From contig NZ_AP024452.1 in the NCBI RefSeq assembly GCF_016865485.1, positions 6,284,501 to 6,348,500 on the forward strand: DNA of 64,000 nucleotides, in the 5' to 3' direction. Position 1 is the first letter of the stretch. Each line of letters begins with the position of its first letter. The notes under the pieces are model-generated. The model saw only the letters and a program-made list of their open reading frames with translations. It was not told the origin of the DNA and did not search any database. The DNA is from Luteitalea sp. TBR-22. GTDB lineage: Bacteria > Acidobacteriota > Vicinamibacteria > Vicinamibacterales > Vicinamibacteraceae. This document shows, one piece after another, positions 1 through 64,000 of the stretch. A program made the translations under genes and the position numbers.

Positions 1-126
1 CTTCGCTGGCGACAGGGTGGCGATCTCACGCCCGCGGTCGGTGACCACGAGCGTCTCCCCTGCCTGCACGCGCTTCAGGTGATGACTCAGTCGCGCCTTC
101 AGGTCGCGAACACCGACCTTGGTCAT
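1..126 (-). CDS. Phd/YefM-type antitoxin, N-terminal part (runs off the left edge)
   Basis: The minus strand reads from an ATG at 126 for 42 codons to the window edge. It begins MTKVGVRDLKARLSHHL and continues with a V-Q-A-G-E segment and V-T-D-R-G-R-E-I-A, the DNA-binding beginning of the Phd/YefM (prevent-host-death) antitoxin family. Such proteins repress their own operon and neutralise a toxin, usually a PIN nuclease, encoded just downstream; here the toxin would lie outside the window. The start is about 50 bp from, and divergent to, the dehydratase gene at 179. It is not in any longer open frame, and the C-terminal half cannot be judged. Confidence 0.75.
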   Translation of the reverse strand, partial: MTKVGVRDLKARLSHHLKRVQAGETLVVTDRGREIATLSPAK

Positions 127-178
127 GTCCCTTCCCCTCCGATGTGACTACACTAGCATCGTCTTGTAGTCACCTGCC

Positions 179-1138
179 ATGACGCATCGCCTCAGCCTCG
201 AACGCATCGCCGCGGCCTCGTCGGTCATCGATCCGGTCTTCCTGGACTCGCCGCAGTTCCGGGCCGAGTCGCTCGAGGCGGTGTTCGGGTGCCGGTTGGT
301 CGTGAAGGTGGAGACGCTCAACCCGATCCGCTCGTTCAAGGGTCGGGGCGCGTCGCTGTACGGCAGCACGCTGCGCGCCGGCGACACGGTGATCACGGCC
401 AGCGCCGGCAACTTCGGCCAGGCGGTCGCGTATGCCTGCCGCAGCCGTGGGGCCTCGGCGATCATCTTCGCGAGCGTCAACGCCAACCCGCTGAAGGTCG
501 ATCGGATGCGGGCGTTCGGTGCCGACGTGCGCCTGCACGGCGAGGACTTCGACGAGGCCAAGGTCGAGGCGAAGCGGTACGCCGCGGCGCACGGCCTGCC
601 GATGCTGGAAGACGGACTCGAGCCGGCGACGGCGGAAGGCGCGGGCACGATCGCCATCGAGCTGTTGCGATGGCCTGACCCGTTCGACGACCTGCTCGTA
701 CCGCTCGGAAACGGCGCGCTGCTCACCGGGGTCGGGCGATGGACGAAGGCGCATGCTCTTGCCACGCAGGTGATCGGCGTTGCGGCGGCGGGCGCGCCGG
801 CGATGGTCGAGTCGTGGCGCTCCGGCCGCATCGTCACGTACGAGCGGATCGACACGATCGCCGACGGCATCGGCGTCCGCGTGCCTGTGCCCGAGGCGGT
901 GGCCGACATGCAGGGCACGGTGGACGACGCGATTCTCGTGACCGACACGTCGATCCTCGCTGCGATGCGCCTCGCCCACGAGCATCTCGGGTTGGTGATC
1001 GAGCCGTCGGGGGCGGCGGGGTTGGCGGCGATCGTGGAGAACCCGGCGCGGTTCCGCGGCCGGTGCGTCGCCACGATCCTCTGCGGCGGGAATCTCACGC
1101 CACAGCAGATGACGGAGTGGCTTCGGCGATTGCCGTGA
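179..1138 (+). CDS. PLP-dependent threonine/serine dehydratase family protein
   Basis: 319 aa, fold type II PLP enzyme, a plausible threonine or serine deaminase. The Schiff-base lysine is K54 in S-F-K-G-R-G; the substrate/phosphate loop A-S-A-G-N-F-G-Q follows near residue 76, and the C-terminal E-P-S-G-A-A-G and C-G-G-N motifs match the family. No C-terminal ACT regulatory domain is present, so it is the short, catabolic-like or racemase-like form rather than full-length biosynthetic IlvA (about 500 aa). The ATG at 179 opens the conserved frame. It stands alone, divergent from an antitoxin, and is followed by intergenic palindromes. Substrate (Thr, Ser, hydroxy-Asp) cannot be settled from sequence alone. 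Confidence 0.85.
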   Translation: MTHRLSLERIAAASSVIDPVFLDSPQFRAESLEAVFGCRLVVKVETLNPIRSFKGRGASLYGSTLRAGDTVITASAGNFGQAVAYACRSRGASAIIFASVNANPLKVDRMRAFGADVRLHGEDFDEAKVEAKRYAAAHGLPMLEDGLEPATAEGAGTIAIELLRWPDPFDDLLVPLGNGALLTGVGRWTKAHALATQVIGVAAAGAPAMVESWRSGRIVTYERIDTIADGIGVRVPVPEAVADMQGTVDDAILVTDTSILAAMRLAHEHLGLVIEPSGAAGLAAIVENPARFRGRCVATILCGGNLTPQQMTEWLRRLP

Positions 1139-1144
1139 TTGCCT

Positions 1145-1212
1145 GCGTCGACCTGGAAGGTCGACGCCCACGAAAGGATTGTGTTCGTGGCGGCCGACCT
1201 TCAGGTCGGCCG
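1145..1212. repeat. Two intergenic palindromes, GTCGACCT/AGGTCGAC family (A)
   Basis: GCGTCGACCT-GG-AAGGTCGACGC lies at 1145-1167 and CGGCCGACCT-TC-AGGTCGGCCG at 1191-1212. Both are near-perfect hairpins between the dehydratase and the symporter. The first matches palindromes at 10029, 13755, 16300, 28035 and 41570; the second is a diverged form. Confidence 0.8.
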
Positions 1213-1264
1213 ATCCTGGTCTCCAGCAACCCGCCCCCAGTCTCGACTTGGCTAGAATCCCCCC

Positions 1265-2650
1265 GTGAACTGGCTGCTCGTCGGGATCCTCGCCTACCTC
1301 GCCGTCCAGATGGCCATCGGCCTGTGGGTGTCGCGACGCGTGAACAACGAGGTGGACTACATCCTCGCGGGCCGCACGCTCGGGCTCGGCGTGGCCTCGT
1401 TCTCGATCTTCGCCACATGGTTCGGCGCCGAGTCGATTCAGGGCGCCGCGGGAACGATGTACACCGACGGCCTGTCGGGCGCGTCGGCCGATCCGTTCGG
1501 CTACGTGCTCTGCATCCTGCTGGTGGGCCTGATCTTCGCGCGGCCGTTGTGGAACGCCGGCTTCACGACGTTCGGCGACCTGTTCCGCGCCCGGTACTCC
1601 GCCGGCGTGGAGAAGTTCGTGATCCTGCTCATCGTGCCGACGTCGATCATCTGGGCCGGCGCGCAGGTGCGGGCCTTCGGCAACGTGCTCTCGCACGCGT
1701 CGGGGCTGTCGATCGAGGCGGCGATCACCGCCGCGGCGCTGTTCGTGATGCTCTACACGACGATCGGCGGCCTGCTCGCCGACGCCTGGACCGACGTGGT
1801 GCAGGGCATCGCCGTCATCGTCGGCCTGATCGTGCTGCTGGCGCACCTGATGATCACCGGGGACCTGCAGGCGGCGTGGGCGCAGGTGCCTGCGGAGCGG
1901 CTGGCGATCCTCGGCGACGGCAGCGTGCCCTGGTACGAGATGCTCGAGGCGTGGACGGTGCCGGTGGTCGGTTCGATGCTGGCGGTGGAACTGCTGTCGA
2001 GGGTGCTCGGGTGCAGGTCGGCCGACACGGCGCGGCGGGCCTGTCTGGCCGGCAGCGGGTTGTATCTCGCCGTCGGGGCGATCCCGGCGCTGATCGGACT
2101 GTGCGGGCCGTACCTGGTGCCCGGGCTCGAGGACGGCGAGCAGTTGATCCCGGCGCTGGCCAGCCTGCACCTCGGGCCCTGGTTCTACGTGGCGTTCGCC
2201 GGGGCGCTGGTCTCGGCGATTCTCTCCACCGTCGACTCCTGCATGCTCGCCGGCTCGACGCTGGTGACCCACAACGTGCTGCTGCCGTTGTGGCCCGACC
2301 TGTCGGAGCGGGCGCGGCTGCGCGCCTCACGGCTCGGGGTGCTGACGATGGGGGTGATGGCGTGGGGACTGGCGCTGCGGACCGAGAGCATCAAGGATCT
2401 CGTGGAGATTGCCTCCGCCTTCGGCAGCGCCGGCGTGTTCGTGGTGGCGTGCTTCGGGCTGTTCACGACAATCGGCGGTCCGCTCAGTGCGTGGGTGGCG
2501 TTGTGTACGGGCTTCGTGGTGTGGGGTGCGGGGGCGTTGTTGGCCTGGCCGGCGCCATACGTGACGGCGCTCGCGTTGTCGGTCGTCGGCTACCTGGCCA
2601 CCTCACAGGTAGGGCGAGCCACCGCGCCGTTGGCCGACGTGTCTCACTAA
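1265..2650 (+). CDS. Sodium:solute symporter family (SSS) transporter
   Basis: 461 aa integral membrane protein starting at GTG 1265. It has about 12-13 hydrophobic segments and the SSS hallmarks: an N-terminal TM, the loop V-S-R-R-V-N-N-E-V-D-Y-I-L-A-G-R near residue 20, A-T-W-F-G-A-E-S, and S-A-I-L-S-T-V-D-S near residue 320, the TM8-like sodium-site region. It should import a solute (sugar, amino acid or carboxylate) with Na+; the substrate is unknown. The last residues overlap the start of a repeat of family B (2604-2681), so the C-terminal tail is partly repeat-encoded. No other transport gene is adjacent. Confidence 0.88.
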   Translation: MNWLLVGILAYLAVQMAIGLWVSRRVNNEVDYILAGRTLGLGVASFSIFATWFGAESIQGAAGTMYTDGLSGASADPFGYVLCILLVGLIFARPLWNAGFTTFGDLFRARYSAGVEKFVILLIVPTSIIWAGAQVRAFGNVLSHASGLSIEAAITAAALFVMLYTTIGGLLADAWTDVVQGIAVIVGLIVLLAHLMITGDLQAAWAQVPAERLAILGDGSVPWYEMLEAWTVPVVGSMLAVELLSRVLGCRSADTARRACLAGSGLYLAVGAIPALIGLCGPYLVPGLEDGEQLIPALASLHLGPWFYVAFAGALVSAILSTVDSCMLAGSTLVTHNVLLPLWPDLSERARLRASRLGVLTMGVMAWGLALRTESIKDLVEIASAFGSAGVFVVACFGLFTTIGGPLSAWVALCTGFVVWGAGALLAWPAPYVTALALSVVGYLATSQVGRATAPLADVSH

Positions 2651-2681
2651 CGGCGCGGTCGGAGACCGCGCCCTACCTGTG
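2604..2681. repeat. Full-length family B repeat bounded by CACAGGTAGGGCG / CGCCCTACCTGTG
   Basis: A 13-bp perfect inverted repeat (2604-2616 with 2669-2681) encloses a second hairpin, GGCGCGGTC-GGA-GACCGCGCC. It overlaps the 3' end of the symporter gene and stops 14 bp before the next start codon. This is the best-preserved complete copy of family B in the window. Confidence 0.85.
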
Positions 2682-2695
2682 TGGTGGCCTCGCTC

Positions 2696-3604
2696 ATGAA
2701 TCACATCGTCCGCGCGTTCGCCGTGTGGGTCGGGATCTACGCCGGGTGCCTCACTGCGTTGGGAGCGCTCTGGTTCTGGAAGGGCCCAGAGGACTCGACC
2801 ATCCCGGAGGAGGGCGCGCTGCTCGGCGGCACGATTGCGCTGTGGTTCGCGGTGATGTTCGGCCGTGCGGCGGTGAAGCGGCTGCGCGAGCGGGCCGCCG
2901 TCGGGCGGGCCGACGATGTGGATCGTCCTGTGGACGGCGAGTTCGTGGTGGCACGGGGCACACTGCAGTGCGCGGCTCCGCTCGTGTCGCCGTTCACGGG
3001 CGTGCCGGTGGCCGCGTACAACTACAAGGCGTGGCGACGCGAGGTGCGCGGGCCCGGTACCAAGACCAGCGTGGAGATCGCGTACTGGTGGGGCGAGGGG
3101 TCGGCGCCGTGTTCGCTGATGACGCGGCGCGGCACGCTGGAGTTGCGGAGCCGTCCGTGGCTCGACTTCTGGTCGGCGGGCGTGCCGAACACCGACGAGT
3201 CGCGCGGGCACTTCTCGCGGTTCATGCACGGCGTGCAGGCGGAGCCGCAGCAGGGCGGCATCGTGGTCCCGGGCTTCGAGTGGGACGCGGGGCTCGACGG
3301 CCCGTTGCGGCGTGACAAGGCAAAGACGACGCACGTGCCGCTCGAGGAGTTGCAGTTCACCGAGTGGACGCTCTCGCCGGGCGAGCCGGTGGTGGTGATC
3401 GGTCGCTACTCGGCGCAGCGCGGCGGGGTGATCCACGACGACCGGAAGGGGCGTCCGCTGCGCGTGCTGAAGGGGGATGCCGAGACCGTCCGCGCGGCGC
3501 TCGGCCAGGGCGCAACCGCATACGGCGTGCTGTCGCTGCTCGCGCTCGGTGTGTCGGCCTTCTTCGCCGCGTCCATCCTGCGCTGGCACGACCTGGCGTT
3601 CTGA
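2696..3604 (+). CDS. Membrane protein with GIDE-like domain, function unknown
   Basis: 302 aa. I use the ATG at 2696; an upstream GTG at 2681 lies inside the repeat. Hydrophobic segments occur at about residues 5-26 and 40-58, with another at the C-terminus (about 275-297). In between is a soluble region beginning G-E-F-V-V-A-R-G-T and L-V-S-P-F-T-G-V-P-V-A-A-Y, which resembles the SPxTGxPC-type segment of bacterial GIDE-like (E3 ubiquitin ligase GIDE family) proteins, though the usual cysteine is replaced. There is no RING domain. Recognition is tentative. The gene is probably monocistronic, with repeats on both sides. Confidence 0.6.
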   Translation: MNHIVRAFAVWVGIYAGCLTALGALWFWKGPEDSTIPEEGALLGGTIALWFAVMFGRAAVKRLRERAAVGRADDVDRPVDGEFVVARGTLQCAAPLVSPFTGVPVAAYNYKAWRREVRGPGTKTSVEIAYWWGEGSAPCSLMTRRGTLELRSRPWLDFWSAGVPNTDESRGHFSRFMHGVQAEPQQGGIVVPGFEWDAGLDGPLRRDKAKTTHVPLEELQFTEWTLSPGEPVVVIGRYSAQRGGVIHDDRKGRPLRVLKGDAETVRAALGQGATAYGVLSLLALGVSAFFAASILRWHDLAF

Positions 3605-3644
3605 GGGGGTCGGGCTGCGGCTTACGGCGCTGGAACGTCAGGAA

Positions 3645-3671
3645 GGTAGGGCGCGGTGTCCCACCGCGCCG
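3645..3671. repeat. Half-length family B hairpin
   Basis: GGTAGGGCGCGGTG-TCC-CACCGCGCC forms a hairpin between the convergent 3' ends of the membrane protein and the PAPS-reductase-family gene. It could terminate transcription, but no T tract follows. Confidence 0.75.
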
Positions 3672-3741
3672 TTGGTCCCTCCTCGCCGTACTCATGCGTC
3701 GATCTCCGCTCCGCGGCAAGAGCGCCCGGTCATTCCCGCTG

Positions 3742-4551
3742 TCAGAGGTCGCACACCAGGCACGCCTGCTCGTCGTCGTCATCTCCCGCGAGCACGTCGA
3801 GGAGGCGATTGGAGGCGGGCGTCCTGTCGCGCCCGGCAGCGGCGACGATCTCGTCGCGCCGTGCCAGCAGTGCCTCGAGCGACTCGCCCTGCGACCACGT
3901 GTACTGGCGGCCCTGCATGCGCGTGGCCTCGAAGCCGGCCTTCTGCTCCAGCGCGACTGCCTGAGCGAACAGCTCGGGGTGCCGATCGGCCAGGCCCACC
4001 CATTCGGCCTTGCGCTGGAAGAAGCAGAAGTAGCAGCCGGAGCGGGAGCGCCACTCGTAGTAGGCGGGCAGTCCGAGGCCGGCGTCCTCGAGGATGCGGT
4101 GCACGTCGCGCAGGTCGATGCCGTGCTGGCGGAAGGGGAACACGCTGGTGATGTTCGGCCGGGTGGAGACGTAGCCCTCGCGGTGCTCGTCGGCGCGCAG
4201 GCCGACGTAGCTCACGGCCGCGTCGTCGCCCAGCCAGGCCTCGAGCGGTGCCAGCTTCATCTGACGGGTGCACCAGCGCATCTGGGGCGACGGCAGCGTG
4301 CCGCGGTACACCTCCATCCAGTGCTCGAACGGCCGCCCGGAATTCAGCCTCTGGATAGGCTTACCGAGAAACGCTTCCAGCCTCAACAGGTACTCGTAGG
4401 TCTCGGGGAGCTCCGCGCCGGTGTCGCATAAGAAGTACTCCATCTGCGGCACGCGGTCGCGCATGAACACGGCAAGTGCCGCGCTGTCCTTACCGCCGGA
4501 GAGCCCGAGCACGTGGCGAGGGGTGCTGCCCATGACGACGTCGTCTACCAT
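3742..4551 (-). CDS. PAPS reductase / PP-loop ATP pyrophosphatase family protein (DndC-like)
   Basis: 269 aa. The PP-loop S-G-G-K-D-S at residues 18-23 binds ATP for adenylation, followed by C-D-T-G-A-E and the family's C-T-R-Q-M-K motif. The C-terminal half carries C-Y-F-C, and the protein ends in C-L-V-C-D-L, so there are several potential metal or sulfur-handling cysteines. This pattern fits the phosphoadenosine phosphosulfate reductase superfamily outside assimilatory CysH, the group that includes the DNA-phosphorothioation protein DndC. Its GC content looks like the chromosome average. It is divergent from an HNH nuclease gene only 55 bp away, which suggests shared regulation and perhaps a two-gene DNA modification/restriction or tRNA/DNA-sulfur function; that is inference. 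Confidence 0.8.
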   Translation of the reverse strand: MVDDVVMGSTPRHVLGLSGGKDSAALAVFMRDRVPQMEYFLCDTGAELPETYEYLLRLEAFLGKPIQRLNSGRPFEHWMEVYRGTLPSPQMRWCTRQMKLAPLEAWLGDDAAVSYVGLRADEHREGYVSTRPNITSVFPFRQHGIDLRDVHRILEDAGLGLPAYYEWRSRSGCYFCFFQRKAEWVGLADRHPELFAQAVALEQKAGFEATRMQGRQYTWSQGESLEALLARRDEIVAAAGRDRTPASNRLLDVLAGDDDDEQACLVCDL

Positions 4552-4606
4552 CGTCGTCGAGTTGCGCGCAAGGTCGTTGGTGCTCGACTATTGCCGTGCC
4601 TGAGCC

Positions 4607-5785
4607 TTGCTGCGTCGGGAGCCGGTGGAGAACGTGACGCTTCCAGAACTCGAGAGTGTTCCTTCGCCTTCACAGCGAGCAATCCTGGCAAGGTTGTTTG
4701 CCGAGACAACGAACTCCTACAAGTTCATGCTGTTCCTCACCCTGCTTGACTGTGCAGCACAGCACGAGGTGAGCGACGGCCTGAGGCTCAGCATCAGACA
4801 TCTACTCGGCGGCATGCTTGCCGTCGCGTGGTTCCCGTCATCACTGTGCCGACTTAACCTTGGAACACAGGATCGAACGGCGGAGCACCTGGCACGAGTT
4901 GGGAATGGCCTCTGGGTTGATGGGGATGATATTGGCTTGAACAACTCGCGGGCAGCGTGCTTCATGTGGGCCGAGAACTTTCCTGGAACACCTACACAGG
5001 TCCGCAATAGGACGATTCTTCGATACGTCCTTAGCAGGCTTGTTCGCCCATTCTTGGAGCCACTCCCAGCAGGCAGTCCCGCCAACCCAGACCTCCTCCT
5101 GGATGAACTGTCGAGGAGCAGGTTCGACTCGGCACTGCCCCTCTACCGGGTCGATCAAGGCGGCGAAACCGTGACGCTCCATCCGTTCTGGCATCGCGCG
5201 CTCCGTCGGGAGGGGGCGATACTCGACGGATGGGTCAAGTACCACTGGCTGCAATATCTGCAACGCTGCAACCCTGGATCCCCAGGTATCGCAGCCAAGT
5301 TGGTACCTCCTGCCGAGAGAGCGTCACTCATCGAGGCTAGAACGTTCTGGCTACGTGTCATGCGGGCCTCGAGCGTTTCGTGTCCGTACAGCGGTCGCGT
5401 GCTTGGGCAAGACGTCCCGTTCGAAGTAGACCACTTTCTGCCGTGGTCCTTTGTGCTGCATGACCAGCTCTGGAATCTGATCCCATGTGATCCTGAGGTG
5501 AATCGGATCAAACGGCGCAGCCTTGCCGACAAGCGCTATGTCCTCACCGTGGGCCACATCCAGGCCGACGCTCTCGCGCTGACGGCCAAAATGACCTCAG
5601 AGGGAGAGTTCAGGCGCATCGCCGAGTCGCACGTGCTGGCACTCCAGCTGCCAGCAAGTACGCTGCGAGGTGAGAGCACGGCCGATCGTGAGCAGGTGTC
5701 GCGGGCTTTTGAGCGCACCGTAACTCCGCTCTGGGACTTGGCCGCCTCACACGGCTTCCCGGGACCCTGGCTATTCAGGGGCTGA
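4607..5785 (+). CDS. HNH endonuclease domain protein
   Basis: 392 aa from TTG 4607; GTG 4625 and GTG 4634 are alternatives, and an in-frame TGA at 4601 limits the gene upstream. Residues 1-250 are unrecognised. The HNH core follows: C259-P-Y, V-D-H-F-L-P-W at 274-280, L-W-N-L-I-P-C with N290/C294, and N299, giving the H...N...N/H metal-binding order plus two possible zinc cysteines. Codon use is less GC-rich than in its neighbours: 4681-4740 is about 48% GC against roughly 70% nearby, a sign of recent acquisition. It pairs divergently with the PAPS-reductase-family gene. Its 3' end overlaps the convergent HIT gene by 15 bp. Confidence 0.78.
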   Translation: MLRREPVENVTLPELESVPSPSQRAILARLFAETTNSYKFMLFLTLLDCAAQHEVSDGLRLSIRHLLGGMLAVAWFPSSLCRLNLGTQDRTAEHLARVGNGLWVDGDDIGLNNSRAACFMWAENFPGTPTQVRNRTILRYVLSRLVRPFLEPLPAGSPANPDLLLDELSRSRFDSALPLYRVDQGGETVTLHPFWHRALRREGAILDGWVKYHWLQYLQRCNPGSPGIAAKLVPPAERASLIEARTFWLRVMRASSVSCPYSGRVLGQDVPFEVDHFLPWSFVLHDQLWNLIPCDPEVNRIKRRSLADKRYVLTVGHIQADALALTAKMTSEGEFRRIAESHVLALQLPASTLRGESTADREQVSRAFERTVTPLWDLAASHGFPGPWLFRG

Positions 5786-6160
5786 CCAGTACGCTGCCCG
5801 GTCCGGGACCACCCAGCGGACGCCGCCGCGCGGATCCGCGACGTCGCCACGATGCCGAGGAATCACGTGCAGGTGTGCGTGGTCGATGGTCTGCCCGGCC
5901 GCAATGCCGACATTGACGCCGATGTTGTAGCCGTCGGGCTGAATGCCGGCCGCCTCGATCAGGCGCCGGGCAGGCTCGACGAGCGCCCAGATCGCCTGCT
6001 GCTCCTCGGCGGTCAGCGCCAGGAAGTCGGCCTCGTGACGCCGCGGCACGATCAGCGTGTGCCCGGGGCTGAGCGGGTAGCCGTCCTGGAATGCGGCGGC
6101 GAGTTCGTTCGAGATGAGCAGTTCTGCTCTCGCGATGCGGTCGCAGAAGACGCACGGCAT
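5771..6160 (-). CDS. HIT family nucleotide hydrolase (Hint/HinT-like)
   Basis: 129 aa. It begins M-P-C-V-F-C-D-R with the CxxC found in zinc-binding HIT proteins, has H-T-L-I-V-P-R-R-H in the middle, and carries the histidine triad H-A-H-L-H-V-I-P near residue 100. These enzymes hydrolyse phosphoramidate or nucleotide conjugates such as AMP-lysine or AMP-NH2. Length is normal for bacterial HIT proteins. The product is cytosolic. It overlaps the 3' end of the HNH gene tail to tail. Confidence 0.9.
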   Translation of the reverse strand: MPCVFCDRIARAELLISNELAAAFQDGYPLSPGHTLIVPRRHEADFLALTAEEQQAIWALVEPARRLIEAAGIQPDGYNIGVNVGIAAGQTIDHAHLHVIPRHRGDVADPRGGVRWVVPDRAAYWSAPE

Positions 6161-6199
6161 GCGCTCATCCTATCGGGGCGCTCGTTCAGGGAGCCAGCT

Positions 6200-7252
6200 C
6201 TACCGATCTCGGTGCATGTCGAAACCGGTGGCCTCGCCAAATGCGGACACCACCTCGAGCCAGGCAGCGAGGAGCGCGCGCAACTCTCTCCTGGGCATCG
6301 CGCGCACCTGGATGACCGTGGTCAGCCGCCACTCGCTCAAGGCCTGTCGGACCGTCAACTGCGGCCATTCCATGAAGGGCCGCACCGACGCATCGCCGGG
6401 AGGCACGGGCGCCGACTCGAGGCAGAGCGCAGACAGTTCCCACTCGCGCAACGGCGCCGACGGCGCGATGTCCACGCAGGCGCGGATCTCGAACCCGTTC
6501 CCGCGGAACGCGGCGGCGAACAGCGCACCGGTGCCCGTGCGACGCACCTCGCCGAGGGTGGCGCCCAGGCCCTCGAGCAGCTCCTCGAGGTCGTACCAGG
6601 TGACGGTCTCGAACACGTGGTCGATTGCGCCGCGCCCCCGGCGACCACCGGACGCCTGCGGCGCCTCGTCCGCGTGCGTGGGCCAGGGACGCTCGTCGTA
6701 CGACTGGCCTGGCGCCGGCACCTCCTCGAGCGCAAGCTCCATCGGCGTGCCCGGCGAGATGCGCAGCTGATGACGGTCGTCGAGCAGGCACCGCACCGCG
6801 CGAGAGTCGTCGCCCCGATTGCCGCCGAAGATCGGCACCCACAGCCGGTACAGCACCTGCGCCACACGACCGTCCACATACACGAGCCGACACCAGTGAT
6901 ACCCGCCAGGGCGTCCCTCCGCCGAGCGCACGTCCTCGACGTGCACCTGGTGCCCGAGCACGTCGACGTGCACGTGCCAGCGCTGGCGGCTGGCGATCGG
7001 CGGCGCGATCCACTGGTGCGGGAGGTGTTCCGGGCTGGGCACGCAGGTGGCGATCACGCGGCCCGGCCGCAGCCCGTCGGCCGCGGCCACACGCTGCACG
7101 TCGGCTTCGGTGGTGAGCGGGTCGCCGCCCGTCGGGCGGTTGCGGTAGGCGCCAGGCCCCGGGCTGGCAAGCGAGAGCCAGCGCGTCGAACAGGGACAGT
7201 CGCGGAAGGCGTGGGGCGAGGGGCGGAAGTGTTGGTCAGGGTCGTCGGTCAC
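6200..7252 (-). CDS. Hypothetical protein
   Basis: 350 aa if begun at GTG 7252; the open frame continues upstream to 7426, but that part has repetitive Pro/Ser/Arg composition typical of non-coding frames. The N-terminus has D-C-P-C-S-T-R-W, a CxC that could bind metal. The body is rich in Trp, His and charged residues and has no signal peptide or membrane segment. I do not recognise a domain. It lies 39 bp downstream of the start of the HIT gene on the same strand and could precede it in one transcript. Confidence 0.6.
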   Translation of the reverse strand: MTDDPDQHFRPSPHAFRDCPCSTRWLSLASPGPGAYRNRPTGGDPLTTEADVQRVAAADGLRPGRVIATCVPSPEHLPHQWIAPPIASRQRWHVHVDVLGHQVHVEDVRSAEGRPGGYHWCRLVYVDGRVAQVLYRLWVPIFGGNRGDDSRAVRCLLDDRHQLRISPGTPMELALEEVPAPGQSYDERPWPTHADEAPQASGGRRGRGAIDHVFETVTWYDLEELLEGLGATLGEVRRTGTGALFAAAFRGNGFEIRACVDIAPSAPLREWELSALCLESAPVPPGDASVRPFMEWPQLTVRQALSEWRLTTVIQVRAMPRRELRALLAAWLEVVSAFGEATGFDMHRDR

Positions 7253-7528
7253 ACTCGGGGTACGACGAGCCCGCGAACGGTCTGACAGCGTTGGAGGTGG
7301 GCCGAGTCGCCCACGGCTTACAAGTCGCTGCGGAAGCACATGGGCGGGGGAACCCGGGGCACTGGCGGGATCGGCCGCAGAGCCGCTTCGGGGCGAGCTC
7401 CTGACCGTCGCCATCGATGAGGCCATGGGCTGGCACCGGCCGGCTCGACACGACCCGGCCGTGTTCGTCGGCCATTGGCGACTCTCGCCTCCCCTCGAGC
7501 AGGAGGGCGGTGGGAGTATTCTGAATCA

Positions 7529-7738
7529 ATGCGCACCTTCAGCGTGGTCATCGAACGTGACCCGGATACCGGCCTGTTCGTCGGCCATGTTCCGGGCTGG
7601 CCGGGCGCCCACACGCAGGGTGAGACCATCGAGGAGTTGCAAGCCAACCTGCAGGAGGTGAACGGCATGCTCCTCGAGGACGGCGAACCGAAGTTCGAGT
7701 CCGAGTTCGTGGCCGTACAGACGATCCGGGTTGCGTGA
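7529..7738 (+). CDS. hicB: HicB family antitoxin
   Basis: 69 aa from ATG 7529. It contains F-S-V-V-I-E-R-D-P-D-T-G-L-F-V, G-W-P-G-A-H-T-Q-G-E-T-I-E-E-L and N-L-Q-E-V, the HicB partial RNase-H-like fold that neutralises the RNA-cleaving toxin HicA. It has no C-terminal DNA-binding extension, so it is the short form. The gene for its partner follows directly but is broken, so the antitoxin is probably an orphan relic. No strong Shine-Dalgarno sequence is visible. Confidence 0.85.
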   Translation: MRTFSVVIERDPDTGLFVGHVPGWPGAHTQGETIEELQANLQEVNGMLLEDGEPKFESEFVAVQTIRVA

Positions 7739-7855
7739 GTGGGCACCCTGCCCACCCTGAGACCCCGTGAGGTGGTGGCCCTTCTGCACGACCTGGGCTT
7801 CGCAGAGGTCCGCCACCTACGGGCAAGAGGCGGCCTGCGCCGGTCGCGCTCACAA
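7739..7855 (+). pseudogene. hicA toxin remnant
   Basis: Directly after hicB the frame reads L-R-P-R-E-V-V-A-L-L-H-D-L-G-F-A-E-V-R-H-L, the first helix-strand of HicA (a double-stranded-RNA-binding-like mRNA interferase). The catalytic histidine region (normally G-S-H) reads instead R-A-R-G-G-L-R-R, and the frame then runs into a family B hairpin at 7862. The toxin is therefore truncated and very probably inactive. Confidence 0.7.
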
Positions 7856-7861
7856 TGGCTG

Positions 7862-7889
7862 ACGGCGGGGTGGGACACCCCGCCCTACC
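7862..7889. repeat. Half-length family B hairpin
   Basis: ACGGCGGGGT-GGGAC-ACCCCGCCCTACC follows the hicA remnant and lies 45 bp upstream of the broken metallophosphoesterase copy. It marks the point at which hicA similarity is lost. Confidence 0.8.
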
Positions 7890-7933
7890 TCTGTGGAGCG
7901 CGGGTCGTCATAAGCCCGTGCTGAGGGAGGCGC

Positions 7934-8317
7934 GTGGGGTACGACATCATCGGCGATGTCCACGGCGAGGCCACGATGGTCGAGGCGCTGCTCGGCAGGC
8001 TCGGGTGCCGCGACACCGGCGGCGCCTGGCGACACCCGGACCGGATCGTCGTCTTCGTCGGCGACTTCATCGACCGCGGGCCGGAGCAACTCCGCGCCGT
8101 CGGCATCGTCCGACGCATGCTCGACGCCTGATCGGCGCGTCAGCCGAGCGGGTTGGGCCAACGGCGCGATGGGACATCGCGCCCTACCTCTGTGGGGGTG
8201 AACGGCATCGCCTGGCACACGCCGCGAGACCATGGGTCGGGCGACTGGTGCCGCACGCGCCTCGGGAAGAAGGGCGAGACGAACCGCCGGTGACACGCGC
8301 GGTTCCTCGAGGAGGCC
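7934..8317 (+). pseudogene. Truncated, repeat-interrupted copy of the metallophosphoesterase at 10075
   Basis: The sequence from GTG 7934 matches the intact gene at 10075 almost base for base, including its GGAGG ribosome-binding site and the motifs G-D-V-H-G-E and G-D-F-I-D-R-G. After V-R-R-M-L-D-A a TGA stops the frame at 8131. The next about 70 bp contain a family B repeat in place of the G-N-H-E metal-binding segment. Similarity resumes at about 8200 (N-G-I-A-W-H-T-P-R) and fades near 8317. The copy lacks the whole C-terminal half, so it cannot make an active phosphatase. Confidence 0.85.
8161..8188. repeat. Family B hairpin inside the phosphoesterase pseudogene
   Basis: ACGGCGCGAT-GGGAC-ATCGCGCCCTACC replaces codons of the duplicated gene that specify M-G-N-H-E in the intact copy. 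This is the one place in the window where an uninterrupted relative shows that the repeat arrived in, or replaced, coding sequence. Confidence 0.85.
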
Positions 8318-8338
8318 TTCTGCAAGTCCGTCAGTGTC

Positions 8339-9370
8339 TCAGCGTCGGGATGTGGCCGTACGCGCGCGGGCGCGGGAGCCGAACGCCCAGCCAGCGACCA
8401 TCAGCGCCAGGGCCCAGCCCGGCGGTTCCGGCACATCCGAGGTCTCGCCCATGTAGTTGGCGCCGGACGCCGCGGTCATGCTCCAGCCATGCACGAGGTC
8501 GCCACGCGCATTGGTGACCGTCAGAGGCCCGGTCCAGACCAGCGTCTTGGCGAAGTCGGCGGTGAAATCGACGCGCGAATAATCACCGGGAGCATGAAGG
8601 AACGGGTAATAGAGCTCGTTGATGTCCACATAGGCGCTCATCAACAACTCCATGCCGAACCGGATCGTGGTGAACTGCTCGTTGCGCTTCACCACAAAGG
8701 TCGCGGGGATGGGCACGCCGACGTCCGGGTCGCGGTCGAAGGTCACGAAGCCGGCCTCGTCGACGTGGTGTTCGAACGAGCCGCTCGCCGCCACCGCGTC
8801 GTCGAGATTGCCGGTGAGATTCAGCGCACCCTGGACGTGCGCCACGCCGCGCGTGCCGCCGATCGTCACGCCGCCACCCCAGCCGCCGTCGAGCGTGATG
8901 TTGCCGTGCCCGTAGTACACGTCGTCGGTCTCGGTCTCGGGGAAGGTGAATTCCAGGAGGTCGATCCAGCTGGCGGTCGCACGTCCACTGAATCGCACAG
9001 ACGGGTTGTTCAGCAGGCTCACGGGATTCGACAACGTGCGATCCAGGTTCACGGACATGCCGACACCCAGTTCCCAGGCGGCGTCCGGATCGTTGGCCTT
9101 TGCCCCCGCCTTGGCGAATACCCGCGCAAACCCGGAGACATCGCCGCTCTCGAACGAGACCGTCGGACTCTCGGACGTGATGATGCCAGGGTCGCCCCCC
9201 ACGCCCACGCGCGCTTCGAACCATCGCGGGGGCACCGACGGCGGACGTTCGAGCTCGAAGTTCACGCCAGCCAGCGTGTGGGTGAACACGAGCGCCGCCG
9301 CACTGGCGGGTTGTGCCCAGCCGGATAGTGTGAGAAGCGCCAGCATCGTGCAGCCGAATCGATTCACCAT
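8339..9370 (-). CDS. PEP-CTERM sorting-domain secreted protein
   Basis: 343 aa from ATG 9370, with a GGAGAGG Shine-Dalgarno 7 nt upstream. An N-terminal signal peptide (hydrophobic L-A-L-L-T-L, cleavage near A-S-A) is followed by about 290 residues rich in Gly, Ser and beta-forming residues. The C-terminus has V-P-E-P, a hydrophobic helix (W-A-L-A-L-M-V-A-G-W-A-F) and an Arg-rich tail, the PEP-CTERM signal recognised by exosortase EpsH/XrtA-type enzymes for surface or exopolysaccharide-linked export. The passenger domain is unrecognised. No exosortase gene lies in the window. Confidence 0.85.
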   Translation of the reverse strand: MVNRFGCTMLALLTLSGWAQPASAAALVFTHTLAGVNFELERPPSVPPRWFEARVGVGGDPGIITSESPTVSFESGDVSGFARVFAKAGAKANDPDAAWELGVGMSVNLDRTLSNPVSLLNNPSVRFSGRATASWIDLLEFTFPETETDDVYYGHGNITLDGGWGGGVTIGGTRGVAHVQGALNLTGNLDDAVAASGSFEHHVDEAGFVTFDRDPDVGVPIPATFVVKRNEQFTTIRFGMELLMSAYVDINELYYPFLHAPGDYSRVDFTADFAKTLVWTGPLTVTNARGDLVHGWSMTAASGANYMGETSDVPEPPGWALALMVAGWAFGSRARARTATSRR

Positions 9371-9625
9371 CGGATCCTCTCCACGCACGCGTCACGGGGG
9401 AGCAGCCACGGTCTCGAAACCGCGTACCGCGTCGGGCGCCCGTTTCTGTTGTGCCGAGGATGGTGCGATAGGACTGACCCCACCGTCAACTCACGACAGG
9501 TGCTGGATGTCACGACCCGTGCTGTTGAACGCGCCTTGAATACGCGGGTCATCCGCGCCGAGAGCCGGCGTGTCATGAGCGTCACCAGCGTCACCACGCG
9601 GACGACGATCTTCGACAAGGCTCCT

Positions 9626-9921
9626 CTACGCCTTCGGCCAGTGCTGCTCGATGTAGCGGACCATCCGCGGCGCCGCGAGTTCGTCCTTCGAATGCACCCG
9701 CGGCTTCTGCACTGGCAGGTGCCCGCTCTCGAACATCTAGTGCAGCAGGTCCTCGCCGGTCTCCGTGGCGCGCATGCCGCTCAGGTCGTTGTCCAGCGAG
9801 ACGATGTCCCACGTGAACCGCGTGAGCAGGTAGCGGAAGTCCTCGGGCGTGCGCACCGGGTACCAGCCGTCGGGCGCCGGGCGCCAGTCGTCGAGGTAGA
9901 GCCAGCGGGGGCGGTCGGCAT
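9626..9921 (-). pseudogene. Cyclic-phosphate-processing receiver-domain (cREC) protein, disrupted
   Basis: The minus strand encodes W-L-Y-L-D-D-W-R-P-A-P-D-G-W, V-R-T-P-E-D-F, S-L-D-N-D-L and, after a TAG at 9737-9739, M-F-E-S-G-H-L-P and V-H-S-K-D-E-L. This matches the small receiver-like cREC family in order and length. In relatives the TAG position is typically Trp (TGG), so one base change would create the stop. The ATG at 9921, with a good AGGAGAGG ribosome-binding site, is one base out of frame with the body, at a run of five C's. Two lesions (a C-run frameshift and a nonsense codon) indicate a pseudogene or two sequencing errors. Confidence 0.7.
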
Positions 9922-10028
9922 CAGGCGATCCTCTCCTGCGAGGTATCGGCCGGACCGTCGGGCGGCGTCAGGCGCGGAGCGCGCGAGTCGTCGTAATCTT
10001 GGGCGCAGAACGGCGGGCCAGCCCCGGA

Positions 10029-10050
10029 CCGTCGACCTGAAGGTCGACGG
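10029..10050. repeat. Family A palindrome
   Basis: CCGTCGACCTG/AAGGTCGACGG, a perfect inverted repeat 17 bp upstream of the ribosome-binding site of the metallophosphoesterase. It occupies the same relative position as a family B repeat does upstream of the truncated copy. Confidence 0.85.
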
Positions 10051-10074
10051 CTACGCCCGTGCTGAAGGAGGCGC

Positions 10075-11046
10075 GTGGGGTACGACATCATCGGCGACGT
10101 CCATGGCGAAGCCGCCATGCTCGAGGCGCTGCTCCGCGACCTCGGCTACGAGGACCGCGGCGGCACCTGGCGTCATCCCGAGCGCACCGCCGTCTTCGTC
10201 GGCGACTTCATCGACCGCGGGCCCGAACAGCTCCGCGCCGTCGGCATCGTCCGCCGCATGATCGACGCCGGGGCGGCGCTCGCCGTCATGGGCAACCACG
10301 AGCTGAACGCCATCGCCTGGCACACGCCGCGAGACGATGGGTCGGGGGACTGGTGCCGGACGCACGCCGGCGACAAGGGCAAGAAGAACTTCCGACAGCA
10401 CGCGCGGTTCCTCGACGAGGTCGGCGGCGACCTCGCGCTGCACGACGAGCTCGTCGCGTGGTTCCGCACCCTCCCCCTCTGGCTTCACCTCCCCGGCTTC
10501 CGCGTCGTCCACGCCTGCTGGCACGAGCCGCAACTCGACGTCCTCGCCCGCGAACTGCCCGACGCCCGTCTCCCCGACGATCGCCTCGCCGCGTCGCTGG
10601 TGAAGCCGCGCACCCCCGAGGAACACGCCTCCCCGGCCTTCGCGCTGGCCCACGCCGTGCAGACGGTGACCTCCGGCCTCGAGGCATCACTCCCCGAGGG
10701 GCGCACCTTCGCCGATCGCGACGGCAACCCGCGCCGCGACGTCCGCCTGAAGTGGTGGGATGCGAGCGCGACGACGTTCCTCGAGGCGGCGCTGGTGCTG
10801 TGCGAGGCGGAGCGCGCGGCGATGCCAGATCTGCCGATTCCCGTCCACGCCCGCGTGCGCGTCGAGGGCGCGCCGGTCTTCTTCGGCCACTACTGGCTGC
10901 CCGGCGGCCCGGCGCTGTCGTCGCCGCAACTGACCTGCCTCGACTTCCAGGAAGAGCGGCGCCCGATCCTCACGGCCTACCGGTTCGACGGGGAGACGGA
11001 GCTGAGCGCCGGGAAATTGGTCAGCGTGGGGCCGCGCAGGTCCTAG
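10075..11046 (+). CDS. Metallophosphoesterase (calcineurin-like; PrpE/ApaH-like)
   Basis: 323 aa starting at GTG 10075 behind AAGGAGG. The dinuclear-metal motifs are all present in order: G-D-V-H-G-E near residue 6, G-D-F-I-D-R-G near 42, G-N-H-E near 73, and a downstream G-H-Y with histidines. It probably acts as a protein serine/threonine phosphatase or a diadenosine-polyphosphate hydrolase; the large alpha-helical C-terminal part is not diagnostic. It is cytosolic. A partly deleted duplicate lies 2 kb upstream in the same orientation. Confidence 0.85.
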   Translation: MGYDIIGDVHGEAAMLEALLRDLGYEDRGGTWRHPERTAVFVGDFIDRGPEQLRAVGIVRRMIDAGAALAVMGNHELNAIAWHTPRDDGSGDWCRTHAGDKGKKNFRQHARFLDEVGGDLALHDELVAWFRTLPLWLHLPGFRVVHACWHEPQLDVLARELPDARLPDDRLAASLVKPRTPEEHASPAFALAHAVQTVTSGLEASLPEGRTFADRDGNPRRDVRLKWWDASATTFLEAALVLCEAERAAMPDLPIPVHARVRVEGAPVFFGHYWLPGGPALSSPQLTCLDFQEERRPILTAYRFDGETELSAGKLVSVGPRRS

Positions 11047-11116
11047 GCGCAGGGGCCCGCGGACTCGGGCTCCCGCGACGCCCCAAGGGCGACGCCTACG
11101 CTCCGCCGAGCCTTGC

Positions 11117-11151
11117 CATTCCATATTCCAGATTCTAGAATTCAGAATGGC
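11117..11151. repeat. AT-rich heptad array running into a start codon
   Basis: Units ATTCCAT, ATTCCAG, ATTCTAG and AATTCAG repeat with a 7-nt period, and the array as a whole is roughly self-complementary. It ends at the ATG of the HTH gene at 11147, leaving that gene without a Shine-Dalgarno sequence. Confidence 0.7.
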
Positions 11152-11674
11152 TTCAGGACTCCTGCCGCAGGACGTCGTCGTGCTCGCCAAACTGGCGTGC
11201 TACCGAGGCGAGCGTCCACCGATGGCTCAGGTGGCCAGCGACCTGGCGTTGAGTCCTTCCCAGGTCCACGCGTCGCTCAAGCGCCTGGAACGGTCCCGGC
11301 TCGTGGACGCCCACACGGGTCGCCCACTCCTCAAGGCCGTCGAAGAGTTCCTGATCCATGGCGTGAAGTACGTATTCCCGGCCCAACGCGGGGAGGCGAC
11401 GCGGGGTGTGCCGACGGCGTACGCTGCTCCTCCGCTGAGCGACCAGATCGTCGCCGACGGCGAACTCACGCCGGTGTGGCCAGATGCGGAAGGAAGCGTC
11501 CGCGGGGTCACACTCGAGCCCCTGCACAGGGCCGTGCCGAAGGCGGCACGGCAGGATCCGGCGCTCTACGCGATCCTGGCGCTGATCGACGCCCTGCGCG
11601 ACGGGCGCGTACGTGAGCGGCAGCTGGCAGAACGGGAGTTGAGCGAGCGTCTGCGGAGGCTCCTCCGTGGCTGA
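11147..11674 (+). CDS. Winged-helix (MarR-like) transcriptional regulator, probable antitoxin of an AbiEii-type pair
   Basis: 175 aa. The N-terminal 65 residues form a winged helix: V-V-L-A-K-L-A-C-Y, M-A-Q-V-A-S-D-L-A-L-S-P-S-Q-V-H-A-S-L-K-R-L-E, then L-V-D. The rest is a basic helical domain ending in R-E-R-Q-L-A-E-R-E-L-S. Proteins of this kind often sit directly before nucleotidyltransferase-type (AbiEii) genes and overlap them. Here the next frame starts inside its stop codon region (GTG 11667) and begins like such a partner, but is cut off. The start is ATG 11147; no ribosome-binding site is visible. Confidence 0.65.
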   Translation: MASGLLPQDVVVLAKLACYRGERPPMAQVASDLALSPSQVHASLKRLERSRLVDAHTGRPLLKAVEEFLIHGVKYVFPAQRGEATRGVPTAYAAPPLSDQIVADGELTPVWPDAEGSVRGVTLEPLHRAVPKAARQDPALYAILALIDALRDGRVRERQLAERELSERLRRLLRG

Positions 11675-11759
11675 TCCGAATCGCGCGCTCCTCGAGTCCG
11701 TCGTGCATCTGCTCGCACCCTTGCTCGACGACGAGCGTGCGGCCCTCGCGCGACCGACT
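11667..11759 (+). pseudogene. N-terminal stump of an AbiEii-like nucleotidyltransferase
   Basis: GTG 11667 overlaps the regulator's TGA by 8 bp, an arrangement typical of coupled toxin-antitoxin genes. The peptide M-A-D-P-N-R-A-L-L-E-S-V-V-H-L-L-A-P-L-L-D-D resembles the first helix of AbiEii/AbiGii-type nucleotidyltransferases. The expected next strand with its Gly-Gly motif is missing, and the frame passes into unrelated sequence. Assignment rests on a short similarity and on context. Confidence 0.45.
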
Positions 11760-11807
11760 GGACGCCACGGTGAGCTTTGGTTTCTCGCGGCAGGGTATGC
11801 TGCGCGC

Positions 11808-11949
11808 GTGATCCTCGGGACCTGGAACGTCAGGGCCGGTGACGCGCGCGCGCACGCCGAGCGACTGCGGAAGCACTACGGGCCCGGCGTGTTCGCCATC
11901 CAGGAGTGCCGGAAACCGCCGCCGCTCGACATGGACGTACCCTGGGCCG
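11808..11949 (+). pseudogene. N-terminal stump of an endonuclease/exonuclease/phosphatase family gene
   Basis: From GTG 11808 the peptide reads V-I-L-G-T-W-N-V-R-A-G, then R-L-R-K-H-Y-G, and V-F-A-I-Q-E-C-R. The TWNVR and IQE motifs are the first two metal-site motifs of the EEP (exonuclease III/DNase I-like) fold. Similarity ends where the 7-nt array GGCTCAGGGCTCA begins at 11950. Only about 45 of the expected 250 residues remain, so it is a remnant. Confidence 0.6.
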
Positions 11950-11963
11950 GGGCTCAGGGCTCA
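11950..11963. repeat. Two-unit heptad array (GGCTCAG/GGCTCAC)
   Basis: Period-7 repeat exactly at the breakpoint of the EEP-family stump. The same unit recurs at 15201, 43686 and 49290. Confidence 0.65.
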
Positions 11964-12003
11964 CGGCACAGAGCGCATCCACGGGGTGAGGTCGGCGCGG
12001 GCG

Positions 12004-12390
12004 TCACCGCAGGGCGAGGGGGATCTTCAGTTTCTTCGCGGCGGCAGCCATGCGGTCGTCGTAGGTGGCGAGGGTGACCTCCTGCTGCTGGCTGCGCAGG
12101 TACTCGATGGCCGACAGGTGCAGCGCGTCGAGCGTGCGGACGGGCGTGGGGAACGGCTCGAGGGCGCGAGCGGTGGCCAGCGGGTGCAGTTCCACCGTAG
12201 CCAGCGTGGCGAGCACACCGCGCAGCAGGTCGCCGTGGCTGGTGCCGAGGCGCGCCGCGTGCAGGCGGTTCCACGCCTCGAAGTGCGTGAGGCGGCTGGT
12301 GACGAGCACATCCTGCCACAGCGAGGTCGGCGGCTGGCGCTCCTCGTCGAGCAGCTGCGCCAGCACCACCGACGTGTCCACGTAGATCAT
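12004..12390 (-). CDS. PIN-domain toxin (VapC-like ribonuclease)
   Basis: 128 aa from ATG 12390. M-I-Y-V-D-T-S supplies the first catalytic Asp, H-F-E-A-W-N a conserved Glu, and L-D-A-L-H-L and A-T-Y-D-D-R the C-terminal acidic residues of the Mg-dependent PIN nuclease site. Its start overlaps the stop of the antitoxin gene by 4 nt (ATGA), so the two are translationally coupled. Likely target is tRNA or rRNA, as for VapC toxins. All four acidic positions look intact, so the toxin is probably active. Confidence 0.88.
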   Translation of the reverse strand: MIYVDTSVVLAQLLDEERQPPTSLWQDVLVTSRLTHFEAWNRLHAARLGTSHGDLLRGVLATLATVELHPLATARALEPFPTPVRTLDALHLSAIEYLRSQQQEVTLATYDDRMAAAAKKLKIPLALR

Positions 12391-12677
12391 CGGTCCGCCC
12401 GACCCTCGTCGAGCAGCGCCGACAGCTGCGCGGTGCCCATCACCGGCCGCCGCGGGGGCGGTTGCATCGAGCGTGACAGGGGCAGCGACACGATGCCGGT
12501 GCGCACCGCCTCGGCCAGCAGCGCATCGTGCATGTCGGCACTCCGCGTCGCATCGGGCGGCACCAGTTCCGCCACGACCATGTCGCGATCGGTCACCAGG
12601 ATCCGCTCGCCACTGGCCGCCAGCCGCACGTATTCGCTCAGCTTGTTCTTCAGCACCTTCAACCCCACGGCACGCAT
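12387..12677 (-). CDS. Phd/YefM-type antitoxin of the PIN toxin
   Basis: 96 aa from ATG 12677. The N-terminus has V-L-K-N-K-L-S-E-Y-V-R-L-A-A-S-G-E-R-I-L-V-T-D, the Phd/YefM DNA-binding domain, and A-E-L-V-P-P follows. The C-terminal half, the toxin-binding part, is Arg/Pro-rich. It is the first gene of the module. A perfect 28-bp palindrome begins 5 bp upstream of its start and is the obvious site for autorepression by antitoxin or the antitoxin-toxin complex. Confidence 0.87.
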   Translation of the reverse strand: MRAVGLKVLKNKLSEYVRLAASGERILVTDRDMVVAELVPPDATRSADMHDALLAEAVRTGIVSLPLSRSMQPPPRRPVMGTAQLSALLDEGRADR

Positions 12678-12681
12678 GATC

Positions 12682-12709
12682 CAAAAGTAGCTTCCGGAAG
12701 CTACTTTTG
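12682..12709. promoter_or_regulatory. 28-bp perfect palindrome, probable toxin-antitoxin operator
   Basis: Half-site CAAAAGTAGCTTCC followed without spacer by its exact reverse complement. It lies 5 bp from the antitoxin start codon and is AT-rich in otherwise GC-rich DNA, so it probably overlaps the core promoter. Phd/YefM antitoxins bind such palindromes as dimers; repression of this operon is the expected role. Confidence 0.75.
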
Positions 12710-12918
12710 CAAGACGTCGCGCTCACGGGTGATCGACGGGGCACGACGCGTGCCAGCGGGCGAGAGGCGATGCGTCGGCGGTTTCAGCGCATCGGCCGCG
12801 GTGGCTGGCAGGATCTGCGTTCCGCCGATCCCGCCGGCGCGGCAGAACGTGCGAACAGGCGTGTCGCAGGGAGACCGCGCCTTGGCTCGATGCCGCGACA
12901 TACCCGGCATGACACGCA

Positions 12919-13386
12919 TCACGTGAAGATGATCTGGCCTCCCGCCGCCATGGCGTAGAACTCGCCGACCGTGATGATGTCCTTCAGGTCGCCGATGAAG
13001 TCCTCCTTCTTCAGCTCGAACATGTCCACGGAGGCCTTGCAGGCGTACAGGTTGGCGCCGGAGTCGGCCAGCAACTGGACGAACTCGGGAATCGGCGGGA
13101 GGTCGAGCTCCTCCATCTTCTTCGCCATCTGGTGCGTCACCATCGCCGACATGCCCGGCAGCGCGCCGACCAGCGTCGGCAGGTGCAGCCCGGGGTTGCC
13201 GACCGTGGCGACCTTCAGGTACGGGTTCTTCTTCGGGTTGATCACGTCCATGCCGAAGAACGTGAAGAACACGTTGCACTCGATCCCCTCCATGCGCGCG
13301 CCGTTGGCCAGGATGAGGCCGGGGTACACGCCCTCGAAGGAACCCTTGGAGATGATGATCGAAACCTTCTCGATGGCGTCGGCCAT
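12919..13386 (-). CDS. DsrE/DsrF-like sulfur-relay family protein (DsrE2 type)
   Basis: 155 aa from ATG 13386. It has the DsrE_2 pattern: I-I-I-S-K-G-S-F-E-G-V-Y-P near the start, F-F-T-F-F-G in the core, and L-Y-A-C-K-A-S with one cysteine near residue 116 that could carry persulfide. It starts 2 bp after the stop of the TusE-like gene and is third in a run with a sulfide:quinone oxidoreductase. Together they suggest handling of sulfane sulfur generated from sulfide. A second conserved cysteine is absent from the usual place. It is cytosolic or membrane-associated. Confidence 0.85.
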   Translation of the reverse strand: MADAIEKVSIIISKGSFEGVYPGLILANGARMEGIECNVFFTFFGMDVINPKKNPYLKVATVGNPGLHLPTLVGALPGMSAMVTHQMAKKMEELDLPPIPEFVQLLADSGANLYACKASVDMFELKKEDFIGDLKDIITVGEFYAMAAGGQIIFT

Positions 13387-13388
13387 GA

Positions 13389-13703
13389 TCAGATGCATCC
13401 TTTCGGCTTCGGAATGCCGCCGATCTTCGCGGCGAGCTTGGCCGGCCCCTTCGGGAACAACTGGTACAGCTCCTTGATCTCGACACCGCTCTCCTTGCCG
13501 AGCGTGCGGATCGTCGGCGCCGTGCCGGTGTCGAGGTAGCGCTGGCGCATGAACTTCGACACGAGCCAGTGACGGTCGGTCATCGTGATGCCGTGGGCCG
13601 CGGCAATCTCGAGGCCGATGGCCTCGGTCCACTGTTCGGGCTTCTGCAGGAAACCCTCGGCGTCGACGTCGACGTCCACGCCTGCGATGGCTGCGGTGCT
13701 CAT
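13389..13703 (-). CDS. TusE/DsrC/DsvC family sulfur-carrier protein
   Basis: 104 aa from ATG 13703, behind GAGGAGAGG. It shows the family signature D-A-E-G-F-L, W-T-E-A-I, L-T/M-T-D-R-H-W-L-V, R-T-L-G-K-E and L-F-P-K-G-P-A, ending K-P-K-G-C-I with the carrier cysteine next to last. The second DsrC cysteine about ten residues earlier is missing, so it resembles TusE or the single-cysteine DsrC-like carriers of the oxidative sulfur relay, not the DsrC of sulfite reducers. It is coupled to the DsrE-like gene. Confidence 0.88.
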   Translation of the reverse strand: MSTAAIAGVDVDVDAEGFLQKPEQWTEAIGLEIAAAHGITMTDRHWLVSKFMRQRYLDTGTAPTIRTLGKESGVEIKELYQLFPKGPAKLAAKIGGIPKPKGCI

Positions 13704-13754
13704 GATCCTCTCCTCGTCGGCCGGGCTCGGAGAGCCGGCCCTATCCACGGCCGA

Positions 13755-13776
13755 GCGTCGACCTGAAGGTCGACGC
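13755..13776. repeat. Family A palindrome
   Basis: GCGTCGACCTG/AAGGTCGACGC between the SQR and TusE-like genes, inside what would be one transcript. It would form a hairpin in the mRNA and could tune expression of the distal genes. Confidence 0.85.
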
Positions 13777-13798
13777 CTCCACCCCGTGTGCGTCGTTC

Positions 13799-13820
13799 GG
13801 CGTCAAACGTCAAAACGTCA
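13799..13820. repeat. Heptad array carrying the SQR stop codon
   Basis: On the gene's strand the array reads TTTTGACG, TTTTGACG, TTTGACG (period 7-8). The first TGA is the stop codon of the SQR gene at 13818-13820. Confidence 0.7.
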
Positions 13821-15074
13821 AAAGTTAAGCTGATGCTTCCCCTTCATCGACATCTGCGGGCCGACCAGCGGGATGTCGTGGCCGGGCAGCAGCATGTGCC
13901 AGTACACCCACTTGAAGGCCATCTTCCCGAGGTGGTTGAGACGCGATTCCTCGAGGAGCTTCATCGGGCCGATACCCGCAATCGGGAAGGTGCCCGGCAG
14001 CGGCTCGGTCTCGTAGTTGAAGTCGATGAGCAGCGCCTTCTCGAAGCCGGTCTCGATGAAGCAGTTGGCGTGGCCGTCGAAGTCGGGCTGCACCTCCCGC
14101 CCCTCGAGGAAGCGCACGATGTTCTCCTCGAGCACCTCGGCCTCGAAGTGCGCCACTGATCCGGCCTTGGACGCCGGCAGGTTCGCCGCGTCGCCGATCG
14201 CGAAGATCTCCGGCCGCAGCTCGCTCTGCAGCGTGCGCGGGTTGGTGCGGACGAACCCGTAGTCGTCGCCGAGGCCAGGCGTCGCCTTGACGAACGCGGC
14301 GCCCTGGTGCAGCGGGATGCTCACCAGGATGTCGAACGGGATCTCGCGTTCGTCCCAGCTCGCCAGCACGCCCGCCTGGCCATCGGCGCGGCCGGCGTTG
14401 AACTCCGTCTCGAGCGCGATGTGCTTCTCGTCGAACAGGTGGCTGAGCACCCTGGTGCACGTCGGCTTGGTGAACGCGCCGTCGAGCGGCGTCGCGTACG
14501 TGATCTGCACCTTGTCGCGGATGCCGCGCATGGTGAAGAACCAGTCGGCGAGGAAGGCGAACTCGAGCGGCGCGACCGGACACTTGATCGGCATCTCGAC
14601 GACGTTGATCACGAGCCGCCCGCCTTCCCACGCGGCGAGCTTCGCGCCGAGCGCCGCCGCGCCCTCCACCGTGTAGAAGTCGAACATGTTCTCGCGCCAG
14701 CCAGGGCCGGTGAGGCCCTCGGTCTCCTCCGGCGCGATGCGCGTGCCGGTGGCAATCACCAGCACGTCGTACGGCAGGCGCTCACCGCCCTCGAGTTCCA
14801 CCTCGTGCCCGTCGGGAAAGAGCCTGGCAATCGGCGCCTGCCGGTAGACGACCGCGTCGTGCACCTGCGCGCGGCGCGGACGGACCACGTCGGCCGCGTC
14901 GTAGATCCCGAACGGCACGAACAGCAGGCCCGGCTGGTAGACGTGCACGTCGTCCTGGTCGACGACGGTGATGGTGGTGGCGCCAGTCCGGACCTCGCTC
15001 GCCAGGCGACGGCGGAGGCGGTTGGCGATGATGGTGCCGGCGGTGCCGGCTCCGAGGACGACGATGCGCGCCAT
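13818..15074 (-). CDS. Sulfide:quinone oxidoreductase-like FAD-dependent oxidoreductase
   Basis: 418 aa. The N-terminal G-A-G-T-A-G-T dinucleotide-binding loop (residues 8-14), V-I-A-T-G-T-R near 110 and the C-terminal E-I-F-A-I-G-D-A-A-N-L-P-A-S-K-A-G FAD motif define the family. Cysteines in M-P-I-K-C-P-V and K-P-T-C-T-R are placed as the redox pair that takes sulfide sulfur in SQR. It should oxidise sulfide to a persulfide or polysulfide and pass electrons to quinone at the membrane face. It heads the SQR-TusE-DsrE cluster, whose carriers could receive the sulfur. The stop lies in a heptad array. Confidence 0.85.
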   Translation of the reverse strand: MARIVVLGAGTAGTIIANRLRRRLASEVRTGATTITVVDQDDVHVYQPGLLFVPFGIYDAADVVRPRRAQVHDAVVYRQAPIARLFPDGHEVELEGGERLPYDVLVIATGTRIAPEETEGLTGPGWRENMFDFYTVEGAAALGAKLAAWEGGRLVINVVEMPIKCPVAPLEFAFLADWFFTMRGIRDKVQITYATPLDGAFTKPTCTRVLSHLFDEKHIALETEFNAGRADGQAGVLASWDEREIPFDILVSIPLHQGAAFVKATPGLGDDYGFVRTNPRTLQSELRPEIFAIGDAANLPASKAGSVAHFEAEVLEENIVRFLEGREVQPDFDGHANCFIETGFEKALLIDFNYETEPLPGTFPIAGIGPMKLLEESRLNHLGKMAFKWVYWHMLLPGHDIPLVGPQMSMKGKHQLNF

Positions 15075-15200
15075 GGCGGGCGCCTCCTCCGGGTGACGGA
15101 ATCGCCGGACGCGCGACTCCTGTCGGGGGAGATGCAGGCGCGCCGGGAAGGGTGACAGGGCGCTTCAGGCACGGGCGCAGGACGCTTGCCCGAGGGCGCA

Positions 15201-15222
15201 AGGCTCAGGGCTCAGGGCTCAG
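15201..15222. repeat. Heptad array GGCTCAG x3
   Basis: Three GGCTCAG units in the gap between the SQR and PIN genes. Identical units occur at 11950 and 43693. Confidence 0.75.
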
Positions 15223-15275
15223 AGAGCTCACTGCAGGCTCCGGGCCGAGGGGTGCGGCCGGGGAGGGACGTGGGA

Positions 15276-15620
15276 TTACCGCGGGCGCGCCGCTCCGGCC
15301 AGAGCGCGATCCCGGGTGAGAAGCGGGACGGCGGCAAGGCGGGCGGAGGCCAGCAGATGGAGGTCCACCCACCCGAGCCCGCGGCCGTGCAGGCCCTCGC
15401 GCTCGAGCAGGTGATGCACCTCGGCCTCGGTGGCCACCGGCGCGGCCGGCAGCCGCTGCAGGTGCGCCACCACGTCGGCGCGCCGCTTCAACGAACCACA
15501 CGCGATCTCGCCGACGACGAACGGGTGGACGAGCACCTGTCCCTCGTCGAGCAGGGCGGAGAGCTCCTCGTCGCCGCGGCGCAGGTGATCGATCCAGACC
15601 GACGTGTCGACGAGGATCAT
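15276..15620 (-). CDS. vapC: VapC-type PIN-domain ribonuclease toxin
   Basis: 114 aa. M-I-L-V-D-T-S-V-W-I-D-H-L-R begins the PIN fold, V-V-G-E-I-A-C-G supplies the second acidic residue, and W-V-D-L-H-L-L-A-S-A and L-L-T-R-D-R-A-L the third and fourth. It is a Mg-dependent RNase of the VapC family. It starts 13 bp after the antitoxin stop and is cotranscribed with it. The C-terminus is slightly short, but all catalytic positions are visible. Confidence 0.88.
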   Translation of the reverse strand: MILVDTSVWIDHLRRGDEELSALLDEGQVLVHPFVVGEIACGSLKRRADVVAHLQRLPAAPVATEAEVHHLLEREGLHGRGLGWVDLHLLASARLAAVPLLTRDRALAGAARPR

Positions 15621-15633
15621 CGCGCCCTGCCGC

Positions 15634-15834
15634 TCACGCCGGGCGACGTCGCGGGCCGGCCGCCGCCGTGGGGTCGGAGCCGGCCAGGCGACGCAGGCGC
15701 GCGGCGTGCTCGCGTGCCACCAGGGCGCGCAAGCCCTCGTGCACCAGCGCCGTCTTCTCCGCGATGCCCGTCAGCTGACGCGCCTCCTCGATCAACGCAT
15801 CGTCCAGGATCATGGTCGTACGCATGCATATCAT
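15634..15834 (-). CDS. vapB: VapB-type ribbon-helix-helix antitoxin
   Basis: 66 aa from ATG 15834, which has AGAGG 6 nt upstream; an in-frame ATG at 15825 gives 63 aa. M-R-T-T-M-I-L-D-D-A-L-I-E-E-A-R-Q-L-T-G matches type II VapB antitoxins of the ribbon-helix-helix class (VapB_antitoxin), with the E-K-T-A-L-V-H-E-G-L-R-A-L helix next. The C-terminal third is Arg/Ala/Pro-rich and disordered until bound to toxin. It forms a module with the PIN gene downstream. Confidence 0.85.
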   Translation of the reverse strand: MICMRTTMILDDALIEEARQLTGIAEKTALVHEGLRALVAREHAARLRRLAGSDPTAAAGPRRRPA

Positions 15835-16089
15835 TGTGCCTCTTTCTGTGCATGGAGAGCAATGCCGCGGACGACTTCTGCAGGGAGCGCGCCAGTCCGG
15901 AGCGGGCGCCGATCCCGCGCAATGACGGGGATTGGGCAGGGCACGTTGGCAGCAACTGCGATCGGGGCGTGAGCCGGCGTGTGCTCGGAATGCGCGGTGC
16001 CGCGCCGCAGGTGTCAGACCGGCGCTGGCTCGGCCGTCGCGGCAGGAGGGCGAGCGGGGGCGCCGCCCTCCACGGGTGACGGAGCCACC

Positions 16090-16311
16090 ATGAAGCGGAT
16101 CGCGGAACGCTGGCGGAAGCGGATGTGCGTGGGGTGCGGGCAGCGCCCGGCACGGTACATGTACCGCGGCCGCGTGCGCCGGCGACGCGATCACGACCTG
16201 TGCTTTGCGTGCTTCAGGTCGTTGCGGGATGCGTTCAGGAGACTGGCCGAGGGGGCCCCGAGCCGGCAAACACCGCCGCGCTGGATCGGAGGTCACTCAC
16301 CGTCGACCTGA
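16090..16311 (+). CDS. Small zinc-ribbon-like protein
   Basis: 73 aa from ATG 16090, with GGAG about 6 nt upstream. It is very basic and has C-V-G-C near residue 15 and C-F-A-C near residue 40, a CxxC...CxxC arrangement suited to one Zn ion. No family is recognised. The final codons and the TGA stop (16309-16311) lie inside a family A palindrome, so the natural C-terminus may have been replaced. It is probably cytosolic and nucleic-acid-binding by charge; that is inference. Confidence 0.55.
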   Translation: MKRIAERWRKRMCVGCGQRPARYMYRGRVRRRRDHDLCFACFRSLRDAFRRLAEGAPSRQTPPRWIGGHSPST

Positions 16312-16321
16312 AGGTCGACGG
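16300..16321. repeat. Family A palindrome supplying a stop codon
   Basis: CCGTCGACCTG/AAGGTCGACGG; its central TGA is the stop of the small zinc-ribbon gene. Confidence 0.85.
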
Positions 16322-16356
16322 CCACGTACGGGGGCCGGCAGTCGGCAGTCCCTCAG

Positions 16357-16382
16357 ATGTCAACGTCAGACGTCAGACGTCA
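16357..16382. repeat. Heptad array carrying the DEAD-box helicase stop codon
   Basis: ACGTCAG/ACGTCAG/ACGTCA with a 7-nt period (TGACGTC on the helicase strand). The outermost TGA, at 16380-16382, ends the helicase gene. Confidence 0.75.
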
Positions 16383-18167
16383 ACTGTCCCGATCCTTGCG
16401 CACCATGACGCGGCGGCCGCGGACCTTGGCGTTGCGCAGGGAGATCATGATGCGCGTCGCGAGCTGCTCGGGCACGTCCACCAGCGACGAGTCGTCGCCG
16501 ATGCGGATCGCGCCGATCACGCTGCTGTCGACGTCGGCCTCGCCGGCAATGGCGCCGACCAGGTCCGCTGGTCGGACACCCGCCGACTTGCCGATGTTGA
16601 TGTGCAGCACCGTGCGCGGGCCGGCGGCGCCGCGAGCACCGCGGGGGGACGGCCGCGAGGGGCGTTCCCCATCCTCGCGGGGGCGACGAGGACGATCCTC
16701 GCCGTACGTGCGTTCGGCGCGCGATCGCTTCGGGCGTTCCTCGGTCGCGGCAGCGGCAAGCGCCTCGTCAAGTGATGGCCCCTCGCCCTTCGGCGCGCGC
16801 TTCGACGACGGCCGGGTCGGCGACCCGGTCTTGCCCGGCGTGGCCGGCGCGTCGTCGTGCAGCAGGCGGATCGCCGCGGCGGCGATGTCGAGCACGTCGT
16901 GGTCCTGGGCGAGCCGATCGACGACGGCGCGGGCCTGCTCGAGGCCGCCCTCGACGATCTGGGCGCGGACGGCGGCCAGCGTCGTGTCGAGGCGACGCGC
17001 CTGCAGGTCGGCCTCGCTGGGAATCGGCAGGATCTCGATCTTCTGCCGCGTGGTGGCCTCGATCTGCCGCAGCGCGCGATGCTGCCGCGGATCGACCAGC
17101 GAGATCGCCATGCCCTCGCGGCCGGCGCGCCCCGTGCGTCCGATGCGGTGCACGTAGACCTCGGGCGCCATCGGCAGGTCGTAGTTCACGACGTGCGACA
17201 CCAGATCGATGTCGAGCCCGCGCGCCGCCACGTCGGTGGCCACGAGCACGTCGGCCTGACCGCTCCGGAACAGCTGCATGACGCGGTCGCGGGCCTTCTG
17301 CTCCATGCCGCCGTGCAGCGCCTTGGCGCCGTAGCCGTGCGAGGCGAGCACGTCGGTGAGCTCGTCCACCTCGGTGCGGGTGCGGCAGAACACGATGGCC
17401 GACGAGGGCGTCTCGACGTCGAGCACGCGGCCGAGCGCCGCGGTCTTCTGCAGGCGCGGCACGAGGTAGGCCACCTGGCGGATGCGTGGCAGCTTGCCGG
17501 GCGCCCGCTTCTCCTTCGCGATCGCGACGCGCACCGGGTCCTGCAGGTGCGTGGCCGCAATCGCCTCGAGCCGCGGCGCCATCGTCGCGGCGAAGAGGGC
17601 CGTCTGCCGCTCCTCGGGGGCGTTGGCGAGGATGGCCTCGATGTCGTCGGCAAACCCCATGTCGATCATCTCGTCGGCCTCGTCGAGCACGGCGATCTTC
17701 AGCGCACGCAGGTCGAGCGTGTGGCGACGCAGGTGGTCGAGGGCCCGGCCCGGCGTCGCGACGACGATGGAGACGCCGCGCTTGAGGGCACGGATCTGGA
17801 CGTCCATGGGGGCGCCGCCGTAGAGGGGCGCGACGGCGATGGTGGTGCCGCGGGCGTACTTGTGCAGCGCCTCGGCGACCTGCATGGCGAGCTCACGGGT
17901 CGGCACCAGCACGAGCCCGCGCGGCGCGAGGCTCTTGGGACCCTTGCGGGCGAGCATCTCGATCATCGGCAGGGCGAAGGCGGCGGTCTTGCCGGTGCCA
18001 GTGCCGGCCATGCCGAGGACGTCGCGGCCCTCGAGCAGGACGGGGATGGCTTCGCGCTGGATGGGGGTGGGTTCCTCGTAGCCGAGGCCGGTCACTGCGG
18101 CGACCAGCGCGTCGGAGAGGCCAAGGGAGGCGAACCCGGTGGGGGTGTCTGACGAATCTGAGCTCAC
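16380..18167 (-). CDS. DEAD-box RNA helicase with DbpA-type RNA-binding domain (DeaD/CsdA-like)
   Basis: 595 aa from GTG 18167. The Q motif (P-T-P-I-Q-R-E) is followed by A-G-T-G-T-G-K-T (54-61), P-T-R-E-L-A, T-P-G-R, D-E-A-D near 166, and H-R-I-G-R-T-G-R-A-G-R in the second RecA domain. The usual SAT motif reads A-A-T. A low-complexity Arg/Glu/Pro linker (about residues 430-520) leads to a C-terminal DbpA RNA-binding domain (I-N-I-G-K-S-A-G, G-A-I-R-I-G-D-D, V-R-G-R-R-V). It should unwind structured RNA, in ribosome assembly or RNA decay and often in cold adaptation. Confidence 0.93.
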   Translation of the reverse strand: MSSDSSDTPTGFASLGLSDALVAAVTGLGYEEPTPIQREAIPVLLEGRDVLGMAGTGTGKTAAFALPMIEMLARKGPKSLAPRGLVLVPTRELAMQVAEALHKYARGTTIAVAPLYGGAPMDVQIRALKRGVSIVVATPGRALDHLRRHTLDLRALKIAVLDEADEMIDMGFADDIEAILANAPEERQTALFAATMAPRLEAIAATHLQDPVRVAIAKEKRAPGKLPRIRQVAYLVPRLQKTAALGRVLDVETPSSAIVFCRTRTEVDELTDVLASHGYGAKALHGGMEQKARDRVMQLFRSGQADVLVATDVAARGLDIDLVSHVVNYDLPMAPEVYVHRIGRTGRAGREGMAISLVDPRQHRALRQIEATTRQKIEILPIPSEADLQARRLDTTLAAVRAQIVEGGLEQARAVVDRLAQDHDVLDIAAAAIRLLHDDAPATPGKTGSPTRPSSKRAPKGEGPSLDEALAAAATEERPKRSRAERTYGEDRPRRPREDGERPSRPSPRGARGAAGPRTVLHINIGKSAGVRPADLVGAIAGEADVDSSVIGAIRIGDDSSLVDVPEQLATRIMISLRNAKVRGRRVMVRKDRDS

Positions 18168-18321
18168 GTGTCGATCGTAGCAGGGTCCAGCAGGGCAGAG
18201 GTGCGCCGGCAGGCCTACCGTCGATGGGCAGCACCCGGCCGGCAAGAGGCGCCCCACACGCGCGCGACGCACCTTCCGCGTGCTGTTGACGAGGCTGGCG
18301 CGGCCTGTCACGCTGCCGCCG

Positions 18322-18882
18322 ATGGCGACGCTCACCGACGTCCTGCAGGGAGTGATGACCGCCGACCCGTCGGGCGGCTGGCTGCAACGCGTGTATCAGC
18401 AACTCGAGGGCGTGCACTGGGGCGCGCTGCGCAACCCGGGCACGATCACGTCCGGCCCGGACACGCGGACGGTGGAACTTGTGGACGGCCCGATGACGTT
18501 GCCGTGCGTGATCGAGACCGACACCCTGATGGTCGCCTTCGAGGACGCGCGCGATGGCGCCCTCCCCACCGGCACCGCGGCCGACCCGCGGCGGCATCAC
18601 GTGTCACGCGCGATCGAGGCGCTGCGCACCCTGGCGCAGGCTCGCGCCAGGGCGCAGGGGCTCGAGACCGACCCGCTGTTCGGCATCATCGTCGTCGGCG
18701 GCGACGACGTGCCGGAACCGCACCGCACGACCATCCTCGAGGGACTGCCGCACATCGAGCGCGAGCAGGCCGAGGACCTGTACGCGAACTACTGGGGAAG
18801 GATCGGCGCCGAGGCGCTCCTGCCCTTCCTTCCGTCGTCTGCGGCCACGGCGATCAGCAGGCACGCGACGACGAGGAAGTAG
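18322..18882 (+). CDS. Hypothetical protein
   Basis: 186 aa if begun at ATG 18322; the frame also contains an upstream ATG at 18280. No signal peptide or membrane segment is seen. The sequence has balanced composition with motifs such as G-G-W-L-Q-R-V-Y-Q-Q-L-E-G-V-H-W-G-A-L-R and F-G-I-I-V-V-G-G-D-D, but I recognise no family. The last 94 bp overlap the convergent membrane-protein gene, and the tail S-R-H-A-T-T-R-K is probably read-through of that overlap. Divergent from the helicase by about 155 bp. Confidence 0.5.
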   Translation: MATLTDVLQGVMTADPSGGWLQRVYQQLEGVHWGALRNPGTITSGPDTRTVELVDGPMTLPCVIETDTLMVAFEDARDGALPTGTAADPRRHHVSRAIEALRTLAQARARAQGLETDPLFGIIVVGGDDVPEPHRTTILEGLPHIEREQAEDLYANYWGRIGAEALLPFLPSSAATAISRHATTRK

Positions 18883-20213
18883 TAGTTGAGGAAGGCCTTC
18901 TTGCCGAAGGCGGTGAGGAGGAAGCACGTCGTGCCGAGCGCGGCCGCGAACCCGGCCGGGGTGCGAGGAGCACGCCACCACGACAGGCCGAGGCCGAGCA
19001 GGCCCGCGCCGAGCGACACGGCCATAGCGCCCTGCTTGTCGAGGGGCACACCCCACAACAGCAACTGACGCGTGAAGCTGAGCGAGTCGAGCCTGAAGGG
19101 CTCGCGCAATTGCAGCAGCACTGCCGACCTGATGAAGGCGTCGACGTCGAGCAGCGCGAGCGGCAGCGTCACCGCGGCGGCCACGAGCACGGCCTTCGCC
19201 ATGAAACGCCACGGAGAGGCCGTCGTCGTCGCCGGCGCGGATCGATCGACAAGAAACGGCGCGAACGCCAGGGCGAGCACCATGTGCTGCTTGGAGGCGA
19301 CGAGCAACCCGAGCGGCAGCCATGCCCTGCTCGGCCAGCGACGCGCGGTGACCACCGTGAGCGCGAGCAGCACGATCGGGAACGGCTCGGTCCAGCCCTG
19401 CTCGAGGTGGAACACGAGGCGGGGCGCGAGCAGGAGCGCGGCCGCGGCGAGCAGCGCCGGCTCGGTGCCGAGGCTCACGATCAGGGCGAGCGTGATTGCC
19501 ATCGCCAGCACCTCGCTGTAGCGCAGGTCGCCGAGCACGGCGTATCCCGGCCAGGCGAGCGCCAGGCTCAGCGGCGGGTACGGAAACCCGAAGAGCACGC
19601 GCTGCCCGTCGCGCATCTCCCTGGCGTAGAAGGGCGACTTCTCGTCGTAGATGTTGGCGAAGGTGATGCCGTACGGGCTGTGTCCGCGCGCCACTGCGGC
19701 AAACGCGTCCTGGTGCACCGGGATGACGTCGATGTGCGGTTCTGGCGATTCGCGAACGGTCCAGGCGCCGACCCACAAGCCGACAGCCATCAGCACCGCG
19801 GCAGCCAGACGGCGCGCGGCGCGCCCGTGCGTGGCGCGCACGGTCAGCGCCGTCACCAGGGCGACGGCCACCGCGATGAGCAGTGTCGGGTGCGCCCACG
19901 GCCGGGGGTCGGCCATGTAGCGCGCCAGCGGCGCGCTCACCAGCGCGACAGCGCTGACCAGCACGCCCACCGTGAGCAGGGCGCTCGTCACCGCCCCGTC
20001 AAGTTCGTCGTCGGTGCTCCACGGCCAGGTGATCCCCGACACGCCCAGCAGCGTCGCCACGAGCGCGAGCCCCAGCCACGCCAGCGCCGGCGGATGGTAG
20101 AAGCCGTCCGACAGCTGAAGCGTGAGGCTGAGTCCCACCGCACCGACGACGAGCCAGGGTCGCGACAACTGCCGCACCGAGGCAGGGTGACCCAGCGCGG
20201 CGCGCTTGCGCAA
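18789..20213 (-). CDS. Integral membrane glycosyltransferase-like protein (GT87/GT-C type)
   Basis: 474 aa with about ten to twelve hydrophobic helices. The loop after the fourth or fifth helix carries H-Q-D-A-F-A-A-V-A-R-G-H-S-P-Y and F-P-Y-P-P-L, typical of GT87-like polyprenyl-phosphate-sugar-dependent mannosyltransferases, and A-S-K-Q-H-M comes later. The expected role is transfer of a sugar from a lipid carrier in the periplasmic leaflet. No lipid-sugar gene is next to it. Its 3' end overlaps the convergent hypothetical gene. Confidence 0.72.
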   Translation of the reverse strand: MRKRAALGHPASVRQLSRPWLVVGAVGLSLTLQLSDGFYHPPALAWLGLALVATLLGVSGITWPWSTDDELDGAVTSALLTVGVLVSAVALVSAPLARYMADPRPWAHPTLLIAVAVALVTALTVRATHGRAARRLAAAVLMAVGLWVGAWTVRESPEPHIDVIPVHQDAFAAVARGHSPYGITFANIYDEKSPFYAREMRDGQRVLFGFPYPPLSLALAWPGYAVLGDLRYSEVLAMAITLALIVSLGTEPALLAAAALLLAPRLVFHLEQGWTEPFPIVLLALTVVTARRWPSRAWLPLGLLVASKQHMVLALAFAPFLVDRSAPATTTASPWRFMAKAVLVAAAVTLPLALLDVDAFIRSAVLLQLREPFRLDSLSFTRQLLLWGVPLDKQGAMAVSLGAGLLGLGLSWWRAPRTPAGFAAALGTTCFLLTAFGKKAFLNYYFLVVACLLIAVAADDGRKGRSASAPILPQ

Positions 20214-20833
20214 GCAGAGCTTTCTGTCGGCTTCTACTGTCCAGTCCTGCTCAGGACCACCCAGCCGCGCGCCACGAGATCGTCATCGCCAGCCAGGGTG
20301 TCGAGGGCCCACAGCGCGGGCGGTCGCACGATCGGCGCGGCCACCGTCACCGGCAGCGTCGCGTGCGCGAGTCGCGGCACGGCAGCGTGCAACGGCGAGT
20401 GTGACTGGAGCGGGCGACGGCTGGCGCGAGCAAAGCGGGGGGTGCGTTCCGGGCGGGGATCAAGGCACATGACGGACTCCTCGTGAACAACGACCTGTCC
20501 GGAGGCGCGTCATGCCGGTGAGGCACGGAACACGTTCTTGCGACAGCTCCTGCTGTCGCCACATCGATGCCTGTCGTGCGGGCATCGGGGCACCCTGGCG
20601 TGTCTGCCGGGGTTGCCGGGCGCGTCACCGCGCCACTCCGGATGTACGAGGAGGATGGTGCCACCCGTCGGGCGACGTGCCAAGCGATTCGGGTGTCATG
20701 CGGCGCGCTATGACGGAGGACGGCGCGCGGATGGGGAACGCGGATCGCGGATCGCGGAAAGGGGGAGGGAGGAAGGGACAGTGGGTCCGCGCGCCGGGAG
20801 CGGCGGCACGGACCCACGTCGACGTGGCGCGCG
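20214..20833. other. 620-bp gap without a convincing gene
   Basis: Open frames here are short, unconserved in composition, and shadows of each other. A 78-codon minus-strand frame (20234-20470) precedes the GT87-like gene but has no recognisable content. A small period-7 array, GCGGATC/GCGGATC/GCGGAAA, lies at 20740-20760, and a purine-rich stretch follows. The gap probably holds the promoter for the GT87-like gene near 20213; I see no other element. Confidence 0.5.
20740..20760. repeat. Heptad array GCGGATC/GCGGATC/GCGGAAA
   Basis: Three units with a period of 7 in the long gap upstream of the GT87-like gene and downstream of the histone-like gene. Confidence 0.6.
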
Positions 20834-21325
20834 CTAGCGGCGCTTGGTCGCCTTGCCCTTGCGCGCGGCCTTGCGGCCCGCGGTGGCCTTCCTGGACGAC
20901 GTCTTGCGGGCCGCGGCCCTCGACGCCGTCTTCTTCCCTGCCGACTTCTTCGCGGCAGCCTTCGGCGCGGCCTTCTTCGTCGAACGGGCCTTGGCGGCCT
21001 TGCGCGTCGCCTTGACGGCCTTCCTGGCGGGCGCCTTCTTCGCAGCCTTCCGGGAGGACTTCTTCGCGGCCTTGCTGGCGGACTTCCTGGCGGCCTTGCC
21101 GGCGCGACTCGACTTCTTCGCGGCAGCCTTCTTGGCGGCCTTCTTCGGGGCGGCCTTCCTTGCCGCCTTCTTGACGCCGGCCTTCTTCGCCGACTTGCGC
21201 GCGGACTTCTTGCGGCCCTTCGGGGCAGCAGCCGCGACCGGGGCGGCGGGCGCGGCCTCGGGGGCCGGCGTCGCCTCGGGGGCCGGCGTCGTCCCGGCGT
21301 CGATCGTCTCGTTCACGTCGCTCAT
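20834..21325 (-). CDS. Histone H1-like Lys/Ala-rich DNA-binding protein
   Basis: 163 aa from ATG 21325, with GGGAGG 6 nt upstream. Residues 1-40 are acidic and Ala/Pro-rich (A-P-E-A-T-P-A-P-E); the rest is built of K-K-A-A, A-R-K and A-A-K-K-S tracts resembling the C-terminal tail of eukaryotic histone H1 and bacterial H1-like proteins (AlgP, HctB, Hc1). Such proteins compact DNA or modulate transcription. It is low-complexity, so alignment-based annotation is unreliable, but composition and a clear start support a real gene. Confidence 0.75.
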   Translation of the reverse strand: MSDVNETIDAGTTPAPEATPAPEAAPAAPVAAAAPKGRKKSARKSAKKAGVKKAARKAAPKKAAKKAAAKKSSRAGKAARKSASKAAKKSSRKAAKKAPARKAVKATRKAAKARSTKKAAPKAAAKKSAGKKTASRAAARKTSSRKATAGRKAARKGKATKRR

Positions 21326-21457
21326 CGTGCCTCCCATGCACATGCGCCCGTCGATACGGGCTAATCGGTCCTTGCTCGCAGTGTCGGTCCCGCGGAAGGA
21401 GATCTGTAGGAACTGCGCTGAAGGATAAACCCTTTCGCCGATGCTGCAACGCGAAAA

Positions 21458-22615
21458 TCAGAACGTCATCTCCCATTGCACGCGCGTGCGAAGCGCGGTG
21501 TCGCGCGAACCGGTCGGCGTCGTGAAGCGGAGTCGACCCACGTCGGCGCTGATCTTCACGCGATGCCCGCGCAGGAACCAGTTGGCGCCCATGAGGCGCT
21601 CCTCCTGGTGATCGGCGTCGAGGGCCGCGTCCGGATCGACGATCGCGACGCGCGTCGCGAACTCCAGCGGTCGCGGCAGCCGCGCCCAGATCGTCGAGGC
21701 CATCACGCCGCCCTGCCCGTATCCGCCGACAAGCACGCGCGTGTCGCCCGACACGGTGCGCGTCACCACCTTGCGGTGCAGTTCGCCCTGCAGCGACAGG
21801 CCTCGCCACCTGACCACGCCATCGAGCGCGTACTGTCGGGTGCGGAATCGATCGCCGGGTCCTGGCGGGAGCACCGGCAGCGACACGCCGACGCCCGAAC
21901 CTGCATAGAACGCGTAGGCACTCTCGGTGCGGGCCGCGGTGCCGCCGATCGCCACGCGCAGGTCGGGCGATCGGCCCACGTCGCCCTGCTCGAGATCGAC
22001 CTCGCGTCCTGCGTACGGCCACTCGTACCGGGCGAGCCACACCGGCAGGGCCGCCCCGCCGCGGGCATCGACGCCACGCAGCGCGCTCGCATACCAGGTG
22101 CCGCCCCAGGGCCGTTTCGCGCCCAGCCGGCCCGACACCTGTACGCCCTGCTGGCGGCCGAGCGTGAACCAACGGTCGAGGATCGATCGATCGACGAGCT
22201 GCTGCGCCGACGACGAGGTCATGCGCTCGCGGTTCATCTCGGCCTTCCAGCGCCCCGCACGAGCCCGCAGCCAGGACCGCACCTGCCACGTGACGCTCAG
22301 GTCGCGGACCCGCTCCTCGACGAAATCGGCCTGGAACTGGTAGCGCAGCGCCGGCGAGAACAGCTGGCCGTTGACGCGCAGCCGCGATCGGAACAGCCGG
22401 AAGTCGTCGGTGCGCACCGTGGTCACCTGCTCCGGCGTCGCCGGCACGATGGCGAACGGCGTGGTGAACCGGACCTGGTTGCGGAAGCCGACCGTGGCGT
22501 CGGTGCGGCCATCCGGCGTGGAGAGCCGCAGCCCGCCGTCGCCGTACGTGACCGGCTGTGCCCCGGCAACCGAGCCGCAGGCGAGCAGTGCGAGGAGCAG
22601 ACACGGGAGCCGCAA
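21458..22615 (-). CDS. Phosphate-selective porin (OprO/OprP-like) outer-membrane protein
   Basis: 385 aa. A signal peptide (M-R-L-P-C-L-L-L-A-L-L-A-C-G-S-V-A-G-A) precedes alternating beta-strand sequence such as V-G-F-R-N-Q-V-R-F, R-L-F-R-S-R-L-R-V-N-G and L-R-Y-Q-F-Q-A-D-F. It ends in W-E-M-T-F, with the C-terminal Phe that marks beta-barrel substrates of Bam. The pattern fits the porin O/P family, about 16-stranded trimeric anion pores. Actual phosphate selectivity is not testable here. It is monocistronic and divergent from the isomerase gene across a family B repeat. Confidence 0.8.
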   Translation of the reverse strand: MRLPCLLLALLACGSVAGAQPVTYGDGGLRLSTPDGRTDATVGFRNQVRFTTPFAIVPATPEQVTTVRTDDFRLFRSRLRVNGQLFSPALRYQFQADFVEERVRDLSVTWQVRSWLRARAGRWKAEMNRERMTSSSAQQLVDRSILDRWFTLGRQQGVQVSGRLGAKRPWGGTWYASALRGVDARGGAALPVWLARYEWPYAGREVDLEQGDVGRSPDLRVAIGGTAARTESAYAFYAGSGVGVSLPVLPPGPGDRFRTRQYALDGVVRWRGLSLQGELHRKVVTRTVSGDTRVLVGGYGQGGVMASTIWARLPRPLEFATRVAIVDPDAALDADHQEERLMGANWFLRGHRVKISADVGRLRFTTPTGSRDTALRTRVQWEMTF

Positions 22616-22633
22616 GGGCCTTCAGGATACAGA

Positions 22634-22661
22634 GGTAGGGCGTGGGACACGCCGCCCTACC
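22634..22661. repeat. Half-length family B hairpin
   Basis: GGTAGGGCGTG-GGA-CACGCCGCCCTACC in the divergent region between the porin and isomerase genes. It cannot be a terminator for either gene in this position. Confidence 0.85.
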
Positions 22662-22723
22662 TGTGCGCGTGCGGTGCCTCTATACTCGCCAATACTCGTC
22701 GCAACTTTCCCAAGGAGTCGTCC

Positions 22724-23638
22724 ATGCGTCTGTTCCACACCCTGCTCGCCGCGTCGGCCGCCGCCGCGCTGGTGGTCGCCGGATCGGTGGCCCCCGAGGC
22801 GTCCCTGTCGGCCGCCGGCGCCGCGCTCGCGCAAGGGGGCCCGTACAAGAACCCCATCGCGCTTCAGCTCTACAGCTTCCGCGAAAGCTTCAAGACCAAC
22901 GGCGTGCCCGCGACGCTGGCCAAGGTCAAGGGCATGGGCTTCACGCACGTCGAGCTCGCCGGCACCTACGGCCTGACGCGCGAGCAGTTCAAGACTGAAC
23001 TCCAGAAGGCCGGCCTCACGCCGATTTCGATGCACACCGACATCAAGGCACTGGCCGACCCTGCCGCCTCGGCCAAGCTGCTCGACGACGCGAAGTTCTT
23101 CGGGCTGAAGTACGTGGGCAACGCGTGGTTCCCTCATGAAGGGACCTTCGACGAAGCCGACGCCAAGGCGGCGATTGCGGCCTTCAACGCGGCCGGCAAG
23201 AACGTCGCCGCCGCCGGCATGCAGTTCTTCTATCACCCGCACGGGTTCGAGTTCGCGCCTGGCACGGCCAACCGGACGCTGTTCGACATGGTGCTGGCGC
23301 AGACCGATCCCAAGGCCGTGAAGTTCGAGCTCGACATCTTCTGGGCCCACCATGGCAGCGCCGACCCGGTGGCCCTGCTCAAGGCGCACCCCGACCGGTT
23401 CGTGCTCACGCACATGAAGGACATGAAGCCGGGCACCAAGAAGGACTTCACCGGCCACGCGCCCGACGACACCAGCGTCGCGCTCGGCACCGGCGAGGTG
23501 AACGTCAAGGGCGTCGTCGAGGCGGCCCGCAACACCAGCGTGCAGTGGCACATCATCGAGGAGGAGTCGCACGAGCCGGAGAAGAACGTGCCGGCCGGGC
23601 TGGCGTACCTCAAGTCGCTGGCCGCGGGGCCCAGGTAG
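22724..23638 (+). CDS. Secreted sugar phosphate isomerase/epimerase (AP endonuclease 2-like TIM barrel)
   Basis: 304 aa from ATG 22724 behind AAGGAG. A signal peptide ends near residue 36 (A-A-L-A-Q). The mature part begins I-A-L-Q-L-Y-S-F-R-E-S, and has G-F-T-H-V-E-L-A-G-T, F-F-Y-H-P-H-G-F-E, E-L-D-I-F-W and L-T-H-M-K-D-M-K. Together these give the Glu/His/Asp metal-site set of the xylose-isomerase-like TIM-barrel family. Exported members are common in Acidobacteriota and are thought to act on sugars or inositols in the periplasm. Substrate is unknown. Confidence 0.85.
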   Translation: MRLFHTLLAASAAAALVVAGSVAPEASLSAAGAALAQGGPYKNPIALQLYSFRESFKTNGVPATLAKVKGMGFTHVELAGTYGLTREQFKTELQKAGLTPISMHTDIKALADPAASAKLLDDAKFFGLKYVGNAWFPHEGTFDEADAKAAIAAFNAAGKNVAAAGMQFFYHPHGFEFAPGTANRTLFDMVLAQTDPKAVKFELDIFWAHHGSADPVALLKAHPDRFVLTHMKDMKPGTKKDFTGHAPDDTSVALGTGEVNVKGVVEAARNTSVQWHIIEEESHEPEKNVPAGLAYLKSLAAGPR

Positions 23639-23644
23639 ACACAG

Positions 23645-23746
23645 GGAGGGCGCGGTGCCCCACTGCGCGCAGGTAGGGCGCGGTGTCCCACCGCGCCGTC
23701 AGTTGAGCTGACGGACAAACGGCGCGGTCGGAGACCGCGCCCTACC
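23645..23746. repeat. Family B repeat: one full copy plus a half copy
   Basis: A degenerate half copy (23645-23671) is followed by a full copy from GGTAGGG at 23672 to CCCTACC at 23746, which encloses two hairpins. It fills the gap between the isomerase and acetyltransferase genes. Confidence 0.8.
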
Positions 23747-23762
23747 TACCTTCAGGGACCGC

Positions 23763-24329
23763 ATGGCTGCACCGCTCCACCTGCTCGACGCCCTGCCGAT
23801 CCGGACCGAGCGGCTGCTCCTGACCAGGCTCGACGCCTCGCACCTGCCGGCCCTGGCGGCGATGCTGGCCGACCCGATCGTGATGCGCTTCTTCCCGCGC
23901 GTCATGACGCTCGACGAATCGCAGCAGTGGCTCCGGCGGACGATCGACCGCTATGCCCTGCACGGCACCGGGCTGCTGGCCGTGCTGCGCGAGGACGCCC
24001 GTGGTGGCGATCCCGAGTTCCTCGGCGACTGCGGCGTGCTGGTGCGCGACTTCGGCGGCCGCACGCACCTCGAGCTGGGGTACCACTTCGCGCGGCACGC
24101 CTGGGGTCGCGGCTATGCCACCGAGGCGGCCGCGGCGAGCCTGCGGCTCGGCTTCGGCGCCACCGATGCCCGCGAGATCGTGGCGCTGATCCGTCCCGAG
24201 AATGCCCCGTCGCAGCGGGTCGCCCGGCGCCTGGCGATGCACCGGGAGGGGGCCGTGCTGCACAACGGCCTCGTGCACGACATCTGGCGGATCGGCCGGC
24301 AAGAGGCCGGCGCACTCGCCCTACAATGA
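23763..24329 (+). CDS. GNAT family N-acetyltransferase (RimJ/RimL-like)
   Basis: 188 aa. It begins with the family's T-E-R-L-L-L-T-R-L segment and V-M-R-F-F-P. The acetyl-CoA-binding loop A-R-H-A-W-G-R-G-Y-A-T-E-A is near residue 110, and P-E-N-A-P-S-Q-R-V-A-R-R-L follows. This is the ribosomal-protein-type Acetyltransf_3 subgroup, which acetylates protein N-termini or small amines. The next gene starts 12 bp downstream, so they may be cotranscribed. Confidence 0.87.
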   Translation: MAAPLHLLDALPIRTERLLLTRLDASHLPALAAMLADPIVMRFFPRVMTLDESQQWLRRTIDRYALHGTGLLAVLREDARGGDPEFLGDCGVLVRDFGGRTHLELGYHFARHAWGRGYATEAAAASLRLGFGATDAREIVALIRPENAPSQRVARRLAMHREGAVLHNGLVHDIWRIGRQEAGALALQ

Positions 24330-24341
24330 GCGGGTCGCCTC

Positions 24342-27209
24342 ATGGCCCTTCGAGACATCCCCCGCGCTCCCCTGATCGCCCTCGGCCTGATCCTGCTGAT
24401 GGCGATCCCGTCGTTCGCGGAGTTCTACACCGACTGGCTGTGGTTCGAGGAGGTGGGCTACACCGGGGTCTACCTCAAGTCGATCACCGCGCGCTCGGCG
24501 ATGGGCAGCGTCGTGTTCCTGGTCGCCGGCGCCTTCCTCGCCTTCAACCTCTTCGTCGCGCTCAGCGCCGTCCCGCTCCGCAACATCGTCGTCGTCACGC
24601 CCGAGGGGCCGCGCACCATCTCGCTGCAACCACGGCGGCTGCGCCCGGTGGTGTGGCTCGTGTCGGGGCTGCTGGCGCTGCTGATGGCCGGCTACGCGTC
24701 GACGGGCTGGAGCAGCTACCTGGCGTACCGGCAGGCCGTGCCGTTCGGACAGGTGGACCCGGTGCTCGGGCGCGACGTGTCGTTCTACCTGTTCCAGTGG
24801 CCGTTCCTGTCGCTGGCGCAGCAGCTGTTCTTCCTGATCGCGCTGCTCGCCGTCGTCGCCACCGCCGCGGCCTACGCGCTGGCCGGGAACCTGGGCCTGC
24901 GGATCGGCCGGGGCATGTTCATCACCGAGAGCACGCGCCGGCACCTCTCGATCCTGGTCGGGCTGCTGCTGCTGGCGCTCGCGCTGGGCGACTGGCTGGA
25001 GATTCCGCAGCAGCTCTTCGAGCCGTCGGGCATCATCACCGGCGCGTCGTACACCGACGTCCACGCGCGCATCCCGGCGCTGCGCGTGCTGGCGCTGGTC
25101 GGCGTGGCGGGCGCGCTGCTGGCGCTGGTGCAGGCCTTCAGCGTCAGGCTGTGGCCGATTGCCCTGGCAGTGGGCGGCTATGTCGCCGTGTCGATCGGCG
25201 GCACCGTATACGCGACGATCGTGCAGCGCGTGTACGTCGCGCCGAACGAGCAGGTGCGGGAGACGCCCTTCATCCAGCACAACATCACGGCGACGCGCGA
25301 GGCCTTCGGGCTCAACGCCGTCGAGGAGCGGCAGCTCTCCGGCGACGCGACCCTGACGCGCGCCGACCTCGACCGCAACGCCGACACGATCGACAACGTG
25401 CCGCTGTGGGATCACCAGCCGCTGCTCGACACGTTCTCCCAGATTCAGGAGATCCGCACCTACTACGACTTCGTGTCGGTGGACAACGACCGCTACACGA
25501 TCAACGGCCGGCGCCGGCAGATCATGCTGTCGGCGCGCGAGCTGAACTCGGAGAGCCTGCCGAACCGGACGTGGATCAACGAGCAGCTCACGTTCACCCA
25601 CGGCTACGGGCTGACGCTCGGGCCGGTCAACGAGGTGACGCCCGAGGGCCTGCCGATCCTCTTCATCAAGGACCTGCCGCCGCAGTCGGTCGTCGACCTG
25701 AAGGTCACCGAGCCGTCGATCTACTTCGGCGAGCTGTCCAACGACCACGTGTTCGTGAAGACCCGCACCAAGGAGTTCCACTACCCGTCGGGCGAGGACA
25801 ACGTCTTTGCCGAGTACGAGGGGCGGGGGGGCGTGCCGGTGGGCTCGTTCTTCCGCAAGCTGCTCTTCGCGATCCGGTTCGGGTCGGGCAAGGCCCTGCT
25901 CTCGGACGACCTGCGCCCCGACAGCCGCGTGCTCTACTACCGGCGCATCAGCGAGCGGGTGCGCAAGATCGCACCGTTCCTGACGTACGACCAGGATCCG
26001 TACGTCGCGATTGCCGACGGGCGCCTCTACTGGATCCAGGACGCCTACACGACGAGCAACCGCTACCCGTACTCGAGCGCGATCGCGGGCGGCACCAACT
26101 CGTCCATCACCAACCAGTCGATCAACTACATCCGCAACTCGATCAAGGTGGTGATCGACGCCTACCACGGCACCACGCACTTCTACCTCGTGGATCCGTC
26201 CGACCCGCTGGCGCAGACCTACGCGCGGATCTTCCCGGGCCTGCTCAAGCCGCTGTCGGACATGCCCGCCTCGCTGCGCCAGCGGCTGCGCTATCCGCAG
26301 GACATCTTCTCGGTGCAGGCCAGCATGTTCGCGACGTACCACATGCAGAGCCCGTCGGTCTTCTACAACAAGGAAGACCAGTGGGAAGTGCCGTCGATCG
26401 ACGTCGGCGAGCAGCCGGTGCGGATGGAGCCCTACTACACGATGATGAAGGTGCCCGGCGAGAAGGGCACCGAGTTCATCCAGATGCTGCCGTTCACGCC
26501 GCGCCAGAAGGACAACCTCGCCGCGTGGATGATCGCGCGCAGCGACGGGCCGCACTACGGCAGGCTCGCGGTGTTCCAGTTCCCGAAGCAGAAGGTCGTG
26601 TTCGGGCCGCGGCAGGTGGTGGCGCGCATCAACCAGGACCAGGCGATTGCCCCGCAGATCACGCTGTGGAACCAGCAGGGCTCCGAGGTGATCCAGGGCA
26701 CGCTGCTGGTGATCCCGATCGAGGAGAGCCTCATCTACGTGCGGCCGCTCTACCTGCGCGCGTCGAACGGCCAGATTCCCGAGCTCAACCGCGTCATCGT
26801 CGCGTACAAGGACGGCATCGTGATGGCCGAGACGCTCACCGAGGCGCTCGACCGGCTCTTCCCGGCTGACGGCACCGCGCCGAAGCTGACGTCGAGCGAG
26901 GAGGCGGCGGCGCTTGCCGCCGCGCTGGTGATGAACAACCCCGCCGCCCCGGCCGACGCCAAGCCCGGCACCGCCGGACAGGCCGCGACGACGACTGCCG
27001 ACCCGACCCGACCCACGGCGGCCGGCACGCCCCAGACCCGCCCATCGACCCCCAACGGCACGCTGACCCAGCGCGCCGAGTTCCACTACCGACAGGCCCT
27101 CGAACGACAGCGGCTCGGCGACTGGGCCGGCTATGGCGAGGAGATCCGCGCTCTCGGCCTGGTGCTCGAAGAGATGCGCCGCGCCGAGCAGCAGAAAGCG
27201 CCGCGGTAG
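24342..27209 (+). CDS. UPF0182 family large membrane protein
   Basis: 955 aa. Seven hydrophobic helices fill the first 330 residues, starting P-L-I-A-L-G-L-I-L-L-M. The loop D-W-L-W-F-E-E-V-G-Y near residue 30 and the large extracytoplasmic part with D-L-P-P-Q-S, Y-P-Y-S and the P-Y-Y-T-M-M-K-V-P segment are hallmarks of UPF0182 (COG1615), found in actinobacteria, cyanobacteria and acidobacteria. Function is unknown. The last 100 residues are Ala/Pro/Thr-rich then helical (F-H-Y-R-Q-A-L-E-R). It follows the GNAT gene after 12 bp. Confidence 0.9.
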   Translation: MALRDIPRAPLIALGLILLMAIPSFAEFYTDWLWFEEVGYTGVYLKSITARSAMGSVVFLVAGAFLAFNLFVALSAVPLRNIVVVTPEGPRTISLQPRRLRPVVWLVSGLLALLMAGYASTGWSSYLAYRQAVPFGQVDPVLGRDVSFYLFQWPFLSLAQQLFFLIALLAVVATAAAYALAGNLGLRIGRGMFITESTRRHLSILVGLLLLALALGDWLEIPQQLFEPSGIITGASYTDVHARIPALRVLALVGVAGALLALVQAFSVRLWPIALAVGGYVAVSIGGTVYATIVQRVYVAPNEQVRETPFIQHNITATREAFGLNAVEERQLSGDATLTRADLDRNADTIDNVPLWDHQPLLDTFSQIQEIRTYYDFVSVDNDRYTINGRRRQIMLSARELNSESLPNRTWINEQLTFTHGYGLTLGPVNEVTPEGLPILFIKDLPPQSVVDLKVTEPSIYFGELSNDHVFVKTRTKEFHYPSGEDNVFAEYEGRGGVPVGSFFRKLLFAIRFGSGKALLSDDLRPDSRVLYYRRISERVRKIAPFLTYDQDPYVAIADGRLYWIQDAYTTSNRYPYSSAIAGGTNSSITNQSINYIRNSIKVVIDAYHGTTHFYLVDPSDPLAQTYARIFPGLLKPLSDMPASLRQRLRYPQDIFSVQASMFATYHMQSPSVFYNKEDQWEVPSIDVGEQPVRMEPYYTMMKVPGEKGTEFIQMLPFTPRQKDNLAAWMIARSDGPHYGRLAVFQFPKQKVVFGPRQVVARINQDQAIAPQITLWNQQGSEVIQGTLLVIPIEESLIYVRPLYLRASNGQIPELNRVIVAYKDGIVMAETLTEALDRLFPADGTAPKLTSSEEAAALAAALVMNNPAAPADAKPGTAGQAATTTADPTRPTAAGTPQTRPSTPNGTLTQRAEFHYRQALERQRLGDWAGYGEEIRALGLVLEEMRRAEQQKAPR

Positions 27210-27325
27210 GCAGGTCGGCCGCGCCGGGCTCACCTCGTCGGCGCCTCTGGTTCGCCCCTTGCAAGACTTCCCGGGGTGCACGCACGTGCACCCACAGTCG
27301 ACCTGAACTGGAAGGGAGTTCTTAC

Positions 27326-28021
27326 ATGGCCCGTATCGTCCCCATCGTCATCACCGCCGCCGCGCTCTGCCTGCTGCCCGTCGGTGTCGCCAACGCCGAG
27401 CCCGACGCCGCCGCGTCGGCCCGACATGACACCTCGCCGCGCGTGTGGCCCCTCGACCTGCGGCGCGCCGTCGAGGCTGCGCCGACCGTGAGCCCGCCGC
27501 TCTCGCTCACGCGCGCCTCCGCCGTCGTGCAACGGCGCGGCCGGCCCTCGGCCGGCCCGTCGATCGGCAGCGTCGGCCTCGGTGCAGTCGGCGGGTTGTC
27601 GGAGTTCGAGATCGGGCCGAGTTTCCGCTACTGGATCAACGAGCGGGTCGGCGTGCAGGCGCACCTCGGCTTCGGCGGCGACCAGGACTTCATCGGCGAC
27701 GATGTCGAGTACCTGCGCTTCGAGCCGACGTTGATCGTGGCGATCGGCGACTTCGGCAACGACGCGCTGAACGTGCGGCCGTACGCCGGCGGCGGCCTGC
27801 GCGTGTTCCGCACCGACATCGGCAACGACTTCGACGACACGACGGTGAAGCCGGCCGGCGTGGGCGGCGTGGAGTTCGGGTTCCGTGGCGCGCCGCGGTT
27901 CAAGGCGAGCGTCGAGCTGAGCGTGTCGGGGGGCAACGACCTCGAGGACTTCAACCTGGGTAACGGCCCGTCGATCGGCGGCGCGCGGGTGTCGGCGCTC
28001 GCGCACTACTTCTTCGACTGA
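27326..28021 (+). CDS. Secreted outer-membrane beta-barrel domain protein
   Basis: 231 aa from ATG 27326 behind GGAAGGGAG. A signal peptide ends at A-N-A near residue 25. After a Pro/Ser linker the C-terminal 150 residues alternate polar and hydrophobic residues: F-E-I-G-P-S-F-R-Y-W, V-G-V-Q-A-H-L-G-F, V-R-P-Y-A-G-G-G-L-R-V-F and F-K-A-S-V-E-L-S-V-S. It ends A-H-Y-F-F-D, consistent with an eight-stranded barrel of the OMP_b-brl class. No enzymatic motif is seen. Confidence 0.7.
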   Translation: MARIVPIVITAAALCLLPVGVANAEPDAAASARHDTSPRVWPLDLRRAVEAAPTVSPPLSLTRASAVVQRRGRPSAGPSIGSVGLGAVGGLSEFEIGPSFRYWINERVGVQAHLGFGGDQDFIGDDVEYLRFEPTLIVAIGDFGNDALNVRPYAGGGLRVFRTDIGNDFDDTTVKPAGVGGVEFGFRGAPRFKASVELSVSGGNDLEDFNLGNGPSIGGARVSALAHYFFD

Positions 28022-28034
28022 CGCCGCGCCGGCC

Positions 28035-28137
28035 CGTCGACCTGAAGGTCGACGACTACGTGTCCGAATGATGCCCGTCGGCCAGGGCCGACGGTTACGT
28101 CGTCGGATGATGTGGGCGTCGAGCTTCAGCTCGACGC
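28035..28137. repeat. Cluster of three intergenic palindromes (family A and variants)
   Basis: CGTCGACCTG/AAGGTCGACG at 28035-28054, CCGTCGGC-CAGG-GCCGACGG at 28075-28094, and GCGTCGAGCTT/CAGCTCGACGC at 28116-28137. They lie in the convergent gap between the beta-barrel and haloperoxidase-like genes. The pairing of the two main forms recurs at 41570-41652. Confidence 0.8.
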
Positions 28138-28167
28138 GCGGCGCCGGTCTTCGGCCAGGGCCAACGG

Positions 28168-29769
28168 CTAGACGATGACGTCGGCGCCGTCGAAGGTGCG
28201 GATCGCGAAGCGCGCGTCCGGCTCGGGGAGCAGCTCGCGCAACTCGCGGAGGACGCCGATCGCGACGGTCTCGCCGAGGCGGAGGCCCGCATCGGCGTCG
28301 GCGCGCCACTGCACGCCGGCCCAGGCCCGTCCCATGGCGACGTTCCAGGCCAGCTTGTCCAGTTCGCCGCCGACCGTCAGCGGCGTGTCGATCGCCACGA
28401 GTTCCTGGCCGTCTGGCGTCGGCTCCACCGGATCGGGCAGCTCCCAGTCGGAGGCGTAGTAGGCCTTGAGCACCGTGACCATCGCACCCGCGGTGGCCGC
28501 GTGCGCGGCAGGGTAGGCCGGATGGATCGGCGCCCCTTCCGGCCAGGCGACGGGCAGCAGGAAGCCGCCCGTGCGCCGCCGCGCCTCCCCGCACGCCGCC
28601 GATTGCAGGAACCTGGCGTCGGGCCAGGCCGCCACCGGCGCGCCCGACGCCGCGGCCTCCATGCGGCCGCCGAGTTCCTCCGGACGCAGGCGCCTGTGCA
28701 GGACCCACTTGTGGAACCACGCGGCGCGCAGCGCGTGCATCGCGACGCGCGAGGCGAGGTCGACGATGAAGGGCAAGCCGAAGGTGACGTATCCGGCCTG
28801 GTTGCGCGAACGGACGTACGGATGATCCGGCGTCACGGGCGCCCGCAGCGACTCGAGCAGCAGCGCTGCCTGCAGCCCGGCCTGGCCCGGATAGTCGGTG
28901 CGCGTCCACGTGGCGAGATCGCGCCCGCAACAGATGTAGCGGCGGCCCGTCGTCGAGACGTCGCGCGACGGCAGGTCGCCGTTCTGCGACGCCAACCACT
29001 CGTCCCACGTGGTGAGGAAGGACTCCCCTGCCGCCTGCGCCGGCACGCGCGCCGAGAGCACCTGCGCCCCCATCGGCACGGCCCGCAGCAGGAACTGCGA
29101 CACGACCGGACCGCGCGCCGCCCCGGGCATGGCGGCGAGCGACGCGGGGGAGGTCGGTCGGCCGGCGCGGGTGAGGTCCTGCGCCGCCCGCGCGACGAGC
29201 GGGTCGACCGCCTGCATCGCGAACGGCACGTCGCGGGTCAGCGCGAGCCAGTAGGCCTCGATCGCGTCCTGCGCGAAGGTGGCCGATGCGAACGACGGCG
29301 GCGCCGGCGCGCCGAGCATCGCCGCGTCGAGGCCCTCGAGGGCGTAGGCGAAGGCGGCCTGCGGCGACACGAGGCGACGGCGCCCGCCGAGCGGCACGTC
29401 CTCGAAGCGGGCCTCACCGGCCCCGGAGGCCGCCCGCGCCAGTGCGGCGTACGCCGCCGGATCGACGATGCCGAAGGCGTCGTGCGGCAGGCCCTTGCTG
29501 AACATCGCCAGGTGCGCCGGCACGTCGGTCTCGTCGGTGGTCGACGCCCGCGCCGGTACCGCCGCGCTCGCCGCCGCGAAGGCCGCCTTCACGCGAAGGC
29601 CGTAGGCCCGCAGTCGCCTCGGCTCACCCGGCGAGGTCGGCAGCGCCTCCCGGAGCCACGCCGCGTGGTCGCCCATCGACATGGTCAGGGCGGGAACGAC
29701 CTCGCTGCCCGGGACCACGCCCGCGGCACCGGCGGTCACGACCCGGCGAAGCCAGTCACGGCGATGCAT
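28168..29769 (-). CDS. Vanadium-dependent haloperoxidase/PAP2-related secreted protein, metal-ligand His replaced
   Basis: 533 aa from ATG 29769. The N-terminus H-R-R-D-W-L-R-R then hydrophobic residues looks like a Tat signal. The C-terminal half has K-W-V-L-H-R-R-L-R-P-E and P-A-A-H-A-A-T-A-G (H423), followed by G-R-A-W-A-G-V-Q-W-R. In vanadium haloperoxidases the last motif normally reads G-V/I-H-W/Y-R, where the His coordinates vanadate; here it is Q487. The Ser of the S-G-H motif is also Ala. The fold assignment is firm, but halide oxidation or phosphatase activity is doubtful. Confidence 0.78.
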   Translation of the reverse strand: MHRRDWLRRVVTAGAAGVVPGSEVVPALTMSMGDHAAWLREALPTSPGEPRRLRAYGLRVKAAFAAASAAVPARASTTDETDVPAHLAMFSKGLPHDAFGIVDPAAYAALARAASGAGEARFEDVPLGGRRRLVSPQAAFAYALEGLDAAMLGAPAPPSFASATFAQDAIEAYWLALTRDVPFAMQAVDPLVARAAQDLTRAGRPTSPASLAAMPGAARGPVVSQFLLRAVPMGAQVLSARVPAQAAGESFLTTWDEWLASQNGDLPSRDVSTTGRRYICCGRDLATWTRTDYPGQAGLQAALLLESLRAPVTPDHPYVRSRNQAGYVTFGLPFIVDLASRVAMHALRAAWFHKWVLHRRLRPEELGGRMEAAASGAPVAAWPDARFLQSAACGEARRRTGGFLLPVAWPEGAPIHPAYPAAHAATAGAMVTVLKAYYASDWELPDPVEPTPDGQELVAIDTPLTVGGELDKLAWNVAMGRAWAGVQWRADADAGLRLGETVAIGVLRELRELLPEPDARFAIRTFDGADVIV

Positions 29770-29797
29770 GTGGCCCCAGCATCGCACAGGAGCAGCG

Positions 29798-31546
29798 TCA
29801 GGGCTCCAGCGTGTAGATGCTCACCGGGTAGTCGGGGTCGGGCACGTGCGCCAGGAAGCGGATCCCCGGCGTTCGGCGCAGGCGGCCGTCGAAGTCGAGG
29901 AAGTCTGCCTGCTCGTACCGGTCCTCGTGCACGACGACGTAGCGGGTGCCGACCCGCCGGAGGGCGTCGAGGCTGGCGCCGCGCGGGAACTCGATCATCG
30001 CGCCAAGCAGGTCGATGTAGTCCCGCGGGAAGTAGCCGCTGTAGCCGTTGACCATCGGATGACGATGGGTGCGGCCATGGAAGGTCCACTCGGCCTCGTA
30101 GTGCGGCAGGGACCTCGCCCTGGCGATCGGGAGGTCGATGACCGCGCCTGGTGGCTGCTGCCTCAGCCAGCGGGCGTACAGGGGCGGCCGCTGGACCCAC
30201 GCGTGGAGCGGCCCGACGTTGGAGGCATACTCCAGCGTCAGGGCGGCCAGGAGGCACGCGCCCAACGCATGTCTCCGACGACCGGCGGGCAGGCGCGACA
30301 GCAGCGTCGCCGCCCCGGCAGCCGCGAGCACGGCGAGGCCGAGCGCGAAGACCATGCCGAAGCGCGCCGGCGCGCGCAGCCCGCGCAGCAGCGGCAGCAG
30401 CGCCAGGGCGACGCGATACAGCGGCGTGTTGGTGCCCATGGCGAGCACCGCCGACACCACCGTCATGACGACGTACATCGGCACCGTGGCAGCCAGCCGG
30501 CCGCGACGCAGGCCCCACACGGCGACGCACGCGAGGACCAGCGCGGTGATGCCCGGGAACAGCCGCCCCTCCGGGATGCCGAGGGTGGCCGTGGCGCCGT
30601 ACAGGCGGTTGTCGGGTGGCGTCGACAGGAAGGCTCCCGGGTTGGCGCTCCAGCGCGCGATCTCGTGCGCACCGCGACCGCCGAGCGCCGACTGGTTGGC
30701 GCGGTACGGGGCGCTGTAGGCGAGCAACGGCCCGATGGTCACGAGCGCGCCGACGAGGAATGCGCGGGTGATGGCGAGCAAGGGGGCCTGGCCGTCGCGG
30801 CCGCTGGTGCCGGCCTCCGCTCGGGCAGTGGGGGCCGGGGTGCGCAGCCGCGCCAGCACGAGCACGGGCGCCGACACCGCCAACGCGAGCACCAGGAAGA
30901 CGCCGTAGTAGATGCAGCTCAGGAACTGCCCGAGCACGAACACCGCGGTGAGCACCCCGTCGCGGACGCGACCGGTGCGCACGGTGCGGTGCAGCCCCCA
31001 GCAGGCCAGCGGCATCCACTGGGACCACTGCAGCTCGAGGTGCATGATGTGCTCGATCCGGTACGGCAGGAACCCGAAGATGGTGCCCGCGACCAACGCC
31101 GGCCAGTGCAACCCGCGCGCCTGGCCGCCCTCGGGCAGCAGGTCGCGCACCAGCAGGTAGGCACCCAGGGCCGACAGCCACGGGCCCAGCAGCAGGACCA
31201 CGTTGGTCACCGGCAGCAGCGGGGCGCCCGCCGCCAGCCAGGGCGTGGCGAGCAGTCCCTGCAGCAGCACGGCGTCCGAGAAGGCGAGCACGCGCGTCGC
31301 AGGGTGGAAGATCGGCGGGTCGAACAGCCGTGACGGGTAGGTCGTGAGCGCCTCGGCAATCCACGACAGGCGCCACATGTTGAAGAGCGCGTCGTGATGC
31401 TCCGGCGCGTGGGTCATCAGGCGCGGCACCGACGGCCACGTCACGACCGTGGTCAGCGCGGCGAATATCAGCCCGACCGCGAGCCACTCCAGTGCAGCGC
31501 GCCCCCTCGACGGACGCGTCGTGTTCCCACCCTCCCCCGGCACCAC
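29798..31546 (-). CDS. Polytopic membrane protein, GT-C glycosyltransferase-like
   Basis: 582 aa with about 11 hydrophobic helices, then a soluble C-terminal part of about 140 residues with V-I-D-L-P, N-G-Y-S-G-Y and T-R-Y-V-V-V-H. The first extracytoplasmic loop contains H-H-D-A-L-F-N-M-W and P-P-I-F-H-P, positions where GT-C enzymes carry an acidic metal or lipid-sugar site. The protein at 55564-57792 shares this layout and the D-L-P, N-G-Y-S-G and T-H/R-Y/V-V motifs, so the two are paralogues. Sugar transfer to an unknown acceptor is inferred. The start is 20 bp from the divergent LD-carboxypeptidase start. Confidence 0.68.
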   Translation of the reverse strand: MVPGEGGNTTRPSRGRAALEWLAVGLIFAALTTVVTWPSVPRLMTHAPEHHDALFNMWRLSWIAEALTTYPSRLFDPPIFHPATRVLAFSDAVLLQGLLATPWLAAGAPLLPVTNVVLLLGPWLSALGAYLLVRDLLPEGGQARGLHWPALVAGTIFGFLPYRIEHIMHLELQWSQWMPLACWGLHRTVRTGRVRDGVLTAVFVLGQFLSCIYYGVFLVLALAVSAPVLVLARLRTPAPTARAEAGTSGRDGQAPLLAITRAFLVGALVTIGPLLAYSAPYRANQSALGGRGAHEIARWSANPGAFLSTPPDNRLYGATATLGIPEGRLFPGITALVLACVAVWGLRRGRLAATVPMYVVMTVVSAVLAMGTNTPLYRVALALLPLLRGLRAPARFGMVFALGLAVLAAAGAATLLSRLPAGRRRHALGACLLAALTLEYASNVGPLHAWVQRPPLYARWLRQQPPGAVIDLPIARARSLPHYEAEWTFHGRTHRHPMVNGYSGYFPRDYIDLLGAMIEFPRGASLDALRRVGTRYVVVHEDRYEQADFLDFDGRLRRTPGIRFLAHVPDPDYPVSIYTLEP

Positions 31547-31566
31547 AGCAGGGTACTATCTCGCGC

Positions 31567-32670
31567 ATGTCGAGCAGTCGTCGCGCCTTCCTGCAGCAGT
31601 CACTCGTGGCGCCCCTCGCCGTCGGCGAGGTCGCGGGCACCGTGGACCGGGCACCGGGCACCGGGCAGGGGGGCGGGCTTGTCCAGGCCGCAGGGGCGCA
31701 AGCGGGCGCGGCCACGCCGGCGCCGCGCAAGCCCAGGCGCCTGCGCCCGGGCAGCGTCGTCGGCATCGTCGATCCAGCGTCGGCCACGTGGGATCCCGTC
31801 GACGTCGACATCGTGGTGGAGTCGCTGGCAGCCCTGGGGTTGAAGGCGAAGCTGGGAGCGCACCTGCTCGATCGCCACGGCTACCTCGCCGGCCGCGACG
31901 AGGACCGCGCCGCCGACGTGATGGCGATGTTCACCGACCCCGGGGTCCACGCCGTGCATGCGCTGCGCGGCGGCTGGGGCTGCGCGCGCTTGCTGCCGCA
32001 CCTCGACTTCGACGCGATCGCCCGCAACCCGAAGATCCTGCTCGGCTACAGCGACATCACGGCACTGCTGCTGCCGGTGTACGCCAGGGGCGGATTCGTG
32101 ACGTTCCATGGGATGAACGGCGCCTCGGAGTGGAACACCTTCAACGTCGGCTGGTTCAAGCGCCTGCTGATGCAGGGCGAGGCGGTGACGTTCACCAACC
32201 CGCTGTCGGCGGGCGATCAGCTCGTGCCGACCGAGAACCGCATCCGCACGATCACGCCGGGCGTGGCGCGAGGGCGGCTGCTGGGCGGCAACCTGACGGT
32301 GCTGACGACGATCATCGGGTCGGGCCTGCTGCCCGACTTCCGCGACGCGATCCTGTTCGTCGAGGACGTGCAGGAGGCGCCGTACCGGATCGACCGCATG
32401 TTCATGCAGCTGAAGCTGGCCGGCATCCTGGACCAGGTGAAGGGCGTGATCTGGGGCCGGTGCACCAAGTGCTCGCCGGGTGAAGGCAGCTACGGGTCGC
32501 TGACGATCGGCGACCTGCTCGACCACTACCTCGCGCCGCTCAAGGTGCCCGCCTGGGAAGGCGCCCAGATCGGCCACATCGACCGGCAGTTCATCATGCC
32601 GCTCGGCGTGCAGGCCGAGATCGACGCGGAGCGGGGGTCGATCCGGATGCTGGAAGCGGCGGTAATTTGA
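31567..32670 (+). CDS. LD-carboxypeptidase (peptidase S66, LdcA/MccF family), exported
   Basis: 367 aa from ATG 31567. S-S-R-R-A-F-L-Q-Q-S is a Tat-type signal. A linker encoded by a period-7 tract (A-P-G-T-G-Q) precedes the S66 domain: G-S-V-V-G-I-V-D-P-A-S, L-R-G-G-W-G-C-A-R-L-L, and the nucleophile loop L-L-G-Y-S-D-I-T. Conserved Glu and His of the catalytic triad follow near G-V-I-W-G-R and G-A-Q-I-G-H. It should cleave the L,D-tetrapeptide terminal D-Ala of muropeptides. The stop codon is in the AT-rich end of a family C element. Confidence 0.87.
   Translation: MSSSRRAFLQQSLVAPLAVGEVAGTVDRAPGTGQGGGLVQAAGAQAGAATPAPRKPRRLRPGSVVGIVDPASATWDPVDVDIVVESLAALGLKAKLGAHLLDRHGYLAGRDEDRAADVMAMFTDPGVHAVHALRGGWGCARLLPHLDFDAIARNPKILLGYSDITALLLPVYARGGFVTFHGMNGASEWNTFNVGWFKRLLMQGEAVTFTNPLSAGDQLVPTENRIRTITPGVARGRLLGGNLTVLTTIIGSGLLPDFRDAILFVEDVQEAPYRIDRMFMQLKLAGILDQVKGVIWGRCTKCSPGEGSYGSLTIGDLLDHYLAPLKVPAWEGAQIGHIDRQFIMPLGVQAEIDAERGSIRMLEAAVI
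31647..31672. repeat. Heptad array inside a coding region
   Basis: CCGGGCA-CCGGGCA-CCGGGCA with period 7, within the signal-peptide/mature-domain linker of the LD-carboxypeptidase. The same unit makes up the large intergenic array at 49103-49222. Confidence 0.6.
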
Positions 32671-32785
32671 AATTTGACATTTGCAATTCTGGGCGGCCGG
32701 CCTGTCGGCCTTACCGCTCGAAACATCCGCCGGGGCGGTGGCGAAGCCGCGCCCCGCGAGAATTTCAAATGTCGAATTTCAAATT
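32664..32785. mobile_element. Family C element: 122 bp with 20-bp AT-rich terminal inverted repeats
   Basis: The left end AATTTGAAATTTGACATTTG (32664-32683) matches the inverted right end (32766-32785) at 19 of 20 positions. The core is GC-rich and contains GCCTGTCGGCCTTACCGC, close to the core of the element at 47749-47889. It fits exactly between convergent genes and provides both of their TGA stops (32668-32670 on +, 32779-32781 on -). It has no coding capacity. It looks like a non-autonomous MITE-like repeat; no transposase is near. Confidence 0.7.
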
Positions 32786-33141
32786 GCCAGCATCGCCTTC
32801 ACCTGCTCCCCCACCGTCATCGGATCGAAGGGCTTGAAGATCACGCCGCGCGCGCCGGCCGCGATCGCCTCCTGCTCGGCGCCCTCGTGCGTCGCACCGG
32901 TGAGGAACACGATCGGCACCCTCGGCCAGTCGGGGTCGGCGGTCAGTTGCCGGCACACGTCGATGCCGTCCAGGTCGGGAAGGTTCCAATCGAGCAGGAG
33001 CACGTCGAAGGCGTTGCTTCGTGCCGCCTCGAGCGCCTTCTGTCCCTCGTCCACGATCGAGACGTCGAACCCGGCCCGGCGCAGGCCCAGGCGGGCCACC
33101 ATCGCGATTGACTCGTCGTCGTCTGCCAGCAGGATGCGCAT
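32779..33141 (-). CDS. Single-domain response regulator (CheY-like receiver)
   Basis: 120 aa from ATG 33141, with GGAG 5 nt upstream. R-I-L-L-A-D-D-D-E places the acidic pocket at residues 7-9, the phosphoacceptor is D51 in L-L-L-D-W-N-L-P, T83 or so in F-L-T-G-A-T is the switch Thr, and K-P-F has the conserved Lys. There is no output domain, so it acts by protein-protein contact or as a phosphorelay intermediate. No kinase is adjacent. Its stop codon comes from the family C element. Confidence 0.9.
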   Translation of the reverse strand: MRILLADDDESIAMVARLGLRRAGFDVSIVDEGQKALEAARSNAFDVLLLDWNLPDLDGIDVCRQLTADPDWPRVPIVFLTGATHEGAEQEAIAAGARGVIFKPFDPMTVGEQVKAMLAI

Positions 33142-33151
33142 GTCCACTCCA

Positions 33152-34087
33152 TCATCGCCCGAACGGCACGGCCGACAGCTTCCGCGTGCCGAGCACGACG
33201 TACACGTCGGTCACCAGGCCGTGGTCGTCCACATCGACCTGCAGCACGTAGCGGGGCGCGACGCGTGCCGGGACCGATCTCTCCACCATGATGGCCGGCA
33301 GCCCGTTCACCATCAGGGACTGCACCCGCTGCGACGCCACCGGCTTGCGTGACAGCCCGAGGAACAGGGCCGCGACCCGGCTCCGCCCGACGACCGGAAC
33401 CGTGCTCGAGGCGAACTCGCCGCCGCCGTCGGACATCGCCCGGGCATCGGCCGCAAGCATCGACTCGAGCCCCCGCACGTCGCCCGCGGCCAGGTGATCG
33501 AGGAAGCGCTGCAGGGCCACCTGCGTCTGCCGTTGCCGCGCCGCGGTGAGGGGCCTGCGCGACGCGTCATACCGGGCCAGGGCCAGCCGCGCGCGTGAGT
33601 GCAGCTTGCGGGCATTCGTCTCGGAAACGCCGAGTGCCTCGGCGGCATCTCGGGCCGAGTAGTCGAACACGTCCCGCAGGAGCAGGACGGCCCGCTGCAT
33701 CGGCGTCAGCACCTCCAACGCGAGCAGGAAGGCCACCGACGCGCTCTCCACCAGGTCGTATCGCAGCCCGGGGTGCATGGCGTCGTCGGCGCGCTCCCAC
33801 ACCAGTGCCCCGTCCTCGACCGGCGAGGGCAGCCAGGCGCCCGGGTACCCGGTACGGCGCCTCCGGCGCAGCAGGTCCCGGCCGAGATTGAGCGCCACCC
33901 TCAGGAGCCAGGGCCTCCAGCTGCGGCCCGTGTCCGCGGGCGGGTGGACCATCGCCCGAAGGAACGTCTCCTGCAGCACGTCGTCGGCATCGGCTGCGTT
34001 GCCCGTCAGTCGGTACGCGACGTTCCAGAGGAAGCGCCGATCTTCGGCAAACACCCGGTCGAGGCTGTCTCCCCCCGAATCCACCAC
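33152..34087 (-). CDS. ECF41-type RNA polymerase sigma factor with SnoaL-like C-terminal domain
   Basis: 311 aa from a GTG at 34087 (a second GTG codon follows). Sigma region 2 (D-A-D-D-V-L-Q-E-T-F-L-R-A) and region 4 (Y-S-A-R-D-A-A-E-A-L-G-V-S-E-T-N-A-R-K-L) lie in the first 175 residues. Residues 180-305 form a SnoaL/NTF2-like extension with D-G-G-G-E, close to the D-G-G-G-R signature by which ECF41 sigmas regulate themselves instead of using an anti-sigma factor. It is divergent from a small membrane protein and an NAD(P)-binding oxidoreductase, its likely targets. Confidence 0.9.
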   Translation of the reverse strand: MVDSGGDSLDRVFAEDRRFLWNVAYRLTGNAADADDVLQETFLRAMVHPPADTGRSWRPWLLRVALNLGRDLLRRRRRTGYPGAWLPSPVEDGALVWERADDAMHPGLRYDLVESASVAFLLALEVLTPMQRAVLLLRDVFDYSARDAAEALGVSETNARKLHSRARLALARYDASRRPLTAARQRQTQVALQRFLDHLAAGDVRGLESMLAADARAMSDGGGEFASSTVPVVGRSRVAALFLGLSRKPVASQRVQSLMVNGLPAIMVERSVPARVAPRYVLQVDVDDHGLVTDVYVVLGTRKLSAVPFGR

Positions 34088-34126
34088 GTCCGTCTCCGTC
34101 GCGCAAGCCTACCAGTCGCCGCGGCG

Positions 34127-34153
34127 TGTCACGAAATGCCCCGGCCATGCGTG
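34127..34153 (+). promoter_or_regulatory. Probable ECF41 promoter
   Basis: TGTCACG at 34127-34133, 16 bp, then CGTG at 34150-34153. From memory the ECF41 consensus is TGTCACA, about 16 bp, CGTC; each box here differs by one base. It points toward the two-gene unit starting at 34203 and lies in the intergenic region beside the sigma gene, where ECF41 targets usually are. Confidence 0.55.
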
Positions 34154-34202
34154 ATGAGGGTGATTGCCGTCACGTTCCCCCATTCCACAGGACAGCTCAC
34201 TC

Positions 34203-34361
34203 ATGCTCACGACCATCCATCTCGGCGCCGCGGTGCTCTCGCTGGCCAATGCGGTGACTGCACTTCTCCTCTCGTCGGTCGTCGTCCCGCCGGCGCTGCT
34301 GCTGGCGCTCGGGACTTGCTCGGTGCGGCAGTCGCTCGGTGAGCAAGGAGCCCTGCGATGA
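34203..34361 (+). CDS. Small membrane protein
   Basis: 52 aa from ATG 34203. Hydrophobic residues 5-40 (A-A-V-L-S-L-A, A-L-L-L-S-S-V-V-V-P-P-A-L-L-L-A-L) could form one long or two short membrane helices. No family is recognised. Its stop overlaps the start of the next gene (ATGA), showing coupling in one operon under the probable ECF41 promoter. The tail after the helix contains C-S-V-R-Q-S. Confidence 0.5.
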   Translation: MLTTIHLGAAVLSLANAVTALLLSSVVVPPALLLALGTCSVRQSLGEQGALR

Positions 34362-35191
34362 CGACGCTGGTCACGGGTGGATCCGGCCATCTCGGGCGTC
34401 TCCTGGTCGCCGACTTCGTGCGGGCTGGCCATGCGGTCCGCGTCATGAGCAGCCGTCCGCGCCGCATCGAGAGCGAGTCGACCGACGCATGGGTCCACGG
34501 TGACCTGATGACAGGCGCAGGAGTGGCCGCGGCGGTCGCCGGCGCCGAGGCGATCGTGCATCTCGCGTCCGACCCACGGCAGGCGCGTCGCGTCGACGTC
34601 GAGGGGACCCGCCTGCTGCTGGAACACGCCCGCAGCTCTGGCGTCTCCCATGTCGTGTTGGTCTCGATCACCGGGATCGATCGGCCCGGCATGCGCGAGT
34701 TCGGCTACTACCGCTGCAAGCTCGAGGCAGAAGAGTTGGTCCGCACCTCCGGCGTGCCGTACTCGATCCTGCGCGCCACGCAGTTCCACTGCTTCCTGGA
34801 CCTGTTGCTGCGGCAACTGGCGCGGGTGCCCCTCGTGCTGCCACTCCCGAGGGGCTTCCGGTTCCAGCCGGTGGACGAGGGCGAGGTGGCCGCGCGGCTC
34901 GCGCGCTGCATCGGCGACGGTCCCGGCGGCAGGCTTGGCGATCTGGTGGGCCCCGAAGTGCTCGATGTCGAAACGCTCGGCAGGCTGTGGGCCGAGGCCA
35001 GGGGCGTGACCAGGCCGCGGATCCGGATTCCGGTGCCGGGCCCGGTGGCACGCGCGTTCCGGGCTGGCTCGAACACCAACCCCCACGCCGATCATGGCGC
35101 CGTCACGTGGCAGGAGTGGCTGGACCGTCACGCGCCGGTGCCCGGCGCCGTCAGTACACCTTCAGGTACCGCTGGATCTCCCACGCGCTGA
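34358..35191 (+). CDS. NAD(P)-binding atypical SDR (NmrA/NAD-dependent epimerase-like)
   Basis: 277 aa. T-G-G-S-G-H-L-G at residues 6-13 is the extended Rossmann dinucleotide motif. S-I-T-G-I-D near 105 and Y-Y-R-C-K-L-E-A-E near 118 stand where YxxxK-type catalytic residues occur. It is coupled to the small membrane protein upstream. ECF41 sigma factors are commonly found beside oxidoreductase or epimerase genes of this kind, so it is the probable regulon effector; the substrate is unknown. The last 41 bp overlap the convergent glnA, giving a Ser/Pro/Thr tail that may be dispensable. Confidence 0.82.
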   Translation: MTTLVTGGSGHLGRLLVADFVRAGHAVRVMSSRPRRIESESTDAWVHGDLMTGAGVAAAVAGAEAIVHLASDPRQARRVDVEGTRLLLEHARSSGVSHVVLVSITGIDRPGMREFGYYRCKLEAEELVRTSGVPYSILRATQFHCFLDLLLRQLARVPLVLPLPRGFRFQPVDEGEVAARLARCIGDGPGGRLGDLVGPEVLDVETLGRLWAEARGVTRPRIRIPVPGPVARAFRAGSNTNPHADHGAVTWQEWLDRHAPVPGAVSTPSGTAGSPTR

Positions 35192-36506
35192 CCTGCTGGA
35201 GGTACTCGAACCACTCGCGACGCTTGGCCTCGATGAAGTGCTCGAAGATGTGGTCGCCGAGCGTGTCGCGCATCAGCGTGCTGCGCTCGAGCTGGTCGAG
35301 AGCCGCGTCGAGGTTCGACGGCAGCTCGTCGATGCGCAGCGAACGCCGTTCGCGATGGGACATCTTGTAGATGTTCTTGCTGACAGGGGCGCCCGGATCG
35401 AGGTCGTTGTCGATGCCGTCGAGGCCGGCGCGCAGCATCGCCGCGAACGCGAGGTACGGGTTGCACGACGGATCGGGCATCCGCAGTTCGATGCGCGTCG
35501 CCGCGCCGCGCGGCGCCGGGATGCGGATGAGCGGACTGCGGTTGCGCTCCGACCACGCGATGTGGGTCGGCGCTTCGTAGCCCGGCACCAGGCGCTTGTA
35601 CGAGTTGACCAGCGGATTGGTGATCGCGCAGAACGCCTCGGCGTGCTGCAGCAATCCGCCGATGTAGTTCATGCACGTGCGACTGAGCTCGAAGGGGCCG
35701 TCGGCGTCGTAGAAGGCGTTGACCCCGTCGCGCAACAGCGACTGGTGCGTGTGCATGCCCGACCCGTTCACGCCGAAGACCGGCTTGGGCATGAAGGTGG
35801 CGTGCACGCCGTTGCGCCGGGCGACGTTCTTGACGACGAACCGGAACGTGCTGACGTTGTCGGCCGCCATGAGCACGTCGTCGTGCCGGAAGTCGATCTC
35901 GTGCTGGCCCCAGGCGGCCTCGTGGTGCGCGGCCTCGACCTCGAAGCCCATCTGCTCGAGCATGAGGACGATCTGCCGCCGGACGTCCTCTCCCTGATCG
36001 ACCGGCGTCAGGTCGAAGTAGCCCGCCGCGTCGTGCGTCTCGGTGGTCGGCTCGTCGTCGCGCGTCTGGAACAGGAAGAACTCGGCCTCCGGGCCGGCGC
36101 TCATCGTGAACCCACGCCGCCGGGCCTCCTCGATGGCCCGCTTGAGCGTCTGGCGAGGACAACCGGCGAACCCGCTGCCGTCGGGGTTGGTGATGTCGCA
36201 GATGAGCCTGGCGACCTTCTCGCCCGAGGGATCGGTCCACGGGAAAATGCGGAACGTCGACAGGTCGGGGGTCAGGTACATGTCCGACTCCTCGATCCGC
36301 ACGAACCCCTCGATCGAGGACCCGTCGAACATCACCTTGCCGTCGAGCGCCGTCGCGAACTGCCGATCGGGCACCTCGACGTTCTTGATGACGCCCAGGA
36401 TGTCGGTGAACTGCAGGCGCAGGAACTTGACGCCCGCGGCCTCGGCTTCGGCGAGGATCTCCCGCTTGCGCGCCGCGAGGGCCTGGTCCTGTACTTGATC
36501 GCTCAA
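35151..36506 (-). CDS. glnA: Glutamine synthetase, type I (GSI-alpha-like)
   Basis: 451 aa, close to the 440-450 aa of GSI-alpha enzymes. It has F-D-G-S-S-I-E-G-F near residue 60, A-G-P-E-A-E-F-F near 140, the ATP/metal segment N-G-S-G-M-H-T-H-Q near 250, and N-R-S-P-L-I-R-I-P near 320. It makes glutamine from glutamate, ammonia and ATP in the cytosol, as a dodecamer. The GSI-beta adenylylation loop (N-L-Y-D-L-P-P) is absent: the region reads N-I-Y-K-M-S-H-R-E. It is therefore likely controlled by feedback or transcription, not by GlnE. It is divergent from a PDZ protein gene. Confidence 0.95.
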   Translation of the reverse strand: MSDQVQDQALAARKREILAEAEAAGVKFLRLQFTDILGVIKNVEVPDRQFATALDGKVMFDGSSIEGFVRIEESDMYLTPDLSTFRIFPWTDPSGEKVARLICDITNPDGSGFAGCPRQTLKRAIEEARRRGFTMSAGPEAEFFLFQTRDDEPTTETHDAAGYFDLTPVDQGEDVRRQIVLMLEQMGFEVEAAHHEAAWGQHEIDFRHDDVLMAADNVSTFRFVVKNVARRNGVHATFMPKPVFGVNGSGMHTHQSLLRDGVNAFYDADGPFELSRTCMNYIGGLLQHAEAFCAITNPLVNSYKRLVPGYEAPTHIAWSERNRSPLIRIPAPRGAATRIELRMPDPSCNPYLAFAAMLRAGLDGIDNDLDPGAPVSKNIYKMSHRERRSLRIDELPSNLDAALDQLERSTLMRDTLGDHIFEHFIEAKRREWFEYLQQVSAWEIQRYLKVY

Positions 36507-36556
36507 AGCGCTCTCCCTGACGTGTCGATCGCTCCGCTTCGACGTCCCGCGGAGTC

Positions 36557-36583
36557 TGTCACAAGTGTAATCCCCGCCGGGTC
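36557..36583 (+). promoter_or_regulatory. Possible second ECF41-type promoter
   Basis: TGTCACA (36557-36563), 16 bp, then GGTC. The upstream box matches the remembered ECF41 -35 exactly and the downstream box 3 of 4. It reads toward the PDZ protein gene at 36643. Chance occurrence is possible. Confidence 0.35.
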
Positions 36584-36642
36584 AACCTTCGGGACACACT
36601 TGCCGTCTCATCTGCCGAGGAAACACGCAGGAGGCGTACAAC

Positions 36643-37806
36643 ATGCAGACCCGACTCTGGATGGCCGGAGCGGCCACCGTCGCCCTGGTGAGCACCGGCG
36701 TGCTCGCCGCCCACCCACTCGTTCAAGGTGAATCAGCGGTCACGCCCATCGAGGACGCCGGCCAGGACGTGCCCAAGCAGGCGCCGGGCCGCGACATCGA
36801 GCAGATCGTCGAGAAGGCGCTCGAGCAGGCCGGCATCCGCAATGGACAGTTCGACATCGATGTCCGCCAGATGGTCGAGCAGGCCACCAGGGCGGCTCAG
36901 GACGCCGTCAAGGACGTCGACGTGAAGGTGATCGTCGACGACGCGATGCAGGAACTGGGCGATCTGGCCGGCGGCGACCGCCTGCGGATCGGCGTCCGGG
37001 CCCGTGACGTCACGGCGGACGAGGCCAAGGCAGCCGGCCTCCCCGGCATCGCCGGTGCCTTCGTGGTCGAGGTGCCTGCCGAGTCCCCCGGCGCCAAGGG
37101 CGGCCTTCAGGTCAACGACATCATCCTCACGGTCGACGGCGAGACGGTGCGGAGCGCCCGCCAGTTGTCGCGGGTGGTTGCCGAGTCGCCGGACGGCAAG
37201 GCGCTGCAGGTGAGCTACGTCCGCGGCGCCACGCGCGGCACCGCGACGGTGACGCCCGAGCGCCCGGCGCCACGCCGGATGACGATGCGCGGCGGGGGTG
37301 AAGGACCGATGGTCCACCGCTTCGAGCGTCGGGTCGGGCCCGGCGGCCCCGAGGGACCGGGGAACAGGGAGCAGTTCGACGTCTTCGTGACGCCGCCGCC
37401 CGGTGAGGGACAGGAACGCCAGTTCTTCTACCGCCGCGGACCCGAGGGCGACGTGCGCATCCGGACGAGCCGGGGTCGCCTGGGCGTCATCGCCCAACCG
37501 CTCACGCCGCAGCTGGCGACCTACTTCGGGGCGAAGGCTGGCGTGCTGGTGTCGCAGGTCAACGAGAACACCCCCGCAGCCAAGGCCGGCATCAAGGCCG
37601 GCGACGTGATCACGTCGGTCAACGGCAAGCCCGTCGCCGACGTGGGCGACATCATCGAGAACCTCGAGGGCGTGGCCGACGGCAAGGCCGTGCCGGTGGA
37701 AATCGTCCGCGACAAGAAGGCGCAGACCATCCAGGTCACGCTCCAGGCCCCGGCTGCCACGTCTGGCGACCGGGTCGTCACACGGAGCCGCCGGTTCACG
37801 GCATAG
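36643..37806 (+). CDS. Exported protein with two PDZ domains
   Basis: 387 aa behind GGAGG. A signal peptide (A-A-T-V-A-L-V-S-T-G-V-L-A-A) is followed by a helical region (residues 50-115). PDZ1 at about 118-205 contains G-A-F-V-V-E-V-P and S-P-G-A-K-G-G-L-Q-V-N-D-I-I-L. An Arg/Gly/Pro linker leads to PDZ2 at about 280-370 with A-G-V-L-V-S-Q-V and A-A-K-A-G-I-K-A-G-D-V-I. No protease domain is present, unlike DegP/HtrA, so it may be a periplasmic scaffold or adaptor. The last residues are basic. Confidence 0.85.
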   Translation: MQTRLWMAGAATVALVSTGVLAAHPLVQGESAVTPIEDAGQDVPKQAPGRDIEQIVEKALEQAGIRNGQFDIDVRQMVEQATRAAQDAVKDVDVKVIVDDAMQELGDLAGGDRLRIGVRARDVTADEAKAAGLPGIAGAFVVEVPAESPGAKGGLQVNDIILTVDGETVRSARQLSRVVAESPDGKALQVSYVRGATRGTATVTPERPAPRRMTMRGGGEGPMVHRFERRVGPGGPEGPGNREQFDVFVTPPPGEGQERQFFYRRGPEGDVRIRTSRGRLGVIAQPLTPQLATYFGAKAGVLVSQVNENTPAAKAGIKAGDVITSVNGKPVADVGDIIENLEGVADGKAVPVEIVRDKKAQTIQVTLQAPAATSGDRVVTRSRRFTA

Positions 37807-37813
37807 TCGTCAC

Positions 37814-37834
37814 GGAGGCCGAACTGCGGCCTCC
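37814..37834 (+). terminator. Hairpin after the PDZ gene
   Basis: GGAGGCCG-AACTG-CGGCCTCC, an 8-bp perfect stem 8 bp after the stop codon, followed by a pyrimidine-rich run without a clear T tract. A weak or Rho-assisted terminator. Confidence 0.55.
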
Positions 37835-37894
37835 GCTCCTCCGTCTCAGTACGACATCGGTGACGTGTCCCTGCAAGAACGAGGAGAGTCAGTG

Positions 37895-38191
37895 ATGATG
37901 ATGGCGCTGCGTGCCGGAATCGGCGTGTGCGTGCTCGGCCTGAGCACCGTGGCGCATGCCGCGACCCCGATCACTCTGCCGCTCGGCAGCGATTTGGCGC
38001 TGCTGGCCGGCAGCACTCCCATCGACCTGCCCGTGCCCCCGCCACCACGGGTCCCGCGGCCCGATGTGTCGCAGATGCGCCTGGTGATCAAGCCGCAGCC
38101 CAACAAGGGATGCGACGAGGACGCCCAGCGGATGCGAGGCGCCAGAGCCGAGCGACCCCGTGGGGTCGCTCGTAGCGAGGAGCGAGCCTGA
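37895..38191 (+). CDS. Small exported hypothetical protein
   Basis: 98 aa from ATG 37895, with GAGGAGAG about 6 nt upstream; two further ATG codons follow at once. A clear signal peptide ends A-H-A near residue 23. The mature part is short and Pro-rich (P-V-P-P-P-P-R-V-P-R-P-D) with one cysteine. The final 18 residues are Arg-rich and are encoded by a perfect 22-bp palindrome, GAGCGACCCC-GT-GGGGTCGCTC (38150-38171), plus adjoining sequence. The gene end therefore looks altered by an inserted hairpin. Function is unknown. Confidence 0.5.
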   Translation: MMMALRAGIGVCVLGLSTVAHAATPITLPLGSDLALLAGSTPIDLPVPPPPRVPRPDVSQMRLVIKPQPNKGCDEDAQRMRGARAERPRGVARSEERA

Positions 38192-38228
38192 GGCAGGAAG
38201 CGGCAGACGGCGCGCCGCCTGCCACCAG

Positions 38229-38252
38229 GGGCGCGGTCGGAGAGACCGCGCC
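38229..38252. repeat. Degenerate half-length family B hairpin
   Basis: GCGCGGTC-GGAG-AGACCGCGCC between convergent genes, lacking the GGTAGGG/CCCTACC border. A 17-bp direct repeat, GCCCTCAAGCCGTCTCC, follows it and runs into the end of the sensor gene. Confidence 0.6.
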
Positions 38253-38275
38253 TGGCCCTCAAGCCGTCTCCGCCC

Positions 38276-39535
38276 TCAAGCCGTCTCCGAGGGGATGAGC
38301 ACCGCCAGTTGCGCGGCGACGATCTGCGCGAGCGCGCGGGTCGCCGCGGCGGCCTCCCGGCCGTGGCGGATTTCGGCGGCCAGCACTCCCACACACCCCT
38401 GAGGCACGAGCAGCGGCACCGCAATCGCGCCCGGCGCGGTCTCGGTGGCGTCCACCACCTGCGTCACGGCCGCACGCCAGGCGGCCGCCGTCGCGTTGTC
38501 CGAGTCGCGCGGCAACGTCGGGATGCGCCGCAGCGCCTCGTCCGGATACCCGTAGGTCAACAACGGCTTGAGCGACTTGCCGGTCGCATCGGTCACCCAC
38601 ACGATCACCCCTGCCGCATCGAGCAGGCGCGCCGCGCGGCCCAGGGCGTCGCGCAGTTCGTCGGCATCCTTCACGCGCGCCAGGTCCGTGCACACCCTCG
38701 CCGTCGCATCGAGCGCGTCGTCGCCGACGACGCCAGCGACGCGCCGCGGCTCGGCTGGCGCCGTGACCGCGACAGCGGCGGGGGCGGGCGCGGGGGCAGG
38801 CGCCGGCGCCTCGACGCGGGCCGGCGGCGCGAGGCTCAGGCCCTCGGCGGCGGGCGCGGCGACCGGGGCATCGACCCGACCGGCACGTTCGTTCAAGTGG
38901 AGTGAGGACTCGGGCGCGTGCAGTTCGACCGCGGGCTCCTCGCTGCGTCCGGTCGGCAGCAGGAGCAACGACACCAGCAGTCCGGCGCCTGCGGCGGTGC
39001 CGGCCAGGACGTACTGGAGCCGACGCTGGTCGTAGCCGGTGCGCGCCGGTCCGACGAGGGCGGCCACGGCTTCGTCCACCTTGGTGCGGACGATCGTCGA
39101 GGTCTTGAGCCCGTCCTCGTACACCGTGTCGGCCGCCATGAGGTCAGTGCCGTTGACGACGAAGCCCCGGATCTTGCGGTCGATGCCCTCGTAGACCTTG
39201 AGCGCGCGATCGGCGTCGTCGAGCGCCTCGATGGCCGCTGGCTGGCCCTCGGCCTGGGCGCGCAGCGCCGTCAGCCCCTGCGTGAGGCCGGCCATCGCCT
39301 CGGCGAACCGGGCTTCCCAGAAGTCGAGGCCCTGCCCCTTGGCCAGGTACGCCTGCTGCGCGGTGCGCGAATCATCGAGCCCGTGCATCACCTGGTCGCG
39401 CAGCGCGTCGAGCGACTGTTGCTGGCGGAGGCCGTCGAGACGACGTTTCTCGAGGACGTAGGACTGCCACGCGGCTGCCGCGAGGCCCGCGACGAGCAGC
39501 AGCACCAGGGTGATGCGGACTGCTGGTCGCGTCAT
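38276..39535 (-). CDS. Membrane-anchored sensor protein: CHASE3-like plus GAF-like domain, no kinase
   Basis: 419 aa from ATG 39535, with GGAG about 9 nt upstream. TM1 lies at about residues 7-25 and TM2 at 185-203. The extracytoplasmic part between them is helical (S-L-D-A-L-R-D-Q-V-M-H-G-L-D-D-S-R-T-A-Q-Q-A-Y-L) and resembles CHASE3. A Pro/Ala linker leads to a C-terminal GAF-like domain (residues 265-415: L-D-A-A-G-V-I-V-W-V-T-D, G-A-I-A-V-P-L, V-G-V-L-A-A-E-I). There is no histidine kinase, GGDEF or MCP output, so it must act through a partner. Confidence 0.62.
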   Translation of the reverse strand: MTRPAVRITLVLLLVAGLAAAAWQSYVLEKRRLDGLRQQQSLDALRDQVMHGLDDSRTAQQAYLAKGQGLDFWEARFAEAMAGLTQGLTALRAQAEGQPAAIEALDDADRALKVYEGIDRKIRGFVVNGTDLMAADTVYEDGLKTSTIVRTKVDEAVAALVGPARTGYDQRRLQYVLAGTAAGAGLLVSLLLLPTGRSEEPAVELHAPESSLHLNERAGRVDAPVAAPAAEGLSLAPPARVEAPAPAPAPAPAAVAVTAPAEPRRVAGVVGDDALDATARVCTDLARVKDADELRDALGRAARLLDAAGVIVWVTDATGKSLKPLLTYGYPDEALRRIPTLPRDSDNATAAAWRAAVTQVVDATETAPGAIAVPLLVPQGCVGVLAAEIRHGREAAAATRALAQIVAAQLAVLIPSETA

Positions 39536-39616
39536 GCCGTCACGACTCCGAGGGCTTTGCTGCCACACCACGCGTTCGGATGCATGCAGGTCGGTACTAT
39601 AGCAACTGCGGCGCTG

Positions 39617-39637
39617 GCAATCTGAAATTTGAAATCG
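39617..39637. repeat. Single AT-rich end of a family C element / heptad array
   Basis: CTGAAAT-TTGAAAT-C, period 7, followed by GC-rich GGGGCGCGTCGGCTTCGCC. It resembles the left end and core start of the complete elements at 32664 and 47749, but no right end is found. Confidence 0.5.
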
Positions 39638-39695
39638 GGGCGCGTCGGCTTCGCCTGGCGCGGTGAGGGCCGCCGCCACCTGAACCACACCTCAC

Positions 39696-40586
39696 GTGAT
39701 CGTCGACCTCATCGTCAACCCTGCATCGGGGCCCAACCTGCGACGGGTGCGACGCGCCGAGCGCGTCGGATTCGTCAGCAAGGTGCTGCGAGCGCACGGG
39801 GCGACGACCATCCGCGCGACCGTAACAACGGGGCCTGGCGACGGCGCCCGCGCCGTGCGGGACGCACTCGCGGCGGGCACCGACCGGGTGGTGGTGTGGG
39901 GTGGCGACGGCACGCTGAACGAGGTCGCGGGGGCGCTGCTCGACTCCGGTCACGCGCTGGGCATCGTGCCCGGCGGATCGGGGAACGGGTTCTCGCGCGG
40001 TCTCGGCCTGCCGCTCGATCCGGAAGCGGCGGTCGCGGTGGCGATGCACGGCCGGGCGCGCGACATCGACTCGGGACTGGTGGACGGTCGGCCCTTCCTG
40101 AACCTCGCGGGCGTCGGTTTCGACGCCGCGGTCGCGGAGCGCTTCAACACGCGCAACCTGCGGCGCGGCCTGGTGCCCTACGTCACCTCGATCTTCCACG
40201 AGTGGCGCACGTTCGACAGCCGCACCTTCACCATCGGGATCGACGACGACGCGCCGATCGTCGTCGATGGCCACTTCGTCGTCGTGTGCAACGGCCAGCA
40301 GTACGGACACGGGGCCCGCGTGGCTCCCGGCGCAGCGTTCGACGACGGCCAGTTCGACGTGGTGGCGGTGCCGCGCATCACCCTGTCGCGGCTGGTGCGT
40401 CATGGCTGGCGCCTGTTCAACGGCACGCTGCCGGTGGTGCCGGGCGTGTTCACGGCGCGCGCCCGGCGCGTGGTGCTGTCGCAGTCGGACGCGCTGCCGA
40501 TACACCTCGACGGAGAGGTGTTCGACAGCGCGACGAGGCGCATCTTCGAGGTGCGCCCGCACAGCCTGCGCGTGATGACCCCGTAG
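39696..40586 (+). CDS. Diacylglycerol kinase family lipid kinase (YegS/BmrU-like)
   Basis: 296 aa from GTG 39696. V-N-P-A-S-G near residue 9, the nucleotide-binding G-G-D-G-T-L-N-E-V near 70, and G-S-G-N-G-F-S-R near 92 are the family's core motifs; I-H-L-D-G-E is near the C-terminus. It phosphorylates a lipid such as diacylglycerol, sphingosine-like base or phosphatidylglycerol at the inner membrane face. Length fits. The TAG stop is part of GTAGGGCGGGG, a fragment like the border of family B repeats. Confidence 0.88.
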   Translation: MIVDLIVNPASGPNLRRVRRAERVGFVSKVLRAHGATTIRATVTTGPGDGARAVRDALAAGTDRVVVWGGDGTLNEVAGALLDSGHALGIVPGGSGNGFSRGLGLPLDPEAAVAVAMHGRARDIDSGLVDGRPFLNLAGVGFDAAVAERFNTRNLRRGLVPYVTSIFHEWRTFDSRTFTIGIDDDAPIVVDGHFVVVCNGQQYGHGARVAPGAAFDDGQFDVVAVPRITLSRLVRHGWRLFNGTLPVVPGVFTARARRVVLSQSDALPIHLDGEVFDSATRRIFEVRPHSLRVMTP

Positions 40587-40608
40587 GGCGGGGTGCTTCG
40601 GTCCCCTG

Positions 40609-41511
40609 CTATCGTCGGCGGCGCGGCGCTGCCTGCGGCTTGACGTCCACCACGAAGCCACCGCTGTTGTCGCCCACCTCGTCGTCGTTGACACCGAGGA
40701 ACAGTTCGCCAGTGCCCGGCATCGGGACGAGCGACTGGTTGCCGATGCCGAACGGCGCGCCGTTGCCGACCCGGCCGATGAGTGCACCGGCGAGGGCGCT
40801 CGGCAGCGGTGCGCGGTCGGCGCGGCGGCCGCTCGCCGCACCCGCAGAGCTGGCGCGGTCTTCCGGCGCGGCGCTGAGCTGCGCCTCGCCCTGCACGGAG
40901 AACGTCACCAACTGGCCTTCGACGACGCGGATGCCGGTGGGCGTCCAGGGCTGGTTGGCAGGCACGCGCACGCCGGATGCCGACGACGGCATCATCGCCG
41001 CGTTGGCAGAAGACGAACCGGTGCCGGGCGCTGCCGCCTGCGTGCCCGGGTACTCGCCGAGGTAGACGCGACCCACCTGCTCGGCCGGGATGCGCCGTTC
41101 CTCACCGGCGGTGGTCCTGAACACGAACACGCGCCTGTCGTTCTCCTTGTCGGACCCGACGCCCCCCTCGATGTCGACGAGGCGCCCGGGCACGAGCTGG
41201 CTGTTGCGCATGACGACGACATGGTCGGTGCCCCGCGCTGCCGAGGTCTCCGTGTCGGGCAGGCCGCGCGCCCCGCCGACGTAGTCGATCACGACCAGTT
41301 GGCTCACTGGAATGCGCCGCTGGTCGTTGGGGCTGACGCGGACGTATAACGTGCCACCGTTGAGGTCCTCGAGCCGTCCGCTGACGCGTTCGCCCGACCG
41401 CAGCAACACGGTGACGTCGTCGGAGCCCTGTGCGCGCAGGACCGGGCTTGCAGCGGAGCCGACGAGCAGCCCGGCCATGGCGACGATACGGATATGTGAA
41501 GAAATGCTCAC
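40609..41511 (-). CDS. Secreted protein with LecA/PA-IL-like C-terminal domain
   Basis: 300 aa from GTG 41511 behind GGAGG. A signal peptide ends near L-R-A-Q-G (residue 29). Two beta-rich repeats follow (V-L-L-R-S-G-E-R-V-S-G-R-L and V-V-M-R-N-S-Q-L-V-P-G-R-L-V-D-I). The C-terminal 130 residues, W-T-P-T-G-I-R-V-V-E-G-Q, A-L-I-G-R-V, G-E-L-F-L-G-V-N-D-D and D-N-S-G-G-F, match the calcium-dependent PA-I galactophilic lectin-like fold that often occurs in Acidobacterial secreted proteins. Carbohydrate binding is plausible, but no experiment can be inferred from sequence. Convergent with the lipid kinase. Confidence 0.72.
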   Translation of the reverse strand: MSISSHIRIVAMAGLLVGSAASPVLRAQGSDDVTVLLRSGERVSGRLEDLNGGTLYVRVSPNDQRRIPVSQLVVIDYVGGARGLPDTETSAARGTDHVVVMRNSQLVPGRLVDIEGGVGSDKENDRRVFVFRTTAGEERRIPAEQVGRVYLGEYPGTQAAAPGTGSSSANAAMMPSSASGVRVPANQPWTPTGIRVVEGQLVTFSVQGEAQLSAAPEDRASSAGAASGRRADRAPLPSALAGALIGRVGNGAPFGIGNQSLVPMPGTGELFLGVNDDEVGDNSGGFVVDVKPQAAPRRRR

Positions 41512-41569
41512 CGATGCCTCCTCGTGCAGATCATGCAGTAGGAGTCTGCAAGGGCTAGGCCACGCCTGA

Positions 41570-41652
41570 CCGTCGACCTGAAGGTCGACGGCTACGACTC
41601 CGTGAACGGCGACGAGTGGAGGATCCGTAGGCGTCGAGCTTCAGCTCGACGC
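41570..41652. repeat. Pair of family A palindromes
   Basis: CCGTCGACCTG/AAGGTCGACGG at 41570-41591 and GCGTCGAGCTT/CAGCTCGACGC at 41631-41652, separated by 39 bp. The same two forms appear together at 28035-28137. Confidence 0.85.
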
Positions 41653-41663
41653 GCGGGCTCAAG

Positions 41664-41691
41664 ACTCATGACTCATGACTCATGACTCATG
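41664..41691. repeat. Heptad array ACTCATG x4
   Basis: Four perfect ACTCATG units directly upstream of the hairpin that ends nuoG. Confidence 0.85.
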
Positions 41692-41702
41692 AGCAATGAA
41701 AA

Positions 41703-41722
41703 GGCGCCCCGTGAGAGGCGCC
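41703..41722 (-). terminator. Rho-independent terminator of nuoG
   Basis: GGCGCC stem at 41703-41708 and 41717-41722 with an 8-nt loop; on the minus strand it is followed by TTTT. It lies 57 bp beyond the nuoG stop. Confidence 0.75.
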
Positions 41723-41778
41723 TCTTCCGTAACCCGTAAGCCCGAGGGAAGGCTTTCTGCCCTCGAGCCGTGAGCCTG

Positions 41779-43563
41779 CTAATCCACCTTGCGCAGCGGG
41801 ATGACGTCGCCGGCCGGCTTGGGCTTGAGCATGTCGGCGAACTTCACCGGCGGCAGGTCCTGGAAGAGCGTGTCCCACTTGACGCGCTCGGACGCGTTGC
41901 TCGACTGCAGCCAGTGGCGGGCGGCGCGCGCCTCGCCGAAGGCCGCGTCGGCGATGCCCTGCAGGCCGGGCTCGTTGGGCAGCGTCTCGGCGATGGCCGC
42001 GCGGATGGCGGCGCCCGACGAGTAGCCGAGGTCGTAGCCGGTGGCCTTGGCGACCTTCAGCACGATCAGCGCGTCCTCGAGGGCCTCGCCCGGGGCCGGG
42101 AAGGCACGCGAGGCGAACTGCAGGCGCCCCTGGTAGTTGGTGTACGACGCGTCCTTCTCGATCGAGGCGGCGCCGGGCAGCACGATGTCGGCCGCGGCGG
42201 CCAGCGGGGTCATCAGCACGCCCTGCACGATGAGCGTGCCGATGCGGCCGGCGGCCTTTGCGTCGACGATCCACTGCGTGTCGCCGAGCGAGCCTGCCGG
42301 GCCCGGGTCGAACACGTACAGCACCTTGACCGAGCCGTCGCCGACGGCCTTCTTCAGGCCGGCGAGGTCGGGTGCGCCGGCCACGTCACCGACCAGGCCG
42401 AGCATCCTGGCGCCGGCGACGTTGGGGGCATCCACCGGCGGCACGACGAACTTCGTGTTGGGCGGCTGCACCTTGGTCGACGTCGTCCACGCGACGTCGA
42501 AGGCCTGCTGCGCGCGCTCGCCGAGGAGCTTCTGCGCGAGCTTGCCGAACACGAAGAGCTCCTCGTGACTGGCGTGCGCCGAGAGCAGGAAGCGGACCTG
42601 GCCGTTGGCGGCGGTCAGCACGTCGCGGGTGCGGTCGAGCGCGTCGTTCCACGAGGCGGCCTGCTGGCCCTGCGCGCTGCCGAGGATCGGGCGCGTGAGG
42701 CGCTGGTCGCCCTCGATCCAGTGGTACTCGAACCGGCCGATGTCGCACATCCAGAACTGGTTGACGTCGGGGTTCAGGCGCGGCGTGAAGCGCACCAGCT
42801 GCGCGCCCTTGGCCCATTCGGGCTTGGCGCGGAGCCACGCGGTGATGTTGCAGCCCTTCTCGCAGCGCGTGCAGATCGTGTCGACCGCGCTGGGGTTGTC
42901 CCAGGGGCGCGACTTGAAGCGGTAGTCGCGCGTCGTGATGGCGCCCACCGGGCACACGTCCATCAGGTTGCCCGACAGGATCGAGTGAATCCCCTTCTCC
43001 TCGAACGTGGCGATCTCGCTCGAGTTGCCGCGGGTGAGGACGCCGATCTGCGCGTCGCCGTCGATCTCGCGCATGAACCGGATGCAGCGCGTGCACATGA
43101 TGCAGCGGTTCCGGTTGAGCATGAGCGTCGGGCCGAAGTCGACGTCGGCCTTCACGCCCTCGCCGTCGAACACGCGACGCGGGAACTCGTTGCGGCTCGC
43201 GTCGGGCCCGAAGCTGTACGAGAAGTCCTGCAGCGGGCACTCGCCGCCCTTGTCGCACACGGGGCAGTCGAGCGGGTGGTTGAGGAGCAGGAACTCGAAC
43301 ACGCCCGCCCGGGCCTTCACGACCTCGGGGGTCTCGGTGTGCACGACCATGCCGTCGGCCGCGGTGATCGAGCACGACACCTGCAGCTTGGGCATCTTCT
43401 CGATCTTGACGAGACAGACGCGGCAGTTGCCATCGACCCCGAGGCCGGGGTGATAGCAGTAGTACGGCACGTTGATCCCGCTCTCGATCGCGGCCTGCAG
43501 CACCGAGGTGCCCTTGGCAACGGTGACCTCGCGGCCGTCGATGGTGAGGGTGACTGTGTCCAT
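41779..43563 (-). CDS. nuoG: NADH-quinone oxidoreductase subunit G (NuoG-like)
   Basis: 594 aa from ATG 43563. The N-terminal [2Fe-2S] ferredoxin domain has C-Y-H-P-G-L-G and G-N-C-R-V-C-L-V. H-P-L-D-C-P-V-C-D-K-G-G-E-C binds the His/Cys cluster, and C-I-M-C-T-R-C-I with M-D-V-C-P-V-G-A binds another [4Fe-4S] cluster. C-T-R-C-E-K-G-C-N opens the molybdopterin-oxidoreductase-like domain. It is the electron-wiring subunit of complex I. Length is at the short end (usually 600-900). No other nuo gene is in the window, which is unusual because nuo genes are normally clustered. Confidence 0.9.
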   Translation of the reverse strand: MDTVTLTIDGREVTVAKGTSVLQAAIESGINVPYYCYHPGLGVDGNCRVCLVKIEKMPKLQVSCSITAADGMVVHTETPEVVKARAGVFEFLLLNHPLDCPVCDKGGECPLQDFSYSFGPDASRNEFPRRVFDGEGVKADVDFGPTLMLNRNRCIMCTRCIRFMREIDGDAQIGVLTRGNSSEIATFEEKGIHSILSGNLMDVCPVGAITTRDYRFKSRPWDNPSAVDTICTRCEKGCNITAWLRAKPEWAKGAQLVRFTPRLNPDVNQFWMCDIGRFEYHWIEGDQRLTRPILGSAQGQQAASWNDALDRTRDVLTAANGQVRFLLSAHASHEELFVFGKLAQKLLGERAQQAFDVAWTTSTKVQPPNTKFVVPPVDAPNVAGARMLGLVGDVAGAPDLAGLKKAVGDGSVKVLYVFDPGPAGSLGDTQWIVDAKAAGRIGTLIVQGVLMTPLAAAADIVLPGAASIEKDASYTNYQGRLQFASRAFPAPGEALEDALIVLKVAKATGYDLGYSSGAAIRAAIAETLPNEPGLQGIADAAFGEARAARHWLQSSNASERVKWDTLFQDLPPVKFADMLKPKPAGDVIPLRKVD

Positions 43564-43685
43564 GTCTTCAGTATTTCCGAGGAAAAGAGACCGTCGGGCA
43601 GCTGATCTGCCAATCGGGGATCTTAACAGAGCCTCGCGGCTTGCGGCCCGCGGGACTCGGGGTCGGGGCTCGGGGCAGGCCTTAG

Positions 43686-43757
43686 GGCTCAAGGCTCAGG
43701 GCTCAGGGTCCAAGGCCCAAGGCCCAAGGCCCAAGGACGAAGGACGAAGGACGAAGG
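43686..43757. repeat. Ten-unit heptad array with three successive unit types
   Basis: GGCTCAA, GGCTCAG x2, GGTCCAA, GGCCCAA x3, GGACGAA x3 and a final GG, in strict period 7. The unit changes stepwise along the array. A looser GGGACTC/GGGGCTC tract at 43652-43679 precedes it. It separates nuoG from the M1 peptidase gene. Confidence 0.9.
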
Positions 43758-43785
43758 CCGGTCGGCCCGCTCGTGGCGCCCGGCC

Positions 43786-46494
43786 CTACCGCTTCGCCTT
43801 CTCGATCCGCACCAGGGCGCCCCCGTCCTCGTTGAACCGGAGTTCCCGGACGCGACCGGTGACCGGCAGGACCACCTCGGTCACGCTTTCGCTGGCGATG
43901 GCCAGCGCCTTCTCGGTGCGCCCGTCCTGGTAGGCGATGGTCACCGACATCGGCACCTCGAGCGGCTTGCCGGACTGCTCGAGCACCAGCCGCACCGCTC
44001 CCGACGCCGGAGCCTGCCCGTCGGCGCCGGCGGTGCCGCCCTCCACCATGTCCCAGGACGGCCTGACCGTCGGGATGTCGGCGCCGTACACCCATCCGTC
44101 GAAGAAACGGTCCAGCGGCCGGCCCGCCTCGGTTTCCATCGCCCGACGGAGGTCGTCGGTGCCCACCCGTCGGTAGCGGCTCACGCCGTAGAACCGCTGC
44201 AGGCCGCGGCTGAACGCGTCGGGGCCGAGCACGCGACTGAGCATGTGCAGCACCAGCGCACTCTTGTTGTAGACCGTCGACCGGAACATCCGGCTGTCGC
44301 CCTTCATGTGTCCGATGCGATAGCCGAGCCAGATGGGTCCCTGCTCGGCCGCCTCCATCGAGGTGCGGGCCAGCTGCCGGAGCATGTTGGCCACCGACTC
44401 CCTGGGCCGCACCTTCTGGGCGTACAGAAGCGCAAAATATTGTGCGAATCCCTCGCTCAACCACTGCTCGTGGTAGTTCTCCCCGGCCACGGTCTGGCCC
44501 CAGAACTGGTGGGCGAGTTCGTGCGCGACGAAGAACTGCGGGAAGTCGTCGAAGGCCACCGGGTCGCGGGCCCAGTTGAACGGCGTCCCTGGCATCGGCT
44601 GATGGAGCAGCGCGAAGTAGGCCGGGCTGTGGCCACCGGGCAGGGTGTCCTCCACCAGCGCCAGCCGGAAGGACGAGAAGGGCAGGTCGTCCACCACGTC
44701 GGCGTAGAACCCCAGGATGTCGGTGACCGTCGGCAGCAGTTCACGGGCGCGCCCGGTCAGCCTCGGCTGGCTCCACATCTCGACGGTAGCCTGGTCGTTG
44801 AAGACGCCGGGGGCGACGCGGGATCGGCGCGGCCCCGCGGCCGGGTCCGGCGCTGGACGCCGGACCTCCGCGGAGGTGACCTGCACGAGGCGGCTGATCG
44901 CCACCGACAGGTACCGGACCGGCCGCTCGGCCCGGAACACGAAGGCGCGGCGGGGCTTCACGTTGGGCGCCACGACCGGCACCGGCGGGTCGGCCGCGCC
45001 GCTGCCGAGCACCGTGTACTCCTCGGGCACCGTCATCCGGATGCGGGCGGTCGCAAATGACGTGACCACCCCCTGCGGGTACCAGTAGGCGCGATAGCTG
45101 TAGACGTAGCGCGGCTCGGGCTCGAGCGAGAACTCCGACACCATCTGCTGGCCGACCTGCCCGGCGGTGATCGACTCCCTGTCGGGCGTGGGTGGCGACA
45201 GGCGGCCGCCATACGAGACGCGGAGCCGCAGCGTCTGCCCGCGCCGCACCGAATCGGGCAGGTTGACGATGATGTTCTGCTGCCCCCGGACGCGCAGCGC
45301 CAGCAGGCGCCCGAAGGAGTCGGCGGTGACGGCGCGCAGGGTCAGCGGCTCGGCGAGCCGCAACGTGAGCGTCTGGACGGCCGCGCCGGTGATGCGGAGA
45401 TCGAGGTCGGCACGACCCTCGATCCACAGGCGCGCCGGGTCGAACGAGACGTCGACGTTGTAGTGCTCGACGACGTAATCGACGCGATCCTCGTCGTTGT
45501 AGCGGAGCTCGCCACGTTGGGCCAGCGAGCGCGCGGAGGTGTAGACCGACACGTTCTTGCGCCGCTTCCGGTCGAACAGCGACACGTCCTCCGACTCGCC
45601 GCCGCTGCGCGCGTAGGTCAACTGGCCGTACCGCGCAAGATCCATGTCCACCAGCACGTCGCCGATGGGCGGCACCAGGTTCCAGGTGTCGCGACTGAGG
45701 TCGCTGAGGTCGAGGCTGTAGGACTGCCCGACCTGTTCCGCGAAGAAGCGACGCGCCTTCTCGAGGCCGACCCGATCCACCTCCATCGGCGTCAGCGACT
45801 GCAACGTGATCCGCTGATCGACGTCGACCGGATTGACCCGCAGGAAGAAGCGCGACACGCGGGCCCGCAGCTGGTCCTCGCCAGCCACCAGCCGGATCTG
45901 GCCCTTCTCGGACTCGCTGGGTGGCGCGAAGGTGACCTCGCCCTCGCCCACCACGACGAGCGCCGTGATGAGTCCCCGCACCTCGGCGGCCCAGGCGACG
46001 CCCGAGGGCACGACGATGGTGAAGTCCTCGCCGCGCACGGTGAGGTCGTGCACGGCGAACTGGCGGTTGGCCAGCGACAGCCGCACCAGGCCGTCGACCT
46101 CGCTCAAGCGGGCTGCGGCCCTGACGCGCGCCTCGGCGGGATCGGCCGTGATCGGACCGACATCGAACCGCCACGAAGACACCCGCGCCGTGGTGGCCGT
46201 CTCGACGAGGATGTCGGCCAGGATGCGCGCCCCGTCGGCACCGAGTTCCTGCCGATCGCGCTCGCGGACGACGACCCTGGTGGTGAGCGCGCCGGCGCTC
46301 TCGCTGGCCAGCGACTCGACCTGGGCGGCGTCGGCGTCGGGCGTGAACAACGCGGCGACCTCGCCAGGCGTCCCGCCCTGCAGGGCGCGCTCCATCCGCA
46401 GGTACAACGCGCCGACGGTGTCGGCCGGCTGCGCGACGGCAGGCGTCGCCCAGCACAGCGCCGCGACGATCAGGAGCCTGGCTGCGAGCCGCAT
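43786..46494 (-). CDS. M1 family zinc metallopeptidase (aminopeptidase-like), exported
   Basis: 902 aa. A signal peptide ends at A-V-A-Q (residue 22). About 340 residues of unassigned extension precede the M1 beta-saddle. The active site is H-E-L-A-H near residue 658, with the third zinc ligand Glu in W-L-S-E-G-F-A-Q-Y-F 19 residues on. A C-terminal beta-domain follows. The GAMEN exopeptidase motif is not obvious, so strict aminopeptidase activity is uncertain. The TAG stop lies in GGTAGGGC, the border sequence of family B repeats. Confidence 0.9.
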   Translation of the reverse strand: MRLAARLLIVAALCWATPAVAQPADTVGALYLRMERALQGGTPGEVAALFTPDADAAQVESLASESAGALTTRVVVRERDRQELGADGARILADILVETATTARVSSWRFDVGPITADPAEARVRAAARLSEVDGLVRLSLANRQFAVHDLTVRGEDFTIVVPSGVAWAAEVRGLITALVVVGEGEVTFAPPSESEKGQIRLVAGEDQLRARVSRFFLRVNPVDVDQRITLQSLTPMEVDRVGLEKARRFFAEQVGQSYSLDLSDLSRDTWNLVPPIGDVLVDMDLARYGQLTYARSGGESEDVSLFDRKRRKNVSVYTSARSLAQRGELRYNDEDRVDYVVEHYNVDVSFDPARLWIEGRADLDLRITGAAVQTLTLRLAEPLTLRAVTADSFGRLLALRVRGQQNIIVNLPDSVRRGQTLRLRVSYGGRLSPPTPDRESITAGQVGQQMVSEFSLEPEPRYVYSYRAYWYPQGVVTSFATARIRMTVPEEYTVLGSGAADPPVPVVAPNVKPRRAFVFRAERPVRYLSVAISRLVQVTSAEVRRPAPDPAAGPRRSRVAPGVFNDQATVEMWSQPRLTGRARELLPTVTDILGFYADVVDDLPFSSFRLALVEDTLPGGHSPAYFALLHQPMPGTPFNWARDPVAFDDFPQFFVAHELAHQFWGQTVAGENYHEQWLSEGFAQYFALLYAQKVRPRESVANMLRQLARTSMEAAEQGPIWLGYRIGHMKGDSRMFRSTVYNKSALVLHMLSRVLGPDAFSRGLQRFYGVSRYRRVGTDDLRRAMETEAGRPLDRFFDGWVYGADIPTVRPSWDMVEGGTAGADGQAPASGAVRLVLEQSGKPLEVPMSVTIAYQDGRTEKALAIASESVTEVVLPVTGRVRELRFNEDGGALVRIEKAKR

Positions 46495-46527
46495 GGGGAC
46501 CTGAGGTCGATTCTAGCGCTCCACGCA

Positions 46528-46592
46528 GGTAGGGCGGCGAGTCCCTCGCCGTCGCTGTGCGATAGCGGCGCGGTCGGAGTCCGCGCCCTACC
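46528..46592. repeat. Full-length family B repeat carrying the SpoIIE-gene stop
   Basis: GGTAGGGCGGCGA-GTCC-CTCGCCGTC, then GGCGCGGTC-GGAGTC-CGCGCCCTACC. On the minus strand the border GGTAGGG contains the TAG (46588-46590) that ends the phosphatase gene. Confidence 0.85.
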
Positions 46593-47745
46593 CCTGCGTC
46601 GGGATCGGCGGCGGGGCCTGGTCGTCGAGGCGACGGACGACCAGCACCGTGAGGTCGTCGAACAGCGTCGTGTCGTCGGTGTGCGCCTTGACCTCGTCGA
46701 TGACGCGACGGGCGACCAGCCCGGAGCGCAGGCCGCCCATCTGGTCGGCGAGGACGCGGAGTCCCTCCGTGTCGTACGGCTGGCCGGCAGGCGATTCGGC
46801 CTCGGTGATGCCGTCGCTGTAGGCCAGCAGCAGGTCGCCGACGCCGAGCGTCACCCGGGCCTCGGTGTAGGTGGCCTTGCGCGACAGGCCCAGCGCCATG
46901 CCGGTCGGCGCCAGCCACTCGACACGCCCCGACACGCGACGGAACAGCGGCGGGTTCTGGCCGGCGTTGACGTAGATGACCTCGCCGGTCACCGGGTCGC
47001 ACAGCGCGATGAACGCGGTGATGAACCGCGACCGCGGCGCGTGCCGCATCAACTGCTCGTTGAGGCGCGTGGCGAGGATCGCCGGGGGCAGCGCCTCGTC
47101 GAGCAGCGTCCGGGTCATGGCGAGGAACAACGCCATCATCAGCGCGGCAGGCGTGCCCTTCCCGGCCACGTCGCCGAGGATGACCAGGACGCGCCCGTCC
47201 TCGCGGGGCAGGATGTCGAAGAAGTCGCCGCCGACCGTGTTGGCCGGCTGTGTCTCGCCGTGCGCCTCGATGGCGCCCTGCGTGAGCGTGCCGGCCGGCA
47301 GCATCGCGCGCTGGATGTCGCGGGCGACGTTCAGCTCGTGCTTCAGCGTCAGCCGGTCGGCGACCTCGAGCAGCAGGATGAGGTGGATGAGGCCGAAGGC
47401 GACCAGCAGCTTGAAGAGGCCGTTGTCCCAGAACGGCTCGCCGGGGTCCGGGGTGAGGCCGTCGATCAGCCCGAGCACGAACAGCAGCAGCGCCATCGCG
47501 TAGAGCAGGCGGCGCGCCGCGGTCAGCCGCATCGCGAAGGCGAGGAAGAACTGTCGTGCGTTGCGGAAGGGGTGGCGCAGCAGGTCGCGCTGCGTCACCT
47601 CGGCCTGCTCGGTGCCCTGGGTGAAGAAGGACACCATGGCGCGCGTGTCGCGCGTGAACACGCGCTGCAGGTCACGCGCCGTCAGGTCGCGCGTGTAGTC
47701 GTCGATGAAGGCGCGCGCCCGGTCACCGAACTTCTGCTTCGCCAT
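46588..47745 (-). CDS. SpoIIE-family PP2C serine phosphatase (RsbU-like), membrane-anchored
   Basis: 385 aa from ATG 47745. Two hydrophobic segments at about residues 88-105 and 121-140 anchor it. A helical linker (E-L-N-V-A-R-D-I-Q-R-A-M-L-P) typical of RsbU proteins follows. The PP2C/SpoIIE domain shows G-G-D-F-F-D, G-D-V-A-G-K-G, A-L-M-M-A and S-D-G-I-T-E, with the metal-binding Asp residues. It should dephosphorylate an anti-sigma antagonist (STAS) protein, but none is in the window. A family C element begins 3 bp before the start codon, so no Shine-Dalgarno sequence is present. Confidence 0.88.
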   Translation of the reverse strand: MAKQKFGDRARAFIDDYTRDLTARDLQRVFTRDTRAMVSFFTQGTEQAEVTQRDLLRHPFRNARQFFLAFAMRLTAARRLLYAMALLLFVLGLIDGLTPDPGEPFWDNGLFKLLVAFGLIHLILLLEVADRLTLKHELNVARDIQRAMLPAGTLTQGAIEAHGETQPANTVGGDFFDILPREDGRVLVILGDVAGKGTPAALMMALFLAMTRTLLDEALPPAILATRLNEQLMRHAPRSRFITAFIALCDPVTGEVIYVNAGQNPPLFRRVSGRVEWLAPTGMALGLSRKATYTEARVTLGVGDLLLAYSDGITEAESPAGQPYDTEGLRVLADQMGGLRSGLVARRVIDEVKAHTDDTTLFDDLTVLVVRRLDDQAPPPIPTQG

Positions 47746-47748
47746 GGC

Positions 47749-47889
47749 AATTTGAAATTCGAAATTCGAAATTCTCGGCGGCTCGGCCTCTCGGCCTTCG
47801 CCGCTCGAAGATCAGCAGGGCGCCTCGGCGGTGATGGGCGGGTGGCCGGAGGCCCCCGCCCGAGAATTTCAAATTTCCAATTTCAAATT
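47749..47889. mobile_element. Family C element: 141 bp with about 30-bp AT-rich terminal inverted repeats
   Basis: The left end reads AATTTGAAATTCGAAATTC and the inverted right end AATTTGAAATTGGAAATTT; both then run into GAAATTCTCGG, giving about 28 of 30 matching positions. The ends are themselves period-7 repeats of GAAATTY. The GC core contains GCCTCTCGGCCTTCGCCGCTCGAA, matching the core of the element at 32664. It lies between the kbl-like and SpoIIE-like genes, which share an orientation, and forms the 5' leader of the latter. Confidence 0.7.
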
Positions 47890-47896
47890 GCCCGCG

Positions 47897-49078
47897 TCAG
47901 ATGATGCCCATCTCCCGCCCGACCTTGGCAAATACGTCGAGCGCGAACTGGAGTTCCTCGCGGCTGTGCGCCGCCGACACGATGGTGCGGACGCGCGCCT
48001 TGTCGCGGGCCACCGTGGGGAACGCGATGCCCATCGCGAACACGCCCTCGGCGAACAGGCGGTCGGAGAACTGCATCGCCTTCGCCCCCTCGCCCACCAT
48101 GACCGGCGTGATCGGGCTCTCGCTGATGCCGGTGTCGAAACCGAGCTGCTTCAGGCCGGCCTTGAAGAACCGGGTGTTCTCCCACAGGCGGTCGATGAGC
48201 TGCGGCTCCTCGAGGAGCAGGTCGAGGGCGGCGAGGCACGACGCCGTGACCGACGGCGGATGCGACGTGGAGAAGAGGAAGGGCCGGGCGCGGTGGTACA
48301 GGAACTCGATCAGGTTGCGGTTGCCGGCGACGTAGCCGCCGAGCGACCCGATGGCCTTCGAGAGCGTGCCGACCTGGATGTCCACCCGCCCGTGCATCCC
48401 GAAATGGTCGACGGTGCCGCGGCCGTTGCGACCGAACACCCCGCTGGCATGCGCATCGTCGACCATCATGATCGCGCCGTAGGCCTCGGCCGCGTCGCAG
48501 AGGGCGGGCAACGGCCCGAGGTCGCCGTCCATGCTGAAGACGCCATCGGTAATCAGCAGCTTGCGCTGCGTCGGCGGCAGTTCGCTGAGGATCCGGCGGG
48601 CGGCGTCGGCGTCGCCGTGCGGGAACACCTTGATCGTCGCGCGGCTGAGGCGGGCGCCGTCGATGATGCTCGCGTGGTTCAGCTCGTCGGAGATGATCGC
48701 GTCCTCGCGCGTGAGGATCGAGGCCACCGTGCCTGCGTTCGACGTGAAACCGCTCTGGAAGACGACGACGGCCTCGGTCTGCTTGAACTCGGCGAGCCGA
48801 CGCTCGAGCTCGAGGTGCATGGCCATCGTGCCGGAGATGCTGCGCACCGCGCCGGACCCGACGCCGAACTGCTCGATCGCCTCGATGGCCTTCTGGCGCA
48901 GCTTCGGGTGCGTCGTGAGCCCCAGGTAATTGTTCGACGACAGGTTCACGACGGACTTGCCGTCGTAGACCGACGTGGCCTTCGCCTCGCCCTCGAGCAC
49001 GCGCAGGGTGCGGTAGAGGCCCTGCGCCTTGAGGTCCTCGAGTTGGTCGCCGAGATACGCGAGCGGGTCGGTACGCAT
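47897..49078 (-). CDS. kbl: Glycine C-acetyltransferase / 2-amino-3-ketobutyrate CoA ligase family (alpha-oxoamine synthase)
   Basis: 393 aa from ATG 49078 (GTG 49090 is an alternative). Key motifs: S-S-N-N-Y-L-G near residue 47, G-V-G-S-G-A-V-R near 75, F-S-M-D-G-D, D-D-A-H-A-S-G-V-F-G, and the Schiff-base lysine in T-L-S-K-A-I-G-S-L-G-G. These define the alpha-oxoamine synthases; length and the L-E-G-E-A-K N-terminal region favour KBL over BioF. It would convert glycine and acetyl-CoA to aminoketobutyrate, or the reverse, in threonine breakdown. No tdh gene is adjacent, so the substrate is not certain. Confidence 0.85.
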   Translation of the reverse strand: MRTDPLAYLGDQLEDLKAQGLYRTLRVLEGEAKATSVYDGKSVVNLSSNNYLGLTTHPKLRQKAIEAIEQFGVGSGAVRSISGTMAMHLELERRLAEFKQTEAVVVFQSGFTSNAGTVASILTREDAIISDELNHASIIDGARLSRATIKVFPHGDADAARRILSELPPTQRKLLITDGVFSMDGDLGPLPALCDAAEAYGAIMMVDDAHASGVFGRNGRGTVDHFGMHGRVDIQVGTLSKAIGSLGGYVAGNRNLIEFLYHRARPFLFSTSHPPSVTASCLAALDLLLEEPQLIDRLWENTRFFKAGLKQLGFDTGISESPITPVMVGEGAKAMQFSDRLFAEGVFAMGIAFPTVARDKARVRTIVSAAHSREELQFALDVFAKVGREMGII

Positions 49079-49102
49079 GTCGAGGGTCACTATAGCAAGG
49101 GG

Positions 49103-49222
49103 GGGATCGGGCACCGGGCACCGGGCACCGGGCACCGGGCAGGGGGCAGCGGGTACCGGGCGGCCGGGCACCGGGTATCGGGCGGCGGGCAGCGGGTGAC
49201 GGGTGCCGGGCAGCGGGCGCGA
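49103..49222. repeat. Long degenerate heptad array (GGGCACC type, about 16 units)
   Basis: Nearly every 7 nt begins GGG: GGGCACC x4, GGGCAGG, GGGCAGC, GGGTACC, GGGCGGC, GGGTATC, GGGTGAC and so on. It lies upstream of the kbl-like gene start. A short GGGCTCA-type array follows at 49290-49313, next to the stop of the gene at 49315. Confidence 0.85.
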
Positions 49223-49314
49223 GCGCGCGGGGCCCGGCACGACCGGGGCGGCCTTGGCCACGGCGGAATCGCGTGACGCCCCGTCGCCCTTGAGCCTCGA
49301 GCCCTGAGCCCCTT

Positions 49315-49641
49315 CTAAATCGTGTGCAGCACCCAGATCCAGGGAATCAGCGCGGCGCAGACATAGAACAGGGTCAGGGCGGCGACGATGCGGTGGACGT
49401 GGGTGAGGTGCAGGACCATGCCGCAGCCGGCGGCGCCGAGCTTGGCGGCGGCCAGCGCCGGACCAGCCCCGATCGACCACATGAGCGAGGCCAGCAGGGG
49501 GTTGCCCTCGAGGTCGTGTCCGTGCGTGACGACGCCGTAGTAGGTCAGGCCGGCGTCGAGGGCCTGCGCCAGGAAGAACGCCAGGATGGCGATCTCGCCT
49601 CGACTGAGGTCACGGTGCAGGAACTTGCGGACCAGGGTCAT
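49315..49641 (-). CDS. Small membrane protein, DUF5658-like
   Basis: 108 aa. Three hydrophobic helices: I-A-I-L-A-F-F-L-A-Q-A-L-D near residue 20, a second at about 55-75 (G-P-A-L-A-A-A-K-L-G-A-A-G), and a third at 85-105. The pattern A-L-D-A-x-L-T-Y followed by H-D-L-E-G-N-P-L-L is typical of DUF5658 proteins of unknown role. It is flanked by repeats and stands alone. Confidence 0.65.
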   Translation of the reverse strand: MTLVRKFLHRDLSRGEIAILAFFLAQALDAGLTYYGVVTHGHDLEGNPLLASLMWSIGAGPALAAAKLGAAGCGMVLHLTHVHRIVAALTLFYVCAALIPWIWVLHTI

Positions 49642-49847
49642 GAGAGTGACGGCGCCCGGGGACGGTCGTCACGATTTCAAGTCTGGTGCCGCTGCGAAAT
49701 GCGCGGGATCCGGGCCAAACGCGCGGTTGCGCGTGGTCCCGCTGCGTCTTTAGTCTCTCCGAAGGCTGCCTTTTGTTGGCACCACCGAGCACTCTCCGAG
49801 GCGACTTCCCGGCGCCTCGGGGCCGAGAGACGCCGGCTGCCCGCTCG

Positions 49848-51071
49848 TCAGCCCTTCCGGCGGATCACGGTCAGGAAGTTCGACGAGGCCTCGCGGAGGG
49901 CCTCGGACTGCCGCGAGAGGTCGAGCGCCGCGTTCTGCATGTCGGAGGCGGCCACGGTGGTCTGGCTGGCGGCCTCGCTCACGTCCACCATGCTGGCCGA
50001 CACCCGCTCGGCGGCGGTGGCGGCCTGCCCGACGCTGCGGCTGATCTCCTGGGTGGCGGCCCGCTGCTCGTCCACCGACACCGCGATCCCCGACATCAGG
50101 TCGTTGATCTGCTTGATGCTGTCGGAGATCGAGCTCATCGCGCGCACCGAGTCGCTGGCCGACCGCTGGATGTGGGCTACCTGCGTGTCGATCTGCTCGG
50201 TGGCCTCGCCGGTCTGGCGGGCCAGCGTCTTGACCTCGGAGGCCACCACCGCAAACCCCTTGCCCGCCTCGCCGGCGCGCGCCGCCTCGATGGTGGCGTT
50301 GAGCGCGAGCAGGTTGGTCTGGCGCGAGATCTGGGTGATCAGCTTCAGGACGTCGCCGATCTGCTTGGACGCGAGCTCGAGTTCCGCAACGGTAGCGCGC
50401 GTCTGGTCGGCGTGCTGCGAGGCGGTGCGGGCGAAGGCCGCCGACTCGTCCACCCGACGCTCGATCTCCGCAGCCGAGGCCGTGAGCTGCTCGGTCGCCG
50501 AGGCCACGGTCTGCACTCCCGCCGAGGTCTGCTGCGACTGGTCGGCCGCCGCCGCTGCGGCATTGGAGGTCGCCCCGGAGGCGCCAACCAGCGTATGCGC
50601 GGTGGCTTCCATCTCGGTGGCCGACGCGGCCACGGCCGCGGTGACCGCGCTGATGGCGGTTTCGAACTCGTCGGCGAGCTGCAGGCGGTTGCGCTCGGCG
50701 TCCTTGAGGGCCTTCGAGGTGGCCGCCATCTGGTCGGTCGCGGCGTTGATCAACCCGGCGCCGTGCTTGAACGACCCTCGCATGCCGCGCTGGATGACCC
50801 GGCGGTAGAACTTCCCCTCGGCCGCATGCTCGAGGGACGCGCCGGCCTCCCGGACGAACGCGTCGGTCATGTCGAGCAGGTGGTTGAGGCTGGCCATCAT
50901 CCGGCCGAGGTCGCCCTGGCGCGGGTAGGACAGCACACGCTCCTCGAGATTGCCGGCGGCGGCCGCCTGGCACACGTCGGCGGCACGCGCCAGCCAGTGC
51001 TGCAGATCGACGACGTCCACGGCGGTATCGGTGTCACCGGTGGGATGAGTGGGGGCAGCCGGGATCTTCAC
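49848..51071 (-). CDS. Soluble methyl-accepting chemotaxis protein
   Basis: 407 aa from GTG 51071, with AGGAG 7 nt upstream. There is no membrane segment. A HAMP-like helical region (about residues 45-110) precedes the signalling helices with the conserved hairpin tip [19 protein letters not shown] near residue 280. It starts 10 bp after a PAS-domain gene, so the two probably form a split Aer-like energy or redox receptor signalling to CheA. No che genes are in the window. Confidence 0.9.
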
Positions 51072-51081
51072 GACGCAACTC

Positions 51082-51612
51082 CTAGGCGGCGAGTGTCCAG
51101 ACGAACTCTTCGTAGGGCATGCCGGTGTCCTGCAGGGTCCTCTGCAGCAAGGCGGTGCCGGCCTCGAGCTGCTGGCGCTTGTCGGCGTACTTCCGCTCCT
51201 CGGCGAGGAGCGCGGCGTAGATCTGCTTGATCCTGGAGACCGCACCGGGCTCTGGCACGCGTCGGTTCGAGTGGTAGCCGATGGGGCGGCCGTCGGGCCC
51301 GAAGGTCGGCGTGACGTGGGCGAGGACCCAGTAGTGGTCGCCGTTGCGGGCCATGTTGACCACGTAGGCGAAGATTTCCTTCTCGGCGCCCAGCGTGTCC
51401 CACATGAACTTGAAGACCGACCGCGGCATGTCGGGGTGCCGGATCAGGCTGTGCGGCTGGCCGATCACCTCGTGTTCCTCGTAACTGGCGATCGTCAGGA
51501 ACACGTCGTTGGCGTAGGTGATCTTCCCCGTCAGGTCCGTCTTGGAGACGATCACATCGTCGTCGGCGAAGAAGCGCTCGTGCCCCGTGGGGGTCGGTCG
51601 GGTGAATGCCAT
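51082..51612 (-). CDS. PAS-domain sensor protein, Aer-like
   Basis: 176 aa from ATG 51612. The Aer-type PAS domain is clear: [38 protein letters not shown], and [12 protein letters not shown]. In Aer this fold binds FAD and senses redox state. The C-terminal 50 residues are helical. It lacks a signalling domain of its own; the soluble MCP gene 10 bp downstream supplies it. Confidence 0.87.
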
Positions 51613-51748
51613 CGATAGGTCCTCGGCTACGACACTGTCATCGGCGCCTCGCCCACCGGAGAGAGTCAGAAGAGGCCTGAAGATGCCGTAGGTGTCCTCC
51701 GACACCAGATATGGCTGCCGGGCGACGCCCCCGCACGAGGGAGGGGAA

Positions 51749-52927
51749 TCAGGAGATCCGGCCAGGTGGGGTCGCCGGCGATCGACGCGTCTTCGCAGGC
51801 CCGCGCAGCCACGCTTCGATCTCGTCGAGCCGCCGCGACAGCGCGTGTTGCGGCTCCAGCTCGCGCCCGGGCCGGTGCGCCGGGCTCAGGGCCGGCTCGC
51901 AGGCGATCACCAGGTCGAACGCGCCCTCGCGGACGTCGTCGTGCCTCGAGTCGTCGTGGCCCGGGTCGCAGAGGGTGAGCAGCGTCGGAATGCGCCCCAG
52001 CGCCGCTCGCAGCGCCGGCGTCCGGACCAGGTCGAGCCGCGGTGCCGCGCACCCCGGCTCGAGCGAGACGAGCCCGTCGAGCCCGTCGGCCACGGCTTCG
52101 AGCTCCTCCTGCCGCTGCACCAGCACGGCCGTGAACTTCTGCCGAAGGCCCTCGACCACACAGGCGGAGCGCGACGAGCCGCATCGCCGCGCGAGGTGGC
52201 GCGGCCAGTCGACGACCAGGCCGACCCGCAGGTCGCGAGCCGGACGGATCGCCGGCAGCGCGACGCGCCGCAACACGCCGATCCACGAATGACGCAGGTG
52301 CAGCACCTCTCCGTCGATCCCCTGCTCGGCGACGAAGTCCTCGACGCCCGACATCGCATCGTCGATCCAGTCGAAGCGCCCGCGCAGTTCAGGACAGAAG
52401 TCATGCCACGCGATCAGCCCGCCGGGGGCCAGCCGACTGTAGGCGAGCCGCGAGTCGCTGTGGACCGCGGCGCGATCGTGGCAGCCGTCGATGAAGGCCA
52501 GCGCGAGGTGATCGACGGTCCAGTCCGGATTCCAGCGCAGCGTGTCGGCATGGACCTGGACGATGTTGTCGAGGCCGCGGGCGCGGTAGAACGCGCCGAT
52601 CGCCTCGCGCTCGAGCAGATGCGTGACGTGGCGCTGCGCCGGGTCGGCCTGCTCCGGCAGGATGTTGACGGTGACCACCGACTGCCCGTGCGGGACGTTG
52701 CGGGCGAGGTTCGACGTGCTGCGCCCCTCGGACGTCCCGATCTCGAGCACCCGGCCGTCGCTGTTGGCGGCCAGGGTGGCCAGCACCAGCGCGTCGCGCC
52801 GCTTGCGGTCGTGGGCGTCGGTGTCGTGACGTTCGACGTAATCGAGATCGTCGGGCGGACGGCCGACGCGCGACAGGCCGAGCGCCTGCATCAGTTGCTC
52901 GATCGTCTCGACCGTCCGAACGCGCAC
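51749..52927 (-). CDS. Class I SAM-dependent methyltransferase (Methyltransf_24 type)
   Basis: 392 aa from GTG 52927, which is 1 bp after the stop of the preceding methyltransferase gene, indicating coupling. The SAM-binding loop V-L-E-I-G-T-S-E-G-R-S-T is near residue 60, F-I-D-G-C-H-D near 140, and G-G-L-I-A-W-H-D-F near 165, as in the family of cephalosporin-hydroxylase-like/O-methyltransferases acting on glycans. The C-terminal 200 residues include a second alpha/beta part with no recognised family. Probably modifies surface sugars; that is inference. Confidence 0.75.
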   Translation of the reverse strand: MRVRTVETIEQLMQALGLSRVGRPPDDLDYVERHDTDAHDRKRRDALVLATLAANSDGRVLEIGTSEGRSTSNLARNVPHGQSVVTVNILPEQADPAQRHVTHLLEREAIGAFYRARGLDNIVQVHADTLRWNPDWTVDHLALAFIDGCHDRAAVHSDSRLAYSRLAPGGLIAWHDFCPELRGRFDWIDDAMSGVEDFVAEQGIDGEVLHLRHSWIGVLRRVALPAIRPARDLRVGLVVDWPRHLARRCGSSRSACVVEGLRQKFTAVLVQRQEELEAVADGLDGLVSLEPGCAAPRLDLVRTPALRAALGRIPTLLTLCDPGHDDSRHDDVREGAFDLVIACEPALSPAHRPGRELEPQHALSRRLDEIEAWLRGPAKTRRSPATPPGRIS

Positions 52928-52928
52928 G

Positions 52929-53705
52929 CTATCCGAGAACCTTCCGGGCAACGACCACGGCCTCGGGTGAATAGTACCGGCTCGAACGTCCAAGACGACG
53001 CGCGGCACGTTCGACAAGCCTGATCAGCGGAAAGACGGGCGCCGAGCCACGCCTGATGCCGTCGCTCTCCGGGGTGAACCACACGAGCGCGCCGCTGAAA
53101 TACTCGGCCTGGACGACGCGGCTGCCCGGACATCGTTGGACGGCGGCCCTCAGCGACTGCAGGTTCATGACGTCGAGGTTGTGCGCCTCCGTGATGAGGC
53201 GCATCTTCTCCGGCGTGTAACACACCCTCCTGACCAGGACCTGCCACGGACTCCACGTCGGCAGGGTCAGGATCAGCAGCCCTCCAGGCCGGACGAGGTC
53301 CCAGTGCTTCCGCACGACCTGATCGAAGTCGAGGAAATGCTCCACGAAGCCACACGAATAGACGACGTCGAATGATGGCGAGGACGTCCAGGCCATGAAG
53401 TCGGCGTGCCAGAAATCGGCGGTGACCCCCTGTTGCTCGAATGCGGTCCGGACCTGATCGATGCGATCGGAGAAGTCGACGCCCGCGCACGAGTAGCCGA
53501 ATCGCGTTGCGAAGAAGAGCAGCGTGTGCCCCGGCACGACGCCGACCTCCAGGCACCGCACGTGCCCACCGGTCGGCAGGTGGCGCTGCACGATCTCGAG
53601 CCAGCGCGGGCAGATGCCTCCCTCGGGCAGGACCACGCGTCCTGCCTGCTGGCCCTGCCAGTAGTCTGGAGTTGTCAGCGGCCGGCTGGAAGCCGTTCGG
53701 GCCAT
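52929..53705 (-). CDS. Class I SAM-dependent methyltransferase
   Basis: 258 aa. Motif I reads C-L-E-V-G-V-V-P-G-H-T near residue 52, motif II G-V-D-F-S-D-R near 75, D-V-V-Y-S-C-G-F-V-E-H-F near 112, and R-P-G-G-L-L-I-L-T-L-P near 140: a Methyltransf_11/23-like enzyme. No substrate-specific domain is seen. It heads a two-gene unit with the next methyltransferase; such pairs occur in polysaccharide or O-antigen modification. Confidence 0.85.
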   Translation of the reverse strand: MARTASSRPLTTPDYWQGQQAGRVVLPEGGICPRWLEIVQRHLPTGGHVRCLEVGVVPGHTLLFFATRFGYSCAGVDFSDRIDQVRTAFEQQGVTADFWHADFMAWTSSPSFDVVYSCGFVEHFLDFDQVVRKHWDLVRPGGLLILTLPTWSPWQVLVRRVCYTPEKMRLITEAHNLDVMNLQSLRAAVQRCPGSRVVQAEYFSGALVWFTPESDGIRRGSAPVFPLIRLVERAARRLGRSSRYYSPEAVVVARKVLG

Positions 53706-53789
53706 GCGTCTCCGACTGCGAGGTGCTGAGGGGAGGACACCGGACGCGTCGCGACGCAGTGCATCGCTTCCGGCGTCACGCGTTCAGGG

Positions 53790-54416
53790 TCAGATCCCGT
53801 GGTCCACGGCATAGCGCACCAGGTCGGCGGTGGTGCGAAGGTTCAGCTTGCGCAGGAGGCGGGCCCGGTAGGTGCTGACGGTCTTGACGCTGAGGGCGAG
53901 TTCGTCGGCAGCCTGCGTCACGGTGTAGCCGCCGGCCAGCAGGCGGAACACGGCCATCTCGCGATCGGAGAGCTGCTCGTGCGGGTTGGGCGTCATGGCG
54001 CCGCCGACCAGCGCGGCCAGGCGCTCGGCGAGCGCGTTGGTGACGTAGCGGCGACCTGCCACCACCGTCCGCACGGCGAGCACGAGTTCGCCGGCCGCGC
54101 TTTCCTTGGTGAGGTAGCCGTGGGCGCCGGCCTTCAGCGCCCGCATCGCGAAGACGTCCTCGCCGTACATGCTCAGGATCAGCACAGGAAGCGTCGGGCG
54201 CACGCGCTTGAGCTCGCGGAGCACGTCGAGTCCACCGCGCCCGGGCATGGCGAGATCGAGCACGGCGACGTCGACGTCGGGTCGTTGCCCGGCGTCGAGG
54301 GCCTGCGCCGAGTCGCCGGCCTCGGCCACCACCTGCATGTCGGCCTCGCGCGACAGGATCTGGACCAGTCCGTGCCTGACGATCGGGTGGTCGTCGGCGA
54401 TGAGCAGGCGGATCAC
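53790..54416 (-). CDS. NarL/FixJ-type response regulator
   Basis: 208 aa from GTG 54416. The receiver domain has A-D-D-H at residues 7-10 and phosphoacceptor D54 (V-L-D-L-A-M-P-G). The C-terminal LuxR helix-turn-helix reads L-S-D-R-E-M-A-V-F-R-L-L-A-G-G and T-V-T-Q-A-A-D-E-L-A-L-S-V-K-T-V-S-T-Y. The start overlaps the stop of the histidine kinase gene by 3 nt (GTGA), making a cotranslated two-component pair. Targets are unknown. Confidence 0.93.
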   Translation of the reverse strand: MIRLLIADDHPIVRHGLVQILSREADMQVVAEAGDSAQALDAGQRPDVDVAVLDLAMPGRGGLDVLRELKRVRPTLPVLILSMYGEDVFAMRALKAGAHGYLTKESAAGELVLAVRTVVAGRRYVTNALAERLAALVGGAMTPNPHEQLSDREMAVFRLLAGGYTVTQAADELALSVKTVSTYRARLLRKLNLRTTADLVRYAVDHGI

Positions 54417-55543
54417 CGGACCTCCCGGCGGGCGACCGGCCACGGCACGCGCGCCACCAGGCGCGCGCCCTTGACCGCCGGACGATCCGACAGCGTCACC
54501 GTGCCGCCGAAATCGGCGAGGCGCTCCCGCATGCCGAGCAGCCCCAGCCCCCGGCGCGCCGGCGCCACCACTCCGCGCCCATCGTCTTCGACCACCAGTT
54601 CCAGTCCCCCGTCCGCCAGATGGAGCGTCACGATCGCCGTGCGGGCCTCGGCATGCCGCACGACGTTGGTCAGCGATTCCTGAAGGACCCGGAAGAGCGG
54701 CAGCTCGACCTCCTTGGGCACCTGCAGGGTGGTGTCGACGTCCACGTGGCAGACCAGGCCCGCGCGCCCCCCGAAGTCCTGCGCCTGCCACTCGACGGCA
54801 GCGGCCAGGCCGAGGTGGTCGAGCACCGCCGGGTGCAGTTCCGACGCCAGGCGTCGCGTAACGCGAATGGCATCCTGCACGACCGACGAGAGCGCCTGGC
54901 ACTCCTTGCGCGCCAGCGCCAGCGCCGTCGGCCCGGGCCGGTCGAGATCCTGGTACAGCCGATCGAGTCCGAGGCTCAGCGCGGTGAGCGACTGCCCCAG
55001 GCGGTCGTGCACCTCGCGGGCGATATGCGCGCGTTCGGTCTCGCGCGTGTCGTGGAGCTTGGCCGACAGCGCCCGCAGATCGGCCCGCGACTGCTCGAGG
55101 TCGCGCGTGTACTCGGCCAGCAGCTCCTCGTGCCGCACCCGCTCGGAGACGTCGCGCAGGATGACGGAGAGCGTGCGTCCCTCGGCCGTCGCGACGCGCG
55201 AGATCGACGCCTCGATCGGGAACTCGCTGCCGTCGGCGCGCAGCGCGGTCAGCGGGTGCAGCGCGCCCATCGCCCGGCGGGTCACGCTGGTGTCGGCGAA
55301 CCTGCGCACGTGATGGCTGTGGCCCTGGCGGAAGCGCTCGGGCAGGAACCTATCGAGCGGCGCGCCGAGCGCCTCGCTTGCCGGCACGCCGAACATCCGC
55401 TCGGCCGCCGGGTTGAACAGCACGACGCGCTGGTCATCGTCGACCGAGATGATCGCGTCCATGGCGGACTCGACGATCGCGGCGACATGTGTGGCGTCGG
55501 GCCGGAAGGCACGGCCCTGCGCGTCTGGCATGTGCGGGAGCAT
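54413..55543 (-). CDS. Soluble PAS-domain sensor histidine kinase (HisKA_3 / NarQ-like)
   Basis: 376 aa from ATG 55543 (ATG 55531 is an alternative; neither has a strong ribosome-binding site). A PAS domain spans residues 18-130 (A-I-V-E-S-A-M-D-A-I-I-S-V-D, F-N-P-A-A-E-R-M-F-G, V-I-L-R-D-V-S-E-R). The dimerisation helix has the phosphoacceptor H179 in R-E-V-H-D-R-L-G-Q. The ATPase domain shows L-T-N-V-V-R-H-A, V-E-D-D-G-R-G and G-L-L-G-M-R-E-R-L. There is no membrane segment, so it senses a cytosolic signal. Confidence 0.9.
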   Translation of the reverse strand: MLPHMPDAQGRAFRPDATHVAAIVESAMDAIISVDDDQRVVLFNPAAERMFGVPASEALGAPLDRFLPERFRQGHSHHVRRFADTSVTRRAMGALHPLTALRADGSEFPIEASISRVATAEGRTLSVILRDVSERVRHEELLAEYTRDLEQSRADLRALSAKLHDTRETERAHIAREVHDRLGQSLTALSLGLDRLYQDLDRPGPTALALARKECQALSSVVQDAIRVTRRLASELHPAVLDHLGLAAAVEWQAQDFGGRAGLVCHVDVDTTLQVPKEVELPLFRVLQESLTNVVRHAEARTAIVTLHLADGGLELVVEDDGRGVVAPARRGLGLLGMRERLADFGGTVTLSDRPAVKGARLVARVPWPVARREVR

Positions 55544-55563
55544 AAACGGCCGGTCGCCCGGGC

Positions 55564-57792
55564 TCAAGGATGAAGACGCCAGATCCGGGTCGCGCCGACC
55601 GTGGACACCGGCGTCGCGCCGGCGCTGGCCAGCCAGCGCGTCAGCGCCTCGGCGGTCGCCGGCGACGGCCAGGCGCCGCCGTGCACGGCGACATGGGTCG
55701 TGCCGCGGGCCCGCAGCGCCTCGAGGACGTCGCGGCCTTCCGTGGCCGCGGCGTCGGGGCGCGCGACCAGGTGGTCGGGGAACGGCCCGAGTTGCTGGTC
55801 GAGCGCCAGGAACCCCGGCGGCACGTCGCCGCTGTAGCCGTTGACCCGGGCCCGCCAGTGGCCGATCGAGAGGTACTGCCACCAGACCTCGTAGGGCAGC
55901 GAGCCGAACGGCAGGTCGACGATCACCGCGTCGGGCGGCAGTGCCGCGAATGCCTGCGCGAGCGGGTGGTCGGCAGGGCGAGGCGGCACCGGCTCGACCA
56001 ACGGCTGCAGCGGCGCCGGGTCGATGCGCAGGTTCACTGGCACCGGCGCGGGCCAGCTCTCGGCGACGAACGCCGCGGCCAGCACGCCGGCGACGACCGC
56101 GCCGCCGCGCCGCCGCGCGAGCTCGGCAACGGCGAGCCCGCCGAGCACCGCGAGCGCCAGGGCGGTGACCATCGCGATCCGCGGCGGCACGCGTAGCCCG
56201 TCGGCGCCCGGGACGATGGCGTAGACGCCGGCGTAGAGCGACGGCCAGGTGCGCGCCGTGCGCCCGCCGATGTGCACGATGGGTCCCAGCGACAGCCACA
56301 CCGTGAGCACCGCGAGCACGAGCCAGAGCACGACGGGCCGTTGCGGCTCGTCGCGCAGCTGAGCGCGGGCACGCGGCGCGATCAGGAGCCACACGCCGAG
56401 CGACACCGCGAAGCCGACGAGCAGCCGCGCGCCGTCGGTGATGCTGACCGTGACTGGGCCGAGACGGAAGCGCTGCTCGCCGGCGAAGAGCGCCAGCAGG
56501 ATCGCGACGACGTGGGCCAGCGTCGCGATGCCGGCGACCCACGCAAGGGCGTTCCTGCCCCGGGTTCCGTTCGTGATGCCGTCGTGTCGTCCAAGGGCGA
56601 CGCCTACCTTCGACGTGGTCGACGCCGTCGCCGCGGAGTTCGTCGCCGTCGCCCTTGGGTTCGTCGCCGTCGCCCTTGGGTTCGTCGCCGTCGCCCTTGG
56701 GTTCGTAGCCGTCGCCCTTGGGCGACGGTCAGTGATCGTCCTGGCTCTCTCCACGGCGATCAGCACCTGCCCGATCAGCGCGAGGACGATCGGCACGAGC
56801 CCCGGGAACAGGTCGCCCTCGGGTCGCACGAGCGTCTGCAGGTGCGTGCTCCACAACCGCAGCTGGTCGTTGGCGGTCAGCCACGCGTAGCTGTCGGCGC
56901 TGTACTGCACCACGGCGGCGAGCGGGCGGGGCGGCTGCCCGAGGCGTCGCAACTGCAGGTATGGATACAGGAACGGCGCCGTCAGCCCGACGCCGACCGC
57001 GGCGGTCACGAGGGGACCGAGCCAGGCGCGCCAATCGCCGAGGCGCCGGCGCAGCAGCACCTGCGCGACCACGTAGATCGGCAACCACAGCGCGGCGTAC
57101 ACGAGGAAGTAGCCGTTCGACAGGTTCTGGGCGGCCAGCGCCAGCCCCGCGAGGATGGCGGCCCTCATCCGTCCGCGCTCCCACCACTCGTGCAGGCCCC
57201 AGAGCACGAACGGGAACCACTGCGACGAGAGCACCTGCAGGTGCGGTCCCTGGTTGACGCGGTACAACGCGAACCCGTACAGCAGGCCAGCGACGACGCC
57301 CGCCAGTTGGCTGCGGGTGAGGCTGCGCACCAGCAGGTACGCGCCGAGCGCCGCCAGCACGAACGACGACAGGAAGAGCAGGTCGTAGGTCAGCAGGATG
57401 TTGCCGGTGACCGCGTACACCGGCGCCCCCATGACCGCCTGCGTGATCAACAGCTCCGACTGCCCGAGACCGTAGGGCGACGGATGAAAGATGTTGGGGT
57501 GCCACCAGTCGGCGAAGGCGCCGAGGTCGCCACGCAGGACGCGCCCGGCCTGGTGGAAGTGCCAGGCCAGAATCCAGCAGTTCAGGAGGGGGTCGCCCAG
57601 GTCCCAGGGCAGGTCGCGGCCCAGCCCGCGGGCAAGGGGCCACGTCCAGGCGACGGCCAGCAGGGTGTACGCGGCAGCCACCCACCACGCGCCCGCTCTC
57701 CACGGCTGGCTGTCCTCGTCGTGCTGCCGTTGCGTCGACGCCACCCGGGCGAGCGGGTCAGAGGACCCGCTCGGGGAGCCGGCGTCAGCCAC
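55564..57792 (-). CDS. Polytopic membrane protein, GT-C glycosyltransferase-like, with in-frame 21-nt repeats
   Basis: 742 aa with about 12 hydrophobic helices and a soluble C-terminal domain containing V-I-V-D-L-P-F, N-G-Y-S-G-D and T-T-H-V-A-V-H. It is a larger paralogue of the protein at 29798-31546. The first loop has D-L-G-D-P-L-L-N-C-W and P-N-I-F-H-P. Around residues 355-390 a 7-aa unit, P-R-A-T-A-T-N, is repeated by a 21-nt tandem array in a loop between helices. It starts at GTG 57792, overlapping the end of the aminotransferase gene by 8 bp. Confidence 0.7.
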   Translation of the reverse strand: MADAGSPSGSSDPLARVASTQRQHDEDSQPWRAGAWWVAAAYTLLAVAWTWPLARGLGRDLPWDLGDPLLNCWILAWHFHQAGRVLRGDLGAFADWWHPNIFHPSPYGLGQSELLITQAVMGAPVYAVTGNILLTYDLLFLSSFVLAALGAYLLVRSLTRSQLAGVVAGLLYGFALYRVNQGPHLQVLSSQWFPFVLWGLHEWWERGRMRAAILAGLALAAQNLSNGYFLVYAALWLPIYVVAQVLLRRRLGDWRAWLGPLVTAAVGVGLTAPFLYPYLQLRRLGQPPRPLAAVVQYSADSYAWLTANDQLRLWSTHLQTLVRPEGDLFPGLVPIVLALIGQVLIAVERARTITDRRPRATATNPRATATNPRATATNPRATATNSAATASTTSKVGVALGRHDGITNGTRGRNALAWVAGIATLAHVVAILLALFAGEQRFRLGPVTVSITDGARLLVGFAVSLGVWLLIAPRARAQLRDEPQRPVVLWLVLAVLTVWLSLGPIVHIGGRTARTWPSLYAGVYAIVPGADGLRVPPRIAMVTALALAVLGGLAVAELARRRGGAVVAGVLAAAFVAESWPAPVPVNLRIDPAPLQPLVEPVPPRPADHPLAQAFAALPPDAVIVDLPFGSLPYEVWWQYLSIGHWRARVNGYSGDVPPGFLALDQQLGPFPDHLVARPDAAATEGRDVLEALRARGTTHVAVHGGAWPSPATAEALTRWLASAGATPVSTVGATRIWRLHP
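56638..56721. repeat. In-frame tandem array of four 21-nt units
   Basis: Unit GTTCGTCGCCGTCGCCCTTG plus G, four copies, the last with one change (TCG to TAG on the + strand). 21 nt is three times 7. The 17-mer CCAAGGGCGACGCCTAC just outside it (56591-56607) is inverted relative to the unit and also occurs at 11083-11099. Confidence 0.9.
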
Positions 57793-59002
57793 GTCCTGCC
57801 AGGAAGTCGCTCGTGTACGCGGCGATGCGGTCGTAGATCCCGTGCAGGTCGGCCGGTGGCGCGAGGAACACGACGCGGAAGGCGCCCATCGCCGGATCGG
57901 TGCCGAAGCCCGAGCCGAACACGGTGAGCACGCCGGTCGCCCGCAACAGGCCGAGCACGTAGTCGACGTCGGTCTTGCCGGGCGGCAGCGCCACCTGCGG
58001 CATGGCGTAGAACGCGCCGGTGGGCCGCACGCAGGTGATGCCGTCGATGGCGTTCAGGCGATCGGTGGTGATGTCGGCGCGCTCGCGCAGTTGCGCGCGC
58101 AGCGTGTCCTGGAAGCTGCGGTCGCCGCGCAGCGCGGCGGTGATCCCGTACTGCATCGGCCCGGGACTGCACAGCCGCCCGTCGGCGAGCTTGCGGAGGC
58201 CGGCGAGCAGCCCGTCGAGGCGCGGCGTGCGACCGACGGCCATCCAGCCGGCGCGCCAGCCGGGCGCCAGGTAGGCCTTCGAGAGCGACGAGTACGAGAT
58301 GATCGCCGCGTCCGGATCGATCAGGCCGAGCGGCGTGACCGGGCCGTCGTAGGCCAGGTCGGCGTAGACCTCGTCGGCGATGAGCAGCAGGCCGTGCTTC
58401 TCGGCGAACTCGACCAGCGCGCGCCGCACGTCGGGTGGATAGACCGCGCCGGTCGGGTTGTTGGGATCGATGACCACCAGCGCCCGCGTCCGTGGGGTGA
58501 CCAGGGTGGCGAGGTGGTCGAGGTCGGGCAGCCACCCGCGCGCGGGGTCGGTGCGGTAGTAGGACTCGACGGCCCCCAGCTTGGCGATCACCGCCGTGTA
58601 GAGCGGGTAGGTCGGCGTCGGCACCAGCACCTCGTCGCCGGCGTTCAGGAGCGCGGTCAGGGTCAGCTCGATGCCCTCGGAGGTGCCCGAGGTGAGCAAC
58701 ACCCGATCGGGGTCGACGGGCAGGCCGCGCTCGCGGAAGTCGTCGGCCACCGCCTCGCGCGCGTGAAGGATCCCCGGGGACGGCGTGTAGCCGTTGTGCC
58801 CGTCGCGCATCGCCTGGGCGACCGCCTCGACCAGGTGGGGCGGGGTGACGAACCCGAAGGGAATCGGGTCGCCGATATTGAGGTAGGCGACCTTCCGGCC
58901 GGCAGCCTCCACCTTCTTTGCCTCGACCACGATGTTCCGGATCGCGTAGCTGAAGCCGTTGACACGGTCGGCCACGGGCAAGGGAGTGCTGGTCAGCGCC
59001 AT
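57785..59002 (-). CDS. PLP-dependent aminotransferase, class I/II (AlaA-like)
   Basis: 405 aa. N-I-G-D-P-I-P-F-G-F near residue 42, T-S-G-T-S-E-G near 105, D-P-N-N-P-T-G-A near 178, A-D-E-V-Y-A-D near 210 and the lysine in S-S-L-S-K-A-Y near 240, with R in G-W-R-A-G-W, are all as in aspartate-aminotransferase fold type I. The overall pattern is closest to glutamate-pyruvate (alanine) aminotransferases such as AlaA. It is cytosolic. The downstream GT-C-like gene overlaps its end. Confidence 0.88.
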   Translation of the reverse strand: MALTSTPLPVADRVNGFSYAIRNIVVEAKKVEAAGRKVAYLNIGDPIPFGFVTPPHLVEAVAQAMRDGHNGYTPSPGILHAREAVADDFRERGLPVDPDRVLLTSGTSEGIELTLTALLNAGDEVLVPTPTYPLYTAVIAKLGAVESYYRTDPARGWLPDLDHLATLVTPRTRALVVIDPNNPTGAVYPPDVRRALVEFAEKHGLLLIADEVYADLAYDGPVTPLGLIDPDAAIISYSSLSKAYLAPGWRAGWMAVGRTPRLDGLLAGLRKLADGRLCSPGPMQYGITAALRGDRSFQDTLRAQLRERADITTDRLNAIDGITCVRPTGAFYAMPQVALPPGKTDVDYVLGLLRATGVLTVFGSGFGTDPAMGAFRVVFLAPPADLHGIYDRIAAYTSDFLAGRG

Positions 59003-59087
59003 GGCCGGATTGTAGCCCTACAGGTTGGTCCTCGGCTCTCCGACAGAGCTTCCAACAGCGGTGGCGCGGGTTTCGGTTTCCACCAGA

Positions 59088-59151
59088 GGGAGGGCGGGGT
59101 GCCCCGGACGCCCTGGGTACGTCAACGGCACGCACGGCGGGGCCGCCTACC
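59088..59151. repeat. Degenerate full-length family B repeat
   Basis: GGGAGGGCGGGG...CGGCGGGGCCGCCTACC between divergent genes; border and hairpin sequence are partly eroded compared with the copies at 2604 and 60966. Confidence 0.6.
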
Positions 59152-59181
59152 CCTGTGGAGCGTAGGAATTACACACCGCTG

Positions 59182-59199
59182 GTTCGTTCTTACACGAAC
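59182..59199. promoter_or_regulatory. Short inverted repeat upstream of the VWA gene
   Basis: GTTCGT-TCTTAC-ACGAAC, a 6-bp inverted repeat with a 6-bp spacer in a relatively AT-rich stretch about 90 bp upstream of the VWA gene. It could be an operator; nothing else supports this. Confidence 0.3.
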
Positions 59200-59288
59200 T
59201 CGCTCGGCATTGGTGTCGAACTGCCCTCGAAATGGGGCGGATCGACGACGTCCGGGCTGGCAAGCATCTTGATGAAGGAGAGGTCGTC

Positions 59289-60251
59289 ATGCGGAGCCTG
59301 TGGCAGGCGATGGTCGGGGGACTCGGGGGAGCGGCACTGCTGCTCACGACGGTCCACGGCCAGCAAGCGGCGCCGGGACAGGCCCCGGTGGCGACGTTCC
59401 GCAGCGGCGTGAGCCTGGTGTCGGTCAACGCGGTCGTCAAGGATCGCCGCGGTCGCCCGGTGCGCAACCTCACCCGCGACGATTTCACGGTCTTCGAGAA
59501 CGGCGCGGCCCGCCCGATCGTCGACTTCGGGTTCTCCGACGAGGGGCCGGTGTCGTTCGGCGTGCTGGTGGACCAGAGCGGCAGCATGACGCTGTCGAAC
59601 AACCTCGACGCGGCGCGCGAGGTGATCCGGCACCTGCTGGCGTGGTTCGACGCGGGCAAGGACGAAGTGGCGCTGTTTGCCTTCGACCAGCGCCTGCGGG
59701 AGGTGCAGCCCTTCACCTCCGATGCCAGCGCCGTGACCGACGCGCTCCCGAAGCTCTCGGCCTACGGCACCACGGCCCTGTACGACGCGATTGCCAGCAC
59801 CGCGGAGCGCCTGGAGAAGCGGCCGACGCCGCGCCGGGCGCTGGTGGTGGTCACCGACGGCCTCGACACCGTCAGCACCAAGACGGTGCAGGACGTGTCG
59901 GGCATCGCCAGCGCCATCGACGTGCCCGTGTACGTCGTGGTGGTGATGTCGCCGTCGAATCATCCGGATCGTGGCGGATCGCCGCTGCGAGCGGACGGCG
60001 AGCCGATCACGACGCGGCTCGCCAACCTCGCCTACTGGACCGGCGGGGACATGTTGATCGCATCGACCCCCGCGGAGACGAGCCAGATCGCTCGTCGGCT
60101 CGTGGTCGACCTCCGGCACCAGTACCAACTGGCGTTCGAGTCGTCCGCGAAGGCGGGGTGGCACCAGGTGGCCGTGCGCACCCGCAATCCCGACCTGCAG
60201 GTCCGGGCGCGCTCCGGGTACATCGCGCAGCCGTCATCGGACGGCAACTGA
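59289..60251 (+). CDS. Exported VWA-domain protein, Acidobacterial 'VWFA-related' type
   Basis: 320 aa from ATG 59289 behind AAGGAGAGG. A signal peptide (G-G-L-G-G-A-A-L-L-L-T-T-V-H-G) is followed by V-S-L-V-S-V-N-A-V-V-K-D-R-R-G-R-P-V and L-T-R-D-D-F-T-V-F-E-N-G, the hallmark N-terminal region of VWFA-related proteins expanded in Acidobacteriota. The VWA domain has the MIDAS D-Q-S-G-S near residue 98 and V-T-D-G-L-D near 195. It probably mediates metal-dependent protein contacts in the periplasm or on the surface. The OmpA-family gene follows after 35 bp. Confidence 0.88.
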   Translation: MRSLWQAMVGGLGGAALLLTTVHGQQAAPGQAPVATFRSGVSLVSVNAVVKDRRGRPVRNLTRDDFTVFENGAARPIVDFGFSDEGPVSFGVLVDQSGSMTLSNNLDAAREVIRHLLAWFDAGKDEVALFAFDQRLREVQPFTSDASAVTDALPKLSAYGTTALYDAIASTAERLEKRPTPRRALVVVTDGLDTVSTKTVQDVSGIASAIDVPVYVVVVMSPSNHPDRGGSPLRADGEPITTRLANLAYWTGGDMLIASTPAETSQIARRLVVDLRHQYQLAFESSAKAGWHQVAVRTRNPDLQVRARSGYIAQPSSDGN

Positions 60252-60286
60252 AAGTACGTATTTACATAATCTGGAGGAGAACGACC

Positions 60287-60955
60287 ATGTTGCAGCGAGC
60301 CTTCATTGCCCTCACCGTGAGCGCCCTGGCCATCACCGGCACGACGGCGTGCGCCACCAAGAAGTTCGTCAACACCCGCGTGGGCGAGGTCGACGGCAAG
60401 GTCTCCACCCTGTCGGGCGACCTGGAGAAGACGCAGCAGCGGGTCAACGACGTCGACGCCAAGGCCGGCGCCGCCGGTGACGCGGCCCGCGCCGCCGACG
60501 CCCGCGCCGCCGCCGCAGGCGAGGCAGCCGGCGCGGCCCGCTCGGCCGCCGAGGCCGCCGGGTCGCGCGCCGAGGCCCTCGACAAGGCCGGGCGCCGCCT
60601 GGTGTACGAGGTCGTGCTGAACGAGGCCAAGGGTGGCTTCAAGTTCGGCAAGACGGACCTTCCCGACGACGCCAAGGCGGCGCTGGACAAGGTGATCACC
60701 GACCTGCAGGCGGATCCGAAGGGCGTGTTCTTCGAGATCGAGGGCCACACCGACAACGTCGGCTCGCCCCGCTACAACGAGCAGCTCGGCATGAAGCGCG
60801 CCGAGGCGGTCAAGCGCTACCTGTACGAGACGCACCAGGTGCCGCTGCACAAGATCAACGTGATCTCGTACGGCGAGGAGAAGCCGGTCTCCGACAACAA
60901 GACCAAGGAAGGCCGCGCCGAGAACCGCCGCATCGTCGTCCGCATGTTGTCGTAG
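60287..60955 (+). CDS. OmpA-family peptidoglycan-binding protein, possible lipoprotein
   Basis: 222 aa from ATG 60287 behind GGAGGAGA. The signal sequence ends T-T-A-C, a weak lipobox. Residues 30-100 are an Ala-rich coiled coil (A-A-R-A-A-D-A-R-A-A-A-A-G-E). The C-terminal OmpA domain has F-E-I-E-G-H-T-D-N-V-G-S, N-E-Q-L-G-M-K-R-A-E-A-V, and G-E-E-K-P-V with N-R-R-I, the diaminopimelate-binding residues. It should tie the outer membrane to peptidoglycan. An AT-rich stretch before it (60251-60272) could hold its own promoter. Confidence 0.9.
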   Translation: MLQRAFIALTVSALAITGTTACATKKFVNTRVGEVDGKVSTLSGDLEKTQQRVNDVDAKAGAAGDAARAADARAAAAGEAAGAARSAAEAAGSRAEALDKAGRRLVYEVVLNEAKGGFKFGKTDLPDDAKAALDKVITDLQADPKGVFFEIEGHTDNVGSPRYNEQLGMKRAEAVKRYLYETHQVPLHKINVISYGEEKPVSDNKTKEGRAENRRIVVRMLS

Positions 60956-60965
60956 GCGACACGAA

Positions 60966-61030
60966 GGTAGGGCGGGGTGTCCCCACCCCGCCGTGAGCAC
61001 CAACGGCGCGGTCGGAGACCGCGCCCTACC
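60966..61030. repeat. Full-length family B repeat
   Basis: GGTAGGGCGGGGTG-TCC-CCACCCCGCC, then ACGGCGCGGTC-GGA-GACCGCGCCCTACC, 65 bp; it begins 10 bp after the OmpA-family stop and could terminate that transcript. Confidence 0.88.
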
Positions 61031-61107
61031 CTCCTCCCGGCTGTTAAGCACGTAAAATCTCGCCCGTCCGTCGCCGCCGCAGCGCCTGCGGGTGCTAGAT
61101 TTCCCTC

Positions 61108-63033
61108 ATGCGCTCCGGATTGCGATCGTGGGGGCCGCTCGCGCTCGCGGGCGTGCTGGCGGCCCTGCTGCTGGCACTGGCCTCGCTGCAATGGCGATGG
61201 CTCGGGCAGATCAGCACCGACGAGCGCGAGCGCATGCGCACCAGCCTGCGCACGCAGGTGGCGCAGTTCACGCAGGAGTTCGATCGCGAGCTCACGCGGG
61301 CCTACTTCTGGCTGCAGGCGGACCGGTCGCCGGCCCCCACCCCGGCCGCCATCGACTCGGTCGGCCACTTCCAGCGCTGGTTCGGCACCGCGCCCCACCC
61401 CGGACTGGTCCGCGAGATCTTCGTCGTGTCGCTGCCCCACCAGGGGGAGTCGGCCGGACGCCTCGCGGTGTCGCGCTACGACCGCAACCGCGAGGGCCTG
61501 ATCGCCCTCTCCGGCATTCCCGCCGACGTCGCGCCAATCGTCGAGCGGCTGCGCAAGCAACCCGAGACGACGCCCGAGCGAGGCGGCGGCCCGTTCCCGG
61601 CGCCGGTCGCGGCCGAAGGACCGGCGCTGGTGATTCCACGCCCGCCGGTGCCGGTCGTCAACGCAGGCGGCACGATCGTGTTCTCGCGCGAGGAGCGCCC
61701 GTGGGACTACACGGTGGTGCTGCTCGACACCGAGTACATGCGCAAGACGTTCATCCCCGAGCTGCTGACGCGCCACTTCGGCGAGGCGCGGGCCTCGGCC
61801 TATCGGGTGTCGATCGTCGACCGCGCCAGCAACGGCGAGGTGTTCTGCTCGGACCCGGTGGCGGCGCGTTGCCGCATCGCGACGCCCGATGTCTCCGAGG
61901 GGCTGTTCGACGTGCGCATGCGCGAGTTCAACCGCTTCGTGGTCGTCGACGACCGCCGGGCACAACAGGCGCGCGGCGGACAGTCCGGCGCGGCGGCGGC
62001 GCAGGCGACGGCGCCGGCCCGGCCGCCCGTCGCCCCCGGCACGCCCGACGGGCCGCGCGTTGCCGTCAGCGTGATGCGAACCGACGGGCCATCGTCGCGC
62101 GTCGAGCGCCAGCCGCTCTGGCGCGCCGACTTCGCCCACCAGGCCGGGTCACTCGAGGCCGTCGTGGCCTCGACCCGACGCCGCAACCTGTTCGTGAGCT
62201 CGAGCGTGCTGGCGCTCCTCGGCGCCAGCATCGGCATGCTGCTCATCTCGAGCGCGCGGGCGCGCAAGCTGGCGGCGCAACAGATGGAGTTCGTGGCCGG
62301 CGTGTCGCACGAGCTGCGCACGCCGCTGGCGGTGATTCGATCGGCGGCCGAGAACCTCGCCGACGGCGTGGTCGGTGACAAGGAGCAGGTGCAGCGGTAC
62401 GGCCAGCTGATCGCCAGCGAAGGGCGACGCCTCACCGAGATGGTGGAGCAGGTGATGGAGTTCGCGGGCTTCGACGCCGGACGGACCCTCGACGTGCAAC
62501 CGGTGGCGGCGATCGAGGTGGCGCAGGCGGCCATCGAGGCCTCGGGACCGCTGCTCAGCGAAACCGACACGCACGTCGACATCGAGGCGCCCGACACGCC
62601 GCTGCTCGTGCGCGCCAATCAGGCGTCGCTGGCCCGCTCGGTGCAGAACCTGATCTCCAACGCGGTGAAGTACGGCGGCACCGACCGGTGGGTCGGCGTA
62701 AGAGTGTCGCCTGCCGACGGCCGCATGGTGGCCATCGCGGTCTCCGATCACGGCAGCGGGATCCCCGAGGCCGATCTGGCGAAGATCTTCGAGCCGTTCT
62801 ACCGCGGACAGCGCGCCCTCGACGGGCACGTGCACGGCAGTGGGCTCGGCCTCAGCCTCGTGGACCGCATCGTCAGGCAGCACGGAGGCCGGGTGCAGGT
62901 ACAGAGCAGCGCGAAGGGCACCACGTTCACGCTGCTGATTCCTGGCGCGCCCGAGGCCACCGCCCCGGCGGTCGTGGAAGGCGCCATGGCCCCGATCGAT
63001 GCACGGCTGGCCGGGCGCGGCCAGGCCTCGTGA
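61108..63033 (+). CDS. Membrane sensor histidine kinase (HisKA type)
   Basis: 641 aa. TM1 at about residues 11-28 and TM2 near 356-378 frame a 320-residue extracytoplasmic sensor with no recognised domain; it contains a Pro/Ala-rich stretch at about 290-315. The HisKA box has H401 in G-V-S-H-E-L-R-T-P-L. Then come Q-N-L-I-S-N-A-V-K-Y (N box), D-H-G-S-G-I-P (G1), F-E-P-F-Y-R-G and G-S-G-L-G-L-S-L (G2). Its stop overlaps the next gene's GTG (GTGA), so kinase and regulator are coupled. The signal is unknown. Confidence 0.92.
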   Translation: MRSGLRSWGPLALAGVLAALLLALASLQWRWLGQISTDERERMRTSLRTQVAQFTQEFDRELTRAYFWLQADRSPAPTPAAIDSVGHFQRWFGTAPHPGLVREIFVVSLPHQGESAGRLAVSRYDRNREGLIALSGIPADVAPIVERLRKQPETTPERGGGPFPAPVAAEGPALVIPRPPVPVVNAGGTIVFSREERPWDYTVVLLDTEYMRKTFIPELLTRHFGEARASAYRVSIVDRASNGEVFCSDPVAARCRIATPDVSEGLFDVRMREFNRFVVVDDRRAQQARGGQSGAAAAQATAPARPPVAPGTPDGPRVAVSVMRTDGPSSRVERQPLWRADFAHQAGSLEAVVASTRRRNLFVSSSVLALLGASIGMLLISSARARKLAAQQMEFVAGVSHELRTPLAVIRSAAENLADGVVGDKEQVQRYGQLIASEGRRLTEMVEQVMEFAGFDAGRTLDVQPVAAIEVAQAAIEASGPLLSETDTHVDIEAPDTPLLVRANQASLARSVQNLISNAVKYGGTDRWVGVRVSPADGRMVAIAVSDHGSGIPEADLAKIFEPFYRGQRALDGHVHGSGLGLSLVDRIVRQHGGRVQVQSSAKGTTFTLLIPGAPEATAPAVVEGAMAPIDARLAGRGQAS

Positions 63034-63728
63034 GCGAGACGTCGCGGATCCTGCTCGTCGAGGACGAGCCCGGCCTCCAGCTGACGCTGTCGGATCGCCT
63101 GCGCCGTGAGGGCTACCTCGTCGATTCGGCCGGGGATGGGCAGACCGGCTTCGACAAGGCCGCCACCGGCACGTTCGACCTGGTGCTGCTCGACGTGATG
63201 CTCCCGCGCAAGAACGGCTTCGACGTCCTGCGCGACCTCCGGCAGCGCGGGATCGAGACCCCGGTGATCATGCTCACAGCCCGCGGCCAGGTGGTGGACA
63301 CCGTGGTGGGACTCAAGCTCGGCGCCGACGACTACCTGGCCAAGCCCTTCGAGATGATGGAGCTGCTCGCGCGCATCGAGGCGCGCCTGCGGCGCCGCGC
63401 GCTGCCGGTGGTCACCCCCGCGGCCCACGAGGGCTACCAGTTCGGCGAGATCCGGGTGGACTACCGCAGCGCCGAGGTGTTCCGCGGCGACGGGACGGTG
63501 GAACTGTCGGCGCGCGAGTACCAGTTGCTGCGGTATCTGATCGAGCACCGCAACGAGGTGATCTCGCGCGACCAGCTGCTCAACGAGGTGTGGGGCTACA
63601 ACGCGATGCCCTCGACCCGGACGGTCGACGTCCACGTCGCGTGGCTGCGTCAGAAGATCGAGCCCAACCCGCGGCACCCGCAGTTCCTGCTGACGGTGCA
63701 CGGGCTGGGCTACCGGTTCGTGGGGTAG
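63030..63728 (+). CDS. OmpR/PhoB-type response regulator
   Basis: 232 aa from GTG 63030. Receiver: V-E-D-E-P at residues 9-13, phosphoacceptor D55 in L-L-D-V-M-L-P, T-A-R and K-P-F. The C-terminal winged helix has L-S-A-R-E-Y-Q-L-L-R-Y-L, R-D-Q-L-L-N-E-V-W-G-Y and R-T-V-D-V-H-V-A-W-L-R-Q-K. It partners the membrane histidine kinase. Targets are unknown; the gene is followed by a degenerate family B repeat. Confidence 0.95.
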   Translation: MSETSRILLVEDEPGLQLTLSDRLRREGYLVDSAGDGQTGFDKAATGTFDLVLLDVMLPRKNGFDVLRDLRQRGIETPVIMLTARGQVVDTVVGLKLGADDYLAKPFEMMELLARIEARLRRRALPVVTPAAHEGYQFGEIRVDYRSAEVFRGDGTVELSAREYQLLRYLIEHRNEVISRDQLLNEVWGYNAMPSTRTVDVHVAWLRQKIEPNPRHPQFLLTVHGLGYRFVG

Positions 63729-63742
63729 AGCCTCCCACACAC

Positions 63743-63819
63743 AGGGTGGGGCGGCGTGTCCCACGCCGCCGGTAGCCGTGACGTGGACGAACGGCGCGAT
63801 GAGGACATCGCGCCCTCCC
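63743..63819. repeat. Degenerate full-length family B repeat
   Basis: GGTGGGGCGGCGTG-TCC-CACGCCGCC, then ACGGCGCGATG-AGGA-CATCGCGCCCTCCC between the convergent response-regulator and CHRD genes. Confidence 0.7.
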
Positions 63820-63824
63820 CGACT

Positions 63825-64000
63825 CTACCGCCGCGGCGGCTGCGTGCAGAGCGCCACGCCGTTGAACGTGTTGGCCAGCGCGCTCTCGGGACACAACTGC
63901 CCCCTGATCTCTCCGCCGGGGTTGGCCTGCGTGTGCACGTTGACGTAGGCCGCGCCGCTCGCGATCGCGAACGCCGCTTCCTCGAAGAACCGCACGCCGG
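63825..64000 (-). CDS. CHRD-domain protein, C-terminal end (runs off the right edge)
   Basis: The minus strand stops at TAG 63825-63827. Reading toward the edge gives A-Y-V-N-V-H-T-Q-A-N-P-G-G-E-I-R-G-Q-L, the last strand of a CHRD (chordin-like) domain, and a tail N-G-V-A-L-C-T-Q-P-P-R-R with two cysteines. CHRD proteins are usually secreted and of unknown role in bacteria. Only about 58 residues are visible, so signal peptide and length are unknown. Confidence 0.8.
   Translation of the reverse strand, partial: GVRFFEEAAFAIASGAAYVNVHTQANPGGEIRGQLCPESALANTFNGVALCTQPPRR

Follow-up and report, generated by a model that had tools for sequence, protein, structure and literature searches.

The window, a 64,000-nt stretch of the Luteitalea sp. 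TBR-22 chromosome, holds two copies of a gene for a calcineurin-like phosphoesterase, one intact and one dead, together with REP units of two families, A and B. The product of the intact gene matched PF00149 with 41.7 bits (cut-off 21.5). The sequence-only reading had described a pseudogene at 7934 and the gene at 10075 as alike on both sides of a repeat, a claim open to the objection that the similarity outside the repeat might be too weak for common descent. The alignment was strong and the claim stands: the left blocks (7911-8138 and 10052-10279) were 85% identical over 228 nt and the right blocks (8199-8315 and 10304-10420) 84% identical over 117 nt. The translated dead copy was 71% identical to the intact protein over residues 1-116 (E = 8.6e-45), with two internal TGA codons. 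We set the left start of the homology at 7914/10055, since in the intact copy a family A repeat occupies the letters just before this point. The features are:

7864..7889, + strand: family B unit upstream of the dead copy, of a subtype unlike that of the inserted unit
7914..8128, + strand: 5′ block of the dead copy, with 20 nt upstream common to the intact gene, start codon at 7934 and codons 1-65
8129..8157, + strand: left part of the replaced block, with TGA at 8129-8131, CGGCGC at 8133-8138, then 19 nt without a source
8158..8189, + strand: family B REP unit, with a 9-bp stem, a 3-nt loop and its GTAG foot on the minus strand
8190..8195, + strand: tail of the unit, weakly conserved (the family consensus is weak past 8189)
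8199..8315, + strand: remainder of the dead copy, in frame with the 5′ block, with TGA at 8291-8293; similarity stops at 8315
10030..10054, − strand: family A unit, GTAG foot on the minus strand, ending where the homology of the intact copy starts
10055..11046, + strand: intact copy with the shared upstream 20 nt; calcineurin-like phosphoesterase of 323 residues, start at 10075
10270..10303, + strand: intact-gene segment replaced in the dead copy, with GNHE codons at 10291-10302

Only these two places in the genome matched the phosphoesterase protein (protein search, E up to 0.001). A single position differs between the copies in the 20 nt before the start codon, and from this near-identity we infer that both derive from a single segment, as opposed to a bare reading frame acquired twice. 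Among 59 relatives, no match to the phosphoesterase extended over more than 138 of its 323 residues, and neither of the genes flanking the dead copy was found in any of them; these flanking genes matched no Pfam or NCBIfam family. The stretch 6200-9388, with the dead copy and its neighbours' genes, was found in this species only. At the left edge of the homology, or just before it, both copies have a REP unit (family B at 7864-7889, family A at 10030-10054), and a role for REP units in the gene duplication is possible. An Rfam search of 7700-10500 (E up to 1) found no curated family at the repeat and one sub-threshold match elsewhere, to ASdes within the intact gene (10417-10478, minus strand; 30.6 bits, under the gathering score of 40).

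The interval between the aligned blocks (8128/10269 and 8199/10304) measures 70 nt in the dead copy and 34 nt in the intact gene. Gene bases were lost here, a point that the sequence-only reading had proposed to check. The net gain of 36 nt keeps the reading frame, so the dead copy reads on into NGIAWHTP. The GNHE motif of the lost segment is present in the intact gene and in all 22 aligned homologues, which were drawn from 80 homologous loci kept from a collection search (best identity 52%; top rows mainly proteobacterial; the search may omit near relatives of the window's genome). Since GNHE is universal in this set, the dead copy is the changed one. The replacement of the GNHE segment, which had been ascribed to a hairpin at 8132-8200, is real. 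The family B unit itself covers only 8158-8189, and 8129-8157 is not family B by sequence. Short direct repeats, the other sign that had been looked for at the edges, gave nothing: the longest across the insert is CGCCTG (6 nt, at 8125 and 8209), and this carries no meaning because 33% of window sites share a 6-mer likewise.

The left part of the replaced block is less readily accounted for. The CGGCGC at 8133-8138 is identical to 10274-10279 of the intact gene, and 8129-8157 had no match elsewhere in the genome among the 40 of 198 candidates scored. A reading of this part as decayed gene sequence is not supported, as 45% of shuffles aligned equally well to the lost segment. GTCAGCC at 8139-8145 equals the foot of four of 131 units; some common foot also occurred in 8% of shuffles and in 93 of 2206 29-mers of the window. 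Tentatively, 8139-8157 may be the foot and spacer of a lost left REP arm, with the foot at 8139-8145, and the insert would then be a head-to-head pair minus its left arm.

The hairpin at 8158-8189 had a z score of -4.3 and was equalled in 0/200 shuffles, so that chance is excluded; the fold of 8158-8195 on the GTAG strand had a z score of -4.5. The chromosome of 6,468,984 bases contains 189 family B copies at up to 3 mismatches and none of the reversed pattern, which excludes chance for the family as a whole. The consensus of 130 distinct copies is a stem-loop whose foot on one side reads GTAG, which in the available part of PMC3733652 marks an element as a GTAG-type REP. Family B is a REP element of this type: a palindrome of 20-40 nt with a GTAG foot, in high copy and mostly outside genes. 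Close pairs of units were oriented head to head in 39 of 52 cases. None of these 39 pairs had identical arms over the ten letters compared, compared with 6.9 expected by random pairing. In the head-to-head pairs of the window and the fetched stretches, one arm usually carries the loop CGGAG and the other GGGAC. Unlike arms are also on record for pairs of other REP families (PMC3733652, in the part available). Such pairs are REPIN-like, a REPIN being two inverted REPs that move as one; the dead gene, however, holds a lone unit with a putative left foot.

The inserted unit belongs to a subtype in which both sides of one stem pair are changed, with at least seven further copies among the fetched loci, and a copy 85 kb away matches it perfectly over 31 nt. 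The unit is therefore a copy that came from elsewhere rather than one formed on the spot. The neighbouring unit at 7864 is 89% alike over 35 nt and is disfavoured as the source, as closer copies sit elsewhere. Longer matches at C1:889803, C1:6136277 and C1:4234794 are further family B copies that lack the gene, and were set aside.

Two matches to the Y1 transposase family were found in the genome. The gene at C1:6430834-6431310 scored 96.7 bits against the NCBIfam model for REP-associated tyrosine transposases (cut-off 80), and family B units flank it on either side. The second Y1-type gene scored 76.8 bits, below the cut-off of 80, and adjoins family A units. Family A, with 114 matches at up to 2 mismatches and none for the reversed control, is a second REP family consisting of GTAG plus CGTCGACCTTCAGGTCGACG; it occurs in the window at 10030, 13756, 16301, 28035 and 41571, and also at the locus L004.

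Next to the 168 family B copies at up to 2 mismatches in this genome, the four congeners have 4, 0, 0 and 7. One of two further family members has a single copy, as many as its reversed control gave, and the remaining 54 genomes of the 60 have none. Family B has thus been amplified in this genome only, among the 60. At one orthologous site the difference can be read directly: between two genes, window positions 23633-23771 hold 139 nt that include a family B pair, compared with 12 nt at the same place in the genome G002. No family B unit was found at this place in G004. In G001 the place has 26 nt, against 85 nt here, with another hairpin, which ends in CTACC. We rejected the idea that a repeat supplies, through its GTAG, the stop codon of the gene ending at 23638, since that GTAG lies outside the unit.

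Placement relative to genes was scored for 129 of the 189 units, in the window and 74 stretches of the same genome (427,268 bases), with genes called by codon usage using our own gene caller and units near stretch ends excluded. The stretches were chosen around the best ~100 of the 189 places, fewest mismatches first, and diverged units are therefore under-sampled. Only five of the 129 units lay in called genes, whereas 1342 of 1500 random positions did so. The five do not include the dead phosphoesterase's unit, as the gene caller terminates that gene at the first stop codon. Among gaps of 60 nt or more, those with family B comprised 47 same-direction, 32 convergent and 2 divergent cases, and those without it 97, 20 and 56, respectively (divergent versus the rest, 2/81 against 56/173; Fisher 5.5e-9). 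The median distance from family B to the nearest gene 3′ end was 17 bp (79 gaps). A coding signal on both flanks was obtained for 24 of 94 elements, 12 convergent and 12 same-direction; this measure cannot find broken genes, because the known case at 8163 fails it.

We consider it likely (probability about 0.8) that, after the gene duplication, a family B element entered the upstream copy and removed the GNHE segment. The phosphoesterase gene would have been duplicated first, and the element would then have inserted into the upstream copy, with the DA codons on its left and the NGIAW codons on its right. Its entry would have left one full unit (8158-8189) and removed ~24-34 bp encoding the GNHE metal ligands, with the net gain of 36 nt. 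A GTAG REP of this kind would be moved as single-stranded DNA by its own transposase, as has been studied for TnpA-REP/RAYT of other species (PMC8266576 and PMC3116915, each available in part). The transposase encoded at C1:6430834-6431310 probably carried out the insertion. That a head-to-head pair entered and then lost its left arm, as the putative left foot would suggest, is conceivable and somewhat doubtful. The hairpin in the dead gene is best seen as the scar of a mobile element, with no separate function seen for it.

Several observations weigh against the REP-insertion reading. None of the 59 relatives has an orthologue of this locus by which the event could be dated. The edges of the insert are ragged, with the 19 nt left of the unit having no source, and a simple insertion would spare the bases of the gene. 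Hairpins are prone to illegitimate repair events, and a break or stalled fork could have been patched by copying another REP, primed by short homology, with loss of bases and no transposase. The lost gene bases, the CGGCGC shared with the gene at the left edge and the sourceless 19 nt are all compatible with such a repair. It is a serious rival, though we consider it unlikely: a short shared word is weak evidence at the G+C content of this genome, and the spread of family B in this genome only, with a REP transposase gene beside it, means that an insertion pathway exists. Units in called genes are rare (5/129), and the dead copy has additional lesions. Besides the TGA at 8129-8131 on the left edge of the insert, the dead copy has the TGA at 8291-8293 and has lost all homology past 8315, so the repeat may have landed in dead DNA. 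Death of the gene by a stop codon or truncation, with the repeat landing later in unselected DNA, has about an even chance of being the true order. The TGA at 8291-8293 and the loss of the residues after 116 are lesions independent of the insert, and units are rare in working genes, so that most survivors are expected in dead or non-coding DNA. Against this, the 5′ block keeps a coding signature, with dN/dS between the copies of 0.35 over the 65 codons before the insert and 0.88 over the 37 codons after it; the counts are too small to order events, and the values give no date for the death of the gene, since the conserved motifs also sit in the first block.

The view of family B as a fixed terminator hairpin, formed where it stands and never mobile, is very improbable. 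Its position near gene 3′ ends and its near absence from divergent gaps (2/81) agree with that view. However, the dead gene's unit belongs to a dispersed subtype, of which it is a copy, and is followed by no T run (a search for T-run hairpins, i.e. intrinsic terminators, in 7800-8350 found 0; the mean of shuffles was 0.2), the family is nearly absent from congeners, and REPs of other species show a like bias to gene 3′ ends (PMC3733652, in the part available). The sequence-only reading had taken the locus as direct evidence that family B repeats can move into or replace coding DNA and are not just fixed terminators. Its core is borne out: a family B unit sits where a duplicated gene lost coding DNA, the direction of the change is clear, and mobility is backed by the family B-bordered transposase gene, the sole amplification and the one orthologous site without the repeat. 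As worded, it went too far. The locus is not direct evidence of entry into a working gene, given that the copy carries further lesions, which may be older or younger than the repeat. Coding DNA is strongly avoided by the family; moreover, the bias to 3′ ends is also what a terminator would predict, even though no T-run hairpin accompanies the unit.

The five units in called genes offer a second view of REPs in coding DNA. Two sit 8 and 83 nt inside a called start (L164). One overlaps a gene end, where the frame crosses the unit and stops at a TAA within the following unit's foot (L140); in this gene (C1:4232800-4238300, positions 2802-3521 of the stretch) the last residues are encoded by the family B repeat. 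The remaining two lie in frame near the C-terminal end of the L172 gene (C1:659300-663300, positions 1861-3765, minus strand), which is open, encodes 634 residues and has an alpha-amylase domain (PF00128, 61.6 bits). The repeat-encoded residues 577-600 of the L172 protein are absent from the orthologues of all four congeners, which have ~10 different residues in their place; the alignment of two proteins from another genus is poor in this region and does not settle it. L172, which lies outside the window, is a better case than the dead phosphoesterase for entry of a REP into a frame that stays open. Taken together, the two loci could be read as a habit of this lineage, in which REP insertion often swaps target bases for the element and can stay in frame: ~60 nt would have come in for ~24 out in the dead gene, and ~24 repeat-encoded residues for ~10 in L172. 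We think so general a pattern improbable; if it held, REPs would supply working genes with short new stretches of protein.

Among known systems, family B is close to the GTAG-tagged REPs, as portrayed in the available part of PMC3733652: these share the stem-loop with a GTAG foot, the high copy number, the location in same-direction and convergent gaps and the mostly head-to-head arrangement, and they include pairs of unlike arms and some units inside genes, in frame. Family B differs in being a new sequence, in an acidobacterium, and in having an intact sister copy that shows the lost bases. With REPINs and their RAYT (PMC3116915, in part) it shares paired inverted REPs and one related transposase gene bordered by them; in contrast, the dead gene contains one unit and no pair, and none of the 39 pairs has identical arms. 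The REP and TnpA-REP of E. coli (PMC8266576, in part) likewise combine a GTAG foot with an HuH-type transposase, and TnpA-REP cuts single-stranded REP, whereas the stem and loop sequences of family B differ and its cutting is predicted. The palindromic elements of Rickettsia, named in the same part of PMC3733652, resemble L172 as in-frame palindromes inside genes; RPE-4 and RPE-6 differ in being CGTC-tagged.

REPs inside genes, in frame or at their ends, have been described for several species in the portion of PMC3733652 at hand, so the general point of REPs in coding DNA is already in print and the dead gene adds one example to the published cases. A literature search by title and abstract opening found no paper on REPs of this genus, and the part of the genome announcement of Luteitalea sp. 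TBR-22 available to us (PMC8852301) has no mention of REPs. What the present locus offers is a sister gene two kilobases away, from which the bases removed by a REP insertion can be read. In addition, two REP families, each beside a transposase gene and one of them amplified in this species only, make a usable system for REP movement. Relatives of the family B transposase are present in two congeners, with 62% and 59% identity. No related repeats were found with the former by the two short words used, and the latter (L211, in G004) has GTAG repeats with different stems on both sides, the repeat stems and the transposase looking as if they had diverged together.
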